Shown: positions 1 through 64,000 of the stretch, one piece after another | Layout: the number at the start of each line of letters is the position of its first letter | Position numbering within the stretch: position 1 is the stretch's first letter | Assembly: GCA_963402885.1 (NCBI GenBank) | Contig: OY727097.1 | Coordinates: 17,298,001-17,362,000, forward strand | DNA from: Antedon bifida | Lineage: Eukaryota > Echinodermata > Crinoidea > Comatulida > Antedonidae | DNA length: 64,000 nt | Reading direction: 5' to 3' | Translations under genes and position numbers: made by a program | The notes under the pieces: model-generated | Told to the model about the DNA's origin: nothing | The model's input: the letters and a program-made list of their open reading frames with translations, nothing else | Databases searched by the model: none

Positions 1-106
1 TTGATTTGTAGTTTTGAAGTTTATTCCACTCGTAGCGTTCCATAGCAAGTTTAAACTGATAGGCCTTCAATGGGCCTACATTCCATGCTATGTTATTGCA
101 CCAACC
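1..106 (-). CDS. KDM6A: KDM6A exon 23, partial (residues 1243-1277)
   Basis: Encodes [20 protein letters not shown] and then [15 protein letters not shown], the end of the JmjC core. The exon is cut by the window edge. Acceptor TCTAG at 107-110. Confidence 0.95.
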
Positions 107-3100
107 CTAGAAAGAAGAAAGAAATCACTCTTATTATGTGAAGTCTAAATTACACAACAACTGCAATTTATATTATAGTTATTTAACTTGTATAGTTTTA
201 CATTACCAATGTTGTATTCATTTCAAGGAATTTTGAATTGATTTTAGGACAGAATAGACACCTACCTTCCTACCTACACAACAATAGAATCTACAGGACC
301 ATTATATAAATGGTTTAATCCATATACAATTCATGATGTTATATTGACTGAATGTCAAAAAGACATTATAACCTACCACAGCTTGAACCCAGTGAACAGC
401 TCCAGCATTCACCCAGACCAAGTCACCAGGCCGCTGCACAAACCTATACACAGGTACATTTTCCTCATACAGATCTTCCAGTACTGGCCACCATGAACCA
501 GTCAAAAAGTTAATGCCATTTCTAAAATAAAACAACATATCTTTAATGTTGCAAACTAGCCTCAAGTCTACAATAAAATAAATTTATAATGCACTATCCA
601 ACTTTTTCTCATTTTAATAATACCCATGTATATGGTTGTAATTACAATTTTTGATTTTTGTTTTGTTCAGTTTAGTATTTTTTCATGTCAGTTTCAAATG
701 TATTTTCATTTTACTTATTATGGACAAGTCAGTATCAGTAGTAATAGTATACAAATAATGAATGTTTATGAGTGTAATGGTACAAATAATGGCATAAGGT
801 GAATGATGAAAGGTTATATTTGAATGAGACGAAGCCGAGTTGAAATATAACCTTTCATCATTCACCAAATGTCATTATTTGTACCATTACACGAATATAA
901 TACATTCATTATTTGTTTTAAATAACATCTAAATATATTCCTGTCATTTTAATCAGATTGAATAAAAGGTAGGCCTACATTTCATTTGATTCACATTGAA
1001 ATTTTTACACATATTTACATTGCAAAACAATATATATTTTGTTTTTATAATATAGTAAATTTTATATTTATTTGGATTTTATAATCCTACTGTAGTAGTT
1101 AATTATGTCAACAAACTCCCAAACATTCCTAGGCCTAGCTATGCTATACAGCGCCTAGGCCCCTAGCTAGACCTAGCCCTAGAGAGCTAGGCTAGAAAAA
1201 GGCAGCGATACCATTACGAAACTTTGCCAGGCCATTGAAACTGATCTAGGCTAATTGTAGATTTGTTCCAATTAATTATTCAAAATCATACATATGATCT
1301 AAAGCTAAGTTAAATTTAAAAATCGCAAAACGAGAGTTCAATGTGTCAATATTTGTTATTGTTAACAAAATAGGCGGAGTTGTTAGATTTTACGTTCAGA
1401 GAATCGCAGTAATTGTCGTAAATTTGTTTTTCATCCACGAAACCATTTTTTTTTCATACACTAAAAATAGAGACAGAAAGTACTATTGAAAGACTGTTCA
1501 ATAGTGCATACAATTGCACACCATCAAATGACAGGTGTTATATAATAATCAATATTGCTCACAAACAAAGTAAGTTTTTCAAACCATTTACAATGCCCAT
1601 CATATCTAATTAGAATACCATAGATAACTTCCAATATACACACAAATCATCTAGGTAGTCCCACGGATCCAACTGCTAGATCTGTCAGGCATATGTTCTA
1701 TTCCTCTTATGGGTCATCTTTTAAACAAACACCAATTTATTTGTTTACTTTTATAATTTATTTATTTTCTAATAATAATAATGATATTAAATATTATAAT
1801 TTATAAATCATTTTTGATGAATTACCTTTCACACAAGCTGTGAATAACTCCCCAGTAAGGCTCAGGAACGGCAAACCATTCGCAGTCACCAGGTCCAATA
1901 TTAATATTTACAGAACAAAAGTTGTTATTTTCTTGATGACCTAAAGTACATAAATAAAGCAATAATAGATAATAATACACTAACTTTGTCTATAATAAAT
2001 TCAATGTCAATAAAATTAACTTAAAGAAAAATAATGTTGATGTTAGAAAGAGGAGGTGAAGGATTTGTAATTATTTATTTAAATTATTATTAGAAATAAA
2101 AGGTTTCTATAATACCATGGAAGAATTACAATTACTTCCTTCTACAAAGGTTTTTTTTTGTATTATTAAAAGAAGGAAGTATTTAAAAATGGTCAACAAT
2201 GCACTAAAACATAGGAACAATGTATTTGTAATTCTACACTACTATAAACAATACATAAAAAAGCACATGATAAACAATAGTGAGTGAGTGGCCGAGCGGT
2301 TAAGACAGTGGAACCGTAATTACGTAGCCATAACATCGGCACAGGTTCGAGGCTCACTCACTCCATGGTTCTGGTGGTTGAACGAGTCTTCTCGGATAAG
2401 GACTATAAACCGTAGGTCCAGTGTACACAACTAGCTCGTGTGCACTTTAAAGAACCTAGTACATCTTTCGAGACGAGTAGGGGGTTACCCCGGTGTATTA
2501 GTACATCACAGCCACTGATCACCAACTGGGCCCTCTGGGAGACCAGTCTTTGACTGAAGAGGTTACCCAGTATAAATATATATTTCAATTCAATTCAATA
2601 AATCATGACCAACAAATAATGTTAATTGTTTCAAACAGACAAAGAGCTGATGGTTCTGAGCTGAGAATGTTTTGTTATGCTGTGTTTTACATTAGGACAA
2701 GTTTAGGCATCGCAAATTGATTGAATTTGATTAAAAATCTCCAATTCCGTGCTATTTCACTAATTTTCCTTGATCAAAGGCAATTTTGAACAAATTGGAA
2801 ATCAAATGTATCCTTTTTCCCCCTTAGGAATTTAAAATCTTATCCAAATACGTACTACAGTCGAATCCGCCTAAGTCAAATCTAATGGGACTGGTATAAA
2901 AATTAGAGTTATGCGAACTTACAGATTTGTTAAAAAAAATGCTAGGCCTAGGCTAGATTCACTCACTAGCCTCGCTACGACTAAACCTTATTAGGCTTAC
3001 TTCACAAATAGTACATATCGCATCACAATCGCGGCCAACACGATGAGCCTTCTTGAATTGAGTTTGTTGCTTAGCTAGCTAGGCCTAATAAATGTCTAAG

Positions 3101-6100
3101 CCTCCTTTATCAGCAATGGCAAACTGTATTTTCTTTATGGTTTAAGCCATAACAATAATAAGAAATAAGTATATAAAAGTATAATAAATACATTTTGGTT
3201 CTTATTCGAAATTGGTATCCAATTGTTTATTGCCATCTGTCTAGCATTTTTAGCATGTTGTTGCCGCGTGATTTGTGACTTCGACTTATACAATGTAAAT
3301 CACTAAAGAATGCATGTGTTCGGACACAACAAAATATTAGTAATAATAATTTGCAAAGTGCAAGCATCGGTCTAAAAAATACGCTCACTGCGCTACTGAC
3401 AACAAAGAACATGAAAAAAAGTTACATATCTTAAAGACTACATACATTACAAATGTTGACTTAGACGAATTTCGACTTAGAAAAATTTGACTTACAAATA
3501 AGAATTACACAGCCATGTATAGGAAAGAATTAGGACTTTCATAAAAATTTAACTTAGGCGGAGTCGACTATATGTTATATTTAGGATGTTTTACAGAGTT
3601 TTCTTTAAAATTTGGATTCTTTGTTGGATTTAAAAAAAAATTGCAATCAACTAACCTGGTGTTCTACTTCCCGGAACCTTCATGTACAGCTGGACAGTGT
3701 TCATACCTAGAATCTGGTAGCCTACATGAGATAACATGTTAGCAGCTGACACTATCCGGGTGAACACGGGTAGTTTAGACAACTCATGTAATTGCTTCTT
3801 CCACCTGTACAACACACAATTTATTAAGCATTAAATAATGACACCAAGTCACTTGCCAAGTTCTTTATGATTCGTGTACAGTAACTGTTTCATGACTGCA
3901 CTTAACTTTGAATTCATTTTGATGTGCGTAACATTCTTAACATAAAACTCAAATTTTACAAACACAAAACAAATATCAGGATTATGCAAATAAATATTTT
4001 AAATAATGGAAATAAGTTTGCCGTCTCGGTACTTTATTGTGTTTTTATCCTATGATTTTATGTCAGAATAAAGAAATAAAATAAATAAATAAATAATTAA
4101 ATATAATCATGGCCTAATTCTTTGAAATTTCGATTGATCCTTGAATTTATGAATAAAAAAATTAAAAGCATTCAAAAGCATAAGCTATACATCATTGAGC
4201 AGTTAATACTCTATTAGAAAGTGTAGGACAACACCCATTATGGATTGTACCATTTTTAGAGTGGTGGGTTGTTTACTTGTTTTTTTTTATCAATCTCTAC
4301 AAGAGACCAAAATTACATGGTTACTTCCTATTATATACCTTTGAATTTTACTTTATGTAATCTACCTTATATTGTAGAGATTGATAAAAAAACACAAGCC
4401 AACACCTAACATTGTTATTCAGCCACCACTCTAACAGTCCATTATGGGTGGTTCCCACGTTATTGTCTGATTTCCGTATTAGTTTATGCAGTCTGAAATT
4501 TTAAAGGAATACATACTTCTTTTCATCTGAAAGATCTACATTTGTGCCAAACTTGAGCATTTTGAATTCCCTCTCAGTAGTTCTTTTCCTAAGAAAACAA
4601 AGATAGTAATATGAAATTATGACGACAACATTCTATCTCTGTTCAGTAGTGTGCATACTGTATTGGCCATCTTTTGCATACAAAGCCTGCACATTATATT
4701 TACTGGGTGGAGTTGAAAACAGTCATGTTGACAAACGACCAAGTGCACAGTAAAGGAAATATGTATATGTAATTAAGCATTCATTTGAAATATTCTTATT
4801 CTTTATTGCCATGCAACAAAAATAAGCAACCACAGTGGCAGGAAACACAAAGGAATTAAATCTCTAAATCTAAAAGATTCAGTGTTACCCTCTTACTGAG
4901 TAGCACATTAAGATAAGATATAACATTTCAATAAACAATAAAAAAATTGTTTTATAAAAACTTGCAGCACTTAAAAGAACAACAATGCATAAACTTTACT
5001 CAGAGAAGAAATTCATATTAAGTTAAAACAAAAATGTTTTGAAGATTATAAAGGAGTCTGCATCATGAATTTCTTCATGGTCCTGTTTGCTCTGTATATG
5101 ATCGATGAATATTTGTTAAACTGAAGTATAGAATATATATGTATGTACCTTTTATTTGAACTTTGGTCAAAATCTGGGTTGTGATAATCTTGCGAATTTC
5201 TCTCTGCTTCTTCCTATAAATAGGGTAAAAATACAGGCTTCAAATTATTTTACACATTCTCATTATAGATTTTGGGTAACATATAGAAGAACATATTTAA
5301 CACAGTACAGTTGTACTACTATATCAATTGTACGTTAATAATAGATTCAAAAGTCATTATTTATTCATTCTGAATTTTAGAAGGATATAACACCACAAGA
5401 ATACAAAAGCAACTACTGTGGTCTTTTCAATAGAGGGCACTGCACCACATCAAGCAATGCTACTCCTTCCCAGCAATAACTAACGACTAGTCATTACCAG
5501 AAGAGGATCTAATGTGAATAGATCAAAACGTTGCACGTACATAATTTACTGGTTTATCTTTAAATATGTATATATCTACATTATATAAAACCAGACAACA
5601 TTTTCGAAGATTAACCAATTTAAAATCTATAACATGATTTTTAGTTCATATCTATATAAGGATTCTTTATAAGATGTTTTTAAAGGCTAAAGATAATTTT
5701 GAACATTATTAGGAAACTTATAACATTATATAAATGAGAGTTTACTACTATATGTATAAAACCAACTGTAACTAGATTTAATTCGTCACTATGACGAAAA
5801 TATAGGTTATATGCATTGAGTTAAATAAAGACAATTGATTTTTAAAATAATTATATATTGTTTGATCGACTTTGTCAGAATCTTTAATTATTTATAATAT
5901 ATGAAGATAGGATCTTGCTAACGCAAATACAATAGCCGGTATCACAATCCGATCAAAGATCCCTTCGCGTATAATGTCATAAACCACCCTTGTTACATAA
6001 TAATAAAGACATAAGTTACTTTTTTACTTTTTCATTATAAATCATGGGTATATTAATCTATACACTAAGAAATAAAATTGAACAAACAATACGGACATAA

Positions 6101-9100
6101 AAACAAATCTTATTTCATTTTTGACAATTTTGAAAAAATAAGCGCGCGTACGCATGCGTTATATACGGTACGCACGTATTTGTATTGCCATATGATGAAA
6201 TATGACTATAATACATGGTCGTGAAGATATGATTACAAACATGATTTTGTTAAATCGTGCCTAGACCGCGTAATTTTTTATTGCGCACCATGATAAGATA
6301 ACTACATTCCTGGCCATAAGGAATATACTTTGAAAAATTGACATAGCTAGATGAAATGGATCAAGATAATTGACGGACAAAATAGTGCTAAGGAAAGAAT
6401 AAATAAATAAATAAATAAAGATTCTGACAGAATCAATAAGGTTATAATGCATGTTAATGCATATTACCTAATTAAGAAGGGAAAATATGCATTGATCAAC
6501 AGTACATTATGACATACCCTGAGTGACTCCTGGAATGAAGATGCCTGGTACTGAGCATATTTTGCAATCGTTGTAAACGATCGATTGCTATTACACTTCC
6601 AGACCTTCTTCAGTCCAGCCATATCCCAGTTTTCATCTGGTGGCTGCTGGCGCTGTGTACGTACTTCCACGGTATGCTCACTGTTAGCCTCAACCAGTGT
6701 CTTGGTAGAGAATAGGCCGAGGTCTAACTTTAAGGCTGCAGCCAAACCTCTGATTACTGTGATAGGCTGGTTAGGTTGTAGGCAATGGTGAGCCAGTGCT
6801 TCTGAATATGCATCATGCTTTGATTCAATCTGAAATATGCATTATTATACAAATGATATAGTACGTATACAGAATTCCTTTTCCTGTAAATAGGACAGTA
6901 TGCTCTGCTACAAAAAATACATTCTTTTTTAGTGGTACTACAATCACCTAAATAAAATTTATGAGTGCCAGAATGCAATGGAAATGCACAAATAGTTCTT
7001 TTACTGTTTTAGGTAATTTGAAGCAAAGTCATTGATCACTCATCTTCTGTCAACACTGTAAATTATAGTAATGAGATGAGTCATTTGGGAGGGGAAATTA
7101 AACATTATGAGAAAGCGAAAAAAAAAAACAACCAAATATACTTACAAAAACACTAGGTGTTGGTGGATTAAGTTGATCTTTGGGTAAAGGAGGATACGGA
7201 TTTGGTGGTGGGGTTGGTGGTGGTAGCTTATCAAGATAATAATTGGAACATCGAATGCCATTCTTATTGCGACAAGATTCTATTATAGCTGCAGCACAGC
7301 TGTAGACTTTATTTGATGAATGCGAGTTGTCAATACTTGGATTACTTGTCTTGATGACCTAATATAGAACACTCATGGATTACTTTCTTAGTTTAATATT
7401 TGAATACAAGACAAAATAATCAATTAGACTAAAGTGATAAGTTAGTGCTTATGGAGACATAATCTTAAAGAAGTAATTTAAAAATGTTAAATAAAACCAC
7501 ACACACACACACACACACGTTGAAACCTAAGCCTACGGTTTTTTTTTTACCTTATCATGAGCAATATTTCCATTAATGTGACCATCAACTGGAGCTGTTC
7601 CTGCCTCACTACGAGGAGACTTGGCTTCATTACTACGTGGCGTGCTTACATTTTCAACTGGTTCCCTCTGGGTTGGTGACACAAGATTTGATATTGTTCT
7701 AGGCGAGTGAACCAGAGAGTGCTGTGTAGGAGATGTTCCAACTTGCGGGGTACTGTTCAATAAACTTTTCTCCACACTTGTCTGATTCTGTAACATAGAA
7801 TCCTCACTTATCCGTCTTGCATCTGGACCAGCCTGAGAAGCAAGTTTCTCTGCGCTAATTGTAGTACTGTAAGGGTTGTCTGACAAAATTTGTGCCGATG
7901 GACTTTGGCCAACGGATGATGCAGCATGTGTTTGTACAGGACTCATTGCACCGCTTAATTCCTCTCCTTGAGTTAGTGATGCAAGCATACTATCTGCTAT
8001 TTCCTGTGGGGATAACTTAGTTCTAATTTCACCTTCAGATTTGGACTTGAATTCTGCTAGTTTCTGAGAAATATCTGGACTAGGTGGTGCTATTACATTA
8101 GGTGCAGGATGCTGATGTGGGCTCTGAAGGCTCATTGTTCCTGCTAAAGACATCGGGTTTTGAGTATGTGATGACGGACTGTTCATTGCTGCTTTTGGTG
8201 ACACCACAGATCCCTGTTCAACAGATGTTGGTGAAAACACAACTTTTTGAGGTAGGTCTACTTTTGAATCTGGGAATGACAGAGCATCACTGTGCATGCC
8301 AATGGCAAGCACTGGACCAGAAGTTGATGAAGGCACAAGTCCATGCCCATTAGGTAACATTGTTTTTTGTATTGATTCACTGGACACAACTCTCCCACTG
8401 GGCAATGACGTCGTCATTATTGCAGGGTTTCCTGTCTGGAAGTTGGTGGTTGTATTCGTTTGCTGAATATTGCTCAAATTAACTGAATTTGGTTGTTGCA
8501 CATTCAATCCACCTGCTATTCCATCACATTGCTGTATTTTTAGCATCTGCAAATGACAAAAATTGTAAAGAATGAAAGAAAAGAATGTTATAAATAGCTT
8601 AAATGTTTCTTATGTGAAAAACAACTTTTTAAACAAATTAAATCATGTTATCTAATATTGTAATTGGTGTAACAAGGTTAATTTCTACATGATTCATCAA
8701 TATGACACATATACAACAAGGTATTCACTCCTTACATAACATATTCAAGTTTACACAAGAAATCTTTCTTTTTCAACATTTAAAACTTTTTTCAGAAAAA
8801 CATTGAACTAAAGCAAGACATTAACTTTAGTAGTAGAATGACATTAGTAGTGGAATTTTTGGTGACAAATACATTCTTGATGATAGCCACCTTCAAAATG
8901 GACCTGAAATGGATTTTCAGGTTAATGTTATTTAAATGTATCAAATAAACACAAGCACATACAAATAAAAACAAAGTGTATAGTATTTTGGTAAATTAGT
9001 GAAAATACGCACGCAATTACAATTTTCCATTTCAACGTCGGGTGCATCTATATTCACGACGTCACATACACGAGCGAAGGCCTCATGATAGATGTCAATG

Positions 9101-12100
9101 AATGAACAGTCGGGGAACGTACACGAAATGTTGACACTAATACCAATTTATTAAATATCAAATGCTGTTGAAATATAGTGCCTTGAAATATAGTGCCCTA
9201 AAATGTACTTTTGTCCGGCCATCGGTCCAGCAACCATGTGAGGCTCGGTTTCAAGCACAGCCAAAGCGATATCAGTTGGCCCTCCGGAGAACGGTCAGTT
9301 GTTCAACCACAGTGTTTTGAACTTCGGAGTTGTTTGATTTTACCTTTGACATCAAAACACCGGGGCGTCAACTCCAGAGTGTCTCAGGAGTTTTGCTTTT
9401 GAAAGCGTACAAAGTACAATTTGAAAAATGCACATACGGTCTTGAATGAAAATAAAAAGGTACCTGTTGTTGATGTTGTTGCATTAGCCAGAATGCTTGT
9501 TGCAGTTGATTTAATATGACTTGTTGCTCTGGAGAGAGTGAGGCTTGATTCTGCTGTAGTGCATTCATCACTTGTATCTGATGGGGTGTAAGATAAGTTG
9601 GTGGTGGCCTCTGTTGGAGTTGCTGTTGTTGCTGCTGCTGCTGTTGCTGCTGCTGCTCCAAGAGTTCCGCTACAGAGGTCGAGTTCTAGTGCGAATAAGT
9701 AAAATATAAAATTAATTAATTAAATAGCATAAATACTAATTTATATTCAAATATTTGTTTCTTCCATTGTCTGCTTACTGGATGTGTGGCTGAAATATCA
9801 TTTTAAAATATAAATACCTTGGTTTTCTTTTTTTGACGTTTAGCAGGATTGCCTTGTTGGGACTGAGCTGGGTTCTTGCCATTGTTTGTTGGTTGAGCAT
9901 TAGAAGTATTGCAGCTAGGGTTGTTCGGCATGGGAAATTGGTTACCAAGGACGCCTGGATATGGCGGAGGAGGAGTTGATTTTGAAACCATTTGCTGGTG
10001 TAGAAGCCTTGCCTGAAGCAGAAATAAATAATTATATTAGTAATTTCTAAATATAATACCAAAAATAAACAATAAGTATTTTAAAATTTTGTTTAAAACA
10101 GAATAGAGATGAATATTAATAGGTTATTGTAAATGTCCTAATCTAATTTTCAAACATTATTAGGTATTCTTTCTCTCATCAATGCACATCCAACATTTAT
10201 ACAACATTTTTCAACAAATGATCAAATATCTTTAAGATATGTTACATCAGTCATCAATAACGTTGTTCAGATAAGATGGAAGTAAGGTTTAAACTTTGGG
10301 TAGTGCCGGTCAAGATGCTTTTTGTATTAATTTAACTATTCTAATAAAAGAATAATTTACCCCAAAGAATGCCAATGAGTAAGGTGTTATTTCCTGGTAT
10401 TATGCCATGTAGATGCTCTTACTTTCGAGCAAACCATTATCAAAGCCTTTTACTTAGATAATTTTCATGTACCTACTGAGTCATTAGTGGTAAGGCCGTC
10501 TGAATAATGCAATTTACAAAAGAAAATAACTAAACTAATTTAAACAAACCTGTTGAATAGAATTCATAACTCCTTGACGTGAGGTGAGTTCAGCAGGGAT
10601 AGGCAGGTTCCACGCTTCTTCTATGGTGGGTAGAGTTTTATTTCTGAAAAAAATAGAATCAGTTAAAATTAAACATTCAACCAACAAGACCATTAATTAT
10701 GCAATAGTTCACTTGGTAGTTAGATCCATGCTGGATGGATTTGTTTGTTAAAATCAAAGACCCCTATTACAGATTGAATCATTTGTTACAAGGGGCTTCT
10801 TTTACTCACGTTTATATTTCAAATCTTTTATATAAAATAGTTAGGTTATTTATTTTCAGCCACACCTTACCAGGCAAAAATGAAATAAATCATTAATAAG
10901 TGTATAATTAGACAATTATTATGTAAAGTGTCCCAAAAAAAATTCCAAAATAAAATCGGTTTGGTCAAAAGTTTCTATACAAGTTTGTATAAGAAAAATC
11001 ATTATTGTGGTGTTTGCTAGAGGTAACACCTCCAATTAAAAAAGAGATACATTATTGATTTCAATGATGTTGAATAGTTGCAAATTAGGATTTAACTTAC
11101 TTAGCTTGCATGTGTTGAGGTGGAAGTGTAGCCATTTGAGCTTGAAGTAATTTAACTCTTGCAGTTAATGCAGATCCCACTCCTGTTTTATTGGTTTTGC
11201 TGGCGTTAGAATAACACACTAAAGCGTCCCTATAAAATAATTTACAATTTCTAATCAATCATTTCATTACCGTATATAAGTTTAGTATGATACATTGATT
11301 GAAGTATCATATATACTTAATTAAAAAATAATGGAAAGGTTTATATATATAGTCGCAAACAAACTATGTGGACAAAACACTCCCCTTCCCTGCCATGTCC
11401 ATTGTAGATATTAAAAACAGTGCAAATTCATATAAAAAGGAACTAGCAGTTCACTGGGAAAATATTTGTAGATAAAAACAAGTTTCACTATCTTCAAAAT
11501 CATGATCAATGTGAAAATGGTTAATAGTCCTTATGAAAGAAGACTACCACCAGAGCTATAGAATGGTCATACTACATGAACAAATTAACAAACTTGCTTG
11601 ACCACTGCATGTTCTGACTATATTTATACATATTGCCTTATTGGTTGGCTAATAGATAAAAGTCAGTACAGTATAATTAAATTATTGAAATAGTGCATAT
11701 AGCAGTTAATGCAAATACAAAATGTATATTTAATTGGATTTAGAGCAAGTGATGAATCCCAGAATAATCAAAATAAAATTTGACCTACAATGTTGCTAGT
11801 GAGGAATATCCCAAATTCTACATCTCTACTGAATTAAAGTACAAGGATATCGATCCAACTACTCAGTCATTTGTTTACTATTTATTTCTTAGCAGGGATC
11901 CAATCCTTTTCCAATCTAATCCATAAGCATGAAAGTAATTTGTTTCTTTTCAATCATAAAATGAACACAATTATGAATTCAGTAAAGGTAATTTGCATTA
12001 CAAAACATAGATTATAGGGTATGGATCAAGGTTGGTTAAATTACAAATTGGAAGTTCATTGTGGTATTTCAAGAAAGAAAATCTTTTTTTTGTCTTCCTT

Positions 12101-15100
12101 TGATTTTAAAAATAACTAGATTTAAACAGCTAACTTTCACCCTGGTAATTTCAATATCTTACTATGCACCTATCCAAATATTATTTTTTTCTTTGTCATG
12201 TTTTGCTTTGTTGCTCAATATATGAAGAACCATTTAATTTAAAGTTTGCGGTACACCACATATATTAGTTCTGTAAAGAATTTAATCAATGTACTTTGAT
12301 CGTTCTCAGGAGTCAGGACGATCAAAGTACATTGATCAAACATCGAGAAACTCAACAGTTCTTTTCAGAACATGTGGTGTACCGCAAATTTTATATCAAC
12401 ATTTGATTCCACCACGAAACCTTCAAACAGTACATTTTATTAAAAAAATGTTCACATTGTTTTGCCATATAAATAACAACAGTCTGTAAAGCTAAGCTTA
12501 TGCCGACTCTGAAGCAATTCAACTATGTTAACATAAATGCTCCAAGCAACTGAACGCCACTGAACTCAACTGACAGGCGCACACAAATGTCGACACAAGC
12601 TTCTAGTTTCTTTCAGTTGCCCATCTACTTTTTTCCGAACTGAAAGGATACTGAGCGCAACTGAAAACTTTGAATTGCATCATGTGTGCAGTAAGGGTAA
12701 CAGTGACCAGTAGAGATAAGTTTAATGTTTCCATATAAGGGCTCGTGCATACTGCTTCCTATACATATATGAATCGCATCGTGCACGCATTATGGCAACT
12801 AGTTACAATCAGTGTTGACATAATTGCTGGTTCTGTTCAGTTCTGTTGCTTGAAAATTTTACATAAATTCTCTTGCGCAAATAGTTCCTATCAGTTGAGA
12901 TTAGCTGCGTTCCATGGCTTACCGTAAGAGTTTCAGTTAACTTACCTTGGTTGAGAGCAAGCTTCATACAATATTCCAAGATCAGTCCAGGCTGCCGTAT
13001 GGGATTTGTCTAATTGCACTGCACAAATGTAAGCTTGGAGAGCATCCATAGGCTGATTTTGTTGCTGGTAAAGTACCCTGTACAAATATGAAATTAAATA
13101 ATGAAATACAGTATACCTTTATTTGTTGAACTCTTTGAATACAATATTTTTATTTATTTTAATTAATAATTTGGGTATTCATGAAGTACAAATTATTATA
13201 TTAGGTGTACTACACAGATGATTTTTAAAAACTAGTATGCTTAAAACCCTTTCACTGCTTATGCCAAGTATAAACAAATGTTATTGAACTGCGTGTAATA
13301 CATAAAAATCTGAACTTTATACTCTACCCTCTATAGTGTGTTATTTTTACTTTCAAACGTTTAGTTAAAAAATAATTATGAAAATAATTCAAATTTTAGT
13401 AGTAGTATTCATTTTATGTATCTTTATCATTATAGTGTCAAAAACACATAGACCAACCCCCCTTTTTTTTTGTAGTTTTAGATATTTTTTAAAGACACTT
13501 TCCCTACAATTGTTGACGTTTTGTAAATATAATGCATATATTACTTACACCAGGTCATTCCTTGTCGTTTTATGGTTAATTATAATAAAAAGAGAAAACA
13601 ATGCACTACATATCCCTCTCTCGTGGGCGGTCTTAGGCATAGCCTAGTTAGGCTTAGTGTTGTAGGCCTAGCTGGCAAACAGCAGTAACATACAAACATT
13701 GTACACTAGCTATAGGCCTAGCCTGGCGTTGTCTAGTTGCTGTATTAATTGTCTTTCTTTTTTTTAAACAGAATACATTAATACATATTGGGGAAGACCT
13801 GGTATTTTCGCTGAAAAGTTCTTTCATTTGTTTTGACTTTGAGATCAAAGCAAAACGAAAATATCAATCCGAGCTCAATACATGCTGGTATTTATAGAGG
13901 ACAACTTAAATTATTAAAAATAAAATCAACATAAATTTCACATTTTTAACCGTTTTTTTAAATAGATTTTTAAACAAAACGGTTTTTATATGATACTTTC
14001 TATTCTAAAAATTCTATATATATATGTACAATGTTTATTGTTTTCGTATTTACAATGCAATTTAGCCATTGTCTATGATTCTAAACCATGTGATTTTACA
14101 ATAAAATTGGTATAATTAAATACAATAACTAATAAGCATAAATTATATTAAAGATGTATTTGCACTATATTTAACATGAAATACCTATAGCATCTTATTC
14201 AAGTGGAAATCTGGACTATCCTACTAGGTTGACCTATTGTGGCTTTTTAGATTTCCATTAAAATTGATTGAATGTGATTCATCTATGATTAATTTTTTAA
14301 GCTTAGCCAATAAAAAAAAAGTTTGAAAAAGTGTCTAAAAAGAGATGAGGATACTCTTGCATAACAGGTTTAAACACAAGAGAATTGTGTCTTTGTTCCT
14401 TTGTGAAATGAAACATACTGTAGACATAATGATGGAACATTGCCAAGACTAGAAACATTCACATACAAAGAACCAATACAGGGAAATACCTGCATTAGTC
14501 AGCTCTCATTTCCTACTACGAATAATTCCAGATTTAGACCGAATATGACGAAACCACATTATGTGGAATTTAAGATTAAATCGAGAGAAAATATGTAGTT
14601 AGGGAATACCATTATCACATTATTTTAATCATAAATTTAATGTATAATTACATAAACCTACACAATCTCACCATCTACTATAACACACACATAATTATCT
14701 AATATTAATTAAACTACTACTATTATTCAGAAATGATTCAATAACTACTATCACATTGTAACCAATCAATTGTTTATGTCCTGTCTGTGATTATATCTCA
14801 CCAAAAACAAAAGCAAAGTGGTACAGATGAAAACACTTTGCTAATTTGAATGATTTAATTTTCATTTAGCCTACAAAGTTCAAAACAACTTAGTAAAAAT
14901 ATAAAACAGCAATTTGATACAGTGATTAGTTTCATTGGATAAATACTTATATATAGTATTTGTTTTGCTCAGTTTACGTTTGAATTTCCTAGAAATTGAT
15001 TATTAAAGCGTCTGCTTCCAGTGGGAGACCTATGTAATATTGAAAGCAGTTAGCAACAGCAGTACTTACCACTGTTATAAAGTTTAACAATCTTTGATAA

Positions 15101-18100
15101 TTTATAAAGTGGAGAGTGAATCCATCAATTCTGTCTACCTACCAAGTCCAAACATTCTCTGTCCATACATTAAATATCACTTGTAATATAAAATACATGT
15201 ACAAAGAATATACCAACATACTAACAGTACCTATGCAACCTACTGATAGAAACATCTAAGGGTTATTAAAATGTTTAACCACAATACAGGTTCAAACCAC
15301 CACAGGCAGGCTACATTATTAATTAATTTAATTTTGTGGGTTGGTCAATACAATCAGATACACTATACCAACATTTTTAGTAGTATTTCCTAATACAATA
15401 CAACCAATACAATGTACTTACATAGACATTGTGATCTGTATTTGGTAAATGAATTTCTGTGAACAAAGAAGTTGGTTACATGTCTGTTGAACACTAGCCA
15501 ATTCAATGAACAACAACAACAATGATACGCATTTTAATATCCTACACAAACTACTTCTCATTCAATCACACTATCCTCCCACAAAGCAGTGAGCTAAAAC
15601 ATTATAAATAGAACCAACAGGACATGTCTAGCTGACAAGATTATAGATGCAAAGCAGCACCCACTCATTTCTGATAATACAGTACAAAAAATCATTGCCA
15701 AATGTCACTGATAGAAGTATTATGCTAAACCCACTCAATAAATGTAAACCTCTCTCAACTTTATCAACACACACTTTTTGAGGAGGTGGGCTATTTTGCA
15801 TTTAATAATTTATATATCAAGTGTTAAAGGGAGTACTGTACTTTAGTACTTGGTTTGTTTCTGTATTAATGGTTATAATGCCATCAAGAAACAATTTTCA
15901 GTATCACAAGCTTAGAATTTAAAGACCCATTCCCTACAATTTTGGACGTTTTGTAAAAATATATAAATATAAACGTTTTATGGTAAATTATGATAAAAAG
16001 AGCAATGCACTACCTAAGTAATTCGCAGTGAATGTCCTTTTGGGGGACGGTCTAGGCTTGGTTTTGTAGGCCTAGCCGGTAAACAGCAGCTACGTACAAA
16101 CATCGTACGCTAGCTATAAGCCTAGCAACGTTGTCTAGTGGCTGCATTAATTGTCTTTCTGTTTTTGCCAGTATCCGTTTGGGGGAAAACCCGGTATTTC
16201 CACTGAAAAGTAATGATTCTTCAATTTGTTTTTGGCCTTCACGATCGATCAAAAGTGGGTGAATTACAGAAGAAAAACTAAAATGCATGTTGGGATTATA
16301 GTGGGCAGCTGAAATTATTAGAATAGACTTATTTTTTCACTTTTTTAACCATTTCAACTACAGGAAAAAAGTTATCGCAATAGGACCATATAGTATTTAT
16401 TTTTACATTAAATGTAGTTTGTGACCTTAAATTAGATCTAAAAAACGTAGGGAATGGAAATCTGCCAGGGCCTTAGCTAGCATAAGGCAGATGAGGTGGT
16501 CACCCTGTCAAAAATGTTCCGGACATAATAAACCACGTTTTGTGTAATCAGTATAGTAGTAGAAATTGTGTACACACCTTATGAGTTATGCAGAATGCTA
16601 AAATCTGATAATACTAGGTCCACTGGTGGGGTTCAGGAGGGAAAGATGTGTGGAGTACAAGCGACTAAGCCCAAAATCACATACTTTCTAACATATTCAA
16701 TTTATTTTAAGAAGGGTTTGCATTTGTTGTGAAATGTATAGAGACATCGTTTACAGGAGTACACAGGAGTTATACAATTAGATGTAGGGTGTCATTAAAC
16801 GTTCCTCAAAAATCATACGCATATCCCAACGTTTACTTAAAAAGGCAACATTGATCATCATTTCCAAATTATGTTTCACAGTCACAAATTTAGATCGATA
16901 CGCAAAACCTAATAGGTCAGTATACAAATACAAATTGCCGTGAGAGTTCAGAGAGTGAAAAAAAAATAATCATAGTTCAAGAGTTATTTAGATACTTTTG
17001 AAGGTGTATAGTTTAGTGCCTTTTTCATACAGCACTTTCGCCTGATTTTTCCATTTTCGTTTTTCAAGTAGATCAGTGATGGTTAAATCATCTATGATAT
17101 AGAAAGGCTCGTTTTTACTCGGGGTACCCGAGTCTAGGACTTACTCATTTTCTCCTCCATCTGGACACTATTGAGTAAAAAGTGCGATTTTTAAAGTACT
17201 ACTCCTCCCTTATTAGTTGTAGTATTGAGCTGGCATGAATATACTACAGGGACATGTCCTCAAATCTATAGAGCCGGAATTTTAAATTTCAAACCGGATG
17301 CAGCCATATGACGTCTCGAAGATGGTACCATATAGCCGTATTTGGTAGGTTATTGATGTGTATGTGACGTCACATCCCGTCTTATGACGTCATTACAGCT
17401 TCATTTGCTGTACCCCGAGTATCGCACATTCGTGCTTTTTTGTTAATTAATTTGTTTAATTAAGAAGCCACAATGTGTGACACACACCACAGCGTTATGT
17501 AGTTATATGCGGCTTCTTGGCGTAGTGGTTATCATGTTTGCTTAACACGCAGAAGGTACCTGGTTCGAGCCCGGGCGAAACCTTTTTTTTAAACTTTATG
17601 GTGAAAAGTACTGTATACGCAATATGATAATTATACACAGTATATCTTATTTTTATTATTTTTTTAAATACTTATTTTGTGTAATCGGTAATTATCACTT
17701 TTACACATGTTTATTTTGCTTCGTGCTTATTACCATATTTATTTGTAATTTAAATGGATTAAAAAACGTTCTGTAACCCACATTTTTAGTATAAGAGGTA
17801 GTGTAGTGTTTTTCAAGTCTGCTTAACACGCAGAAGGTCCCGGTTCGAGCCCTGGCGAAACCTATTTTTCTTTAACTTTATGGTGTAATATACTGTATAC
17901 GCAATATGATATAGAGTATATCTCGTTTTATTACTCGGGGTACCCGAGTCTAGGACTCTCTCATCTTTTCCTCTTCTTCTTCCATCCGGACACTATTGAG
18001 CAAAAAGTGCGATTTATAAAGTACTACTCCTCCCTTATTCGTTGTAGTATTGAGCTTGGATTTAGCATGAATATACTACAGGGACAGGTCCTCAAAGCTA

Positions 18101-21100
18101 TAGCCTAGAGCCGGATTTTTTAATTTCAAACCGGATGCAGCGATATCACGTCTCGAAGATGGTACCGTATAGCAGTATTTGGTAGCGCGGTTATTGATGT
18201 GTATGTGACGTTACATCCGGTCTTATGACGTCATTGCAGCTTCTTTCGCTGTACCCCGAGTATTGCACATTCGTGCTTGTTTAGTGCAGTCGAGCGCTAT
18301 CTCATAACAGTAATTTTGTCCGTGTAAGATAAAAACTTGATCAGAATGTGAGGTGGCTTACCGTCTTCCATCGCAATGTGCTCGTTGGAGCTTAGGTTTA
18401 GAGTCAAATGTGAAGTGTTTAGCTAGCAGGTCATCAGCCTACAGTAAACAATTTTCCTTTGAAGTCTGTTCAAAACTGGCAAGTTGAATGTTGTTTCTTC
18501 TTGAACGCTTTGATTTGTTGAGACCATCTAGTTTGCTGATCTTGCTTTGAAGAGCTTCAACCTGGCTTTTGGTTTCTTCTTACTTTCAATTGTTGAAATT
18601 CTGTGGCAGTTTAAGTTAATACTAACTTTTAAATCAAGTCTCATTTGTCTTTGTGTAGAACGAACATACGTTTCAAAGTCTGTGCATTCATCGTTCGAGT
18701 TCACATCGCTGGCTTGGTCGACAGGCTTAACAGCCTTTGCTGTCTTTTGTTTCGGCATCTCATATTCACTGAAAATTAGCATATACAGCCGTGTAATCCA
18801 GGAGCTCCACACAAACGCGTCTTACTCTTGTCACAGCATGAACTTCATTACCGGGATGGTGTCCGCCGGGGTATGGCTTCACCATGTAGTTTAAGTTCTG
18901 TCTATTTATTTATATTATTTGTTAGCCGAAAATGTTTTAATGTACATGTTTTTTATATGTTCAGAAATGACAATAAATTTACTTGACTTGAATAACAAAA
19001 ATGTAAAAAAAGGTTTTACATCATGCTCACTTAAGATGTGCAGTAAGTCAGCAGAGTGAACCTGACATATCTCTATCTTAACAAGTTCTGTCTTGCAACA
19101 CAATACACTCTCCTCTCCCACCCCACAACCACTTCCACATTTTCTTGTGTTAAAGCAGGCTTGTATTGTTTGTTCTTGTAGATCTTTCTTATTTGATATC
19201 TCTATCCTTCAATTGCTGTTTAGCTTTTTTCCCTTGATTTTTCTATAACCTTTGTAATTGATGTGTTGTCTTGTAGTAAAATCACATGTCCAATCTTTTA
19301 CATTTAATGCACTGCTACATTGGGGTTCCATTGTTCTTGTTAGTTTGTACATTCTTATGTTACTTACTTATGTTTTATATTTATTATTGCTCAGCATTTT
19401 CTTTTGGAATGTTAATAACAATCCTAACCAGTAATATATTTTCCTTCTACTACTAAGGTAATACTATTGTTAGATTTTTCCTGTATCTTTTATATTTAAA
19501 TATCACACACAGTAAATGCTTTTGTTCTTCAGCAGAATTCCAAAAAAAGACAAAGCTGAAATATTGGCAGGTATCCAAGTATATGGGCTTAAACCCAGTT
19601 TGTACTCAACTTGTCAGTCTGGTGTAAATATAATCAACAGCTTTATTTTCTTGTGATCTGCTATATCACACGCAAACCCAATATTAAAATGATTGTGTGT
19701 AGAGGGCATTTATTTGTTATTGCTATATTTTTCTTTTACTTAACCTGTTTGTTTTCCTATTTTTACTGCCTTTTGTTTACAATAAAGAATCAAAACAAGG
19801 ACTCATGGAGACTTGTAATTCAGTGAATGAATTTCCCAAAACTGATGTTATGCCATGTTCTCACCAGCTAAACCTTCCAGCTGAATGATTTAGCTTTAGT
19901 AAATCAGGTGATCACAACACCACCCTTCATGAGCAGCATACTATATAATTAATGGCATGTTATGATTATTAAAAAACAAAACTCCACCTAGTTAGGCTGA
20001 GATCACTATTTGTAACAAGACAACACTGACCACATTTGCAAAGTCGAAAACAACACTTGTATACAAACCATGGAGGTGCAGCAGCCACTTTGAGACATGT
20101 GGCACTTGTGCTACCTGTTTTACTGAAAATACTATGGACTTGAACTACCAAGACTACAGGAAAAAGGCCATGCTAGAGAGGGCGCAATATTTGTACTAGT
20201 TCTCGGCAAAAAGGGAAATGTTCGTGACAGGGTTTTCTATAAAATAGGCGGCTAGTTTTCATTGATTCAAAGGTAGGATCCATCCAGTATAGCTAAAATC
20301 CCTGTTAAAATTGTGCGATAAATCTTGACAGTTTAACCCCGGACGGGCCAGGGACTTAAACTACTAATTCACCCCTTCATTTCCCACGCTTGTGCTACAA
20401 AATCCTCAGAAATATATCCCATAAATACTGCAGCTCCTCATATTTTTCCATACTTGTGCTACCAGGCCCACAAAAATGCGGCACCTCCCTGTATGAATAT
20501 ATAAGAGTGACCCCCACCGGGAATCCAAGTAAATACATGTTATGATCCCACAGTGGTTGAGGTATGTGTTTAAACAGGTAAATAAAATATGAATCCCTCA
20601 TACTATTACTAGAATGCATTGTTTTCTGATGTCGAGAGATCTGATCTACACACGTTTGTAACTTGTGTAGTGTGCGCACACTTCCCTTAACTAGGATTAT
20701 ACCACCGTTATGGGTTAATAACTGTGGGCTTATCTTAAAATACAAAATAACTTACCCAATGGAGCACCAGGTATCTGCGTTCGCTTCTGATTTGTCGATA
20801 GAATGCCGATAAGACACAAACGCATCATGGACTTTACCAACACTTGAGAAACAACGTCCTAGAAGATACCAGGATTGGCCACTGTTTGAATCAGCTTCAA
20901 GAGACTTCTGCAGAAGTTCGATGGCTTGGCTTTCTCTAAGAGCTTTCTCTCCAAGTTCTTCACATGTGTGGTGCATCCATCCTAATTGGAGACAGAAAAC
21001 AGACACACAAATTTAATCTATTATTTTTAATTAAATGTTCGGTTGTAATGACATTAAGAATTCAATCGTGAGGATTATACTAAATAATGATTACAAATAA

Positions 21101-24100
21101 TCACATTGTTTAGAAAAATTATGGTAAATGGCTCACAAAATGACTGTTCTTTGAAACAAAGTATTTTGATTAACACCCTGCTTGTCATTATGAAAACTTA
21201 CCTAATTGTCGTAGGGCATTAGCACGAACAATATCTGAAACTGAATCACTCTTGCTTATATCTTCATAGGCTTGTTTTGCTGCCTTATATTTACCCTGAT
21301 TAGAACAAATAAAAACACAATAAACAATTAGAATTGAAATTCAGTTTTCTTGTTTTGGACTTAGGCTGTAAAGACAGCCACATTTGTACACAAAGACAAT
21401 GCTTTGGCCACTCACAAAGGAAATGCCTTTTCCTTAGATTTAATCTACTAACGTGAAGTAAGCAAAAATCAAGCCTTAATGTTTACCCTGTACTTGCTTC
21501 CTGCATTGCTTATCAGGTGAAAACCCATCCACATTGAATTACAAGGAAAACATGTGTTTGTGTATTAATTAGAGAACTCTTTTAAAGACTAAATATATAA
21601 TTACAGAAAACAAGACAGGAAAGTCCATCAATTCCTGAAAGTATAACTGTGGGGTTACCATTTCTATTGATACAGTATTGATAGAATTGTCAGTGGTAAA
21701 GCAGAACTTTAAGGGAAACCAGACAAATAAACTTATATATTAAAAAAACTGTAACATATTCAACTAGTCTATTACAACCTGTTGAAAAGTGGTACTGATA
21801 TTTGTACCTATATTTATTTTGTTGTTGTTGTAAATTTATAGTTATTAACATGATGACTTTAAAAAAACGATAATACATATATCTTACCTGAATTTCATGT
21901 AGATGCGCAATATGAAATTTTACTAAAAATAAACCAAAATAAAGTTATATTAAACAATTGATCAAGATTACATTCAATAACATTAAAAAGGACAAACATG
22001 GAAATGCAAGTTTGATTAAAAACATCCTTTTAGATAAAAACAACAAGTACTTCAGTGCTAAAGTATAATAAATTACCACTTTCTTTGTCCTTTTTTAGCA
22101 CACTATTAGGGGTATTGCTAAACTGCGCAAACTGCGCAAACACTGCGCAAACTGCGCAAACACTGCGCAAACAACAAAAAAAGCTGCGCAAACCTCCTTC
22201 AAAACAATTATTATTGATTAGAACACAACTGGAACTATATAGGGAGACAATTTATGAGAAAACAAATTTGAAATTCCTCTAAGTTTTCCCTTTTTTGGGT
22301 GAAAAACTTCAATTTTTAGGAAAATTACTGATTTCACAGCGCAAACAACAAAAAAAGCTGCGCAAACCTCCTTCAAAACAATTAATATTGATAGAACACA
22401 ACTAGAACTATATAGGGAGACAATTTATGGGGAAAAATTTGAAATTCCTTTAAGTTTGCCTTTTTTTGGGTTAAAAACTTCAATTTTTGGGAAAATTACT
22501 GATTTCACAGCGCAAACAACAAAAAAAGCTGCGCAAACCTCCTTCAAAACAATTAATATTGATTAAAACACAACTAGACCTATATAGGGAGACAATTTAT
22601 GGGGAAAAAAATTTGAAATTCCTTTAAGTTTGCCTTTTTTTGGGTGAAAAACATCAATTTTTGGGAAAATTACTGATTTCACAGCGCAAACCCCCAAAAA
22701 AAGCTGCGCAAACCTCCTTCAAACCAATTAACATTTATTAGAACACAACTAGAACTATATAGGGAGACAATTTATGGGGAAAAAATTTGAAATTCCTTTA
22801 AGTTTGCCTTTTTTTTGGTTAAAAACTTCAATTTTTGGGAAAATTACTGATTTCACAGCGCAAACAACAAAAAAAGCTGCGCAAACCTCCTTTAAATCAA
22901 TTAATATTGATTAGATAACAACTAGACCTATATAGGGAGACAATTTATGGGGAAAAAAATTGAAATTCCTTTAAGTTTGCCTTTTTTTGGGTGAAAAACT
23001 TCAATTTTTGGGAAAATTACTGATTTCACAGCGCAAACCCCCAAAAAAAGCTGCGCAAACCTCCTTCAAACCAATTAATATTTATTAAAACACAACTAGA
23101 ACTATATAGGGAGACATTTTATGGGGAAAAAAATTGAAATTGCTGTAAATTTGCCTTTTTTTGGGTGAAAAACAGAAAATTACAGATTTCACAGATTTAC
23201 TGTAAAGGTTTGCGCAACTGCGCAAACCCCCAAAAAAGCTGCGCAAACCTCCTTCAAATCAATTAATATTGATTAGATAACAACTAGAACTATATAGGGA
23301 GACAATTTATGGGAAAACAAATTTGAAATTCCTTTAACTTTAAGTTTGCCTTTTTTTGGGTGAAAAACTTCAATTTTTGGGAAAATTACTGATTTCACAG
23401 CGCAAACAACGCAACGCAAAAAAGCTGCGCAAACCTCCTTCAAACAATTAATATTGATTAAAACACAACTAGACCTATATAGGGAGACAATTTATGGGGA
23501 AAAAAATTTGAAATTCCTTTAAGTTAGCCTTTTTTTGGGTGAAAAACTTCAATTTTTGGGAAAATTACTGATTTCACAGCGCAAACAACAAAAAAAGCTG
23601 CGCAAACCTCCTTTAAATCAATTAATATTGATTAAAACACAACTAGACCTATATAGGGAGACAATTTATGGGGGAAAAAATTGAAATTGCTGTAAGTTTG
23701 CCTTTTTTTGGGTGAAAAACAGAAAATTACAGATTTCACAGATTTACTGTAAAGGTTTGCCCCATAAAAAACTGCGCAAACCTCCTTCAAATCAATTAAT
23801 ATTGATTAAAACACAACTAGACCTATATAGGGAGACAATTTATGGGAAAACAAATTTGAAATTCCTTTAAGTTTGCCTTTTTTTGGGTGAAAAACTTCAA
23901 TTTTTGGGAAAATTACTGATTTCACAGCGCAATTAACAACAAAAAAAGCTGCGCAAACCTCCTTCATAACAATTAATATTGATAAGAACACAACTAGAAC
24001 TATATAGAGAGACAATTTATGAGAAAAAAAATTTGAAATTCCTTTAAGTTTGCCTTTTTTTGGGTGAAAAACTTCAATTTTTAGGAAAATTACTGATTTC

Positions 24101-27100
24101 ACAGCGCAAACAACAAAAATTGAAGTTTTTAACCCAAAAAAAAGGCAAGCTTAACACATTGACTGCCAAGGCATTTTCCGTAATTTCTGTCCCAGTGCCA
24201 AGTCCCGTTTACATATTAAATTACAGTTTGAAAGTGTAACAACTGGTCACAGACTATCATGATGTCATTCAAAATACGATGGCGGAAAAAACCGTTGAGA
24301 CGTATAAATACGTCACTGGCAATGGTCCAACAATTTTATTGACTTTGCCAGGAACGTAAATATACGTCAGGGATTTTCCGCGCTAAAATCGGTCAAACTG
24401 TTCATATACGTCATTGTCCACGCTCATACGTCATTGTCCATGTGCATTATTATTTTTATTTACTATTAGCGCAATTTATGACATGTTTGAGATGATTATA
24501 TTGAGTGTGAGGGCGCCATCGTATCAACCATATTCAATGCATGAGGGAATAAACACAAACAAACATATGACATTTATTTTTAGATTATCGTTTACGTACA
24601 TCATTCATAAACTGCCATGCGATAATTCCTGTTCCAATCACCACTGCCAGCGATTCTACATACAATACAAAAGTGCTACGATTTTGACGTAGTATTACGT
24701 CTTGGCAAGTAGCGACACGCAATTTTTGACGTATAAATACGCCGTGGCAGTGAACGTGTTAAAGGAATTTCAAATTCTTTTTCCCATAAATTGTCTCCCT
24801 ATATAGTTCTAGTTGTGTTCTAATAAATATTAATTGATTTAAAGGAGGTTTGCGCAGCTTTTTTTGTTGTTTGTGCTGTGAAATCAGTAATTTTCCCAAA
24901 AATTGAAGTTTTTCACCCAAAAAAAGGCAAACTTAAAGGAATTTCAAATTTGTTTTCCCATAAATTGTCTCCCTATATAGTTCTAGTTGTTATCTAATCA
25001 ATATTAATTGATTTGAAGGAGGTTTGCGCAGCTTTTTGGAGGGTTTGCGCAAACCTTTAAATCTGTGAAATCTGTAATTTTCCCAAAAATTGAAGTGTTT
25101 AACCCAAAAAAAAAAAGAAACTTACAGCAATTTCAAATTTTTTTCCTCATAAATTGTCTCCCTATATAGGTCTAGTTGTGTTTTAATCAATATTAATTGT
25201 TTGAAGGAGGTTTGCGCAGCTTTTTTGCGTTGCGTTGTTTGCGCTGTGAAATCAGTAATTTTCCCAAAAATTGAAGTTTTTCACCCAAAAAAAGGCAAAC
25301 TTAAAGGAATTTCAAATTTGTTTTCCCATAAATTGTCTCCCTATATAGTTCTAGTTGTTATCTAATCAATATTAATTGATTTGAAGGAGGTTTGCGCAGC
25401 TTTTTTGGGGGTTTGCGCAGTTGCGCAAACCTTTACAGTAAATCTGTGAAATCTGTAATTTTCTGTTTTTCACCCAAAAAAAGGCAAATTTACAGCAATT
25501 TCAATTTTTTTCCCCATAAAATGTCTCCCTATATAGTTCTAGTTGTGTTTTAATAAATATTAATTGGTTTGAAGGAGGTTTGCGCAGCTTTTTTTGGGGG
25601 TTTGCGCTGTGAAATCAGTAATTTTCCCAAAAATTGAAGTTTTTCACCCAAAAAAAGGCAAACTTAAAGGAATTTCAATTTTTTTCCCCATAAATTGTCT
25701 CCCTATATAGGTCTAGTTGTTATCTAATCAATATTAATTGATTTAAAGGAGGTTTGCGCAGCTTTTTTTGTTGTTTGCGCTGTGAAATCAGTAATTTTCC
25801 CAAAAATTGAAGTTTTTAACCAAAAAAAATGCAAACTTTAAAGGAATTTCAATTTTTTTTTCTCATAAATTATCTCCCTATATAGTTCTAGTTGTGTTCT
25901 AATCAATATTAATTGTTTTGAAGGAGGTTTGCGCAGCTTTTTTTGTTGTTTGCGCAGTGTTTGCGCAGTTTGCGCAGTGTTTGCGCAGTTTGCGCAGTTT
26001 AGCAATACCCCACTATTAGAGGATGTGTTGAAATTTATCATTTAACAAACAATGATCCAAGTTCATTGGGTCATAATATTGGATTATTTTAAGTGTTATA
26101 TAGTTCATATTCAGTTTAAGTAAATAGGAATAATCTACCATTATAACAGATGTGAACAAGGATAAATCACTTATCAATTCATCATGTTGACCTTATTTTA
26201 ATTATTAGTAAATGTATTTTTTATTAAAATTTATACAAAATCACATCAAAATGAAATTGAGTGTGTTGGACATTGGACTACTGATCGTGAGTTTGAATCA
26301 AATGCTCGTCGCATTGCTTGTATCCTTGAATAAGACACTTGCGTTGGACTCTCTCAACCCTGTGTACAAATGGGTACCTGTTACAGTCAAGACACAACTT
26401 TGCGCCGATTACTAGCTGCATTATGGGAGTATTATTCCATACAGGCTTGATCCAAAAATGACCAGGGAATAATACAGTATGTACAACATTAGGTAATTTA
26501 TAAATCTAGATTATTATTATAATTATATATCATTAGTCAAGCTGGTAATATATACAAGTTAGTGTCAATTGATTTTTACTTACTTTCAGCTTTTTTAAGG
26601 GTACACGGACTGGAGTCCAAAAGAGCGAGTTGAAAGTGTTTTAAACTGGCTTCATAATCTGAATTCACTTTAAAGATGAGACCAAGTCTTAGCTGTACCT
26701 CATTAGCACGGCTAAACCCACGGTCAATGTACAGAACCTGTTGAAAAGCTCGCACAGCCCTGTCACAACAAAAAATATAATAATATAGGTCATTAAATAA
26801 TAAAACAATAAAAGGTTTGAAAGCAAATTTAACAAGCAATATCATCATTGATAGCACTGCAACATATCCTTCAGAAACGTATAATCACCAAAATATTAAA
26901 AAGAACACAATACATTACCACGCACGTAAATAAACTATACAATTCCTAGTAATTTACTGTTTTTTTTATTTCATGATAGGTAATTCCACTGCCCACAACA
27001 TTGATGGGAAAATCCCTATCAATCATCAATGTTCTAGCTTACTATGACCTTTGGTAATAAGGCCTAGACTATGACCTTAATTACAACTTCCATCCATAGC

Positions 27101-30100
27101 TTCAACCAATTTGTTATGCTACAATGCACGTAACCAATAATCTCATAAATTTTTCAGAGGATGGACTCATCCATTTTAGATCAAGGTATTTTTTAACATT
27201 TATGTTAAATATGATTGACAAATTCAATAACTGTATAATATAATACAGTTACTGAATTTGTCAAAATGTATTAAAATGTTTATACAATTTTTCCATATTT
27301 TCTTAATTATTAAAAATGGAATATATTATTAGTGAACTACATACATGTAATCCAATTTTATATTCTTTACAACTGTTTTAATTGTACATTAGTAGCTTTA
27401 AGTTTATGGCAGTTTATATTGTTAAAAAATACACTATACTATATACAGGTCTTCTTAAATGTTTATCTGTAGAAATAAGCAAAGTTAAAACTATAAAATA
27501 AAATCAAGGATGATTTACAATCTTAATCAGTGGTAGGGTTATTATATAGACTTTAATGGTCCAATACAAATTACAGAATAGGATTAGTATTTAAAAGCAA
27601 CTAGACTTCCTAATGTATGAAATATTTTTCTGTTTCCAATTGGCCTCTAGATGACTTTAAAAAAGTATGCCGTAGTTCAGTTTGCCAGACATAATGTATT
27701 GCTGATACAGACCTACATTCTAATGACCACTAGCATTTGAAATTCGCCATACTAAAAAAAATACTATATACAGTAGTAGTAGAATACTAATATGTATAAA
27801 ATAAAACGTTACAGTATGTATGTACATCACAGTCTGTCACACCTTGATATGTAAATTAGGCTACAGTACATACATTAGTTGTTATAGTCAATACATTGAC
27901 AGTATCTTAGTATAGCGAGCCCTATTATCAGGTATTTATGTTATAGAAATTGTATTTATTAGTTACTGTAGTTGTGATTTATTACATTTGATATCATATC
28001 ATGATTGCAAGCCCATGTTATTGACAATTTATGTATGTTAGACCTTAGTACACGTTAGAGACATGGTTTCATTGAACCGTGCATATTGTTTCTTTGTTTG
28101 TATTTTTAGTTTACTGGATGGACGGATACTGTAGGTAGAGAATAAAGTGAGTGAGTACAGCTCAAGAAATTAAATGAAAGTCTATTCTTCACCCAGGTGT
28201 ATAAATGGGAACCCGGTTAGATAAAGACATAACTTTGCGCTGATTACTAGCTGCATTATGGGAGTATGTTTCCATACATGTTTGATCCAAAAAAATACTG
28301 GGGTAATAATGTTCAGCGCTTAGAGGTTTCACAACATTAGGTGCTATATAAATCCAGGATATTATATTATTATTCTTCTGTTGTTTATCCCTGTTTAAAT
28401 TGTAGGGGTTCCATGCAGAACATAAACAAAAATATTAGTATCAACTGATACTTAAAATTAAACAAATGTTGAGATAACAACAATGTGAATTAGTTTTTCA
28501 GATGATAAACGGTGACTACTGTACGCTGGTACTATCCCTTGAAGACATGCAACGTATCTCTGCATTGCAATGTAAATATAGCAACAGAGGAAATAAGAAA
28601 TCTGACTACTTCCACACTTTTACACAACAACATCCTATAATTAGCAGCTAAATTAATCTAAGAATCAAGAATAACTATTCACTGCAGCATACTGTATAAA
28701 TGTACAAGTAATAATTATTAGCTATTTTCAATAATCAATTACTATGTTGTAGGATGCAAAAATCATTATTTGGCAGTACACTTTAAACTACTTAGTAAAT
28801 AAGCCATCAATTGGTTTTGGGACATTTTTATGGCACAAATTATAAAGCTAAAAATGTTAATTACTAACATTCCCTATTAGTTTAACTGCTGTGAGTAGTA
28901 GACTTATAAATGAACTACAGCATTTTTACCATTTGCACATCTTAATTGTGGCATTTAGCAAGCCTGTCACATTTGTACAACTGTATTTAGCTATTTATAA
29001 TGGCTATTAAAAAAGTATATTTTATCTAAAATACAATTAGTAACTTTTAAAAAGCCAATAACATTATATAATAGCTCCTCAGACTGGAAAATGTCACTTT
29101 TTCAGTTTTTCTGGTATACTAATAGTAATATAAGAATATTATATTTAAAAGAATGTCAAATTATTTGTCCATAATTCTGCTATATAGGTAAACATGCCTT
29201 ACAATTACATCCACTACTGTTTTTATTATGGTGATTATAATTAAGATGACCTTAAATGAAGGACAGAGTAAATGAAAACCTTTTGTCACACATGTAAAAA
29301 TAACAATGGTAATTTTTACATGCATTGTTCTACAATCACTACATTTGAATAGTAAGGATAATACTAGAAATCATCCTATTGTGATATAAAGACTTTCCAT
29401 TAATTTAAAAGTAATGCATTTTATCTTTAGAAAGTAAAAACTACAAAAAATAAGATAAAACAAAACAGATTTAATTAAAAATATTAATGATACTAGGTTG
29501 TTGTGAGAGGAAGAGGCGTGTTAGGAGAATCATCTAGCTTAATTTTCATCCGTAACCCAATAAGAATCTTATGAATTCTTAATAATAATATATATAATAA
29601 CTCTTTAAAGATTCCACACACCCAACTTTGTAGTAAATATTATTAGTACTAAAGCTACATCACTGGTTATGCTGATAGTATTCCATTCAGCAGTGGTCTA
29701 CCAATTTAAAATGTGAACAAATAAAATTAAAAAACACAACACAAAAAATTAATTCATCTAGATGTTTGAAATTGAAATTTAAAGGCTAAGCACACTAATT
29801 TATATTCGGTCAATCTATTCAAAATGCTCTAGGCCACTGCACAAATTAAAAACCTATTTTTAACAACAAAGAAATACCATACAAACTCACTTTGTAAAGC
29901 ATTTTACAATAACATGACCTAAAGCAAATAAAAATGGCTACCATGGTGCATGACTGTGAACTGAACACACCAGCAAGGAGAACAAAGATCAGTCAGTTTA
30001 CATGTTGTTTGTTTTATTCCATCAACACGCTAAATAAAAATATAGTTTATGCTAAAAATAGATTTAAAATTCCATGAAATAGACAAATCATAAAAAAAAA

Positions 30101-33100
30101 AAACACCTGAGAAATATTCTATTTAATATGAGCAATTATTTTGTTTTAACAACTTTCACAAATTATCAAAATAGTTTTATTGAAATTTCTACAAAAACGT
30201 GTGAAAATGTTGTCAAATTTCCAATATTATATGTCTACAAACCGACAGTGATCATGTCGACATTCAAACATTTCCAATGTGGTGTTGACTTCATAAGTGA
30301 AAAAATATGTTAATTACAGTAGGCAAAAAAAAAAAAAAATAATATATTGTAAAGTGTCACCTCCTTCAACTGATTTTTGAGCTGCGTACAGTATGTTAAT
30401 GAAAACACCAAACATTTGATTCACAAGTGTACAGAAACAATTTGATTGCATTTTGAAGTAAAGAATGTATGTAGTTGATTTTGTTAATGTTTTAAATAGT
30501 TAGTGTCAGTGTATTTCAGAATGGTAGCATAAATTAAAGTCGATGACCTATTATTAAATATATAATATACGAAAAAAGAAAACGCCCTCCCTTCCCTGAA
30601 ATATATTCAGATGTTGACGCATAACAAGTACATTTTTTTTGTTGGGCCTTTAGGTAAAATCAAATCATTTGTAATATACTGTACATTATCACATATCAAT
30701 CATTAAGCATCGTGCTGTTTTCAGTTATTATTTTACCATTTGATCATCTGTACTAAATAGAATTACTATATTATTTTATTAATAAAATAATTATCATGCC
30801 CATTAATATCAACTGAAGTGCCTCTATTTTTTAACAAAAACAAATGTTGATACAACTTATTAACTATTTTTATTATAAATGCTATAAATAGAAGGTTTAA
30901 AAATATGATGAGTGGCTAGGCTGTAACTATTGGGTGGGTTAAGTGTTCAGTGGTTACTTCCTATACATTGCAATAATGGCTGACTAAACGTAGCCATTCT
31001 AGTGTGAAATAAATGCGCAACTGTCTCAATTTGCAAGACCTACTGGTGTACACTCTGGGAATGTAAAATATGCGAAAAAAGCCACAAAACCACATATTAC
31101 ATTGTGCTTTGGCTTTGATTCAAGATATAAACTCACGCCCACTGAAGACAGCTGAGCGACTACTACAGGCAGATTCCTGTTCTATATACAACAACCTATT
31201 GCCAAGTCTGCCAGCCAGCAGTCAGTCAATGAAAAGCTTTAATAATTATTACAATATCCAATTACCTGTATGAGATAAGACCTGATCCTAATAACAAGGA
31301 AAACAAACAGGCAGGATAAATATATCAGGCAAAAAAAACAATAGAAAAGCAATGGAATAATCCAGATGTACTTCTAAAACCAGGTATTCCCAAAAGAAAA
31401 TAAAAATAATTGAATGAGTGGCATATCCCTTGCTAGGATCAGGTAGTTGGACCTGCCTCACTAGTCACAGCAAAAACGATCCACTCAACAGAAAAGCAAA
31501 GGGAAAGCTTAAAGCCCCATGCTGCTAACAAGGCTAGCCTGCATGCATAATTAATCATACAGCAAGGATTACTTTAGAACAGTCCATTGTATAAATAGGG
31601 GTGCTTAAAGGTCAATTTAATCATAATAGTAAACGTTACAACACAATGGATTTAAAACAATGTTAACTAGGGTCTTAGAACTTTCTATTCAATCAAATAA
31701 AAAATCAACAATAGATGTATTAAATAATCTTCAAAATGGCAGCTAAACTTGTTCACAAGCATCCTATTTGTTAATTGCACATTACATATCCTATCATTCT
31801 CACATCACATTGTTAAAATTATGCACACTGTAAGATTAAAATGTAATTACTTGTAATAAATATTACTGTCAAATATTGTAGTAAGGTCAAAACAAGTTAA
31901 AGGAGCTTCCAGTTTTATAAAATATAAAATGGTACTGTATTCTTCATTATTTGTTGACACTATGTGGCTGTACAAAAATTATCTGGTCTAAAATAATGGC
32001 ATGCCCCATCTTCATGATTAGAGAATGATGAGAGTCCAACATATTAATTTGTTGCATTCGTTTTTTGTGTGTGTAGGTCTTTAGTATTGCCGCTCAGCTA
32101 ATTTTTTGTAAATAAAACCAGTGACCATGTCTGTGATCATTCACAAATGAAGAATTATGTCTAAAATTCAGTAGAAACTGAGAGAGGAGGAAGAGGAGGG
32201 AGGAAGAGGAGGGGGGAGGGGGGGGGGGGCGGTGGTTTAGATGGGAGTATACTAGGGATGACATTGTCAAAATGTACATTATTCACAAATGAAGCATTAT
32301 CTGAAATTCAGTAGAAACTGAGAGGGAGGGAAGTATACTAGGGATGACATTGTCAAAATATACATTATTCACAAATGAAGCATTATATCTGAAATTCAGT
32401 AGAAAGTAGGAGATGTAATTATCAAAATATGCTAATTATTTTTAGATTTTTAGAACATAACCAGTGTACAACATTTATAATTAGTTATATAAGCAATTTG
32501 ATTAGTAATGAAGCTGCCATGCTTGATAAAGTCTAGGCAGACTAATTGAACAGTAATTTCCTATGACATCATCTTGCTCTGTGAATCAAAACCTGTGAAA
32601 TACTGCATTTGAACCACACACACAACAACCCTCAATAGATTAGAAAAACCTATAAATACATTCAAAAGAAAACTAAACAAGAAATATTTCTTACAAAAAA
32701 CGCTGCTCGCTTATTGACGTAACAGTTTTAAAGATATATTGTCCCTCTGAAAAATATTTGTTATTTCAAATTTGTTTTTTAATGTGTCATTGTCACATAA
32801 TAGTTATTTTACCTGAAAAAATGTAATTTAAAGCAAAAAATACTTAAATTGTCTGTCAGTGTCAGACAATGGTTTTTGAGTTATAATTAAACGTTTCTTC
32901 TCTCTTTTTATATGTGAATAAATATTATTTTTTTGTTACAGAAGTGAATAACTTTGATATGAAATACAGACTCAATTACTGTCACTTTAGTACAAACATG
33001 GAATTATAATTATAGTTCCATGGGACAAACAAAAACTTTCATGGACTGTTTTGATTTACAGTATTATATAATATCATGGGACTCATAAACACCAGAAATG

Positions 33101-36100
33101 CTTTAGGATTTGTCATTCAACTCTTTTCCCAGACGTTTTTTGGGTCTAGCAGCTGGGACCTATAAATTACAGTGGAGTTTCCATTTTAGCAAAAATGTCA
33201 GTCTCTCAGTACTAAAACTGCTGCTTGCTTTATATTGGATTACGTCATCTCTTGTGACGTAGCGGGCTAGAGCAGCAGCGTGAAAAGCAACAAAATAAGT
33301 ATGTCAACTAGATTTAATTCGTCACTATGACGAATTATAGGTTATATGCATTGATTTAAATAAAGATAATCGATTTTTAAAAGATATATTGTTTGATTGA
33401 TTTTGTCAGAATCTTAATTATTTATAATATATGAAAGATAGGATCTTGCTAACGCAAATACAATAGCTGGTATCACAATCCGATCAAAGATCCATCCGCG
33501 TATAATGTCATAAACCATGTTATGTTATTTTAAACGCTTAAAATTGTCTGAAACATACTCAAATGTCATCGAAAATAAATTGACGTTTTCAAAATTGAAA
33601 GCGCACGTATGCATGCGTTTAAAAATTTGATCTAACTGTATTTTTCTCTTGCTTCTTGTGATATTGTAGTCTTTAAAAACGGTTTCATAATTTTCCATTT
33701 TTATTGTTTATATTTGTAATTTGTAAGTGTTAACTGGACTTCAAGGAAGAACATGTACAAATATTGAATGAATATCCAGAATAAAGAAAGATTTCTATCT
33801 ATCTATCTATACTGTATGCACTACGCACATATTTGTATTGTCATATGATAAAATATGACCTGAAATTTATGTGTACCAAATTTGGTTTAATTATAATACA
33901 TGGTCGTGAAGATATGATTAAAAATGTGATTTCGTTAAATCGCGCGTAGACTGCATAATTTTTGATTGCGCACCATGAAAAGATAACCACACATAATTCC
34001 TGGCCATAAGGAATATACTCTGAAAAATTGACGCAGGTAGATAAAACTGATCAAGATAATTGACGGACAAAATAGTGCTAAGGAAAGAATAAATAAAGAA
34101 ATAAATAAAGATTCTGACAGAATCAATAAGGTTATATGCATGATAATGCATATAACCTAATTATGTTACTATAAGTGTTATTAGAAGGCAGAGTTCTCAA
34201 GTACAATGGAACGTCCGTAATTACTACCAAACAAAATTCGGCCAAATGAAAGACATACGGAGATGGAGGTAATACTACGGAAATAGTATACACAGAAATG
34301 ATTTGGCCTAAAATTACTGTACTGTATATATTACATAGGCTAATTTGCCTCTTGTGACCAACAGTCAGTTATGCTTCGAAGCCCAGAATGGTATTAAAGT
34401 CCTTTTTTTTACCAACAATTTTCCATCAAAAACTTTCACAGATGTTGCGTTTACTAGGTCATATGGAAATGCGTTCCAGTGATTTATTATTCTCAAGCTA
34501 AAAAAGTGTATTCTCAGTTCCAAACACTTATTCATTACAGGCAAAACAACAACATACACCATGTTTCCTGGATTTCCCCCATGCATAATGACGGTTTGAT
34601 GTGATGCAAAAAAAAAAAAATAAGGTACTGAAATTTTCTATTTACTACAAATTATTTTTTATCAAGGCTACTGAAATTAATTACAGAAATTTGATAACTC
34701 TGAGAAGGTTTTTACAACATACAAATTTACTGGGTGCTGGTCAAGTTGGCCCTAAGCCATTTGAATGTGAAGAAATATTTATATTTACAGTTTATAAATA
34801 AATATATTTTTATAACCTCATGGTAAATAACAATTACAATCATTCCTTACTTTTTTTCTGAATGAATGGTAGAAAGTGTGAAAATACATTTAATGATTTC
34901 AAAGTATTACAAAATAAGGCCATAAAATAAATTATGATCAGGATTGGGTGATGTTTTGAATAAAAAGGTGAATTTCATAAAGCATTATTGTAAAATGCCA
35001 CAGTCATGGTCACAGCAAGGACAGAGCAATGATGATTTTATAGGAACAGAGTAATAAAACACCAGTGCTACTAAACATCGTGTGAAGAATAGAAAGAACA
35101 AAAGAAAAGATTTGCTAGGATTATGATTTAAGTAAGTTATCTTGTTATTACATTATATTTATAATACAAAAAGAATTTAGCATGAAAACTTATCTGTGAT
35201 GTGTATATACCGTATAAGTAAAACTTTTAAACACCATAAATCGAAAAAGAATGTCTACCGCCGACCAAATTTGTCAACATTACAATTAGTAACTAAAACT
35301 AAACCAGTGTGAAAGATGGGCTTATTTTCGACAAACTGTAAACAAGAAACTTTCGCAACATGAAACTTTGCAACATGAATCGGTTACATCGACCATTTTC
35401 ATAACATAAGACAAATTTGAAAAATAAAGTACCGTATATTTCGGTGTATAAGTCGCACTTTTGACACGCAAATTTGACCTCTAAATTAAGGGTGCGTCTT
35501 ATACACCGAACATAAATGCCTCACCACACAGATTGTACATATCGTCACCTCGTTGGCTAGATAAACATTATTCGTGACATGAAACTTTCGCGAATTTTAA
35601 TCACTCATGTCACTCGCAAAATTTGTGACAGTTAAATGCATGTGAAAGTTTCTTGTTTTATAGTAATCATGGAGGAAATAATTTTCTCCAAGATATATTT
35701 TTAGGCAAGCTCAGATTTGCAATGGTATGTAGTACTGTAGCAGCAGGAGCCCTTCTGAGAGCATCTTGTAAGATGAAAATTCATTCTATGCAAAGCCCCC
35801 TGAAGGTATACTATTCATGTTCAATTAACACCATGTCTCAAAAAATATAAACGAAAGTTCCTTAATCTAAACTGAATATTCCATTGTTAAAGGAATAAAT
35901 TAAATATTGTTCACAAAAATGCACATTTCAAAGTTAAATTTACCTAGGTTTGCATGCAAATATCTCAAAAAAATTCTAGGTCTACGCGATCAATGTTCTG
36001 ATACTATATTTAGAATGAATGATGTTTTATTGTCGGCATCGTTTTTAGATCGACTATACGTTTGCTATATTATTTTTAGAAGGTCATTGAGGTTTAACGT

Positions 36101-39100
36101 GGTGCATCATGCCACTACCAGGGGCGGAGTTATTTTTTTGGGGGTTTTGCCGACCACCACTCATGAGACATGCTAGTGAGAACCCTGTTAATACTAAAAT
36201 AGTGTTTGTTTTTTAAATGCAGATTGAATTAATATTTAGTATGTGTTAATTATAGCAATGGTTGGAAACAATAAAAACCATGTCCTTTTATTGACCTTTA
36301 TGTTTACAAATTTCACACCAAGGTTGAAGGTCGTTTTACTTTCCCATTAGCCTTTAGGTAAGATGAAATGGTTAAAAAATCTATTCAAAATCCATGCTGA
36401 AACCATCAGGTTGAAGATTGAATTAATGTTGTACTGTTTAAAGTTTCTGAAAAATAAAGTTTTTTCCAACAGAACATTTCTGAAAAGGCCCCAAATTGTT
36501 TTTTATTGTATTGGCGACACCTCACGACCCCGAACTGATGAAAATGTTGTGAGCAAACAGTGATTGTGAAACCAATTTGACAATTAATCTATATTAGTTT
36601 ATTTTACACAAACATTATATTTTTATTGATGATGATCATGTGCTAAAAAAAAGGTAAGTTACTGCAAGTTTGTGCAAAAATATACCTTTTTAATCTATCG
36701 AATAGGTATCCCAATGATGCGGATTTTCATTACTGGGGTTTGAACACGTTCTTTGTGACGTGTCTTTGAAGTTAAAAATATACTATTTCTTTGTGTACCC
36801 ATAAAAATGATATGTCTGGAAAGATCTTGTTTAGGGGTTTATTTATATATATTTTAAATTTATGTTTATTAAATATTTTATTGGAAAACGCGAGTTAAAA
36901 ATGAGGTGCAAAAGCCGGCTAAAAGTAACTTGGGAAAACACTACCCATTTTCAAATCACGATCGCACAAGGTCCATAACAGGTGTTGGAGTAATTTTTGT
37001 TGCATGTTATCAGGCTTTAAATACTCTTTATTTTGATATGTAAATCGGGTTATTATTATTATGCACATCCGCCTCAAATGTCAATTTTTTTAGTGTTTCT
37101 CATTATCAAAATCTAGCAAAATCTAGCAAATTTAGTATTGAATTAATGCTAATTGATATTTCTCTTTGATAAAACTACATTGTTTTATTTGACTTTGCGT
37201 GGACCTCGTGCAAAGAGGCCAACAAGACCAACGACTGAAAAAAAAAAATCCCTACAGAAAATATCAGTGTTTACCATTTTCCTTACAGGGGGATTCATTT
37301 CTCCGCTTAGTACTAAATTACCGTCACCCAGGCAATGTGCATTGTATGCATGTACAGTATTAGCACATTAATTAATGATTGGATACCCCTGTGTTAATTA
37401 ATGATTGGATACCCCTATGGACTGTTCCATTTTCGGAACTAGTCTTATCCGCACACAAGGCATGTCAAAAAATGTCGCTTCTCATGAAATATTTGCTTCG
37501 AAACGTCAATTTCACCAATTTATTAAATTATTTAACAAGTGGAGTTAGGAAGTACCGAAGAAATTTATCCTGGCAATTATATTGAATGATAACATGTTCA
37601 AAATAAAGTTACATGAAATTGAAATTTGTTCAAATATTCCAAAATTATCTTTGGATTGAATACATCTCGGAGTCGCCAATATTAAATGAAGATTGAATTG
37701 AACGTTTATTTTTGCGGCCTAATACTTAACTTTTGCCCTAGGCTAAAAAAGAATTGAGGAAAAATGTTCACCAAATTTACAGGTTATTTTAGCCTACGCC
37801 TTTTTTTTAACTACAGTACGTCCGAAAACGATCTTATATTCTTAAAGTTAGGATTAAGAATTTCAATAAAATTATTAGGCTATCGCTCTCTGTAGAGCGA
37901 TAGCCTATTGTTATTGTCAAAGATTTCATTTTTTCTGCTCATTGGTTATCCGCACTTGGCGGATAACCCCTTGTTATTGTCAGGATCTTTTTTTTTTTTT
38001 TTTTTTTTGGTTATCCGCACTTTGGCGGATAACCCCTTGTTATTGTCAGGATCTTTTTTTTTTTTTTCTTTTTTTTCTTTTTTCTTCTTTCTTTCCGAGA
38101 ATTTTGTTGCGCGTGTATCTCAAAATCTTCCTAACATAACATTGTATAACTTTATCAGAAGATTGACCTCTATCTGAAGATGTCGTAATAAGGTTTTCGG
38201 TCCAGTCCGAGTTGCGCAGTGTAAGTTACGCGCGATTTTATGAATTTCAATGATTGATCATAGATTAAAAACCAAAAGTCATTTTGTATTGAAACTTGGT
38301 GAAAATTTAAGTCATATCAAGCGCAAACTTTCTATGGATTAAAAATGGCAGGTTGCGCAGAAAGTTACGCGCGCACGCGCGTTTAAAATTTTACCAACTT
38401 TCAAACAATTTCGACTTAAAATCACATCATACGAGCACGTAGAATTGAACAATTTGCGCGCGTTTTCGATAAACAATTTCAAAAATTTGTCAAAATCATA
38501 CCTTTTTTTAAACAGTCATAGATTCTAAACTACATGGTCAATTTTATTTTTTTTTACATATTCTGAAAGTAGATGAGTTGTAGATATAGAATCATGCATC
38601 CATTTGGCTAATCGGATATTGTGACGTCGTCGTATGGCCACTCCAATATCAAATATAGGATTTTTGTCTCTTTCGTCATAGCTCATCACATTTAATTGAG
38701 CGCATCTCTACTTATCCATATTCCATTTTCCTCAATTTTGTAATATTGTCTAGGTCAATTAATTATCTTTTACATGATTTACCATTTTTAAAATTGTGAT
38801 GACGTCATCATGTTCAAAAGCGTCAATAACTTTGGTCACTTATTTTCACCTATTCTGAACTGTATGTAGTACGTATACAGTATATAGTGTATACCGTATA
38901 TACTTTGACGTGAAGCAAAATAGAGAGCGCACTAACATTTTTTCAATAGCATAATCGTTTTTCTGTGCGCAATATTCTAACGTATGACGTGCGCGTGGCT
39001 TTTGGGCTGCGGATAACCTAACTCGTACGTAGTGACGAGTTCAAATCTAGTATTTATTTCTTTCTTTCCACCCTTCTCCCCCATTTTTTGTTGGCAGCGT

Positions 39101-42100
39101 ATCTCTAATTCTGGCCAATATAAGATTGTATAACTTTGTCATAAGATTGCCCTGTAGCTGTAGATGTGCAAGAAACTTTTTTTTATTAATTTCGAGTCGC
39201 GCAACGTAAGTTACGCGCGATTTTATGAATTTCAATGATTGATCATAGATTAAAAACCAAAAGTCATTTTCTATTGAAACTTGGTGAAAATTTAAGTTAT
39301 ATCATGCGCAAACTTTCTATGGATTAAAAATGGCATGTTATACATAAAGTTACGCGCGTTCAAAATTTTAAAATGCGCAAAATTCATTTCTAATCAACTT
39401 TCTACGCGTTTCAAGTCATTTTGAGCATTTCAAAAATTCCCACGCGTGCCCAATTTGTTTACGCGCGCGTGCGCACGTAGCGCAAAAACATCCTTTTTTT
39501 GCTTGATTTTTGTTTTTTCAGTCTTTTTTTGTAAATTTACCAATTTTCAATCAATTTCGACTTAAAATCACGTCACACGAGCACGTAGAATTGGATAATT
39601 TGCGCGCGTTTTTGATGAAAAACTTCAAAAATTCGTCAAAATTAGACCTTTTTTTAAACTGTCATAAATTCTAAACTACGTGGTGAACTTTTTTAAATTA
39701 CATATTCTGGAAGTAGATGAGTTGTATTTCTCGAATCATGCATGAATATGGCTAACCGGACATTGTGACGTCATCGTATGGCCACTCGAATATAAAATAT
39801 AGGATTTTTTTCTCTTTCGTCAGAGCTCTTCAAATTTAATAGAGCGCATCTCTACTTATCCGTATTCCATTTCCCTCAATTTTTATATAATGTCTAGGTC
39901 AATCAATTATCTTTCGCATGATTTACCATTTTTAAATTTGTGATGACGTCATCATGTTCAAAAGCGTCAATAACTTTGGTCACTTATTTTCACCTATTCT
40001 GAACTGTATATAGTACGTATAAAGATTATAAAGATTAACGGCATTTGGTATAGCCCAAATCATTTATTTCCTACCTACTGCTATAATGTAGCAGGCCAAA
40101 AAAGACTAAGTACTGATTGGCTATTTGTGATAAACAAATAGGTCCAGGGACCTATAGTATAGTATAGTAGTCATAATAATCTTTTTCTGTGTCCAATATT
40201 CTAACGTATGACGTGCACGTGGCTTTTGGGCTGCGGATAACCTAACTCGTCCGTAGTGACGAGTTCAAATCTAGTTCTATGTTCTTCTTTCTTTCCCAGA
40301 ATTTTGTTGCGCGTGTATCTCTAAATCTTCTTAACATAACATTGTATAACTTTATCAGAAGATTGACCTCTATCTGAAGATGTCGTAATAAGGTTTTCGG
40401 TCCCGTCCGAGTTGCGCAGCGTAAGTTACGCGCGATTTTATGAATTTCGCGTATTTAATTTAGATCGAAAACCAATAAACCATTTAAATTGAAACTTGGC
40501 AAAAGTTTAATTTATATCATGCGCTAACTTTCTATGGAGAGAAAATGGCATGTTCCACAGAAAGTTACGCGCGCACGCGCGTTTAAAACTTTAAAATGCG
40601 AAAAATCAATTTCTAATCAATCTATGCGTTTCATGTCATTTTAAGCATGCCAAAAATTCCCACGCGCGCGCACATTTGTACGCGCACGTGCGCACATAGC
40701 GTTAAAAACATACTTTTTTCGCGTGATTTATGTTTTTCCAGCCTTTTCTAGTAATTTTACCAACTTTTAAACAATTTCGACTCAAAGTCACGTCATACGA
40801 GCACGTGGAATTGGATAATTTGCGCGAGTTTTTGATAAAAAAGTTCAAAAATTTGTCAAAATTATGCCTTTTTTTAAACAGTCATAGATTCTAAACTACA
40901 AGGTGAATTTTATTGTTTATTACATATTCTGAAAGTAGATGAGTTGTAGATATCGAATCATGCATTGATATGGCTAACCCGATATTGTGACGTCATCGTA
41001 TGGCCACTCGAATATAAAATAGAGGATTTTTGTCTCTTTCGTCATAGCTCATCACATTTAATAGAGCGCATCTCCACTTATCCGTATTTCATTTTCCCCC
41101 ATGTTTTTATATTGTCTAGGTCAATCAATTATCTTTCGCATGATTTACCATTTTAACATTTTTTGTGACGTCATCATGTCCAAAAGCGTCAATAACTTTG
41201 GTCACTTATTTTCACCTATTCTGCACTGTATGTAGTACGTATACAGTATATAGTATATACTGTATATACTTAGACGTGACACAAAATAGAGAGCGCACTA
41301 ACATTTTTTCAATGGCATAATCGTTTTTCTGTGCGCAATATTCTAACGTATGACGTGCACGTGGCGTTTGCGCTGCGGATAACCTAACTCGTCCGTAGTG
41401 ACGAGTTCAAATCTAGTTTTTTGTTGGTCGCATATCTCAAAAACGGCAATAGCAGTTATGTTGTAACTTGGCCAGCAGATGCACGTATATATGTAGTTGT
41501 GCAACAAACTTTGGTTTAATGAAAATATGGTCGCGTAGCGTAACTACGCGCGATTTTCTGAAATTCTTAGATTGACTATAACTTGAAAACCAATAGCTAT
41601 TTTTAAATACCACTTGACACACGTATGCTTCATGTCAAGGGTCATCTTCCTGTATCATCAGCAAAATTTTGAACATTGGTCAAATTGCGCGTACGCGCGC
41701 TTTGAAAGTTAAAAATGCTCAAAATCAATTTCTAATCAACTTTCTACACGTTTCAGGACATTTTAAGCATTTCACATTTTTCAAAAAAATTTGCGTTGCG
41801 TGCGCGCTTTTGCGCACTTCGCTCGTACGCAGCCTAGAAAGTCCGTTTTTGCGCTTGATTATTATTTTTCATAGTTTTATGATATATTTCTTTCATATTT
41901 GATGAATTATGAATGCAAAATAATGACACACGTGCACGTCAAACTTTAAAAATCGTGCGCTTGAAAATTGGTAATTTTATGCAAATTTGTGTAAAAATAT
42001 GCCTATTTTGAATCGATTATAGCTCTCCGGGATGTCTGGTGACTTAATATGTAAGCAGATATGTTGTAGATATGAATTCATGCAAAATTTTTACCTCTGG

Positions 42101-45100
42101 GTTGTTGTGACGTCATCGTATGGCCACACAAATGTAAAATATAGGGATTTTGTCTCTTTCGACACAGTTCGTCACATTCAATAGAGCGCATACCGCGTAA
42201 ACGTTATCAATTTTCTTCCAATTTTCAATATTTTATTACTAAAACAATTCCTCTTTAGACTTATGAACTTTTTTTTTTAATTTGAAAAGGTCATCATTTT
42301 CAAACAATTGAATAAACGTGAGTGGTGTAAAATAAAAAATAACCGTCAACTAAACCGTTTACAATGCTAATACCGTCAACTGTTGACACTTATTAAACGA
42401 TTTTGATGCATTCCAGCTGTTCGTTACAATCGTTGTAGTGCAGCCTATTGTAGACTAAGCATAATAAATAACATGTGCGTGTTACGATGCGTTGGGCGAT
42501 AGCCTAACTCGTCAACGTGACGAGTTCAAATCTAGTTTTATATTTGTTTTTGCCAAATTGCAAATTTTAAAAACCATGAAAATGGCCAAATTTTTCTGTT
42601 GTCTTGCGTTTTAAAAAATGTTTTATTCATTCAAAATTTGTGATTAAAATACACAAAAAAAAATGACCGCATGCAAACGGCCTATCTACTGCAGCCTCAC
42701 CGGCCTGGCGCGATACTTGTCGCCACAGCCAAGTCATATTTGATTTAGCTGCATTTTATCATGTCACATATGTAAAGTGCATTTAAAACATTTATTGCAA
42801 ATGGGCATTAAATTAGCCAACATAAAAACACACAAACAAGGGTGATTAATTAAGAGATAGCTGGGAGGCTTATACCAGTAATAAACATTACAAATTAACT
42901 GAATTTCATTAATTTTTAAAGAAAATTATTCTGGTAAATGGTAAACAAAGGTGGTCAACAGATGGCGCCATTTACCTGACAGTTTATTTGAATGAAATGA
43001 AATAATCAACAGAGAGCCAAACTACTCATTTACAAACCTTCTATTTTGGAAATGGTTCATTAATGGTACATTGTTTTTACCTTATGGTTTTGTGGAGTTG
43101 CGGAAGTGGCAAACGAGGTGAGAAGCACAGAGCGGGGGTGGGTTTGGGATGGGGTGTTTCCTCCTCCCGAGCCTCAGAAAATAGATGCTTACACACTGTT
43201 TTAATAGGCTAGAGCAACTGTTTCCATCACATTTAATAACAAATGTTACGTAATGTAAATTTAAATAAATCCTTCCTTCTTACGAATAATAAACTTTGAT
43301 CGAAAAACACTTCAAACAAAATGAACATTTGGTAATGCGGTACTCTGAAAATGCCTCGATAGTGCATGTGTTGTGTAAGTGTGTTTTGATGGTCTGTTAA
43401 CCTCAGATATATACCCTACAGCCGGGAGAATAATTCAATGTAATTTAGTATACAATGATTGCAGTAATAGCCGTGTCTACAGTATAACACAAATCAATAA
43501 AACGCCAAATACGCCACACACTTTTTTTCGGCCGTTTATTTTTATCGTTTATACTGCATACCATTATTATATAAAAAAACCTTCATACGGCCGTTTATTT
43601 TTATCGTTTATACTGCATACCATTATTAAATAAAAAAACCTTCATACGCGAGAAAAAAGTTCACGATATTACACTCCACTGAGGGATGTAAATGTACCAC
43701 GCTAGCGCTTGTACACACAGAGGGCCAAGGCGGTAATTAACTGAAATGGAAAATGGTGTATTTTTGGAGCGTGATGATGTCAGCATTCACACGAGGCACG
43801 AGCTAGACAACGTGACTGTGACGCTGGTAGTAGGAGTGCGTGTGTTTTGAAAATAACTCAGTTGTGGGTATTTTCTGAAGATTTTAAATCGCGTTTTCTT
43901 TTTAAACTCTTGAATTCATAAATAGTAAATAAACTCTTAGCTCTTTCACTATGTAGGCCTGTTTAATGCTAACCCTAGGTCTAGGCCTACTCTTAATTAA
44001 AAAAGAGTCAGGTGCGTCAAATCCACGTCTAGCGACGGTCGCGGGTATGTTGCATCTTTTTTTCTTTTGAGAATTAAGGGGGGTGGCTAGCCACCCTATT
44101 CACCCCCCCACCCCCTTAGATCCGCCACTGCAATCAATCGATGGGTAAAAAATATGGGATAGCTGGAGATAGAGTTGAACATTGTTTGTCAAAAAGTTAA
44201 TTTGTTATTATTCTATTTGGTCCAATTTTTGACAACTTAATTAAAATAGGGTATACTGTACATTTTTGGGGAAATTTTACTTGGCCAAATAGCAGACTGT
44301 TGACAGCCTTTGTGATACCTCAATTCAAAACCCCTGAGCATGATACCTGGCTGTCTTGATAATTGCTTTATTCAACCGCCAAAATGTTAAACAAATAAAA
44401 TGCATTTCACCATCAGCATAAGTGGACATTTTTTCTGATGCTTCCAATTGATGATGTAAAGTTTTTCGCCTGTTTTCCAGCTTCAAGAAAAGATTTTGTT
44501 TTGTGCACTAGGTTAGGTGATAACAGCGTGTCTTCCAATTCTCAGGAAGGCTGGCTATCAATTTATTTTTTTTGCATTAAACTAAGACGATTCTTGCAGG
44601 AACCAGATTCCAGAAAGAAAAATGAAAATGAGAGACTTCCAAAATTGGTTAATTCCGATTTCCGATCAATTATCCAGGCTGTAAATGTTGAGTGCATGTT
44701 GTATTCCTGATGTCTATCACATTATGGTGACTAGTGTCAGCGTCCGGAATTCTTACAGTCATGTTTTTATATTTTAATCACAAAGACAACATACACATGT
44801 AAAGTAAGACAGTATTTACATCACAATCACGCCTCTGAATGGAAATCTCGTTTTAATTCACTCAAGTGACGTGAAAAAAACGATAGGCAAGTAACGCAAT
44901 ATCTCTACATTGCTATCGCTATATTTCGCTGTATAACTCGCACCTGTGTATAAGACGCATCCCAAACTGAGAGTAAAATATCGGTATTTTTTATATCGCC
45001 AATGTATAAGACGCACTTTATATTTCATCAAAACAATGTTTTTTTTAATTTTGAGAGGGTGCACGTCTTCACAGACAATCATATTCTATTAGTATGTATC

Positions 45101-48100
45101 CGAGATGTGTGTACGCTAGGTCCATGCTACTGTATAATCAACTGGAGTATATACTACTCGAATACTGTACATCACATGGCCGCCAGGCACACGCTGGTGG
45201 TGGTGTAATCACCACCACACGATGGCCGGCTATCGTGCATATAACTATAATACTATTCTAATCGTAATGTTTACAAAGAAATAATATCAGTTAGTGACGT
45301 CAATAATCAGTTTATCAGATTTTAAGAGCGCACAAAAAATAATGAACAAATCTCTCATCATATTTAGTATAATATCATGCTGCCTTGAAAACTAGGCAGA
45401 AGCAGGTTGTCGTTTATGTAGGTAGACTCTAACTAACTAGGTCTTACCATAAAGCCTTAGGCCTACGAGGTGTCGATGTACAATTGTGCAGTGAGGCATT
45501 TGTGTTCGGTGTATAAGACGCCCTCTTAATTTAGAGGTCAAATTTGCATGTAAAAAGTGCGACTTATACACCGAAATATAAGGTATAGGCTGGCTATATA
45601 ATTTTTTTTTGTTGGTAAATTGACTACTCCAATTGCCATTTGCAAAACTAAACGCGAATGGTTAGCGTGAGCATAGCCACCGATGAACTTCAATGAACTA
45701 CTGTAGGCCAACTTATAAAAATAATATAGCAAACGCCCAGTCGATCCAGAAACAATGCCGACAAAAAAGATTGTAAAAACTCAAATTTCATTCTAAGATA
45801 GTATAAGAATGGTCAAAAGGACTGCAACAGAAAACCGTAATTAATATTAGGACCTAGCTTTTTGGTAACATACTGTAGCATGAAATGCGATACTCTGTTG
45901 TTGACTGCAATGTCTCATGTTTTTTTACTCAGTACAACCGCCTGGTTCTATACACTTTATCAGCGCGCGTGTGAGGAGGCTGGATTTTGTGTCACATGAA
46001 ATGAAATGTAATACTTGTCTCACATTATATATATTTAAAAAAAATTGTTTTTAATGTGCACGATTTACTTGAAATCAAGGCTTTTTTGCAATTTGGGAGG
46101 ATACCTTGTAATTTCCTAAATATTCATTTACAACCGCTAATGTAGAAAACGCCAGCTAATGTCGAAACAACCGCTAAGGTAGAACAATTCACCGCTAATG
46201 TAGTAAAACCTCTAGCTAATGTAGAACGAAAATTGCCTCCCAGCTAATGTAGAACAAAAATTGCCTCCCAGCTAATGTAGTAGTTACTATCGCCAGCTAA
46301 TGTAGAAAATATTATATTTTTTACAAACCTATGTTTAAAATTAAATCAAATGCAAATGCATCTCTCTCTCTCTATCAGTCTATCCACCTCTGGTAAACGA
46401 CCAACTTTGTAAAACGACCACATACCGTAAGCAACCATCTCTCTTAAAGGACCGCTTCAAATAATCGACCACCTTTGGTTAGCGACCACCTCTCTTAAGG
46501 GACCGCTTCTTATAATCGAACACCATCGAACAAGTAACCACAAGGACCACCTCTCGTAAGCGACCACTTCTCTTACGATCGTCGCATAGATAATACATTG
46601 TGGGCTACAAACAATACTTCCTACTAGGCTACATTCAGAAAAATGACCTACAATCTACCTATTTTGTAAGCTACGAAAGGTTACTCGTAGATAGGAAGCA
46701 GTAATTTCTTTCTGTACCCTACATATTTTTACTTACCATGTGGATATCTTCATTTAATTTTGCTTACACTACAAAGAGGCATCATCCACCATCGTCATAA
46801 ACATGAACAAACATGAGACATGCATGTAATACTGTAGTAACAACAAATTATAAAACAGAAACACTTACCACTGATACGCAGCGAAGTGAAAATACACCAT
46901 GCCAAGTCCATACAAAAACGCAGCATCCTAAAAAAACCCATAAATAATTGTCTGTCACTTTGAAATATAATGTTTAATGACAAAAGAAGAATACTCACTC
47001 ATCACACCCAAATATTAATATGAACAAATTAGATGCCTTAATTAGACAACTATAAATCAACAATTTATCTGGTATTTAAAAATACATACAAAATTGTACA
47101 TGATTTACGTATGGAATGTAGGCTCTGTTATTGGACATCATATGGTATGTTTTTTACTCATTGTAAGCTTCAATAAATAAATCAATATAAATACTGATGT
47201 GATGTTTCAATCGGGGACTGTTTTAATCGCAGCTAGTTATCTATATATAAATTACGTAAGGGCAAAGTTTGGTAAATCGCGTTACTTCTAGAATGTTTAC
47301 TCGATGGTACATAAAGTTGGTTCGTACTTTCGGTACAGATTTTAACCACCTGATGTAACCCTGTTTACTAATCAATAATCCCTTAGGTAATAACTATAAA
47401 GGGATGTTCTTAGTGGCAGTTACCTACCGTTAATCATGTTAGTTTTAATTTAAAGAGATTGGAAATGATTATGGTTTTTTTACTGCCAGGTTCTTATTTG
47501 TTATGCAAACTTGTTGTGACTGAGCGATTTGCACTTGCGCAGAACATAATTTTTTGTTGTTGTCTAAATCAAGAAAAATGTACTCTGATATAATAATGAC
47601 TTTTGACGTATGTTCAGGCCAATACATTTTGATTAGTATATTAGCAAATATATTCAGTAAATTCAAAGCAACCAAGCTAAGAAATAAAAAACTAAAACCT
47701 ATGAAATCTGTCAGAATATTGCCTTACATTCAATAAAAATATTATACGGCCACATTGTAAATTAATCCAATTAAACATCATATCGCTATGTTTTAAATTC
47801 GACTTTCCCACTAGCCTAGGCCTCAGTGAACTGAGCCAACTTTCTTTTATCCAAAACATGTTTAATTTGCATTGTTTTTATCACGTGTGAGAATGAAATT
47901 CACTCGACCACCAATGTTTCAAGTGTTTTTTTCGCTCCCAGTCGGTGCACTCTGTAATGTGGGTCATAGGTTATTGGATTTTATTCAAAGAATATATTAT
48001 TTTAGCAGTGTTGGCCGATTCGTTCGTATAGGGTCATATTTATAATTACTTTTTACACAATCGAAGTATTATTTTGTGATATTTTAACATGGAATATATT

Positions 48101-51100
48101 GATATAAATCAATTTTTCTAGAGAAACTCCCATACGACAAAATGAAACAAGGCCTGTAGCAGCTACGCAGGCCTACTCGGGCGTAGCTGTAGAATTCGTC
48201 GATTCATGGTTCTCTTTTTTTAGCTGGCAACTTTTGTTAGCTGGTAACAATGGTGTATATTCAACACCCTTCCATCGGAGGCATAGCAAAACAAAGCCTC
48301 TCGTAGTATCGGGATAAAAAAAAAAACCTTCATAAAGTATCGCGTGGGAACGCGATAAAAAACAATACCTTCCTAAAGTATAGTGTGGGAACGCGATAAA
48401 AAAACAATACCTGTTGTGGGAGCGTGTGGGATCGCGATCAGAGGACAATCCTTCGTGGGTTTGCGATCATAAAACAATGCTCCACACGTAGGCTATGAAA
48501 GGTTACGCATGGGAACGAAGCAGTAATTAATAGCTGTACTGTAGGCTTTGAGCAGTTTCTAAATGCTGTTTTCTTTTGAATTTCATGTATTTAAAAAAAA
48601 TGATATTATTTTATTGCCGAAACAATCGTGTTATTTCTATTTATTCAAACATTTTGTAGCCAGTGTAGCTGTCGACAATGTATACGTGTGTACACAATTC
48701 AGTTGGGGAATTCCCACAGACAGTTGATCTACTCACATCTACTAATACTATGCGTAGCCCACGCATTTTGTAAATGATATCATGCAACCGCCACAAGTAG
48801 TTTTTATCTGTACTGTACAATTTGGTCCTCCGCCAGTCAAAATTAACACATTCATTTTCACATCTTGTTAGTTCACTAAGAACATTGTAGGGTTGTTTAT
48901 TAAGGTTACGAACTCCCTACGAAGTACGAACGTAGCTCAATTTAGTTTATTGTGGTTACGATTGCCAAACAATGTAACCTGCGAAGCCAACATAGCCTAC
49001 GTTCTATCTATGAAGCCAGCTTATAGGAAAAGTTGCAGTATTTTCTTTCTGTACTGTTAATTACTAAAAAATATATATTTTTTAATCGTAATCGTTTCCT
49101 TCGTGGAGTTTACACCTACTCACGGCAAATATCTATATATTAATGCTACTAAATTTTGCTCACATTTGGCACACTGATGTTTATTATATGTCATGATTAC
49201 TTAATTGTATTTATTATGCTGTATGTTATTATTGTGGAAATAAATTAAATTGAAATTAAATTGAAACTTTCCTGAATTTTAATGATAAGCACTAAAAAAA
49301 GGCATTTGACGTCTCAGCGACCATGTTACATCACTGTGTAAAGTACGCAACCTCCTCTGTTGTGTACCGCCATGGCCATCTACAAATACCATGCCGCCAA
49401 ATAAAAAAAGTGCTTAGTCTCGGCAGCCGGTCAACCGTATCAAATAATCGCTGAAGTTTAATTAATTACACCTAACCTTGACCAGAATGATTTTCGAAAA
49501 TCACAGTTTGGCCCAGTGAGTAAAAAGTAAAGGAATACTTTGTGTATAACAAAATCAATGGCCGTAAATAATTTGTTTAATTGTTTTTTACACAATTTGT
49601 CAGTAGCCGCAAGAGTGCGCTTTTATTATACTTAGTCATCCCATGCGAATTATTAAAGGCAGACAAGACCGCGTGCGCACAGGTTACTGCTAGAACACAA
49701 TTTATTTAATATAAAAGTAGCAAATAGGTAAAAAATTGCAAAATAAAAAAATCAAAACCATTGAAATAAAAAAGTGTAAATGAATAAAATGAACATACAT
49801 GAAAACAACTTAACAATTCGTGTTTCTGCAGCAATGTGTTTTTTGTTAGATTTACAGTATGTTCACTTTTTTTACTACTACTAACGATTAGGCCTGTGTA
49901 TATGAGCTGCGTCTGCCCTCGCATCTACAGTAGTGGTTATGTCCTCAATTACAGGTACAGTGTGCCTATATTAAAACTGGAGTAGTAAATACCCAAGTTA
50001 AGGCGGCGGTGAACCATGGAGGCTAGGCCACATCATAATTAATTATTTCCAAACTAAAAACTTCGCAGTACACATTTCTCAATTGATTGTAAAAACAACG
50101 TAGCCTACTGTACGCCCGTCTTGGAAGGCAACAATACACCAACATAATTTTACAATCCATGGTCATCATCTTTTTCACACATGCTTTTATGAGGGAACGA
50201 ACTGATCGAAAAGGTGAAGAGTTCATTCATTATGAAATAACGCGTATAAAAAATAATAAAATAGTAATTAAAAAGAAAAAAATCTTTTAGTTTTATTAGC
50301 CCTAAATATATCATTATCATGTATTATATTATTAAATTAGTTATTGTGACGCCTAATGTAACCCATGCAGGGAAAAGCGACTAATTTAATGCAACAAGAC
50401 AATAGGCGTTTTCTTTAAAATCAAACCTTATTGGGATGGGAGTTTTAGCGAGAGATTTTTGTGGACACATTCGAAAGAAATTTCATGATAAAAACACATT
50501 ACACTACTAGATCCAGAATTACGCGACCGTGGTAACACTGTCAAACAGATACAGGAAACGCTTAACGATGATGGCATAAAGGTACACGACACAACAATTT
50601 GGGAAATTTTGGAACAATTTAACAGTATTCGACGATTGCCAATAAAGCTCGCATTGGCCGGCCCAGTAAATTTAGAGACGAACACTTGACAAAACACTTG
50701 ACGAAATGGATGCCAGCTCAGAATTGAATTCAAGTAAACTGCGGGATATATTGCAAGAGAAAACAGGCTGTACATTTTCAGACAGATCCGTAAGACGACG
50801 ACGTAGGAGACTGGGATGGGTTTGCGAAGGTGCAAGATATTGCCAATTAATAAGAGCAAAGAATCGGATTGATCGATTTGATTTTGCAGTGAAATGTATA
50901 AGAAATGCTGAACAGTTCAAACGCGTTATCTTTACAGATGAATGTACAATTGAACTTGATAATCACGCTAGAATTACATTTAGGAAGCTGCATGAACAAC
51001 CGAAATTGAAACCTAGGGCCAAACATCCAACAAAAGTACATGTATGGGCGGGAATTTCTACAGAGGGAGCGACGTCAATCATATTTGACGGGATAATGAG

Positions 51101-54100
51101 GAAAGAATTTCATGTGGACACGATTTTAGATAAAGTATTACGTCCGTATGTTTCAGCTAAGTTCACAGATAAATTCCGTTTCATGCAGGACAACGATCCC
51201 AGACATACTTTGCATTACGCTGCCGATTATTTCAAAGGAGAAAACATATATTGGTGGAAAACGGCGGAGTCACCAGACCTTAATCCCATCGAGCTTGTGT
51301 GGCATTCAACTTAAAGATTTTTTACGAAAGGTAATTCAATTCATCTTTTATTGGTCTAATTCTCATAATGTAAAGTAAAAATCTCGAACAGCTAAAAGAT
51401 GTAGGCCTAAATAAAATTGCTATTTTCTTTAGAAAAATTTTAATTTCAAGTATGTTTTATAATGATGATGATATTATTGTATTGGCGAAACAATCATATA
51501 TTTCTATTTATTCGAACTTTTCGTAGCCTGCTTAGCCATCGATGATGTACGTGTACACAGTTGAGTTTGGGGAATTCTCACACACAGTTGATCACAACGT
51601 AGGCTACGAATGCTGTGCGTAGCCTATGCATTTTGTAAATTACGCCACGCAACCGCCACTACGTTACCTACGCGTTTTTATCTGTACTGTATAAGTAGGG
51701 AACAATACATTGTTTGTATGCATTGTCCATGCGATGGCCTATGATCTACCTATGCTACAAAAGGTTACTCGTAGATACGAAGCAGTAATTTCTTTCTGCA
51801 CTGTAACCGAAATACAACACTACATGTTCATTGTGAACTGGCAAGGCATGAACTTGTTAATTTTATCTATCAGATGACATTCTTGTGGCATTTAAAAAGA
51901 CATGAACCATACCTTCCAGTAATCTTCCTGTATGGTGAAAAACTTCTGATAAGCTGACAATGCTATGGAAAAATATGTAAAATATTTTAGATCAATTAAA
52001 TAAAAAAACTGGTAAAATAGATAATAATTATTCCTACAAACCCTAGAAAGGTAAGATTCTGCTCCGGAAAATAATAGGTTAAATCTAATCTAATACTTTC
52101 AATGAATCTAATACTTACCTTTACTAAAATCATTCAGAAGCAAATGAAAATGGCCCAATCGACAGTAGATATGTGGATCTACTCCTTCTGCATTCAAATT
52201 TTGTATCATCTGTTTATAATGTAAAACAGCCTAAAGAGAAAGAAAATACAAATTTAAATTAAATTTAAATCAACAGAGTCTGGCAAAAACATAAAGACAA
52301 TAAATGCAGCAACTAAACGTCAGGCTAGGCCTATAGAGTGTACGATGTTCGTACATTACCGATGTTTACCAGCTAGGCCTACAAAACTAAGCCTAGCTAG
52401 GCTAGGCCTAAAGACGGCCATCGAGCGGACATTCAACACGAGCTACTTAGGTAGTGCATTGTTTCTTTCTTTTTATCATAATTTACCATAAAGCGTACAT
52501 TTAAGACAAGGAATGACCTGGTTTAATGTTTTTAAAGTAATATACTGTATATGCATTATTTTTACAAAATGTCACAAATTGTAGGGAATGGGTCTTTAAA
52601 TTTGATTAAACCGATTTGTGAATACTATTCATAGATTAGTACAGTAGTAGCCCCTTATCCATGCTTTATTTGGTAACTGTAGCGAGACGATTTTTCCCTA
52701 GGACGATTCGGCCTGGGACAATTCGGCCTTTTCATATTGACTTTGCAATTTATAAACAGCGCCTTTGATAAATAAAAAAAAAAATATTTGGTTTCGTTTC
52801 ATTTTCAGAGCTCAATAAAAAACTAGATAATGTAATACGAATGGTGTGTTGGTGAAAATTGTGCTACTTTTTGACAAATAAATGAGTTGAATGCCATCTA
52901 ATAATTAGAAATTTCACCAGTCTGTTTTGTGGCACAAAAATCTCATTGGGTTAAAAAATATTATATACTATTCAAACAAACATTCAAATTTTTATCCTTG
53001 AATCCCCCAAATATTAACAAAATCTTCCAAATTTATAGTTTTAGATAAAAACATTTTTCAAACCCATCTTTATTGTCTGAATTCTTTTTTAGAAGGTTAT
53101 CTGTATTCACATAATTACATCCGATTAGCACGATGCACCTCTGGCATAGTTACCAACCTCAGAGATTTGAAATGCGTGACAGACTACAGCATTTTATATA
53201 CCAAATTATATTTTTAATCTTTTGTTTGTTAATCTGTTATCAATATGATTCAACGTTATTTTCATGCCGATTCTTAAATTTATTTTACAGTAGAACCTTC
53301 ATTTTACGTACGGTACGGGACCGAAAGGCATGCGTAAAACATGGGATTCGTAAAATCCAAGTTAACCTTAAATTTACCCCCAAATACATATGTCGTAGCT
53401 AAAAAGGCTGCCGTGTTTGCCTACTTTGTACAGCATGCAGGTGGTCACTAGCTTAGCTAGGCCTTTCCTAGACTAATCTAGGCTAGGCTAGCAGACCTAG
53501 TGTGAGGTCTAACTAGAAAAGTACAGTTATATACAGGCTGTGCGATGTTTAAATAAAGTGTTATAAATAAAATATTAGTGACTTGTATTTTCTATCAATA
53601 AAAACAGTCGCTGTTATAGGGGGAATGCACATGAGTTCTTCATACAGCCATGGCTTTGTGCTTTGTTGTTGTTAAATTGCACCCTTAATGTAAGAACACG
53701 ATGACGTCATCGGTCATTTTAAGTGTACTGTACGTAAAATCAAGGGAACGTAAAACAAAGGTTCTACTGTATTTAAATTTCTTTTTTTAGAGGGCCAAAT
53801 TGAACACACGGTGAGTGACCACGTATAAATTAATTGTAATTTTTCCATGATATTACGTATTTTGGTTGATATTATTAACTTAAAAAATGAATACTCGCAT
53901 AACAGATTTTAATTAATTTGAATGCATTTTCCTCTCAAATAGTGATAAAAAATTATCACACATACTGCTAAATGCGTGACCACATATTTGTCACGCATGT
54001 GTTTGTTCAAAATGTGTGTTTCATTAAAAATCACTTTGAAATGCGGGACTGTCCGGCACAATGCAAGACAGTAACTATACTGAAATGCCGATTGTGTGGG

Positions 54101-55260
54101 ATATATTGTGACAGTGACAAGTTTAAAATGCGTCAAATCTATTAAAACACATCATTAAATTGGGGGTGAAACATTAGTATAAATTATTACTAGGCCTAGT
54201 CCTGCATGCACACAAAAAATTCAAACATATTCCATACTTTTCTGTCAGCTGCATAAAAATAATATAATAATATTGGTAAACTAAAAACGCTGATGATTAG
54301 AATAGCAGTAGACTAGAGTACCATTTAATTAATAAACATGTCACAATTATCAAATCATTTTTAGAATAAGAATTTAGTACATCAATGAATCATGAATGTC
54401 TCAATTAGGCTAATACCTAGAGGCAAGCCACCAGGGGGATAGCTAGAGAGTAGCATAGGCCTGGTACCTGCATAGTAGGGGTATCCGATAGTAGTAGTAC
54501 GCTAGCCGTCTAGGCCTAGTAGTAGTAGGCTCTATCTAGTCTAGCCTGGCCCTAGTAGACTAGGCTAGATTAGATAGCTAGCTAGGCCTACCTAAGTTTT
54601 TAGTTCAATATAACAGTTAATCATTAACCAAAACATCTGAATTTAGTCTATGTTTACAGAAAGGGCTATCAAGAATCATGAACAGGTAAAACCAAATATT
54701 TTTGATACAATATTGGCTTCCAAACTAACAAAGAACTTTAGAAAAGTACGTATTTTTGGAACATAACCGCCATCTTGGAATATTCCATTCTTTAGCTTAC
54801 CCTGACATATTGTAATTCACTTCATAATAGTGATCATTGCAAGTGTATTTACTATAATTTTTATTCACTGATATCTAAAAAAGTAATAGATTTATAAATA
54901 ATGCATGTTTAAATGAATTGTTTAATTTTCAGTTCTATTGTAAAACTTAAATTTCACCTACATTAAAGTGGACCCATCCTGGGAGCATCCCAAAATTAAA
55001 CAAGTGACATTACCTTCATAAGTAGAGCCTTAGTTTGAAGTCCTTTTTCCGACTCAAAATCTACGAATCCAAATAATTGACTAGAAGAAAAATATATAAA
55101 ATATATTAAAATAAACGCACTTTTCAAAACATATCAACATTTAGTCAGAAACCATTATAAAAATGATAAATTTATCAGCTTACCTATCGTATTCGGACAG
55201 AAAATTTACTTCATCCGGTGACAGGGTAGCGGACGATTCACAAGCTTGTCCTGCAGCCAT
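1..55260 (-). CDS. KDM6A: KDM6A/UTX histone H3K27 demethylase, 23 exons, 3' end outside window
   Basis: The gene encodes a nuclear lysine demethylase that removes methyl groups from H3K27 using Fe(II) and 2-oxoglutarate, and works as a subunit of COMPASS-like MLL3/4 complexes (family knowledge). Exons, from the start: 55260-55184, 55080-55014, 52230-52119, 51953-51913, 46927-46869, 26759-26584, 21922-21888, 21295-21202, 20981-20756, 13077-12946, 11229-11101, 10643-10550, 10012-9818, 9685-9464, 8546-7551, 7358-7146, 6829-6518, 5213-5149, 4588-4517, 3804-3656, 1940-1826, 521-377, 106-1. Together they give 3832 coding bases (1277 codons plus one base) with every junction in frame. Layout by residue: TPR repeats about 60-385, low-complexity linker about 415-955, JmjC region from about 960. 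Fe(II) ligands H1157, E1159 and H1237 are present. The TPR half makes it UTX and not KDM6B. The missing part should hold the end of the JmjC fold and the zinc-binding domain. Invertebrates usually have a single UTX gene. Confidence 0.96.
377..521 (-). CDS. KDM6A: KDM6A exon 22, JmjC with distal iron-binding His (residues 1194-1242)
   Basis: Encodes [20 protein letters not shown], then [19 protein letters not shown]. The His of AVHWVQ is the third Fe(II) ligand, H1237 (codon 392-394). Acceptor TTTTAG, donor GTAGGT. Confidence 0.97.
752..915. repeat. Hairpin MITE in KDM6A intron 21
   Basis: Two inverted arms of about 70 bases (752-826 and 843-915) share CAAATAATGAATG, GTAATGGTACAAATAATG and GGTGAATGATGAAAGG around a short loop. 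The size and structure fit a non-autonomous inverted-repeat element. The family is not recognised. Confidence 0.75.
1826..1940 (-). CDS. KDM6A: KDM6A exon 21, JmjC iron-binding HxE motif (residues 1156-1193)
   Basis: Begins [20 protein letters not shown]. The His-x-Glu iron ligands are H1157 (codon 1936-1938) and E1159 (codon 1930-1932). Acceptor TTTAG, donor GTAAT. Confidence 0.96.
2278..2600 (+). mobile_element. tRNA-derived SINE in KDM6A intron 20
   Basis: The 5' head is tRNA-like, with a box A (TGGCCGAGCGG) at about 2288 and a box B (GGTTCGAGGCT) at about 2344, resembling a class II (Ser/Leu-type) tRNA. A body follows with TCTCGGATAAGGACTATAAACC and CTTTAAAGAACC, close to conserved SINE tail sequence common in marine invertebrates, and the 3' end is short CAATT repeats. 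The anticodon arm does not fold cleanly, so it is not a working tRNA gene. Confidence 0.75.
3656..3804 (-). CDS. KDM6A: KDM6A exon 20, start of JmjC fold (residues 1106-1155)
   Basis: Encodes [32 protein letters not shown] and [11 protein letters not shown], nearly identical to UTX. Acceptor TACAG, donor GTTAG. Confidence 0.96.
4231..4457. repeat. Hairpin MITE in KDM6A intron 19
   Basis: Inverted ends TTAGAGTGGTGG (4256) and CCACCACTCTAA (ending 4434) continue inward through TTGTAGAGATTGATAAAAAA-type arms. Weaker inverted similarity (ACCCATTATGGA / TCCATTATGGGT) extends the element to about 4231-4457. Confidence 0.7.
4517..4588 (-). CDS. KDM6A: KDM6A exon 19 (residues 1082-1105)
   Basis: Encodes [20 protein letters not shown] then DEK, matching the FKTIKFGTNIDLSDDK motif. 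Acceptor CTTAG, donor GTATGT. Confidence 0.93.
5149..5213 (-). CDS. KDM6A: KDM6A exon 18, variable acidic segment (residues 1061-1081)
   Basis: Encodes [21 protein letters not shown], in the place of the poorly conserved EENEKRSHHKDHSDSES stretch of vertebrate UTX. Supported by phase, acceptor TATAG and donor GTACAT. Confidence 0.85.
5772..6469 (-). mobile_element. Helitron2/Helentron-like element, copy 1 (KDM6A intron 17)
   Basis: Read on the minus strand, it starts with a hairpin containing AGGTTATATGCAT-type arms (6469-6439). It ends with the inverted copy ATGCATATAACCTA, a hairpin with arms TTCGTCA/TGACGAA, and CTAG (5775-5772). A 5' terminal repeat matched by a subterminal 3' repeat that is followed by a hairpin is the Helitron2 pattern. 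No coding capacity was seen. A second copy is at 33308-34158. Confidence 0.65.
6518..6829 (-). CDS. KDM6A: KDM6A exon 17, N-terminal part of the catalytic region (residues 957-1060)
   Basis: Encodes [32 protein letters not shown], and [19 protein letters not shown], all nearly identical to UTX. This segment packs against the JmjC core in the solved family structures. Acceptor TTTCAG, donor GTATGT. An older Helentron-like element ends 49 bases into the next intron. Confidence 0.97.
7146..7358 (-). CDS. KDM6A: KDM6A exon 16, proline-rich segment before JmjC (residues 886-956)
   Basis: Contains [20 protein letters not shown] and then [12 protein letters not shown], the conserved PPLPKDxLNPPTPS motif of UTX, preceded by an AAIIESCR-type helix equivalent to the vertebrate EVLKACR region. 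Acceptor TTAG, donor GTAAGT. Confidence 0.95.
7499..7518. repeat. (AC)n microsatellite
   Basis: Uninterrupted CA dinucleotide repeat in the short intron between exons 15 and 16. Confidence 0.9.
7551..8546 (-). CDS. KDM6A: KDM6A exon 15, large Ser/Pro/Thr-rich linker (residues 554-885)
   Basis: A 996-base exon, the largest of the gene and phase 0 at both ends. It encodes a probably disordered linker with over a dozen Ser-Pro or Thr-Pro dipeptides and one likely helical block, [20 protein letters not shown]. Sequence identity to vertebrates is low, but position, composition and splice phase agree with the UTX linker. Acceptor TGCAG, donor GTAAAA followed by an A-run. Confidence 0.92.
8547..9463. 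other. KDM6A intron 14, no gene recognised
   Basis: Its 9000-9400 portion is richer in G+C than the surrounding intron and includes inverted AACTTCGGAGTTG / CAACTCCAGAG. This suggests an inserted repeat, but I could not define its ends. No reliable exon was found. Confidence 0.4.
9464..9685 (-). CDS. KDM6A: KDM6A exon 14, polyglutamine tract and conserved Q-rich helix (residues 480-553)
   Basis: Twelve consecutive Gln codons (mixed CAG/CAA) lie at 9655-9620, followed by [20 protein letters not shown] and ending in [10 protein letters not shown]. The second half matches the vertebrate UTX block [20 protein letters not shown]...FVLMQQHQ. Acceptor CTAG, donor GTACC; phase 0 at both ends. Confidence 0.93.
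9818..10012 (-). CDS. KDM6A: KDM6A exon 13, low-complexity linker (residues 415-479)
   Basis: Pro/Asn/Gln-rich (STPPPPYPG..., [14 protein letters not shown]) and ending in a basic run, KRQKKKTK, that could be part of a nuclear localisation signal. No family motif of its own; supported by flanking phase, acceptor TTCAG and donor GTATTT. It may be alternatively spliced because it is a whole number of codons. Confidence 0.82.
10550..10643 (-). CDS. KDM6A: KDM6A exon 12 (residues 383-414)
   Basis: Encodes [20 protein letters not shown] and then [12 protein letters not shown], a conserved UTX motif just after the TPRs (vertebrate [21 protein letters not shown]). Acceptor TTCAG, donor GTTTG (weak). 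Ends on a whole codon. Confidence 0.95.
11101..11229 (-). CDS. KDM6A: KDM6A exon 11, end of TPR block (residues 340-382)
   Basis: Encodes [11 protein letters not shown]...[18 protein letters not shown], equivalent to the DAIKCYLNATRSK...LAARIKYLQAQL segment. Acceptor TATAG, donor GTAAGT. Confidence 0.94.
12242..12390. repeat. Hairpin MITE in KDM6A intron 10
   Basis: Inverted ends TTTGCGGTACACCACAT (left about 12245, right ending about 12389) and an inner inverted pair ATCAATGTACTTTGATCG about the centre (12313). Total about 150 bases, foldback type. Confidence 0.8.
12946..13077 (-). CDS. KDM6A: KDM6A exon 10, TPR (residues 296-339)
   Basis: Encodes [20 protein letters not shown]...[16 protein letters not shown], matching the last canonical UTX TPRs. 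Acceptor TACAG, donor GTAAG. Confidence 0.96.
13485..13960 (+). repeat. AT-rich repeat family R1, copy 1
   Basis: Shares ACTTTCCCTACAATTGTTGACG, GTAGGCCTAGCTGGCAAACAGC and GTATTAATTGTCTTTCT with copies at 15918-16463 (same strand) and about 52262-52607 (opposite strand). The right end is not clear in this copy. Confidence 0.65.
15918..16463 (+). mobile_element. Repeat family R1, copy 2, with inverted ends
   Basis: Left end CCATTCCCTACAATTTT and right end CGTAGGGAATGG form a short terminal inverted repeat, so the family is probably a non-autonomous DNA transposon of about 545 bases. The interior matches the copies at 13485 and 52607. Confidence 0.6.
17117..17435 (+). mobile_element. Small Helitron2-like element, copy 1
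   Basis: Starts with the perfect palindrome ACTCGGGGTACCCGAGT and ends with the inverted repeat GTACCCCGAGT (17410-17420), the hairpin GCAC-attc-GTGC (17424-17435) and a T-run. This is the same 5' palindrome / 3' subterminal repeat / 3' hairpin layout as the larger elements in this window, with unrelated sequence. About 319 bases, no coding capacity. Confidence 0.6.
17511..17582 (+). tRNA. tRNA-Val(AAC)-like sequence, probably a pseudogene
   Basis: 72 bases with a tRNA-Val layout: D-loop AGTGGTTA, anticodon loop TTAACAC (anticodon AAC), T-arm CCTGG-TTCGAGC-CCGGG. The acceptor stem has two mismatches of seven, and the 5' part of the D-arm is irregular. A shorter, more degraded relative lies at about 17794-17862, and both are followed by similar sequence, so it is more likely a repeat or pseudogene than an active tRNA. 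Confidence 0.5.
17794..17862 (+). repeat. Degraded tRNA-Val-like copy
   Basis: Shares GCTTAACACGCAGAAGGT and GGTTCGAGCC with the copy at 17511, but its D-arm half is not tRNA-like. The 3' flank (ACTTTATGGTG, ACTGTATACGCAATATGAT) is also shared, showing duplication of a larger block. Confidence 0.6.
17933..18276 (+). mobile_element. Small Helitron2-like element, copy 2
   Basis: Near-duplicate of 17117-17435, with the same 5' palindrome ACTCGGGGTACCCGAGT, 3' repeat GTACCCCGAGT (18251-18261 region) and hairpin GCAC-attc-GTGC ending at 18276. Same orientation, about 816 bases downstream of copy 1. Confidence 0.6.
18439..18758 (-). pseudogene. L1-type LINE ORF1 fragment, frameshifted
   Basis: Starts at ATG 18758 ([11 protein letters not shown]...). 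It continues as [20 protein letters not shown], then must change frame to read [18 protein letters not shown] and [10 protein letters not shown] before a TAG near 18439. A coiled-coil heptad run followed by S/R-RRNNI is typical of L1-like ORF1 proteins. The rest of the element is not recognised here. Confidence 0.5.
18900..20755. other. KDM6A intron 9, distal part, nothing recognised
   Basis: About 1.9 kb of AT-rich intron. An AATAAATTTACTTGACTTGAA string at about 18970 looks like a retroelement 3' tail on the plus strand. Small open frames here have no recognisable family features. Confidence 0.4.
20756..20981 (-). CDS. KDM6A: KDM6A exon 9, TPRs (residues 221-295)
   Basis: Encodes [14 protein letters not shown]...[19 protein letters not shown]...[14 protein letters not shown], nearly identical to vertebrate UTX TPRs. 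Acceptor TTAG, donor GTAAGT; ends two bases into a Gly codon. Confidence 0.97.
21202..21295 (-). CDS. KDM6A: KDM6A exon 8, TPR (residues 190-220)
   Basis: Encodes [13 protein letters not shown]...[12 protein letters not shown], a TPR pair more diverged than its neighbours but collinear with UTX. Acceptor ATCAG, donor GTAAG. Confidence 0.9.
21888..21922 (-). CDS. KDM6A: KDM6A exon 7, 35 bases (residues 178-189)
   Basis: Encodes [12 protein letters not shown], matching IQFHIAHLYETQ of vertebrate UTX. Acceptor TTTAG, donor GTAAG, with phase agreeing on both sides. The foldback transposon sits 188 bases upstream of it on the transcript, inside the previous intron. Confidence 0.92.
22101..22109. 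repeat. Left target-site duplication of foldback element
   Basis: CACTATTAG, repeated exactly at 26011-26019 on the other side of the element. Confidence 0.85.
22110..26010. mobile_element. Foldback transposon (TU/FB-like) with internally tandem inverted arms
   Basis: The ends are inverted copies GGGTATTGCTAAACTGCGC, followed inward by CTGCGCAAA(CA) short repeats and then tandem arrays of an approximately 175-base unit. The unit carries TATATAGGGAGACAATTTATG, a TTGCCTTTTTTTGGGTGAAA-type block and ACAGCGCAAACAAC. I count 11 units in the left arm (to about 24117) and 7 inverted units in the right arm. The 9-bp duplication CACTATTAG flanks it. Long inverted repeats built from short outer repeats and a different inner domain match the modular sea urchin TU and Drosophila FB foldback elements. 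No transposase is encoded, so it would need one in trans. It lies in the intron between KDM6A exons 6 and 7. Confidence 0.85.
24155..24758. mobile_element. piggyBac-type non-autonomous element nested in the foldback element
   Basis: Flanked by TTAA at 24151-24154 and 24759-24762. The ends CACATTGACTGCCAAG and CGTGGCAGTGAACGTG are inverted copies. Internal copies of ACGTATAAATACGTC-type motifs (24300, 24717) are common in piggyBac MITEs. 604 bases, no transposase frame. The foldback unit sequence GGCAA-C-TTAA-AGGAATTTC resumes directly across it. Confidence 0.85.
26011..26019. repeat. Right target-site duplication of foldback element
   Basis: CACTATTAG, identical to 22101-22109. Confidence 0.85.
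26272..26530 (+). mobile_element. SINE-like repeat, copy 1, with ATT-rich tail
   Basis: Contains CCTTGAATAAGACACTTGCG, GTACAAATGGGTACCTG, GCGCCGATTACTAGCTGCAT and ends in ATTATTATTAT. The AAGACACTT...ATAAATGGGTACCTG arrangement recurs in SINEs of many marine invertebrates. The 3' two-thirds matches 28195-28378. Confidence 0.65.
26584..26759 (-). CDS. KDM6A: KDM6A exon 6, TPR (residues 119-177)
   Basis: Encodes [12 protein letters not shown]...[25 protein letters not shown], a near-identical match to UTX TPRs. Acceptor GACAG, donor GTAAGT; the last base begins a codon completed by exon 7. Confidence 0.95.
27215..27264. repeat. 50-base near-perfect palindrome
   Basis: TTGACAAATTCAATAACTGTAT is followed after 6 bases by its inverted copy with one mismatch. 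It could form a long stem in the pre-mRNA. Confidence 0.85.
28195..28378 (+). mobile_element. SINE-like repeat, copy 2 (3' part)
   Basis: Matches the copy at 26272-26530 through AAATGGGAACCCGGT, GATTACTAGCTGCATTATGG and ACAACATTAGGTGCTATATA, ending in ATTATTATT. The 5' third is absent. Confidence 0.65.
28380..32090. other. KDM6A intron 5, stretch without recognised features
   Basis: AT-rich DNA with short A-runs (for example 30320-30340). No exon, RNA gene or repeat with definable ends was recognised. The small open frames have no family similarity. Confidence 0.4.
32130..32420. repeat. Imperfect tandem repeat with a GGA/poly-G tract
   Basis: Three imperfect units of CACAAATGAAGMATTAT...GAAATTCAGTAGAAA. 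The first unit contains a purine-rich GGA/poly-G run (32179-32229), including a run of more than ten G. Confidence 0.75.
33308..34158 (-). mobile_element. Helitron2/Helentron-like element, copy 2
   Basis: Minus-strand 5' hairpin 34158-34129 (AGGTTATATGCAT arms); 3' end at 33308-33311 with CTAG and the TTCGTCA/TGACGAA hairpin. The family is shared with 5772-6469. About 130 extra bases at about 33680-33810, ending in (CTAT)n, look like a retroelement 3' fragment inserted into it. Confidence 0.65.
34365..34586 (-). pseudogene. LINE reverse-transcriptase C-terminal fragment
   Basis: Encodes [20 protein letters not shown] and then [17 protein letters not shown]. The FFSxRxxNxWNxxPxxxVxAxSVxxF pattern is typical of the C-terminus of CR1/L2/RTE-like LINE polyproteins. 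Only this tail is present, as expected from 5' truncation. Confidence 0.6.
35431..35553 (-). mobile_element. Fragment of TIR element T1 (end portion)
   Basis: Matches in inverted orientation the right end of the element at 44914-45587, sharing GGTGTATAAGTCGCACTTTT, AAATTTGACCTCTAAATTAA and GCGTCTTATACACCGAAC. Confidence 0.7.
35560..37360. other. KDM6A intron 5, stretch without recognised features
   Basis: AT-rich. Around 36116, GGGGCGGAGTTATTTTTTTGGGGG looks like a transposon edge, but no partner end was found. No exon was recognised. Confidence 0.35.
37367..37417. repeat. Two-copy tandem repeat, about 29-base unit
   Basis: TTAATTAATGATTGGATACC, followed by CC and a few variable bases, occurs twice in direct succession. 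Confidence 0.85.
39009..39050 (+). repeat. Helitron2-like 3' end A
   Basis: GCGGATAACCT, hairpin ACTCGTacgtagtgACGAGT (39021-39040), then TCAAAT and CTAG; the next base is T. Confidence 0.7.
40233..40274 (+). repeat. Helitron2-like 3' end B
   Basis: Same subterminal repeat, hairpin and CTAG as end A, with one base change in the loop. The body before it is interrupted at about 40020-40190 by unrelated sequence. Confidence 0.7.
41375..41416 (+). repeat. Helitron2-like 3' end C
   Basis: Same arrangement, ending in CTAG at 41413-41416. The sequence that follows (TTTTTTGTTGGTCGCATATC) resembles the start of an element body without its own 5' hairpin. Confidence 0.7.
42495..42535 (+). repeat. Helitron2-like 3' end D
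   Basis: Has GCGATAGCCT in place of GCGGATAACCT, then ACTCGTcaacgtgACGAGT, TCAAAT and CTAG. GCGATAGCCT pairs with the 5' hairpin at 37877, making D the outermost element. Confidence 0.7.
42536..43520. other. KDM6A intron 5, nothing recognised
   Basis: About 1 kb without a recognisable exon or definable repeat. Confidence 0.35.
43529..43646. repeat. Direct duplication of a 59-base unit
   Basis: CGGCCGTTTATTTTTATCGT...ACCTTCATA occurs twice back to back (43529 and 43588) with only one or two differences, so the duplication looks recent. Confidence 0.9.
44914..45587. mobile_element. TIR element T1, about 670 bases
   Basis: Left ATATTTCGCTGTATAACTCGCAC and right GTGCGACTTATACACCGAAATAT are inverted copies. 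Internal TGTATAAGACGCA motifs repeat near both ends. No transposase was seen. A partial copy is at 35431-35553. The superfamily is undetermined because no clean target duplication was visible. Confidence 0.65.
46121..46320 (+). repeat. Degenerate tandem array of GCTAATGTAGAA units
   Basis: About eight units of ACCGCTAATGTAGAAAA / CCAGCTAATGTAGAACAAAA with spacers of 8-15 bases. Two adjacent units with AATTGCCTCC spacers are almost identical. Confidence 0.8.
46375..46575 (+). repeat. Tandem array of CGACCACCTCTCKTAAG units
   Basis: At least eight imperfect copies of a roughly 17-20-base unit (AGCGACCACCTCTCTTAAGG, GGACCGCTTCTTATAATCG). Directly follows the GCTAATGTAGAA array, so the two may be sub-terminal parts of one transposon. 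Confidence 0.7.
46869..46927 (-). CDS. KDM6A: KDM6A exon 5 (residues 100-118)
   Basis: Encodes [19 protein letters not shown] and two bases of Trp, matching the highly conserved [20 protein letters not shown] segment of vertebrate UTX. Acceptor TTTTAG, donor GTAAG. The next intron, to exon 6, is 20.1 kb. Confidence 0.93.
47217..47375. repeat. Repeat R2, uninterrupted copy
   Basis: Contains GTAAGGGCAAAGTTTGGTAAATC and TCTAGAATGTTTACTCG joined to AGTTGGTTCGTACTTT and GATTTTAACCACCTGATGT. The first part recurs at 58190-58262 and the second at 62590-62660, where about 4.3 kb of transposons separate them. Confidence 0.75.
48327..48480. repeat. Imperfect tandem repeat, GTGGGAACGCGATAAAAA units
   Basis: Four degenerate units of about 40 bases, each with GTGGGA(A/T)CGCGAT and AAACAATAC/CC. 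Confidence 0.7.
48598..48835 (+). repeat. Repeat R3, copy 1
   Basis: Direct-repeat partner of 51465-51700, sharing GATATTATTTTATTGCCGAAAC-like, TTGGGGAATTC, CACAGTTGATC and TTTTTATCTGTACTGTA blocks. The two copies flank the Tc1-like pseudogene region, and related fragments lie at 46580-46730, 48490-48545 and 51700-51810. Confidence 0.65.
49262..50420. other. KDM6A intron 4, nothing recognised
   Basis: A possible retroelement tail, AAATAAATTAAATTGAAATT, lies just before it at 49238. No exon or defined repeat was seen. Confidence 0.35.
50500..51350 (+). pseudogene. Tc1-like transposase, broken
   Basis: The longest frame (50706-51314) carries an HTH-like [13 protein letters not shown] segment, [10 protein letters not shown] (first catalytic Asp), [24 protein letters not shown] (second Asp) and [12 protein letters not shown] (catalytic Glu). 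Only 33 residues separate the second Asp and Glu where Tc1 enzymes have 34, apparently through loss of the Pro of WWKTPAESPD. The frame stops after VWHST; one base shift restores [10 protein letters not shown]. Upstream, [14 protein letters not shown]...TIW in another frame fits the N-terminal DNA-binding region. At least two frame breaks mean it is inactive. Confidence 0.85.
51465..51700 (+). repeat. Repeat R3, copy 2
   Basis: Direct-repeat partner of 48598-48835, similar across about 235 bases with many small differences. Confidence 0.65.
51913..51953 (-). CDS. KDM6A: KDM6A exon 4, 41 bases (residues 86-99)
   Basis: Short exon encoding [14 protein letters not shown], equivalent to vertebrate AYQRYYSLQSDYWK. 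Acceptor GTCAG, donor GTATGG. Too short for an ORF scan; found from family similarity and frame. Confidence 0.9.
52119..52230 (-). CDS. KDM6A: KDM6A exon 3, start of TPR region (residues 49-85)
   Basis: Encodes AVLHYKQM...[17 protein letters not shown]. The C-R-L-G-H-F-x-L-L-L block is the first TPR helix pair of UTX. Acceptor TTTAG, donor GTAAGT. Confidence 0.92.
52262..52607 (-). repeat. Repeat family R1, copy 3 (inverted)
   Basis: On the minus strand it begins AAGACCCATTCCCTACAATT and contains TTGTAGGCCTAGCTGGTAAAC and TTTATTGTCTTTATGTTTTTG, as in the copies at 13485 and 15918. Confidence 0.65.
53288..53769. mobile_element. pogo/Tigger-like MITE in KDM6A intron 2
   Basis: Left end CAGTAGAACCTTCATTTTACG and right end CGTAAAACAAAGGTTCTACTG are inverted copies flanked by TA on both sides (53286-53287, 53770-53771). 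CAGTNNAACCT ends with TA duplications are typical of pogo/Tigger elements. About 480 bases, no transposase frame. Confidence 0.75.
54415..54600. repeat. CTAGGCCTAG-rich low-complexity tract
   Basis: Dense overlapping CTAG, TAGGCC and AGTAGTAG words. Similar tracts occur at about 1130-1200, 60315-60385 and 61640-61700. Confidence 0.7.
55014..55080 (-). CDS. KDM6A: KDM6A exon 2 (residues 26-48)
   Basis: Encodes [14 protein letters not shown]...KALLMK, which matches the UTX segment just before the first TPR. Acceptor CTAG, donor GTAATG, ends on a whole codon. Confidence 0.9.
55184..55260 (-). CDS. KDM6A: KDM6A exon 1 (start codon, residues 1-25)
   Basis: It begins [10 protein letters not shown], close to the internal MAAGKAS stretch of vertebrate UTX. 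An in-frame TAA lies 3 bases upstream of the ATG (55264-55266), which supports this start. Donor GTAAG follows at 55183; the last codon (Arg/Ser) is split after two bases. Confidence 0.9.
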
Positions 55261-55480
55261 GTCTTAATTTTTTTCTTGGATATGCAGATTCAAGGAAGTC
55301 CATTTATCATACATATAAACCATGCTGATAGTTACATTAATTATATTCCATAAATGTCACAAGAGCCCCAAAAATACAACACAGTACACTCTACATAGCT
55401 ACAACACAGTCATTCCACGCTGTATTGCTCTGCGAGGTTAGCGCGCGGTCCAATCAAAATGCACAATTCTGTCATATGAC
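55261..55480 (-). promoter_or_regulatory. Likely KDM6A promoter / 5' UTR region
   Basis: Lies directly upstream of the KDM6A start codon. It contains a CCAAT box at about 55450 next to a GCGCGCGG stretch in otherwise AT-rich DNA. No TATA box is evident. This is inference from position; the transcription start cannot be read from sequence. Confidence 0.35.
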
Positions 55481-57440
55481 CATATTTAGAGGTCAAGTTC
55501 GTCGACCTTACAACTCCCTTTTTGTTTTTGTTTATTTGTATTATATCAATAAACATAATAATAATAAACCATCAAATAAATGTTTTGCCGTACTGACAAC
55601 ATGTATTTTATGAAAAGTTAAGTCAATCCCTGTTGTACCGATGATTCAAATTTCCATCTCCAAAAACCTATTATATGGAGACGCCGCTTCAAAAATCAAA
55701 GAATCTTGTTTTTCATAAAAAAAAAAGTTCTTTTAGAACCTCGGAAGGGCCACTATTCTGCATTGCACGAAAAAACAGGAACCGTGGTTGGGGTTGCGCA
55801 GAAATGCATTCCCCCACCCCTCCCCCCATTTTTTACTCCATTCCCCGTATCTGAAATTTATGAACTTATGCTTAACCTAATGCATTTACATAATTTTTTT
55901 TCACACCTTCTTTAGTACAATTTCCAGGAAAGTACAGGATTATCTGACCTCAGGCCCAGCCATGGCCATTGACCTTTTTTAAAGTTAATTCAGTCTCAAT
56001 CGCCCACCGACACCAAATCCTGAGCCACCCCAAGTAATATCTTGATACCGTATCTCATGCACAGACATCGCAAAAACCACACCTCCTTGTTAAACAGTGG
56101 CTTGCCCCCTCCTGCAAATGCATATCACACGTGACGCTATGCAGGCTTTTATTAATTTCTCCATACATCTGTAGGCCTACTTCATACACATTTAATACAA
56201 AATGAGTTTTCCATAATATCACTATGATAGTACTATGATATGATAGTATGATTACATTAAATAGCAAGTTTGTTTTATGTTGTTTTTTAAAAAGAAGATT
56301 CACAAATGTAATATGATGTAATGAAGAAATGTTAGCACAATGTGTAGCCTAGTTAGAATATGAACAATAAAAATAGATAAATAAATTGGCTACACTAATA
56401 AAACTATTTAATGAAAATACAGCGTTTTCTATTCACTGAATGCATTTTTTAATACATCTTCAATCTACAACGTTGTTACATTATCAATAGATCGCATCTT
56501 CGAAACAAGATTTAAATTGTTCATTATTATAGGCCTAAGTAATTAAATTGGAAAAAATAAACTTCAAGAAAAATGTCAACGCACAACAAACAATGCAATG
56601 ATGAATTTGATCTCGAACACTATTTTTTAAAAACATTACCTAAATTTTGGACAAAATAGAGCATGGTCACTAATGGAGATATTTTGATTTGGTGATATCT
56701 AAAATAGTGATTTCGAGAATAATTATTCAGTGAACTTAACATACACTGGAGGGTCGGGGATAATAAATAATGAATAATTAACATAGGAAACATTAACTAG
56801 CTAAACTATATACACAGTAGTATAGTTAATTTTGATTTCCACACACGCAAACATGTAAACAAGATCCACGGAACAAATCTTGAACTTCAAAATCAAATGT
56901 ATTCAGAATGTACATGATTACGAATATTACATGAACAGATCTTAGAACCAGAATGATAAACCATGTTTCCCGCAAACCAATTATATTTTCACCAAATATT
57001 ACTTAAAATTCAGAATCTTGAATGTTACGATCCTGCTTTTGAGTTCTCGGCGTGAGGGTGACGAAACATTTCGAGAACAAAATATTTGTGAAGAAGGTAC
57101 AAAACAATATCTATATTATTATCCTCTATCCAATAATTAATAATAAAAAAGTTAATCAATGTTCAATTAGATAAACATTAAATTAAAATAAATAATCAAT
57201 TACGTTATCTTCTTAAAATTATTTATAAATATCTTTTATACTTGAAATAGATGATAAAACAATTCTTAAAATATGCACGCTGGTTAATGGCTTTTTAATA
57301 GTTATTTTTCCATGGCCTACAATTTCTGGAATATTTTTGAAAATAAATATTTCAATAGTTTTAAATAATCTTAATTACCGTTGTACTCTGTTTTAAAAAT
57401 GCAAATTATAAACGCTACGCGGAGACTGAGGGAAGGGAAA
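55481..57440. other. Intergenic, nothing recognised
   Basis: AT-rich sequence between the two genes with no recognisable exon or defined element. Confidence 0.35.
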
Positions 57441-57456
57441 GTACTTTGTTCCCCTC

Positions 57457-57950
57457 TGCTGCCAAATAAAACACCTTTGCGCTGCTGCCAAAGATTTTAT
57501 AGCCGAAGGCTAGATAGCAAACTCCAATGTTAGCGCAATTCAAAAAGTTATTCTTCATGGAGTGGGAACAAACAAGATGGCGGCTGCAATCGACCAATCA
57601 GATACGCCCTCAGATACGCTGTGTTGTACACGCTGTTGTATGTACGATACGCAACGCACGCAGCCTATTGCTCTTATGAATGCGAACGGATTCTATATGA
57701 TCCTCGACGTGTATACAAAAAATATTCATTCCATTGCGATTAACTATAAACTTCACTGCTTTAACAAGAATATGTGTTGTAATTTATGTGGTCTTAATGT
57801 ATTATATTAGATTATTTTTTTATATTAAATAATGTTTTTGAACACATTTGACGGTAGCCATCTTGTTGGTTTCCCATCTGTTGGAATCACTTTTCAGTCT
57901 CTAGCCTTCGGCTTATAACATCTCTCTCTCTGGCTGCTGCCTCTACATCA
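57457..57950. mobile_element. Inverted-repeat element with AAGATGGC in both arms
   Basis: Left arm 57457-57590 and right arm 57850-57950 share, inverted, GCTGCTGCC, TAAGCCGAAGGCTAGA (left TATAGCCGAAGGCTAGA), GGGAACAAACAAGATGGC-type blocks. The left arm adds AAGATGGCGGC (57574-57584), a YY1-type motif, and a CCAAT box at 57594. It could be mistaken for a promoter; the inverted copy indicates a mobile element, about 500 bases. Confidence 0.6.
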
Positions 57951-58189
57951 TAATATGCTGAAAACTATGTTGGACGTGCGAGGCGCCCTTTCAATTTATA
58001 AATGTTAAATGTCTCAATCGCACCTCATAAAGGTGCTTGATCTATAGTCTTAACTCTTATTTCACTTTTATTATTTAGGGCTACTTGACTCAGGCGGCTA
58101 GCTGTTAGGCTAAATGTTTGGTAAGTTTTATATTTTCGGTGGTCCTTGTTTGGTTTATCTAGCCTAGCCTATTATATAGGCCTACCCTA

Positions 58190-58262
58190 GGCTATATAAA
58201 TTTGCGTAAGGGCAAAATTCAGTAAATCGTTACTTCTATTCTAGAATGTTTACTCGGCCTCT
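58190..58262. repeat. Repeat R2, left half (interrupted copy)
   Basis: Matches the first half of 47217-47375: CGTAAGGGCAAAATTCAGTA, TCTAGAATGTTTACTCG. The right half appears at 62590-62660. Confidence 0.7.
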
Positions 58263-58281
58263 ATGGTATATATTATATAAG

Positions 58282-60846
58282 CAAAGAACTTATAACACAA
58301 TTTGCATTCAAAACACAGTATCGGAAGTACAGGGTTAAAAGGTCAAACTGGGCGACGCCATTTTACAGCATGGAGCAGCGCCCTCTCCAAACTAGGAAGT
58401 CAAAAATAATTCCTATAGAGGTCTCAGTCAATTACTCTATCCCCCTATAGTATTAGCAGCAAAGATCGTATAGCGCCACGTAGTGGCGCAAGATATGGAA
58501 CTGACGCTCGAAAAATGATAATCGCATGGGCAGCCATTCCGGCAAGCGGATTACCCAGAAGGCAATGTGGCACAACACCGAAATCAATGTAAACAAATAG
58601 GGTTTACATCTTCGCGATAAACAGTACGACTTTATTTTATCTTTTGCGTCAAAATGAAAGAACATTTATATAAAATTCGATTATATAAAGTTACTCCATT
58701 TGTTATTACACTTACATATGCGTATATCACTGTCCAATCTCAAACGGCTACAGAATAAACACTGACTGTATGGAGGCCGAATTTTGTAGGCAGTCGGTTG
58801 AGGCATAGCTATAAATGGTGTCGCGGGGTGCAGAGCGATGCTACCCACTTCACGCCCAAGATCGGCCGCGTTTGGCCTAGGCTGGGACGATGGCACAGTT
58901 TATGTGCGAGAGAAGCATTTTTTGGAGATGAATTGTAATAATTGCCAAATATATTGTCCACAACTGTATTTTTATTTATTTTTAAAAAAATTAATGGTGG
59001 GGGACGTGTTCTTTTCCCTGTTTGGACCCTCTCTATTTTGTGTGCTTCAGGCCTACAAAGTTATTTCATTGTAATGTAAGGGGAATTTTACAACGATCTG
59101 CCACAACTGTAGTATAGTACTGTACATACATTACAAGATACAAAAACAATTGTTAATTTTTTTTATTCATAGAAATATTTAATGAATTAAAGAAATTATA
59201 TAGTTGTCAAAAAAGTAAAAGTATTAAATATTATTTTAAAAAATTCATAATCATAATTTGTTGTTTTGTGGGGAAACCCACTTTTATTAGCTCAACTTTC
59301 AATATTACGGACGGGATTAGAATGCAATAAAAAGACTGAAAAATTCTAACTTCAAAGTTGTTTATACACAATTAAATAATGATATGGAATAAAAATACAC
59401 TCAATCAATTACGAATGTATGGTTTAGCCTTCTTAAATACAAGGAAAATTCTATAATTATTTTGATTTCTTAATGTATTACAAAAGAAGCCAATTCTCAT
59501 ATTACTAATACTGGTTATTTCCTTTCACTTAAAAGTGATCCATGAGGTGTGTGAAAATAGTGATTTTATTTGTAATCACATACTGCTCCTTTTCAACAAT
59601 TAAAACTATAAATTATTATTACTAATATATATTAATTGTCCATCAGTTCTGGCCTTTGTATTTAATTCTTGTCTAAAATGTCACTGTGCACTCAATTCAT
59701 CCATCTTCTCAATAGTAATACAGTATGATGACAGACTTTCTTATATCTTTCTGAAATAGGGAAAAATATATTATTAAATTAATAGTCACTTTTTGAACTG
59801 TTAGTGTTACATAATCATTTGATTACTTATTATAGTATTTTAAAATACTACAGTATATATTTTTAAATTCAAAACAAAAGTCAATATACTATTTGTAATA
59901 AAATGTGTGAAAACCTAGATAGTTCAGTTCAGAAATATGGCAATACAAATAATAATAATTAAGGACAAAATAAATATGGGGATCAAATTTATAATTATAA
60001 TTTATATTTATAATTATTATTTTTAAAAAAACCAATATCATCATCAATGTTTTGGTTTAGAATAGTTAGTGTAGGCCTACCTATGCTTTTATTGTTTTTT
60101 AGGCCCCTATAACATTTTTTTATTTCATTACATTTAATTATTTCTGTTAATGTTATTACTGTATTAATAAAACGCCTAATTCTAAAAATTCCCGAACAGC
60201 TTTTAGCTTTTTTCTTAATCTTATGATTATTCCATCCATCCATTGAGGCCTTGTTTGATCCATCTTCAAGCCGCCAATATCATTCATCCTCCCAGACTTT
60301 TTTTGTATAATATTATAGGCCTAGCTAGGCCTAGTTCGGCATTAAAATATGCCTAGACCTACGCCTACTACTATCTAGGCCCTAGATCGGATTGCACAGA
60401 AACGCCCGCCTAAACTACCTTTATCCAACAATTTAATAATTTTGTTAATGTTTACTAACAAAAAAATATATATTCTAAAAACTTACCACTACAATTTACC
60501 CGATACAACACGAGAAAATGTCCCGAACAAACACTCAACACGTCACACGTGGATGTGGTTCAATGGTTTTTTATACACTTCCGGGGTATGTGATCGCGTA
60601 ACTTGCTTGCCGGAATGGCTGCCCATGGAATTTCACTCATGCGCAGTGTATAAGAGATAGGACTTCCATATCTTGCGCCACTTCGTGGCGCTATAGTATC
60701 TTTGATTAGCAGATCCCCTCTATGATTTTGACTTTCTAATTTGATCACCCATTAGGCTTTAGCTCTATTCTATATCCTACAATGCCTTTCAAAATTGTTA
60801 CACGCATATTGGATAAACAGGAGATTCTTGTGTTATAAGTTCTTTG
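58282..60846. mobile_element. TIR DNA transposon, 2.57 kb, 7-bp target duplication
   Basis: Perfect 19-base terminal inverted repeats CAAAGAACTTATAACACAA (58282-58300 and 60828-60846) and exact flanking duplication ATATAAG (58275-58281, 60847-60853). Inverted similarity continues inward in blocks to about 58560 and 60585, including TATAGCGCCACGTAGTGGCG and GGGCAGCCATTCCGGCAAGC. No transposase frame was recognised, so it is probably non-autonomous. A 7-bp duplication with CA-starting ends suggests a P- or hAT-related group, not proven. Confidence 0.85.
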
Positions 60847-60853
60847 ATATAAG

Positions 60854-62575
60854 GTGTCAGATGAAATCGGTCGCAATAAAATCAACATCCGGTATTTTGT
60901 ATGGAGCGCCGCTAGATACGCTTTTTATCATATGGTCACAAAAATTAATGTATCTATGATTTTGCTCTTCCATCATCCAATCTACATGATAGATGGATGA
61001 AGCTAATATTCTATTAACCATGTTTTTCCTTTATATTTATAATAATGTAAACACTAATTTGTTCTTGAGCTATGGAGAATTAATTTTTTCAGAAATAAAA
61101 AATGAATGAATGAATGAATATTAGTTACGTTTGATATCGATCGCGTTTTATTGTGGTCGCGCTAATTTGTACAGTATGGCCCATGGGGCGCCCCAGATCT
61201 TCGTGTTTCGCGGTTTTTTACGAAATCCGGTAGATAGGTTAATTATTGGTATATACTATAAATATGGAAACTATATTCGGTCTGGACCGTCAATATTTTA
61301 CTATTTGAAAGTAACCAATCTGGTTATGAACGACTGTCAAAATGGTACCTGTGGAAATAACATATACCGCGCATCACAGTAATGCGTAGAGGGATGGCTT
61401 GGCGCATTGTGTATCGGTCGCACGCTAGCTATGCCGCCGAAGCATTACAAAGGTTTTTGTGGATTGGCATGCTTGTTTGTTATCTGAATAAAAAATAATG
61501 GAGTCATTTTCAATATGGAGTCTTTAATTTTATTATTGTATATGTATACCCTAATTGTTTTGGTGTTTCACTGTAAGTGACCGAGTTTCACGCAGCAAAC
61601 TTGTTTAGAAATGGTATGGATATTATCATCAGTTTACTAGGCTTACTATACTAGGCTAGCCTAGGCCTAGTCGTAAAACGGCTCCGGACCAACTTTAGGC
61701 CTGGTGGTTAATCAGGCCTAGTGTCTTTACTATGTGGATTTTGGCGAAACATTGATGTAAGACTTATAATTTATAAAATGTAATACATTTTTCGATAGTG
61801 ATAACTTGTTTTTATAGGCCTATCGGTGCCGTGTAAGTAACTTTTTTGTTGTTTGTTGATCTCACCGGGACGATATTTTCATATTGTGATGTCTTGCACA
61901 AAATCGTGAATATCTCAACTTTCTTGCGCGAAACTACGAAAAACTAAAAAAGTGAGTTACTTTTATTTTCATATTACGATTTACATATTGCGATTTGAAA
62001 ATCGTTCTTGGTACCATTGTAAAGCTAAAATCTTTATGATTATTTTAGTCTAAATTACATATAAAGCTTTAATAAAAACATCGAATTGGGCTAAAAACAC
62101 TGGCGGTGGCAGTTTCTAACTGGAAAAACCTCTGGCAGTCACTTTTACGTAATTGTATATATAATACATATATTCTCTATATATTAATTACAGTACATGT
62201 AAATAGGTAAATTATTATATGCCTAATAATAATATAATATTTAAAGTGTTTAGAAATGGCCATTTTGAAAAGACACAGTCCTTCTCTTTCTCTGAGACCT
62301 GTGAAAAAAAAATTAATGATTGATAATAAATATTAATTAACCAAATAAAAAATATCCACATCAATAGTCCAGTTCCTAAAAAATATCAATTAAATCTATA
62401 TAAACGAAGAAAATGTATATCCCGCTAGCATGCATCCCGCTCCATACAAAATAGCGTGACTGATTTCAAACGCAACCGATATCATCAAAAGTATAGCTCT
62501 AGCGGCGCGCCATACAAAATACCGGAAGTTGGCTTTATCGCAACCGATTTCAGACGCGACCGATTTCATCGTAAA
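60854..62575. mobile_element. Second inverted-repeat element, adjacent to the first
   Basis: Left arm about 60860-60921 (GATGAAATCGGTCGCAATAA, CCGGTATTTTGTATGGAGCG) and right arm about 62492-62570 are inverted copies. The interior (61100-62400) has no recognisable coding frame; a GAATGAATGAATGAATAT tail at about 61093 suggests a retroelement fragment within it. Exact ends and target duplication are not certain. Confidence 0.65.
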
Positions 62576-62589
62576 CCATATATAATATG

Positions 62590-62660
62590 ATTATGAAGTT
62601 GGTTCATACTTTTGGTACTGATTTTAACCACCTGATGTGACCCTGTTTATTAATTAAATT
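62590..62660. repeat. Repeat R2, right half (interrupted copy)
   Basis: Matches the second half of 47217-47375: AGTTGGTTCATACTTTTGGT, GATTTTAACCACCTGATGT, CCCTGTTTA. Confidence 0.75.
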
Positions 62661-62680
62661 GAGTTAGATAATTAGTTATT

Positions 62681-62863
62681 GACAATTAAAACGAATTTAG
62701 GTTCAACGATTTGCCCCAAATAGGGGTGTTTTCCGATCGTTTTGATTGGCGGATGCGAATCACCCGCAGCAATTGACAATTAAAACGAATTTAGGTTCAA
62801 CGATTTGCCCCAAATAGGGGTGTTTTCCGATCGTTTGATTGGCGGATGCGAATCACCCGCAGC
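62681..62863. repeat. Tandem duplication of a 94-base unit
   Basis: GACAATTAAAACGAATTTAG...GCGAATCACCCGCAG begins at 62681 and again at 62775, nearly identical (one T-run length difference). Confidence 0.92.
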
Positions 62864-63366
62864 GGCGGAATGTTTTTTCTCGCGCGTGTACAGTACCATG
62901 AACTGACATGGTCTTCTCTGATCGTTTACTACACAAAGTTAGAGCAATGAATTTGTCCAAATTCCGTTAAGTAAACAACTTTATATATTTTATAAGCATT
63001 TAATAACATGTTTTATTGATATTTCCAATGGTGATATATAAAATAAATGACTAAAAAACGTAATTATATGTAATTATTTTTGCCAAAAATGGCGTAGTTA
63101 ATAGAATTGTCAACTGAGGCCGCAAATTGTTTTACTTCTTTCGTGGCTAAAAACGATCATTTTTGGCGATGTTTTAGACCCTCAGATTTTCGTAATTCTT
63201 TCTTTATTGTAATATTAATACAACATACTAACAGATAATGTTTAATTTGGTTTTAATTTTGCATCGTTATCCCTATAAGACAACATGACTATGCAATCCT
63301 AGAACATATATTGATCAGGTGTATGTACAGGTAACGACACTAATTTTGTCGGCAAATTGGCAATTC

Positions 63367-63388
63367 CCGCCCCCCCCCCCCCCCCCAC
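63367..63388. repeat. Poly-C tract
   Basis: A run of C broken by one G, followed by ACGACTTCAAAATCCTGGATACGCC, which resembles a transposon terminus. It lies about 85 bases before the APTX exon acceptor. Confidence 0.8.
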
Positions 63389-63471
63389 GACTTCAAAATC
63401 CTGGATACGCCACTGGTTATGGCCACCCTTATGACCACCATTAGGTATCTCAACTTTCTTTTCTTCATTAG

Positions 63472-63638
63472 GATAGAAGAGTATGTCCAAGATTAAGAGG
63501 AAACATGAGGATGAAGGTCAATCAAAACCATATAAAAAAAAACATTGGAGTCTTGGTTTACTTGACTCAATGACAGACCCAGATCTGATAGTTGAAGAAG
63601 ATGACTTGGTGACAGTTATCAAAGACAAATATCCAAAG
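63472..63638 (+). CDS. APTX: Aprataxin-like (APTX) first coding exon, partial gene
   Basis: Aprataxin is a nuclear HIT-family hydrolase that removes AMP from abortive DNA ligation ends during strand-break repair. The exon follows a polypyrimidine tract and TTAG (63468-63471). ATG is at 63483, and donor GTATGG follows AAG at 63638; the 52 codons end in phase 0. The protein begins with a basic bipartite stretch ([18 protein letters not shown]), a likely nuclear localisation signal, then [12 protein letters not shown] and [10 protein letters not shown]. These match the start of the vertebrate aprataxin HIT domain (HWSQGLKISMQDP...[10 protein letters not shown]). An in-frame TAG at 63474-63476 precedes the ATG, so this transcript encodes no FHA domain. 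The catalytic HxHxH motif and zinc finger should lie beyond the window. Confidence 0.85.
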
Positions 63639-64000
63639 GTATGGTACTGTAGTATATGTTGCAATTACAGTAGTGGTGAAGGTATCGGTTTTGATTAAGT
63701 CCAGGGAAAAATTAATGGTATGGGTTTTTAGGTTGTATATGCAATGCATACAAAACATGTATCATTTGTTTTATCCACACCTCCTATTCTGGGGTAAAAT
63801 TGTATTCAATTATTCTGCTGCTCCTCTTGAAATATTGTCGAATGTTAGGCCTTGAAGGCAGTGCCCCCATTTTAAACATGGAGTAGAACAGTTATAGGCT
63901 GCGCTCACTCAGTAAACAACATCGCATGGCAACAACTGAAACTGAACGCTCATTACAAATCTTAATTATCACCATCATCACTTTTACAATACGGCTATAA
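63639..64000 (+). other. APTX intron 1, partial
   Basis: Begins at donor GTATGG. No further aprataxin exon could be recognised before the window ends. Confidence 0.6.

Follow-up and report, generated by a model that had tools for sequence, protein, structure and literature searches.

A stretch of the genome of the crinoid Antedon bifida raises the question of how three 5' ends of transposable elements, all lying within 160 bases, came to be followed by four 3' ends. The window, that is, the whole stretch of 64,000 nucleotides that was analyzed (C10:17298001-17362000; genome size 315.6 Mb), had been read in the initial annotation as a stack of Helitron2-like elements, formed either by repeated insertion of each element near the 5' end of the previous one or by rolling-circle read-through. 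The annotated inventory of ends was correct. With the leading TT counted in, the elements start at 37875, 37942, and 38007, and the CTAG ends lie at 39050, 40274, 41416, and 42535. In every case the 5' hairpin is a perfect inverted repeat, with 14-bp arms in the outermost one (37876-37907) and 10-bp arms in the two inner ones (coordinates in Table 1), and a mismatch-free TTGTTATTGTCA follows it (37908, 37971, 38037). The 3' motif ACGAGTTCAAATCTAG has exactly four exact copies in the window; in the shuffle control, with up to three mismatches allowed, the mean was 0.54 copies and four were reached in 0 of 100 shuffles.

The ends also pair as annotated, by asymmetric inverted repeats. The outermost 5' stem, GGCTATCGC (37878-37886), pairs with GCGATAGCC (42496-42504) near the outermost 3' end, and the stem of the inner hairpins, GGTTATCCGC, pairs with GCGGATAACC at 39009-39018 and 41375-41384. 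A 3' hairpin with the arms AACTCGTCA/TGACGAGTT occupies 42506-42526, and the remaining 3' ends of the window have the same arms in shorter form. The four bodies, each with its CTAG end, are indeed related: the first and third are 88-91% identical and the first and second 85-95%, while the fourth matches the others at ~65-77% in the longer pieces. These termini belong to a large, genome-wide repeat family, with 1715 exact copies of the 3' motif (reversed control, 0), 777 copies of a generic 5' motif (reversed control, 2), and 132 close 5'-5' pairs (control, 0).

Most of the stack could be taken apart into single elements. When the insert is removed from the outermost element, C (37875-37941 joined to 41417-42535), the product is 96.8% identical over 1177 columns to a single, uninterrupted C in locus L077, and the joint, at an A^T insertion point, is seamless. 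The next element, A1, resumes after 40274, behind a foreign 3' end, and once rejoined (37942-38006 and 40275-41416) it is 90-91% identical to seven uninterrupted A copies, about as close as A-type copies are to each other (median 0.907). Since C, A1, and the innermost element, A2, together supply all three 5' ends and, in mirror order, three 3' ends, a fourth body, here called X, is left over. The stack can be read as three nested insertions and one headless body (Table 1), and it is X (39051-40274) that accounts for the 5' hairpin noted earlier as missing.

Table 1. Layers of the stack, in order along the window.
Feature	Position	Strand	Remarks
Element C, left part: TT, 5' hairpin, TTGTTATTGTCA, T-rich leader	37875..37941	+	joins with 41417-42535
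Element A1, left part: TT and 5' hairpin (37944-37968), then GGATC leader with the T-run that forms the landing pad	37942..38006	+	
Element A2, complete, in the T-run of A1	38007..39050	+	5' hairpin 38009-38034, own 3' end
Body X: without 5' hairpin, starts right after the CTAG of A2, own 3' end	39051..40274	+	
Element A1, right part: pad remainder TTCTATG..., then body and 3' end	40275..41416	+	
Element C, right part: 3' subterminal repeat GCGATAGCC (42496-42504), CTAG	41417..42535	+	

The exact boundaries of the elements, and the site they enter, were read from another type of leader, D, with the structure GATCAATA-T(n)-CTGTATTATT. Because its flanks are recognizable on both sides of T(n), empty and occupied pads can be compared. 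Eight Ts were found in 18 of the 29 empty D pads with letters shown, including all 14 that lie at listed D1 copies. In the four occupied pads read on both sides (L063, L069, L071, and L074, the last three being D1), the Ts flanking the insert number 8+2, 5+5, 5+5, and 6+4. The insert thus occupies three different positions in the T-run, and the sum is ten in 4/4 cases, the usual eight plus TT, so the insert brings TT and changes the target no further. The elements span from the TT-hairpin to CTAG and add nothing else, to which a 2-bp TT duplication is formally equivalent. Locus L076, CTGTATTA|TTGG...CTAG|TTCTTCTTTC, agrees with these boundaries, as the uninterrupted CTGTATTATTCTTCTTTC is present in L067 and L069. 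In host-like left flanks, those without element sequence upstream, the base before TT is A in 21 of 28; other common insertion points are T^T, within pads, and G^T, after a CTAG.

Pads of this kind are used throughout the genome. The D/E sequence that follows the pad was found behind a 3' end, with the leader interrupted, at 246 places, compared with 408 uninterrupted D leaders, which is not an exact rate since the 246 include some E-type leaders (L067). Of the 350 D1 copies in the genome, the 65 on C1 and in the first 22.4 Mb of C7 were classified: 42 pads are empty, 21 are occupied on the same strand, and two are ambiguous. The occupied pairs were assigned by nearness, which paired 22 copies; two of these (C1:20215773 and C1:20209402) share one partner, hence the 21. 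The pad remainder lies 1.26-6.4 kb downstream in the occupied copies and near 1.6 kb in 12 of them.

Nesting in mirror order is equally visible in other stacks. In L073, hairpins A and B are followed by the 3' ends b and a, and the sequence that follows the pad of A resumes after b; in L015, six consecutive 5' ends precede the first 3' end. Stacks with at least two 5' ends and a first 3' end no more than 2600 bases away numbered 26; what follows that 3' end was assignable to a class in 12, using remainder classes drawn up after the data had been seen, and unclassable in 14. The remainder was of the class of the next-outer hairpin in 10 of the 12 (seven A, two D, one E), the two that did not fit being L018 and L078. 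Where the hairpins themselves sit was examined in 123 cases, of which 45 are in the T-run of another 5' end, 32 are behind a 3' end, and 46 are elsewhere; these fractions are not genome rates, as 30 of the loci were picked for stacks, hairpins <75 bp from a locus edge or with other stems were left out, and many in the last group lie in D/E/F pads. The T-run that lies ~45 bp in from an element's 5' end is a preferred target for others, so that the elements carry their own landing pad. A second, frequent landing point is directly behind 3' ends, at CTAG^T: another 5' stem follows within 30 bases in 487 of the 1715 exact 3' ends, and the spacer is exactly two bases in 71 among the 100 rows listed.

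As the pad is a T-run within the element, new insertions nest in the same orientation. Among the first 100 3' ends on C1, there are 29 neighboring pairs within 2.5 kb, where ~1.3 would be expected under uniform spacing, and the two ends are on the same strand in 28 of the 29, which a T-run target on one strand, by fixing the orientation, would explain. Concatemers were rejected as a general cause of the stacks, since only one of the four within-locus B-type pairs compared (L071, 98.8%) is closer than every between-locus pair; the filter used in this comparison missed the second unit of L069. The L071 pair looks like a local duplication. The initial proposal that each element inserted close to the 5' end of its predecessor is supported by the seamless flanks of C and A1, by the 10 of 12 stacks, and by occupied D pads; it does not extend to X.

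Body X starts with TATTTATTTCTTTCTTTCCACCC and continues as an A-like body (94% identical to one A copy over 955 nt). Its junction, CTAG|TATTTATTTCTTTCTTTCC, has 41 copies in the genome with up to two mismatches, nine of them exact, distributed over 30 regions on nine contigs. When a 23-base piece of the X leader was searched for with no condition upstream, it was found at nine places in the 315.6 Mb, 9/9 directly behind CTAG, and no exact leader without a preceding CTAG was found in the genome. The sequence GGATAAC occurs at hairpin distance before the leader only at these nine junctions, where it is part of the upstream 3' end itself. In its nine exact-leader copies, X lacks a 5' end and lies directly behind the CTAG of another element; the absence of a hairpin applies to this exact-leader group. 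Diverged variants such as CTTTCCTTCC and CTTACCTTCC do exist, so the X junction has diversified.

These observations bear on an account of the window in which X is a fourth, ordinarily nested element whose 5' hairpin was deleted between T-runs. T-runs flank each hairpin and could recombine, but no exact X leader in the genome has a hairpin-distance GGATAAC of its own or stands without CTAG, and the loss would have to predate all nine exact copies. On the evidence of the exact-leader copies, four-fold nesting was therefore rejected for X and is regarded as most improbable; X does not qualify as a further doll that lost its hairpin at this locus only.

The 3' end of X was read in the window and on C12 (L085), C8 (L086), and C10 (L087), the latter two being short stretches ~1.1 kb behind the junction that were assigned to X by distance and tail motif. 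In a fifth copy (L084), no 3' end was found within 1.4 kb, the stretch read. What follows X in these four of the five copies inspected is an A pad remainder in the window, on C12, and on C8, and a B pad remainder on C10. The element in front, the partner, ends in an A-type end in eight of the nine exact copies and in a related type in one; none is B-type. The partner is itself directly behind CTAG in three of the four X copies with a readable left neighbor, whereas in the window its left neighbor is the A1 pad. The CTAG ahead of the partner is a regular 3' end in L080 and L082, and in L079 it is an internal CTAG of a cut A body. This irregular CTAG and the X copy without a 3' end in L084 were both counted against the overall explanation given below, as were the two misfitting and 14 unclassable stack remainders and the L071 pair.

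X and its partners do not share one history. The X bodies of the window and C12 are 98.5% identical over 1153 nt, a difference of 1.5%, against 3.8% for the two partners. All six partners compared have their closest relative among 29 ordinary A-type copies, picked by their 3' tail (0.974-0.994), compared with at most 0.980 to other partners. Since the partners are nearer to ordinary A copies than to each other, they were not co-inherited with X, and a turnover of partners must be assumed. This weakens the idea that A2 and X were copied intact as one unit. Recombination inside the conserved tail was also considered and rejected; a rise in partner similarity toward the X junction was looked for and none was found.

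The same data may be set against an explanation without any special transposition, in which recombination, slippage, or segmental duplication within arrays gave rise to the additional tail and to the copies of X. In its favor, some X sites are clustered, for example four near C8:24.95 Mb, and the two units of L071, at 98.8%, are closer than any between-locus pair. Against it, the X junctions lie in 30 regions on nine contigs, partner similarity does not rise toward the junction, and the outer elements behind X differ between copies, so we consider this origin improbable. The main alternative, somewhat less improbable although still unlikely, is that X is mobile by itself: a transposase would cut the upstream CTAG^T as a start, transfer TATTT...CTAG, and join it to another element at CTAG^T. 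The position of all nine exact leaders directly behind CTAG, partners unrelated by descent, and the frequent use of CTAG^T as a landing point (487/1715) are in its favor, but the upstream ends of the nine exact copies are never B-type, although such ends are frequent among those sampled on C1. Moreover, we know of no Helitron reaction that uses CTAG^T as a start or joins 3' end to 3' end, which also counts against it.

Read-through of the terminator of a neighbor is the leading but unproven mechanism for X, and it is for X only that this part of the initial annotation is retained, C, A1, and A2 being nested insertions. In the window, C was struck by A1, and the pad of A1 contains A2 and, after it, X. 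Under the read-through mechanism, X itself may derive from an interrupted element, of which it was the right half. Rolling-circle transfer would begin at the 5' end ahead of X, miss the terminator of that element, and stop at that of X, and such a bypass would carry partner and X away together. Newcomers inserting at the CTAG^T joint could then become the next partner of X. The lack of co-inheritance in the six partners was counted against read-through. Taken as a whole, we find it reasonably probable that the locus consists of nested non-autonomous Helentron/Helitron2-like elements with landing pads, in which X spreads by terminator read-through and partner turnover.

More tentatively, X may represent a family of headless rolling-circle units, with a body and a terminator and no start of their own, in at least 41 junction copies and several leader variants, kept by borrowing the start of whatever element precedes them or by transfer from one 3' end to another; we would rate this broader proposal as possible but somewhat doubtful. 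Should X indeed be headless, an end signal alone is enough for a transposon to persist, and X would parasitize non-autonomous transposons, with the pads supporting it by bringing in neighbors in the right orientation. The pads also make insertion order readable, with the outermost layer being the oldest, so that stacks record which family was active when. Through them, terminator bypass, so far measured with a reconstructed bat element, becomes countable in a natural genome.

As to their superfamily, the window elements are consistent with a stack of non-autonomous Helentron/Helitron2-like rolling-circle elements. Traits of Helitron2/Helentron (HINE) elements are present: the stem of the 5' palindrome is found inverted near the 3' end, and insertion is into TT or T-rich sequence with no further target change, as the T sums of the D pads indicate. 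Of the traits of canonical Helitrons (Helitron1), the 3' CTRR with a hairpin is present (CTAG) and the 5' TC is not, the elements starting with TTGG or TTAG; as for insertion between A and T, an A stands before TT in most host-like flanks, and T^T and G^T are also common. The termini and the T-rich target fit the Helitron2-like label. A proper element end, as a sign of an autonomous partner, was looked for up to 1.5 kb from 20 Rep loci and none was found; one three-mismatch match (L058) lacks CTAG. Rep domains are present at 39 places and PIF1 helicase at 48, and the two share open frames as long as 3182 aa; of the 39 Rep matches, 11 are in frames of at least 3000 aa, and frames of ~3100 aa lie, for example, at C8:19816895 and C11:11264147. 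In the 1199-aa pieces around Rep, where an endonuclease domain would point to a Helentron proper, the only matches were to Helitron_like_N and DUF6570, besides a second, weak one to Rep. These frames may encode the enzyme that acts on the ends described here.

Self-nesting and end bypass of rolling-circle elements have already been published. Within the titles, abstract openings, and passages available from the open-access literature, no headless family, 5' T-run pads, or count of pad occupancy was found. Helentrons and HINEs/DINE-1 are described, in the available passages, as having palindromic subterminal inverted repeats, a 3' palindrome, and a T-rich TT target that is left unmodified, and as forming high-copy non-autonomous families whose tandem arrays were put down to bypassed termination (Thomas et al. 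2014, PMC4067079). The elements of A. bifida share the palindromic subterminal repeats, the 3' palindrome, the TT target, and the high-copy non-autonomous families; unlike in that account, the T-run within the element is itself often targeted, and there is a recurring body that lacks a 5' end. For the Helitron2-type FoHeli of Fusarium, the corresponding passages report asymmetric inverted repeats, self-insertion, and several 5' ends for a single 3' end (Chellapan et al. 2016, PMC5148889), as well as three tandem copies in Metarhizium acridum, for which double insertion into the 5' end or rolling-circle copying was offered as the cause (PMC5148889). The first three features recur here, but A. 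bifida shows the opposite case, a surplus of 3' ends, at 41 junction copies, and its pads were tallied across the genome. Finally, the bat element Helraiser is reported to have a CTAG 3' end and to prefer AT targets, with TT among the alternatives (PMC4778049); its hairpin terminator was bypassed in ~11.7% of assay events, and circles with direct end joints were obtained (PMC4778049). The elements described here resemble Helraiser and canonical Helitrons, as far as these passages describe them, in the CTAG 3' end with a hairpin terminator, and differ from them in having TT and a hairpin instead of TC at the 5' end, asymmetric inverted repeats, and a strong use of T-runs.

In two regions, one on C8 and one on C10, the 5' stacks of these nested Helentron/Helitron2-like elements are clustered across 70-130 kb, and each cluster keeps to a single strand throughout. 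Twelve Rep loci lie no more than 70 kb from one of the 5' stacks listed, and together they represent only about seven clusters. In 11 of them the Rep frame and the stacks occupy opposite strands; in the remaining one they share a strand. The frame of the autonomous element may be antisense relative to its own ends.

Fixed spacing was observed for D1, a subset of the D-type elements: at least six pairs of its 5' ends, among the 100 matches listed, are separated by exactly 74 bases. Such pairs could mark another landing point at a set position, or else be copies of one element carrying two 5' ends.

Individual loci displayed further arrangements. At locus L015 (1348-2881), six consecutive 5' hairpins, in the family order A B A A B A, precede the first 3' end. 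At L079:380, an internal CTAG is the cut point of an A body, with TT and the next element directly behind; this CTAG is perhaps a cryptic 3' end. Upstream of the window stack, two adjoining 26-bp direct repeats (37368-37419) share 96% identity.

Genomic positions of 5' stack clusters, example Rep loci and D1 5'-end pairs
Feature	Position	Detail
5' stack cluster	C8:26672826-26741173	one strand
5' stack cluster	C10:7471979-7605936	one strand
Rep loci near 5' stacks	C10:7512334-7583787	
Rep loci near 5' stacks	C11:11231037-11264743	
Rep loci near 5' stacks	C8:18234427	
D1 5'-end pair	C1:23227622/23227696	74 bases apart
D1 5'-end pair	C7:567972/568046	74 bases apart
D1 5'-end pair	C7:6631219/6631293	74 bases apart
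D1 5'-end pair	C7:8074785/8074859	74 bases apart
D1 5'-end pair	C7:31787527/31787601	74 bases apart
D1 5'-end pair	C8:9319502/9319576	74 bases apart
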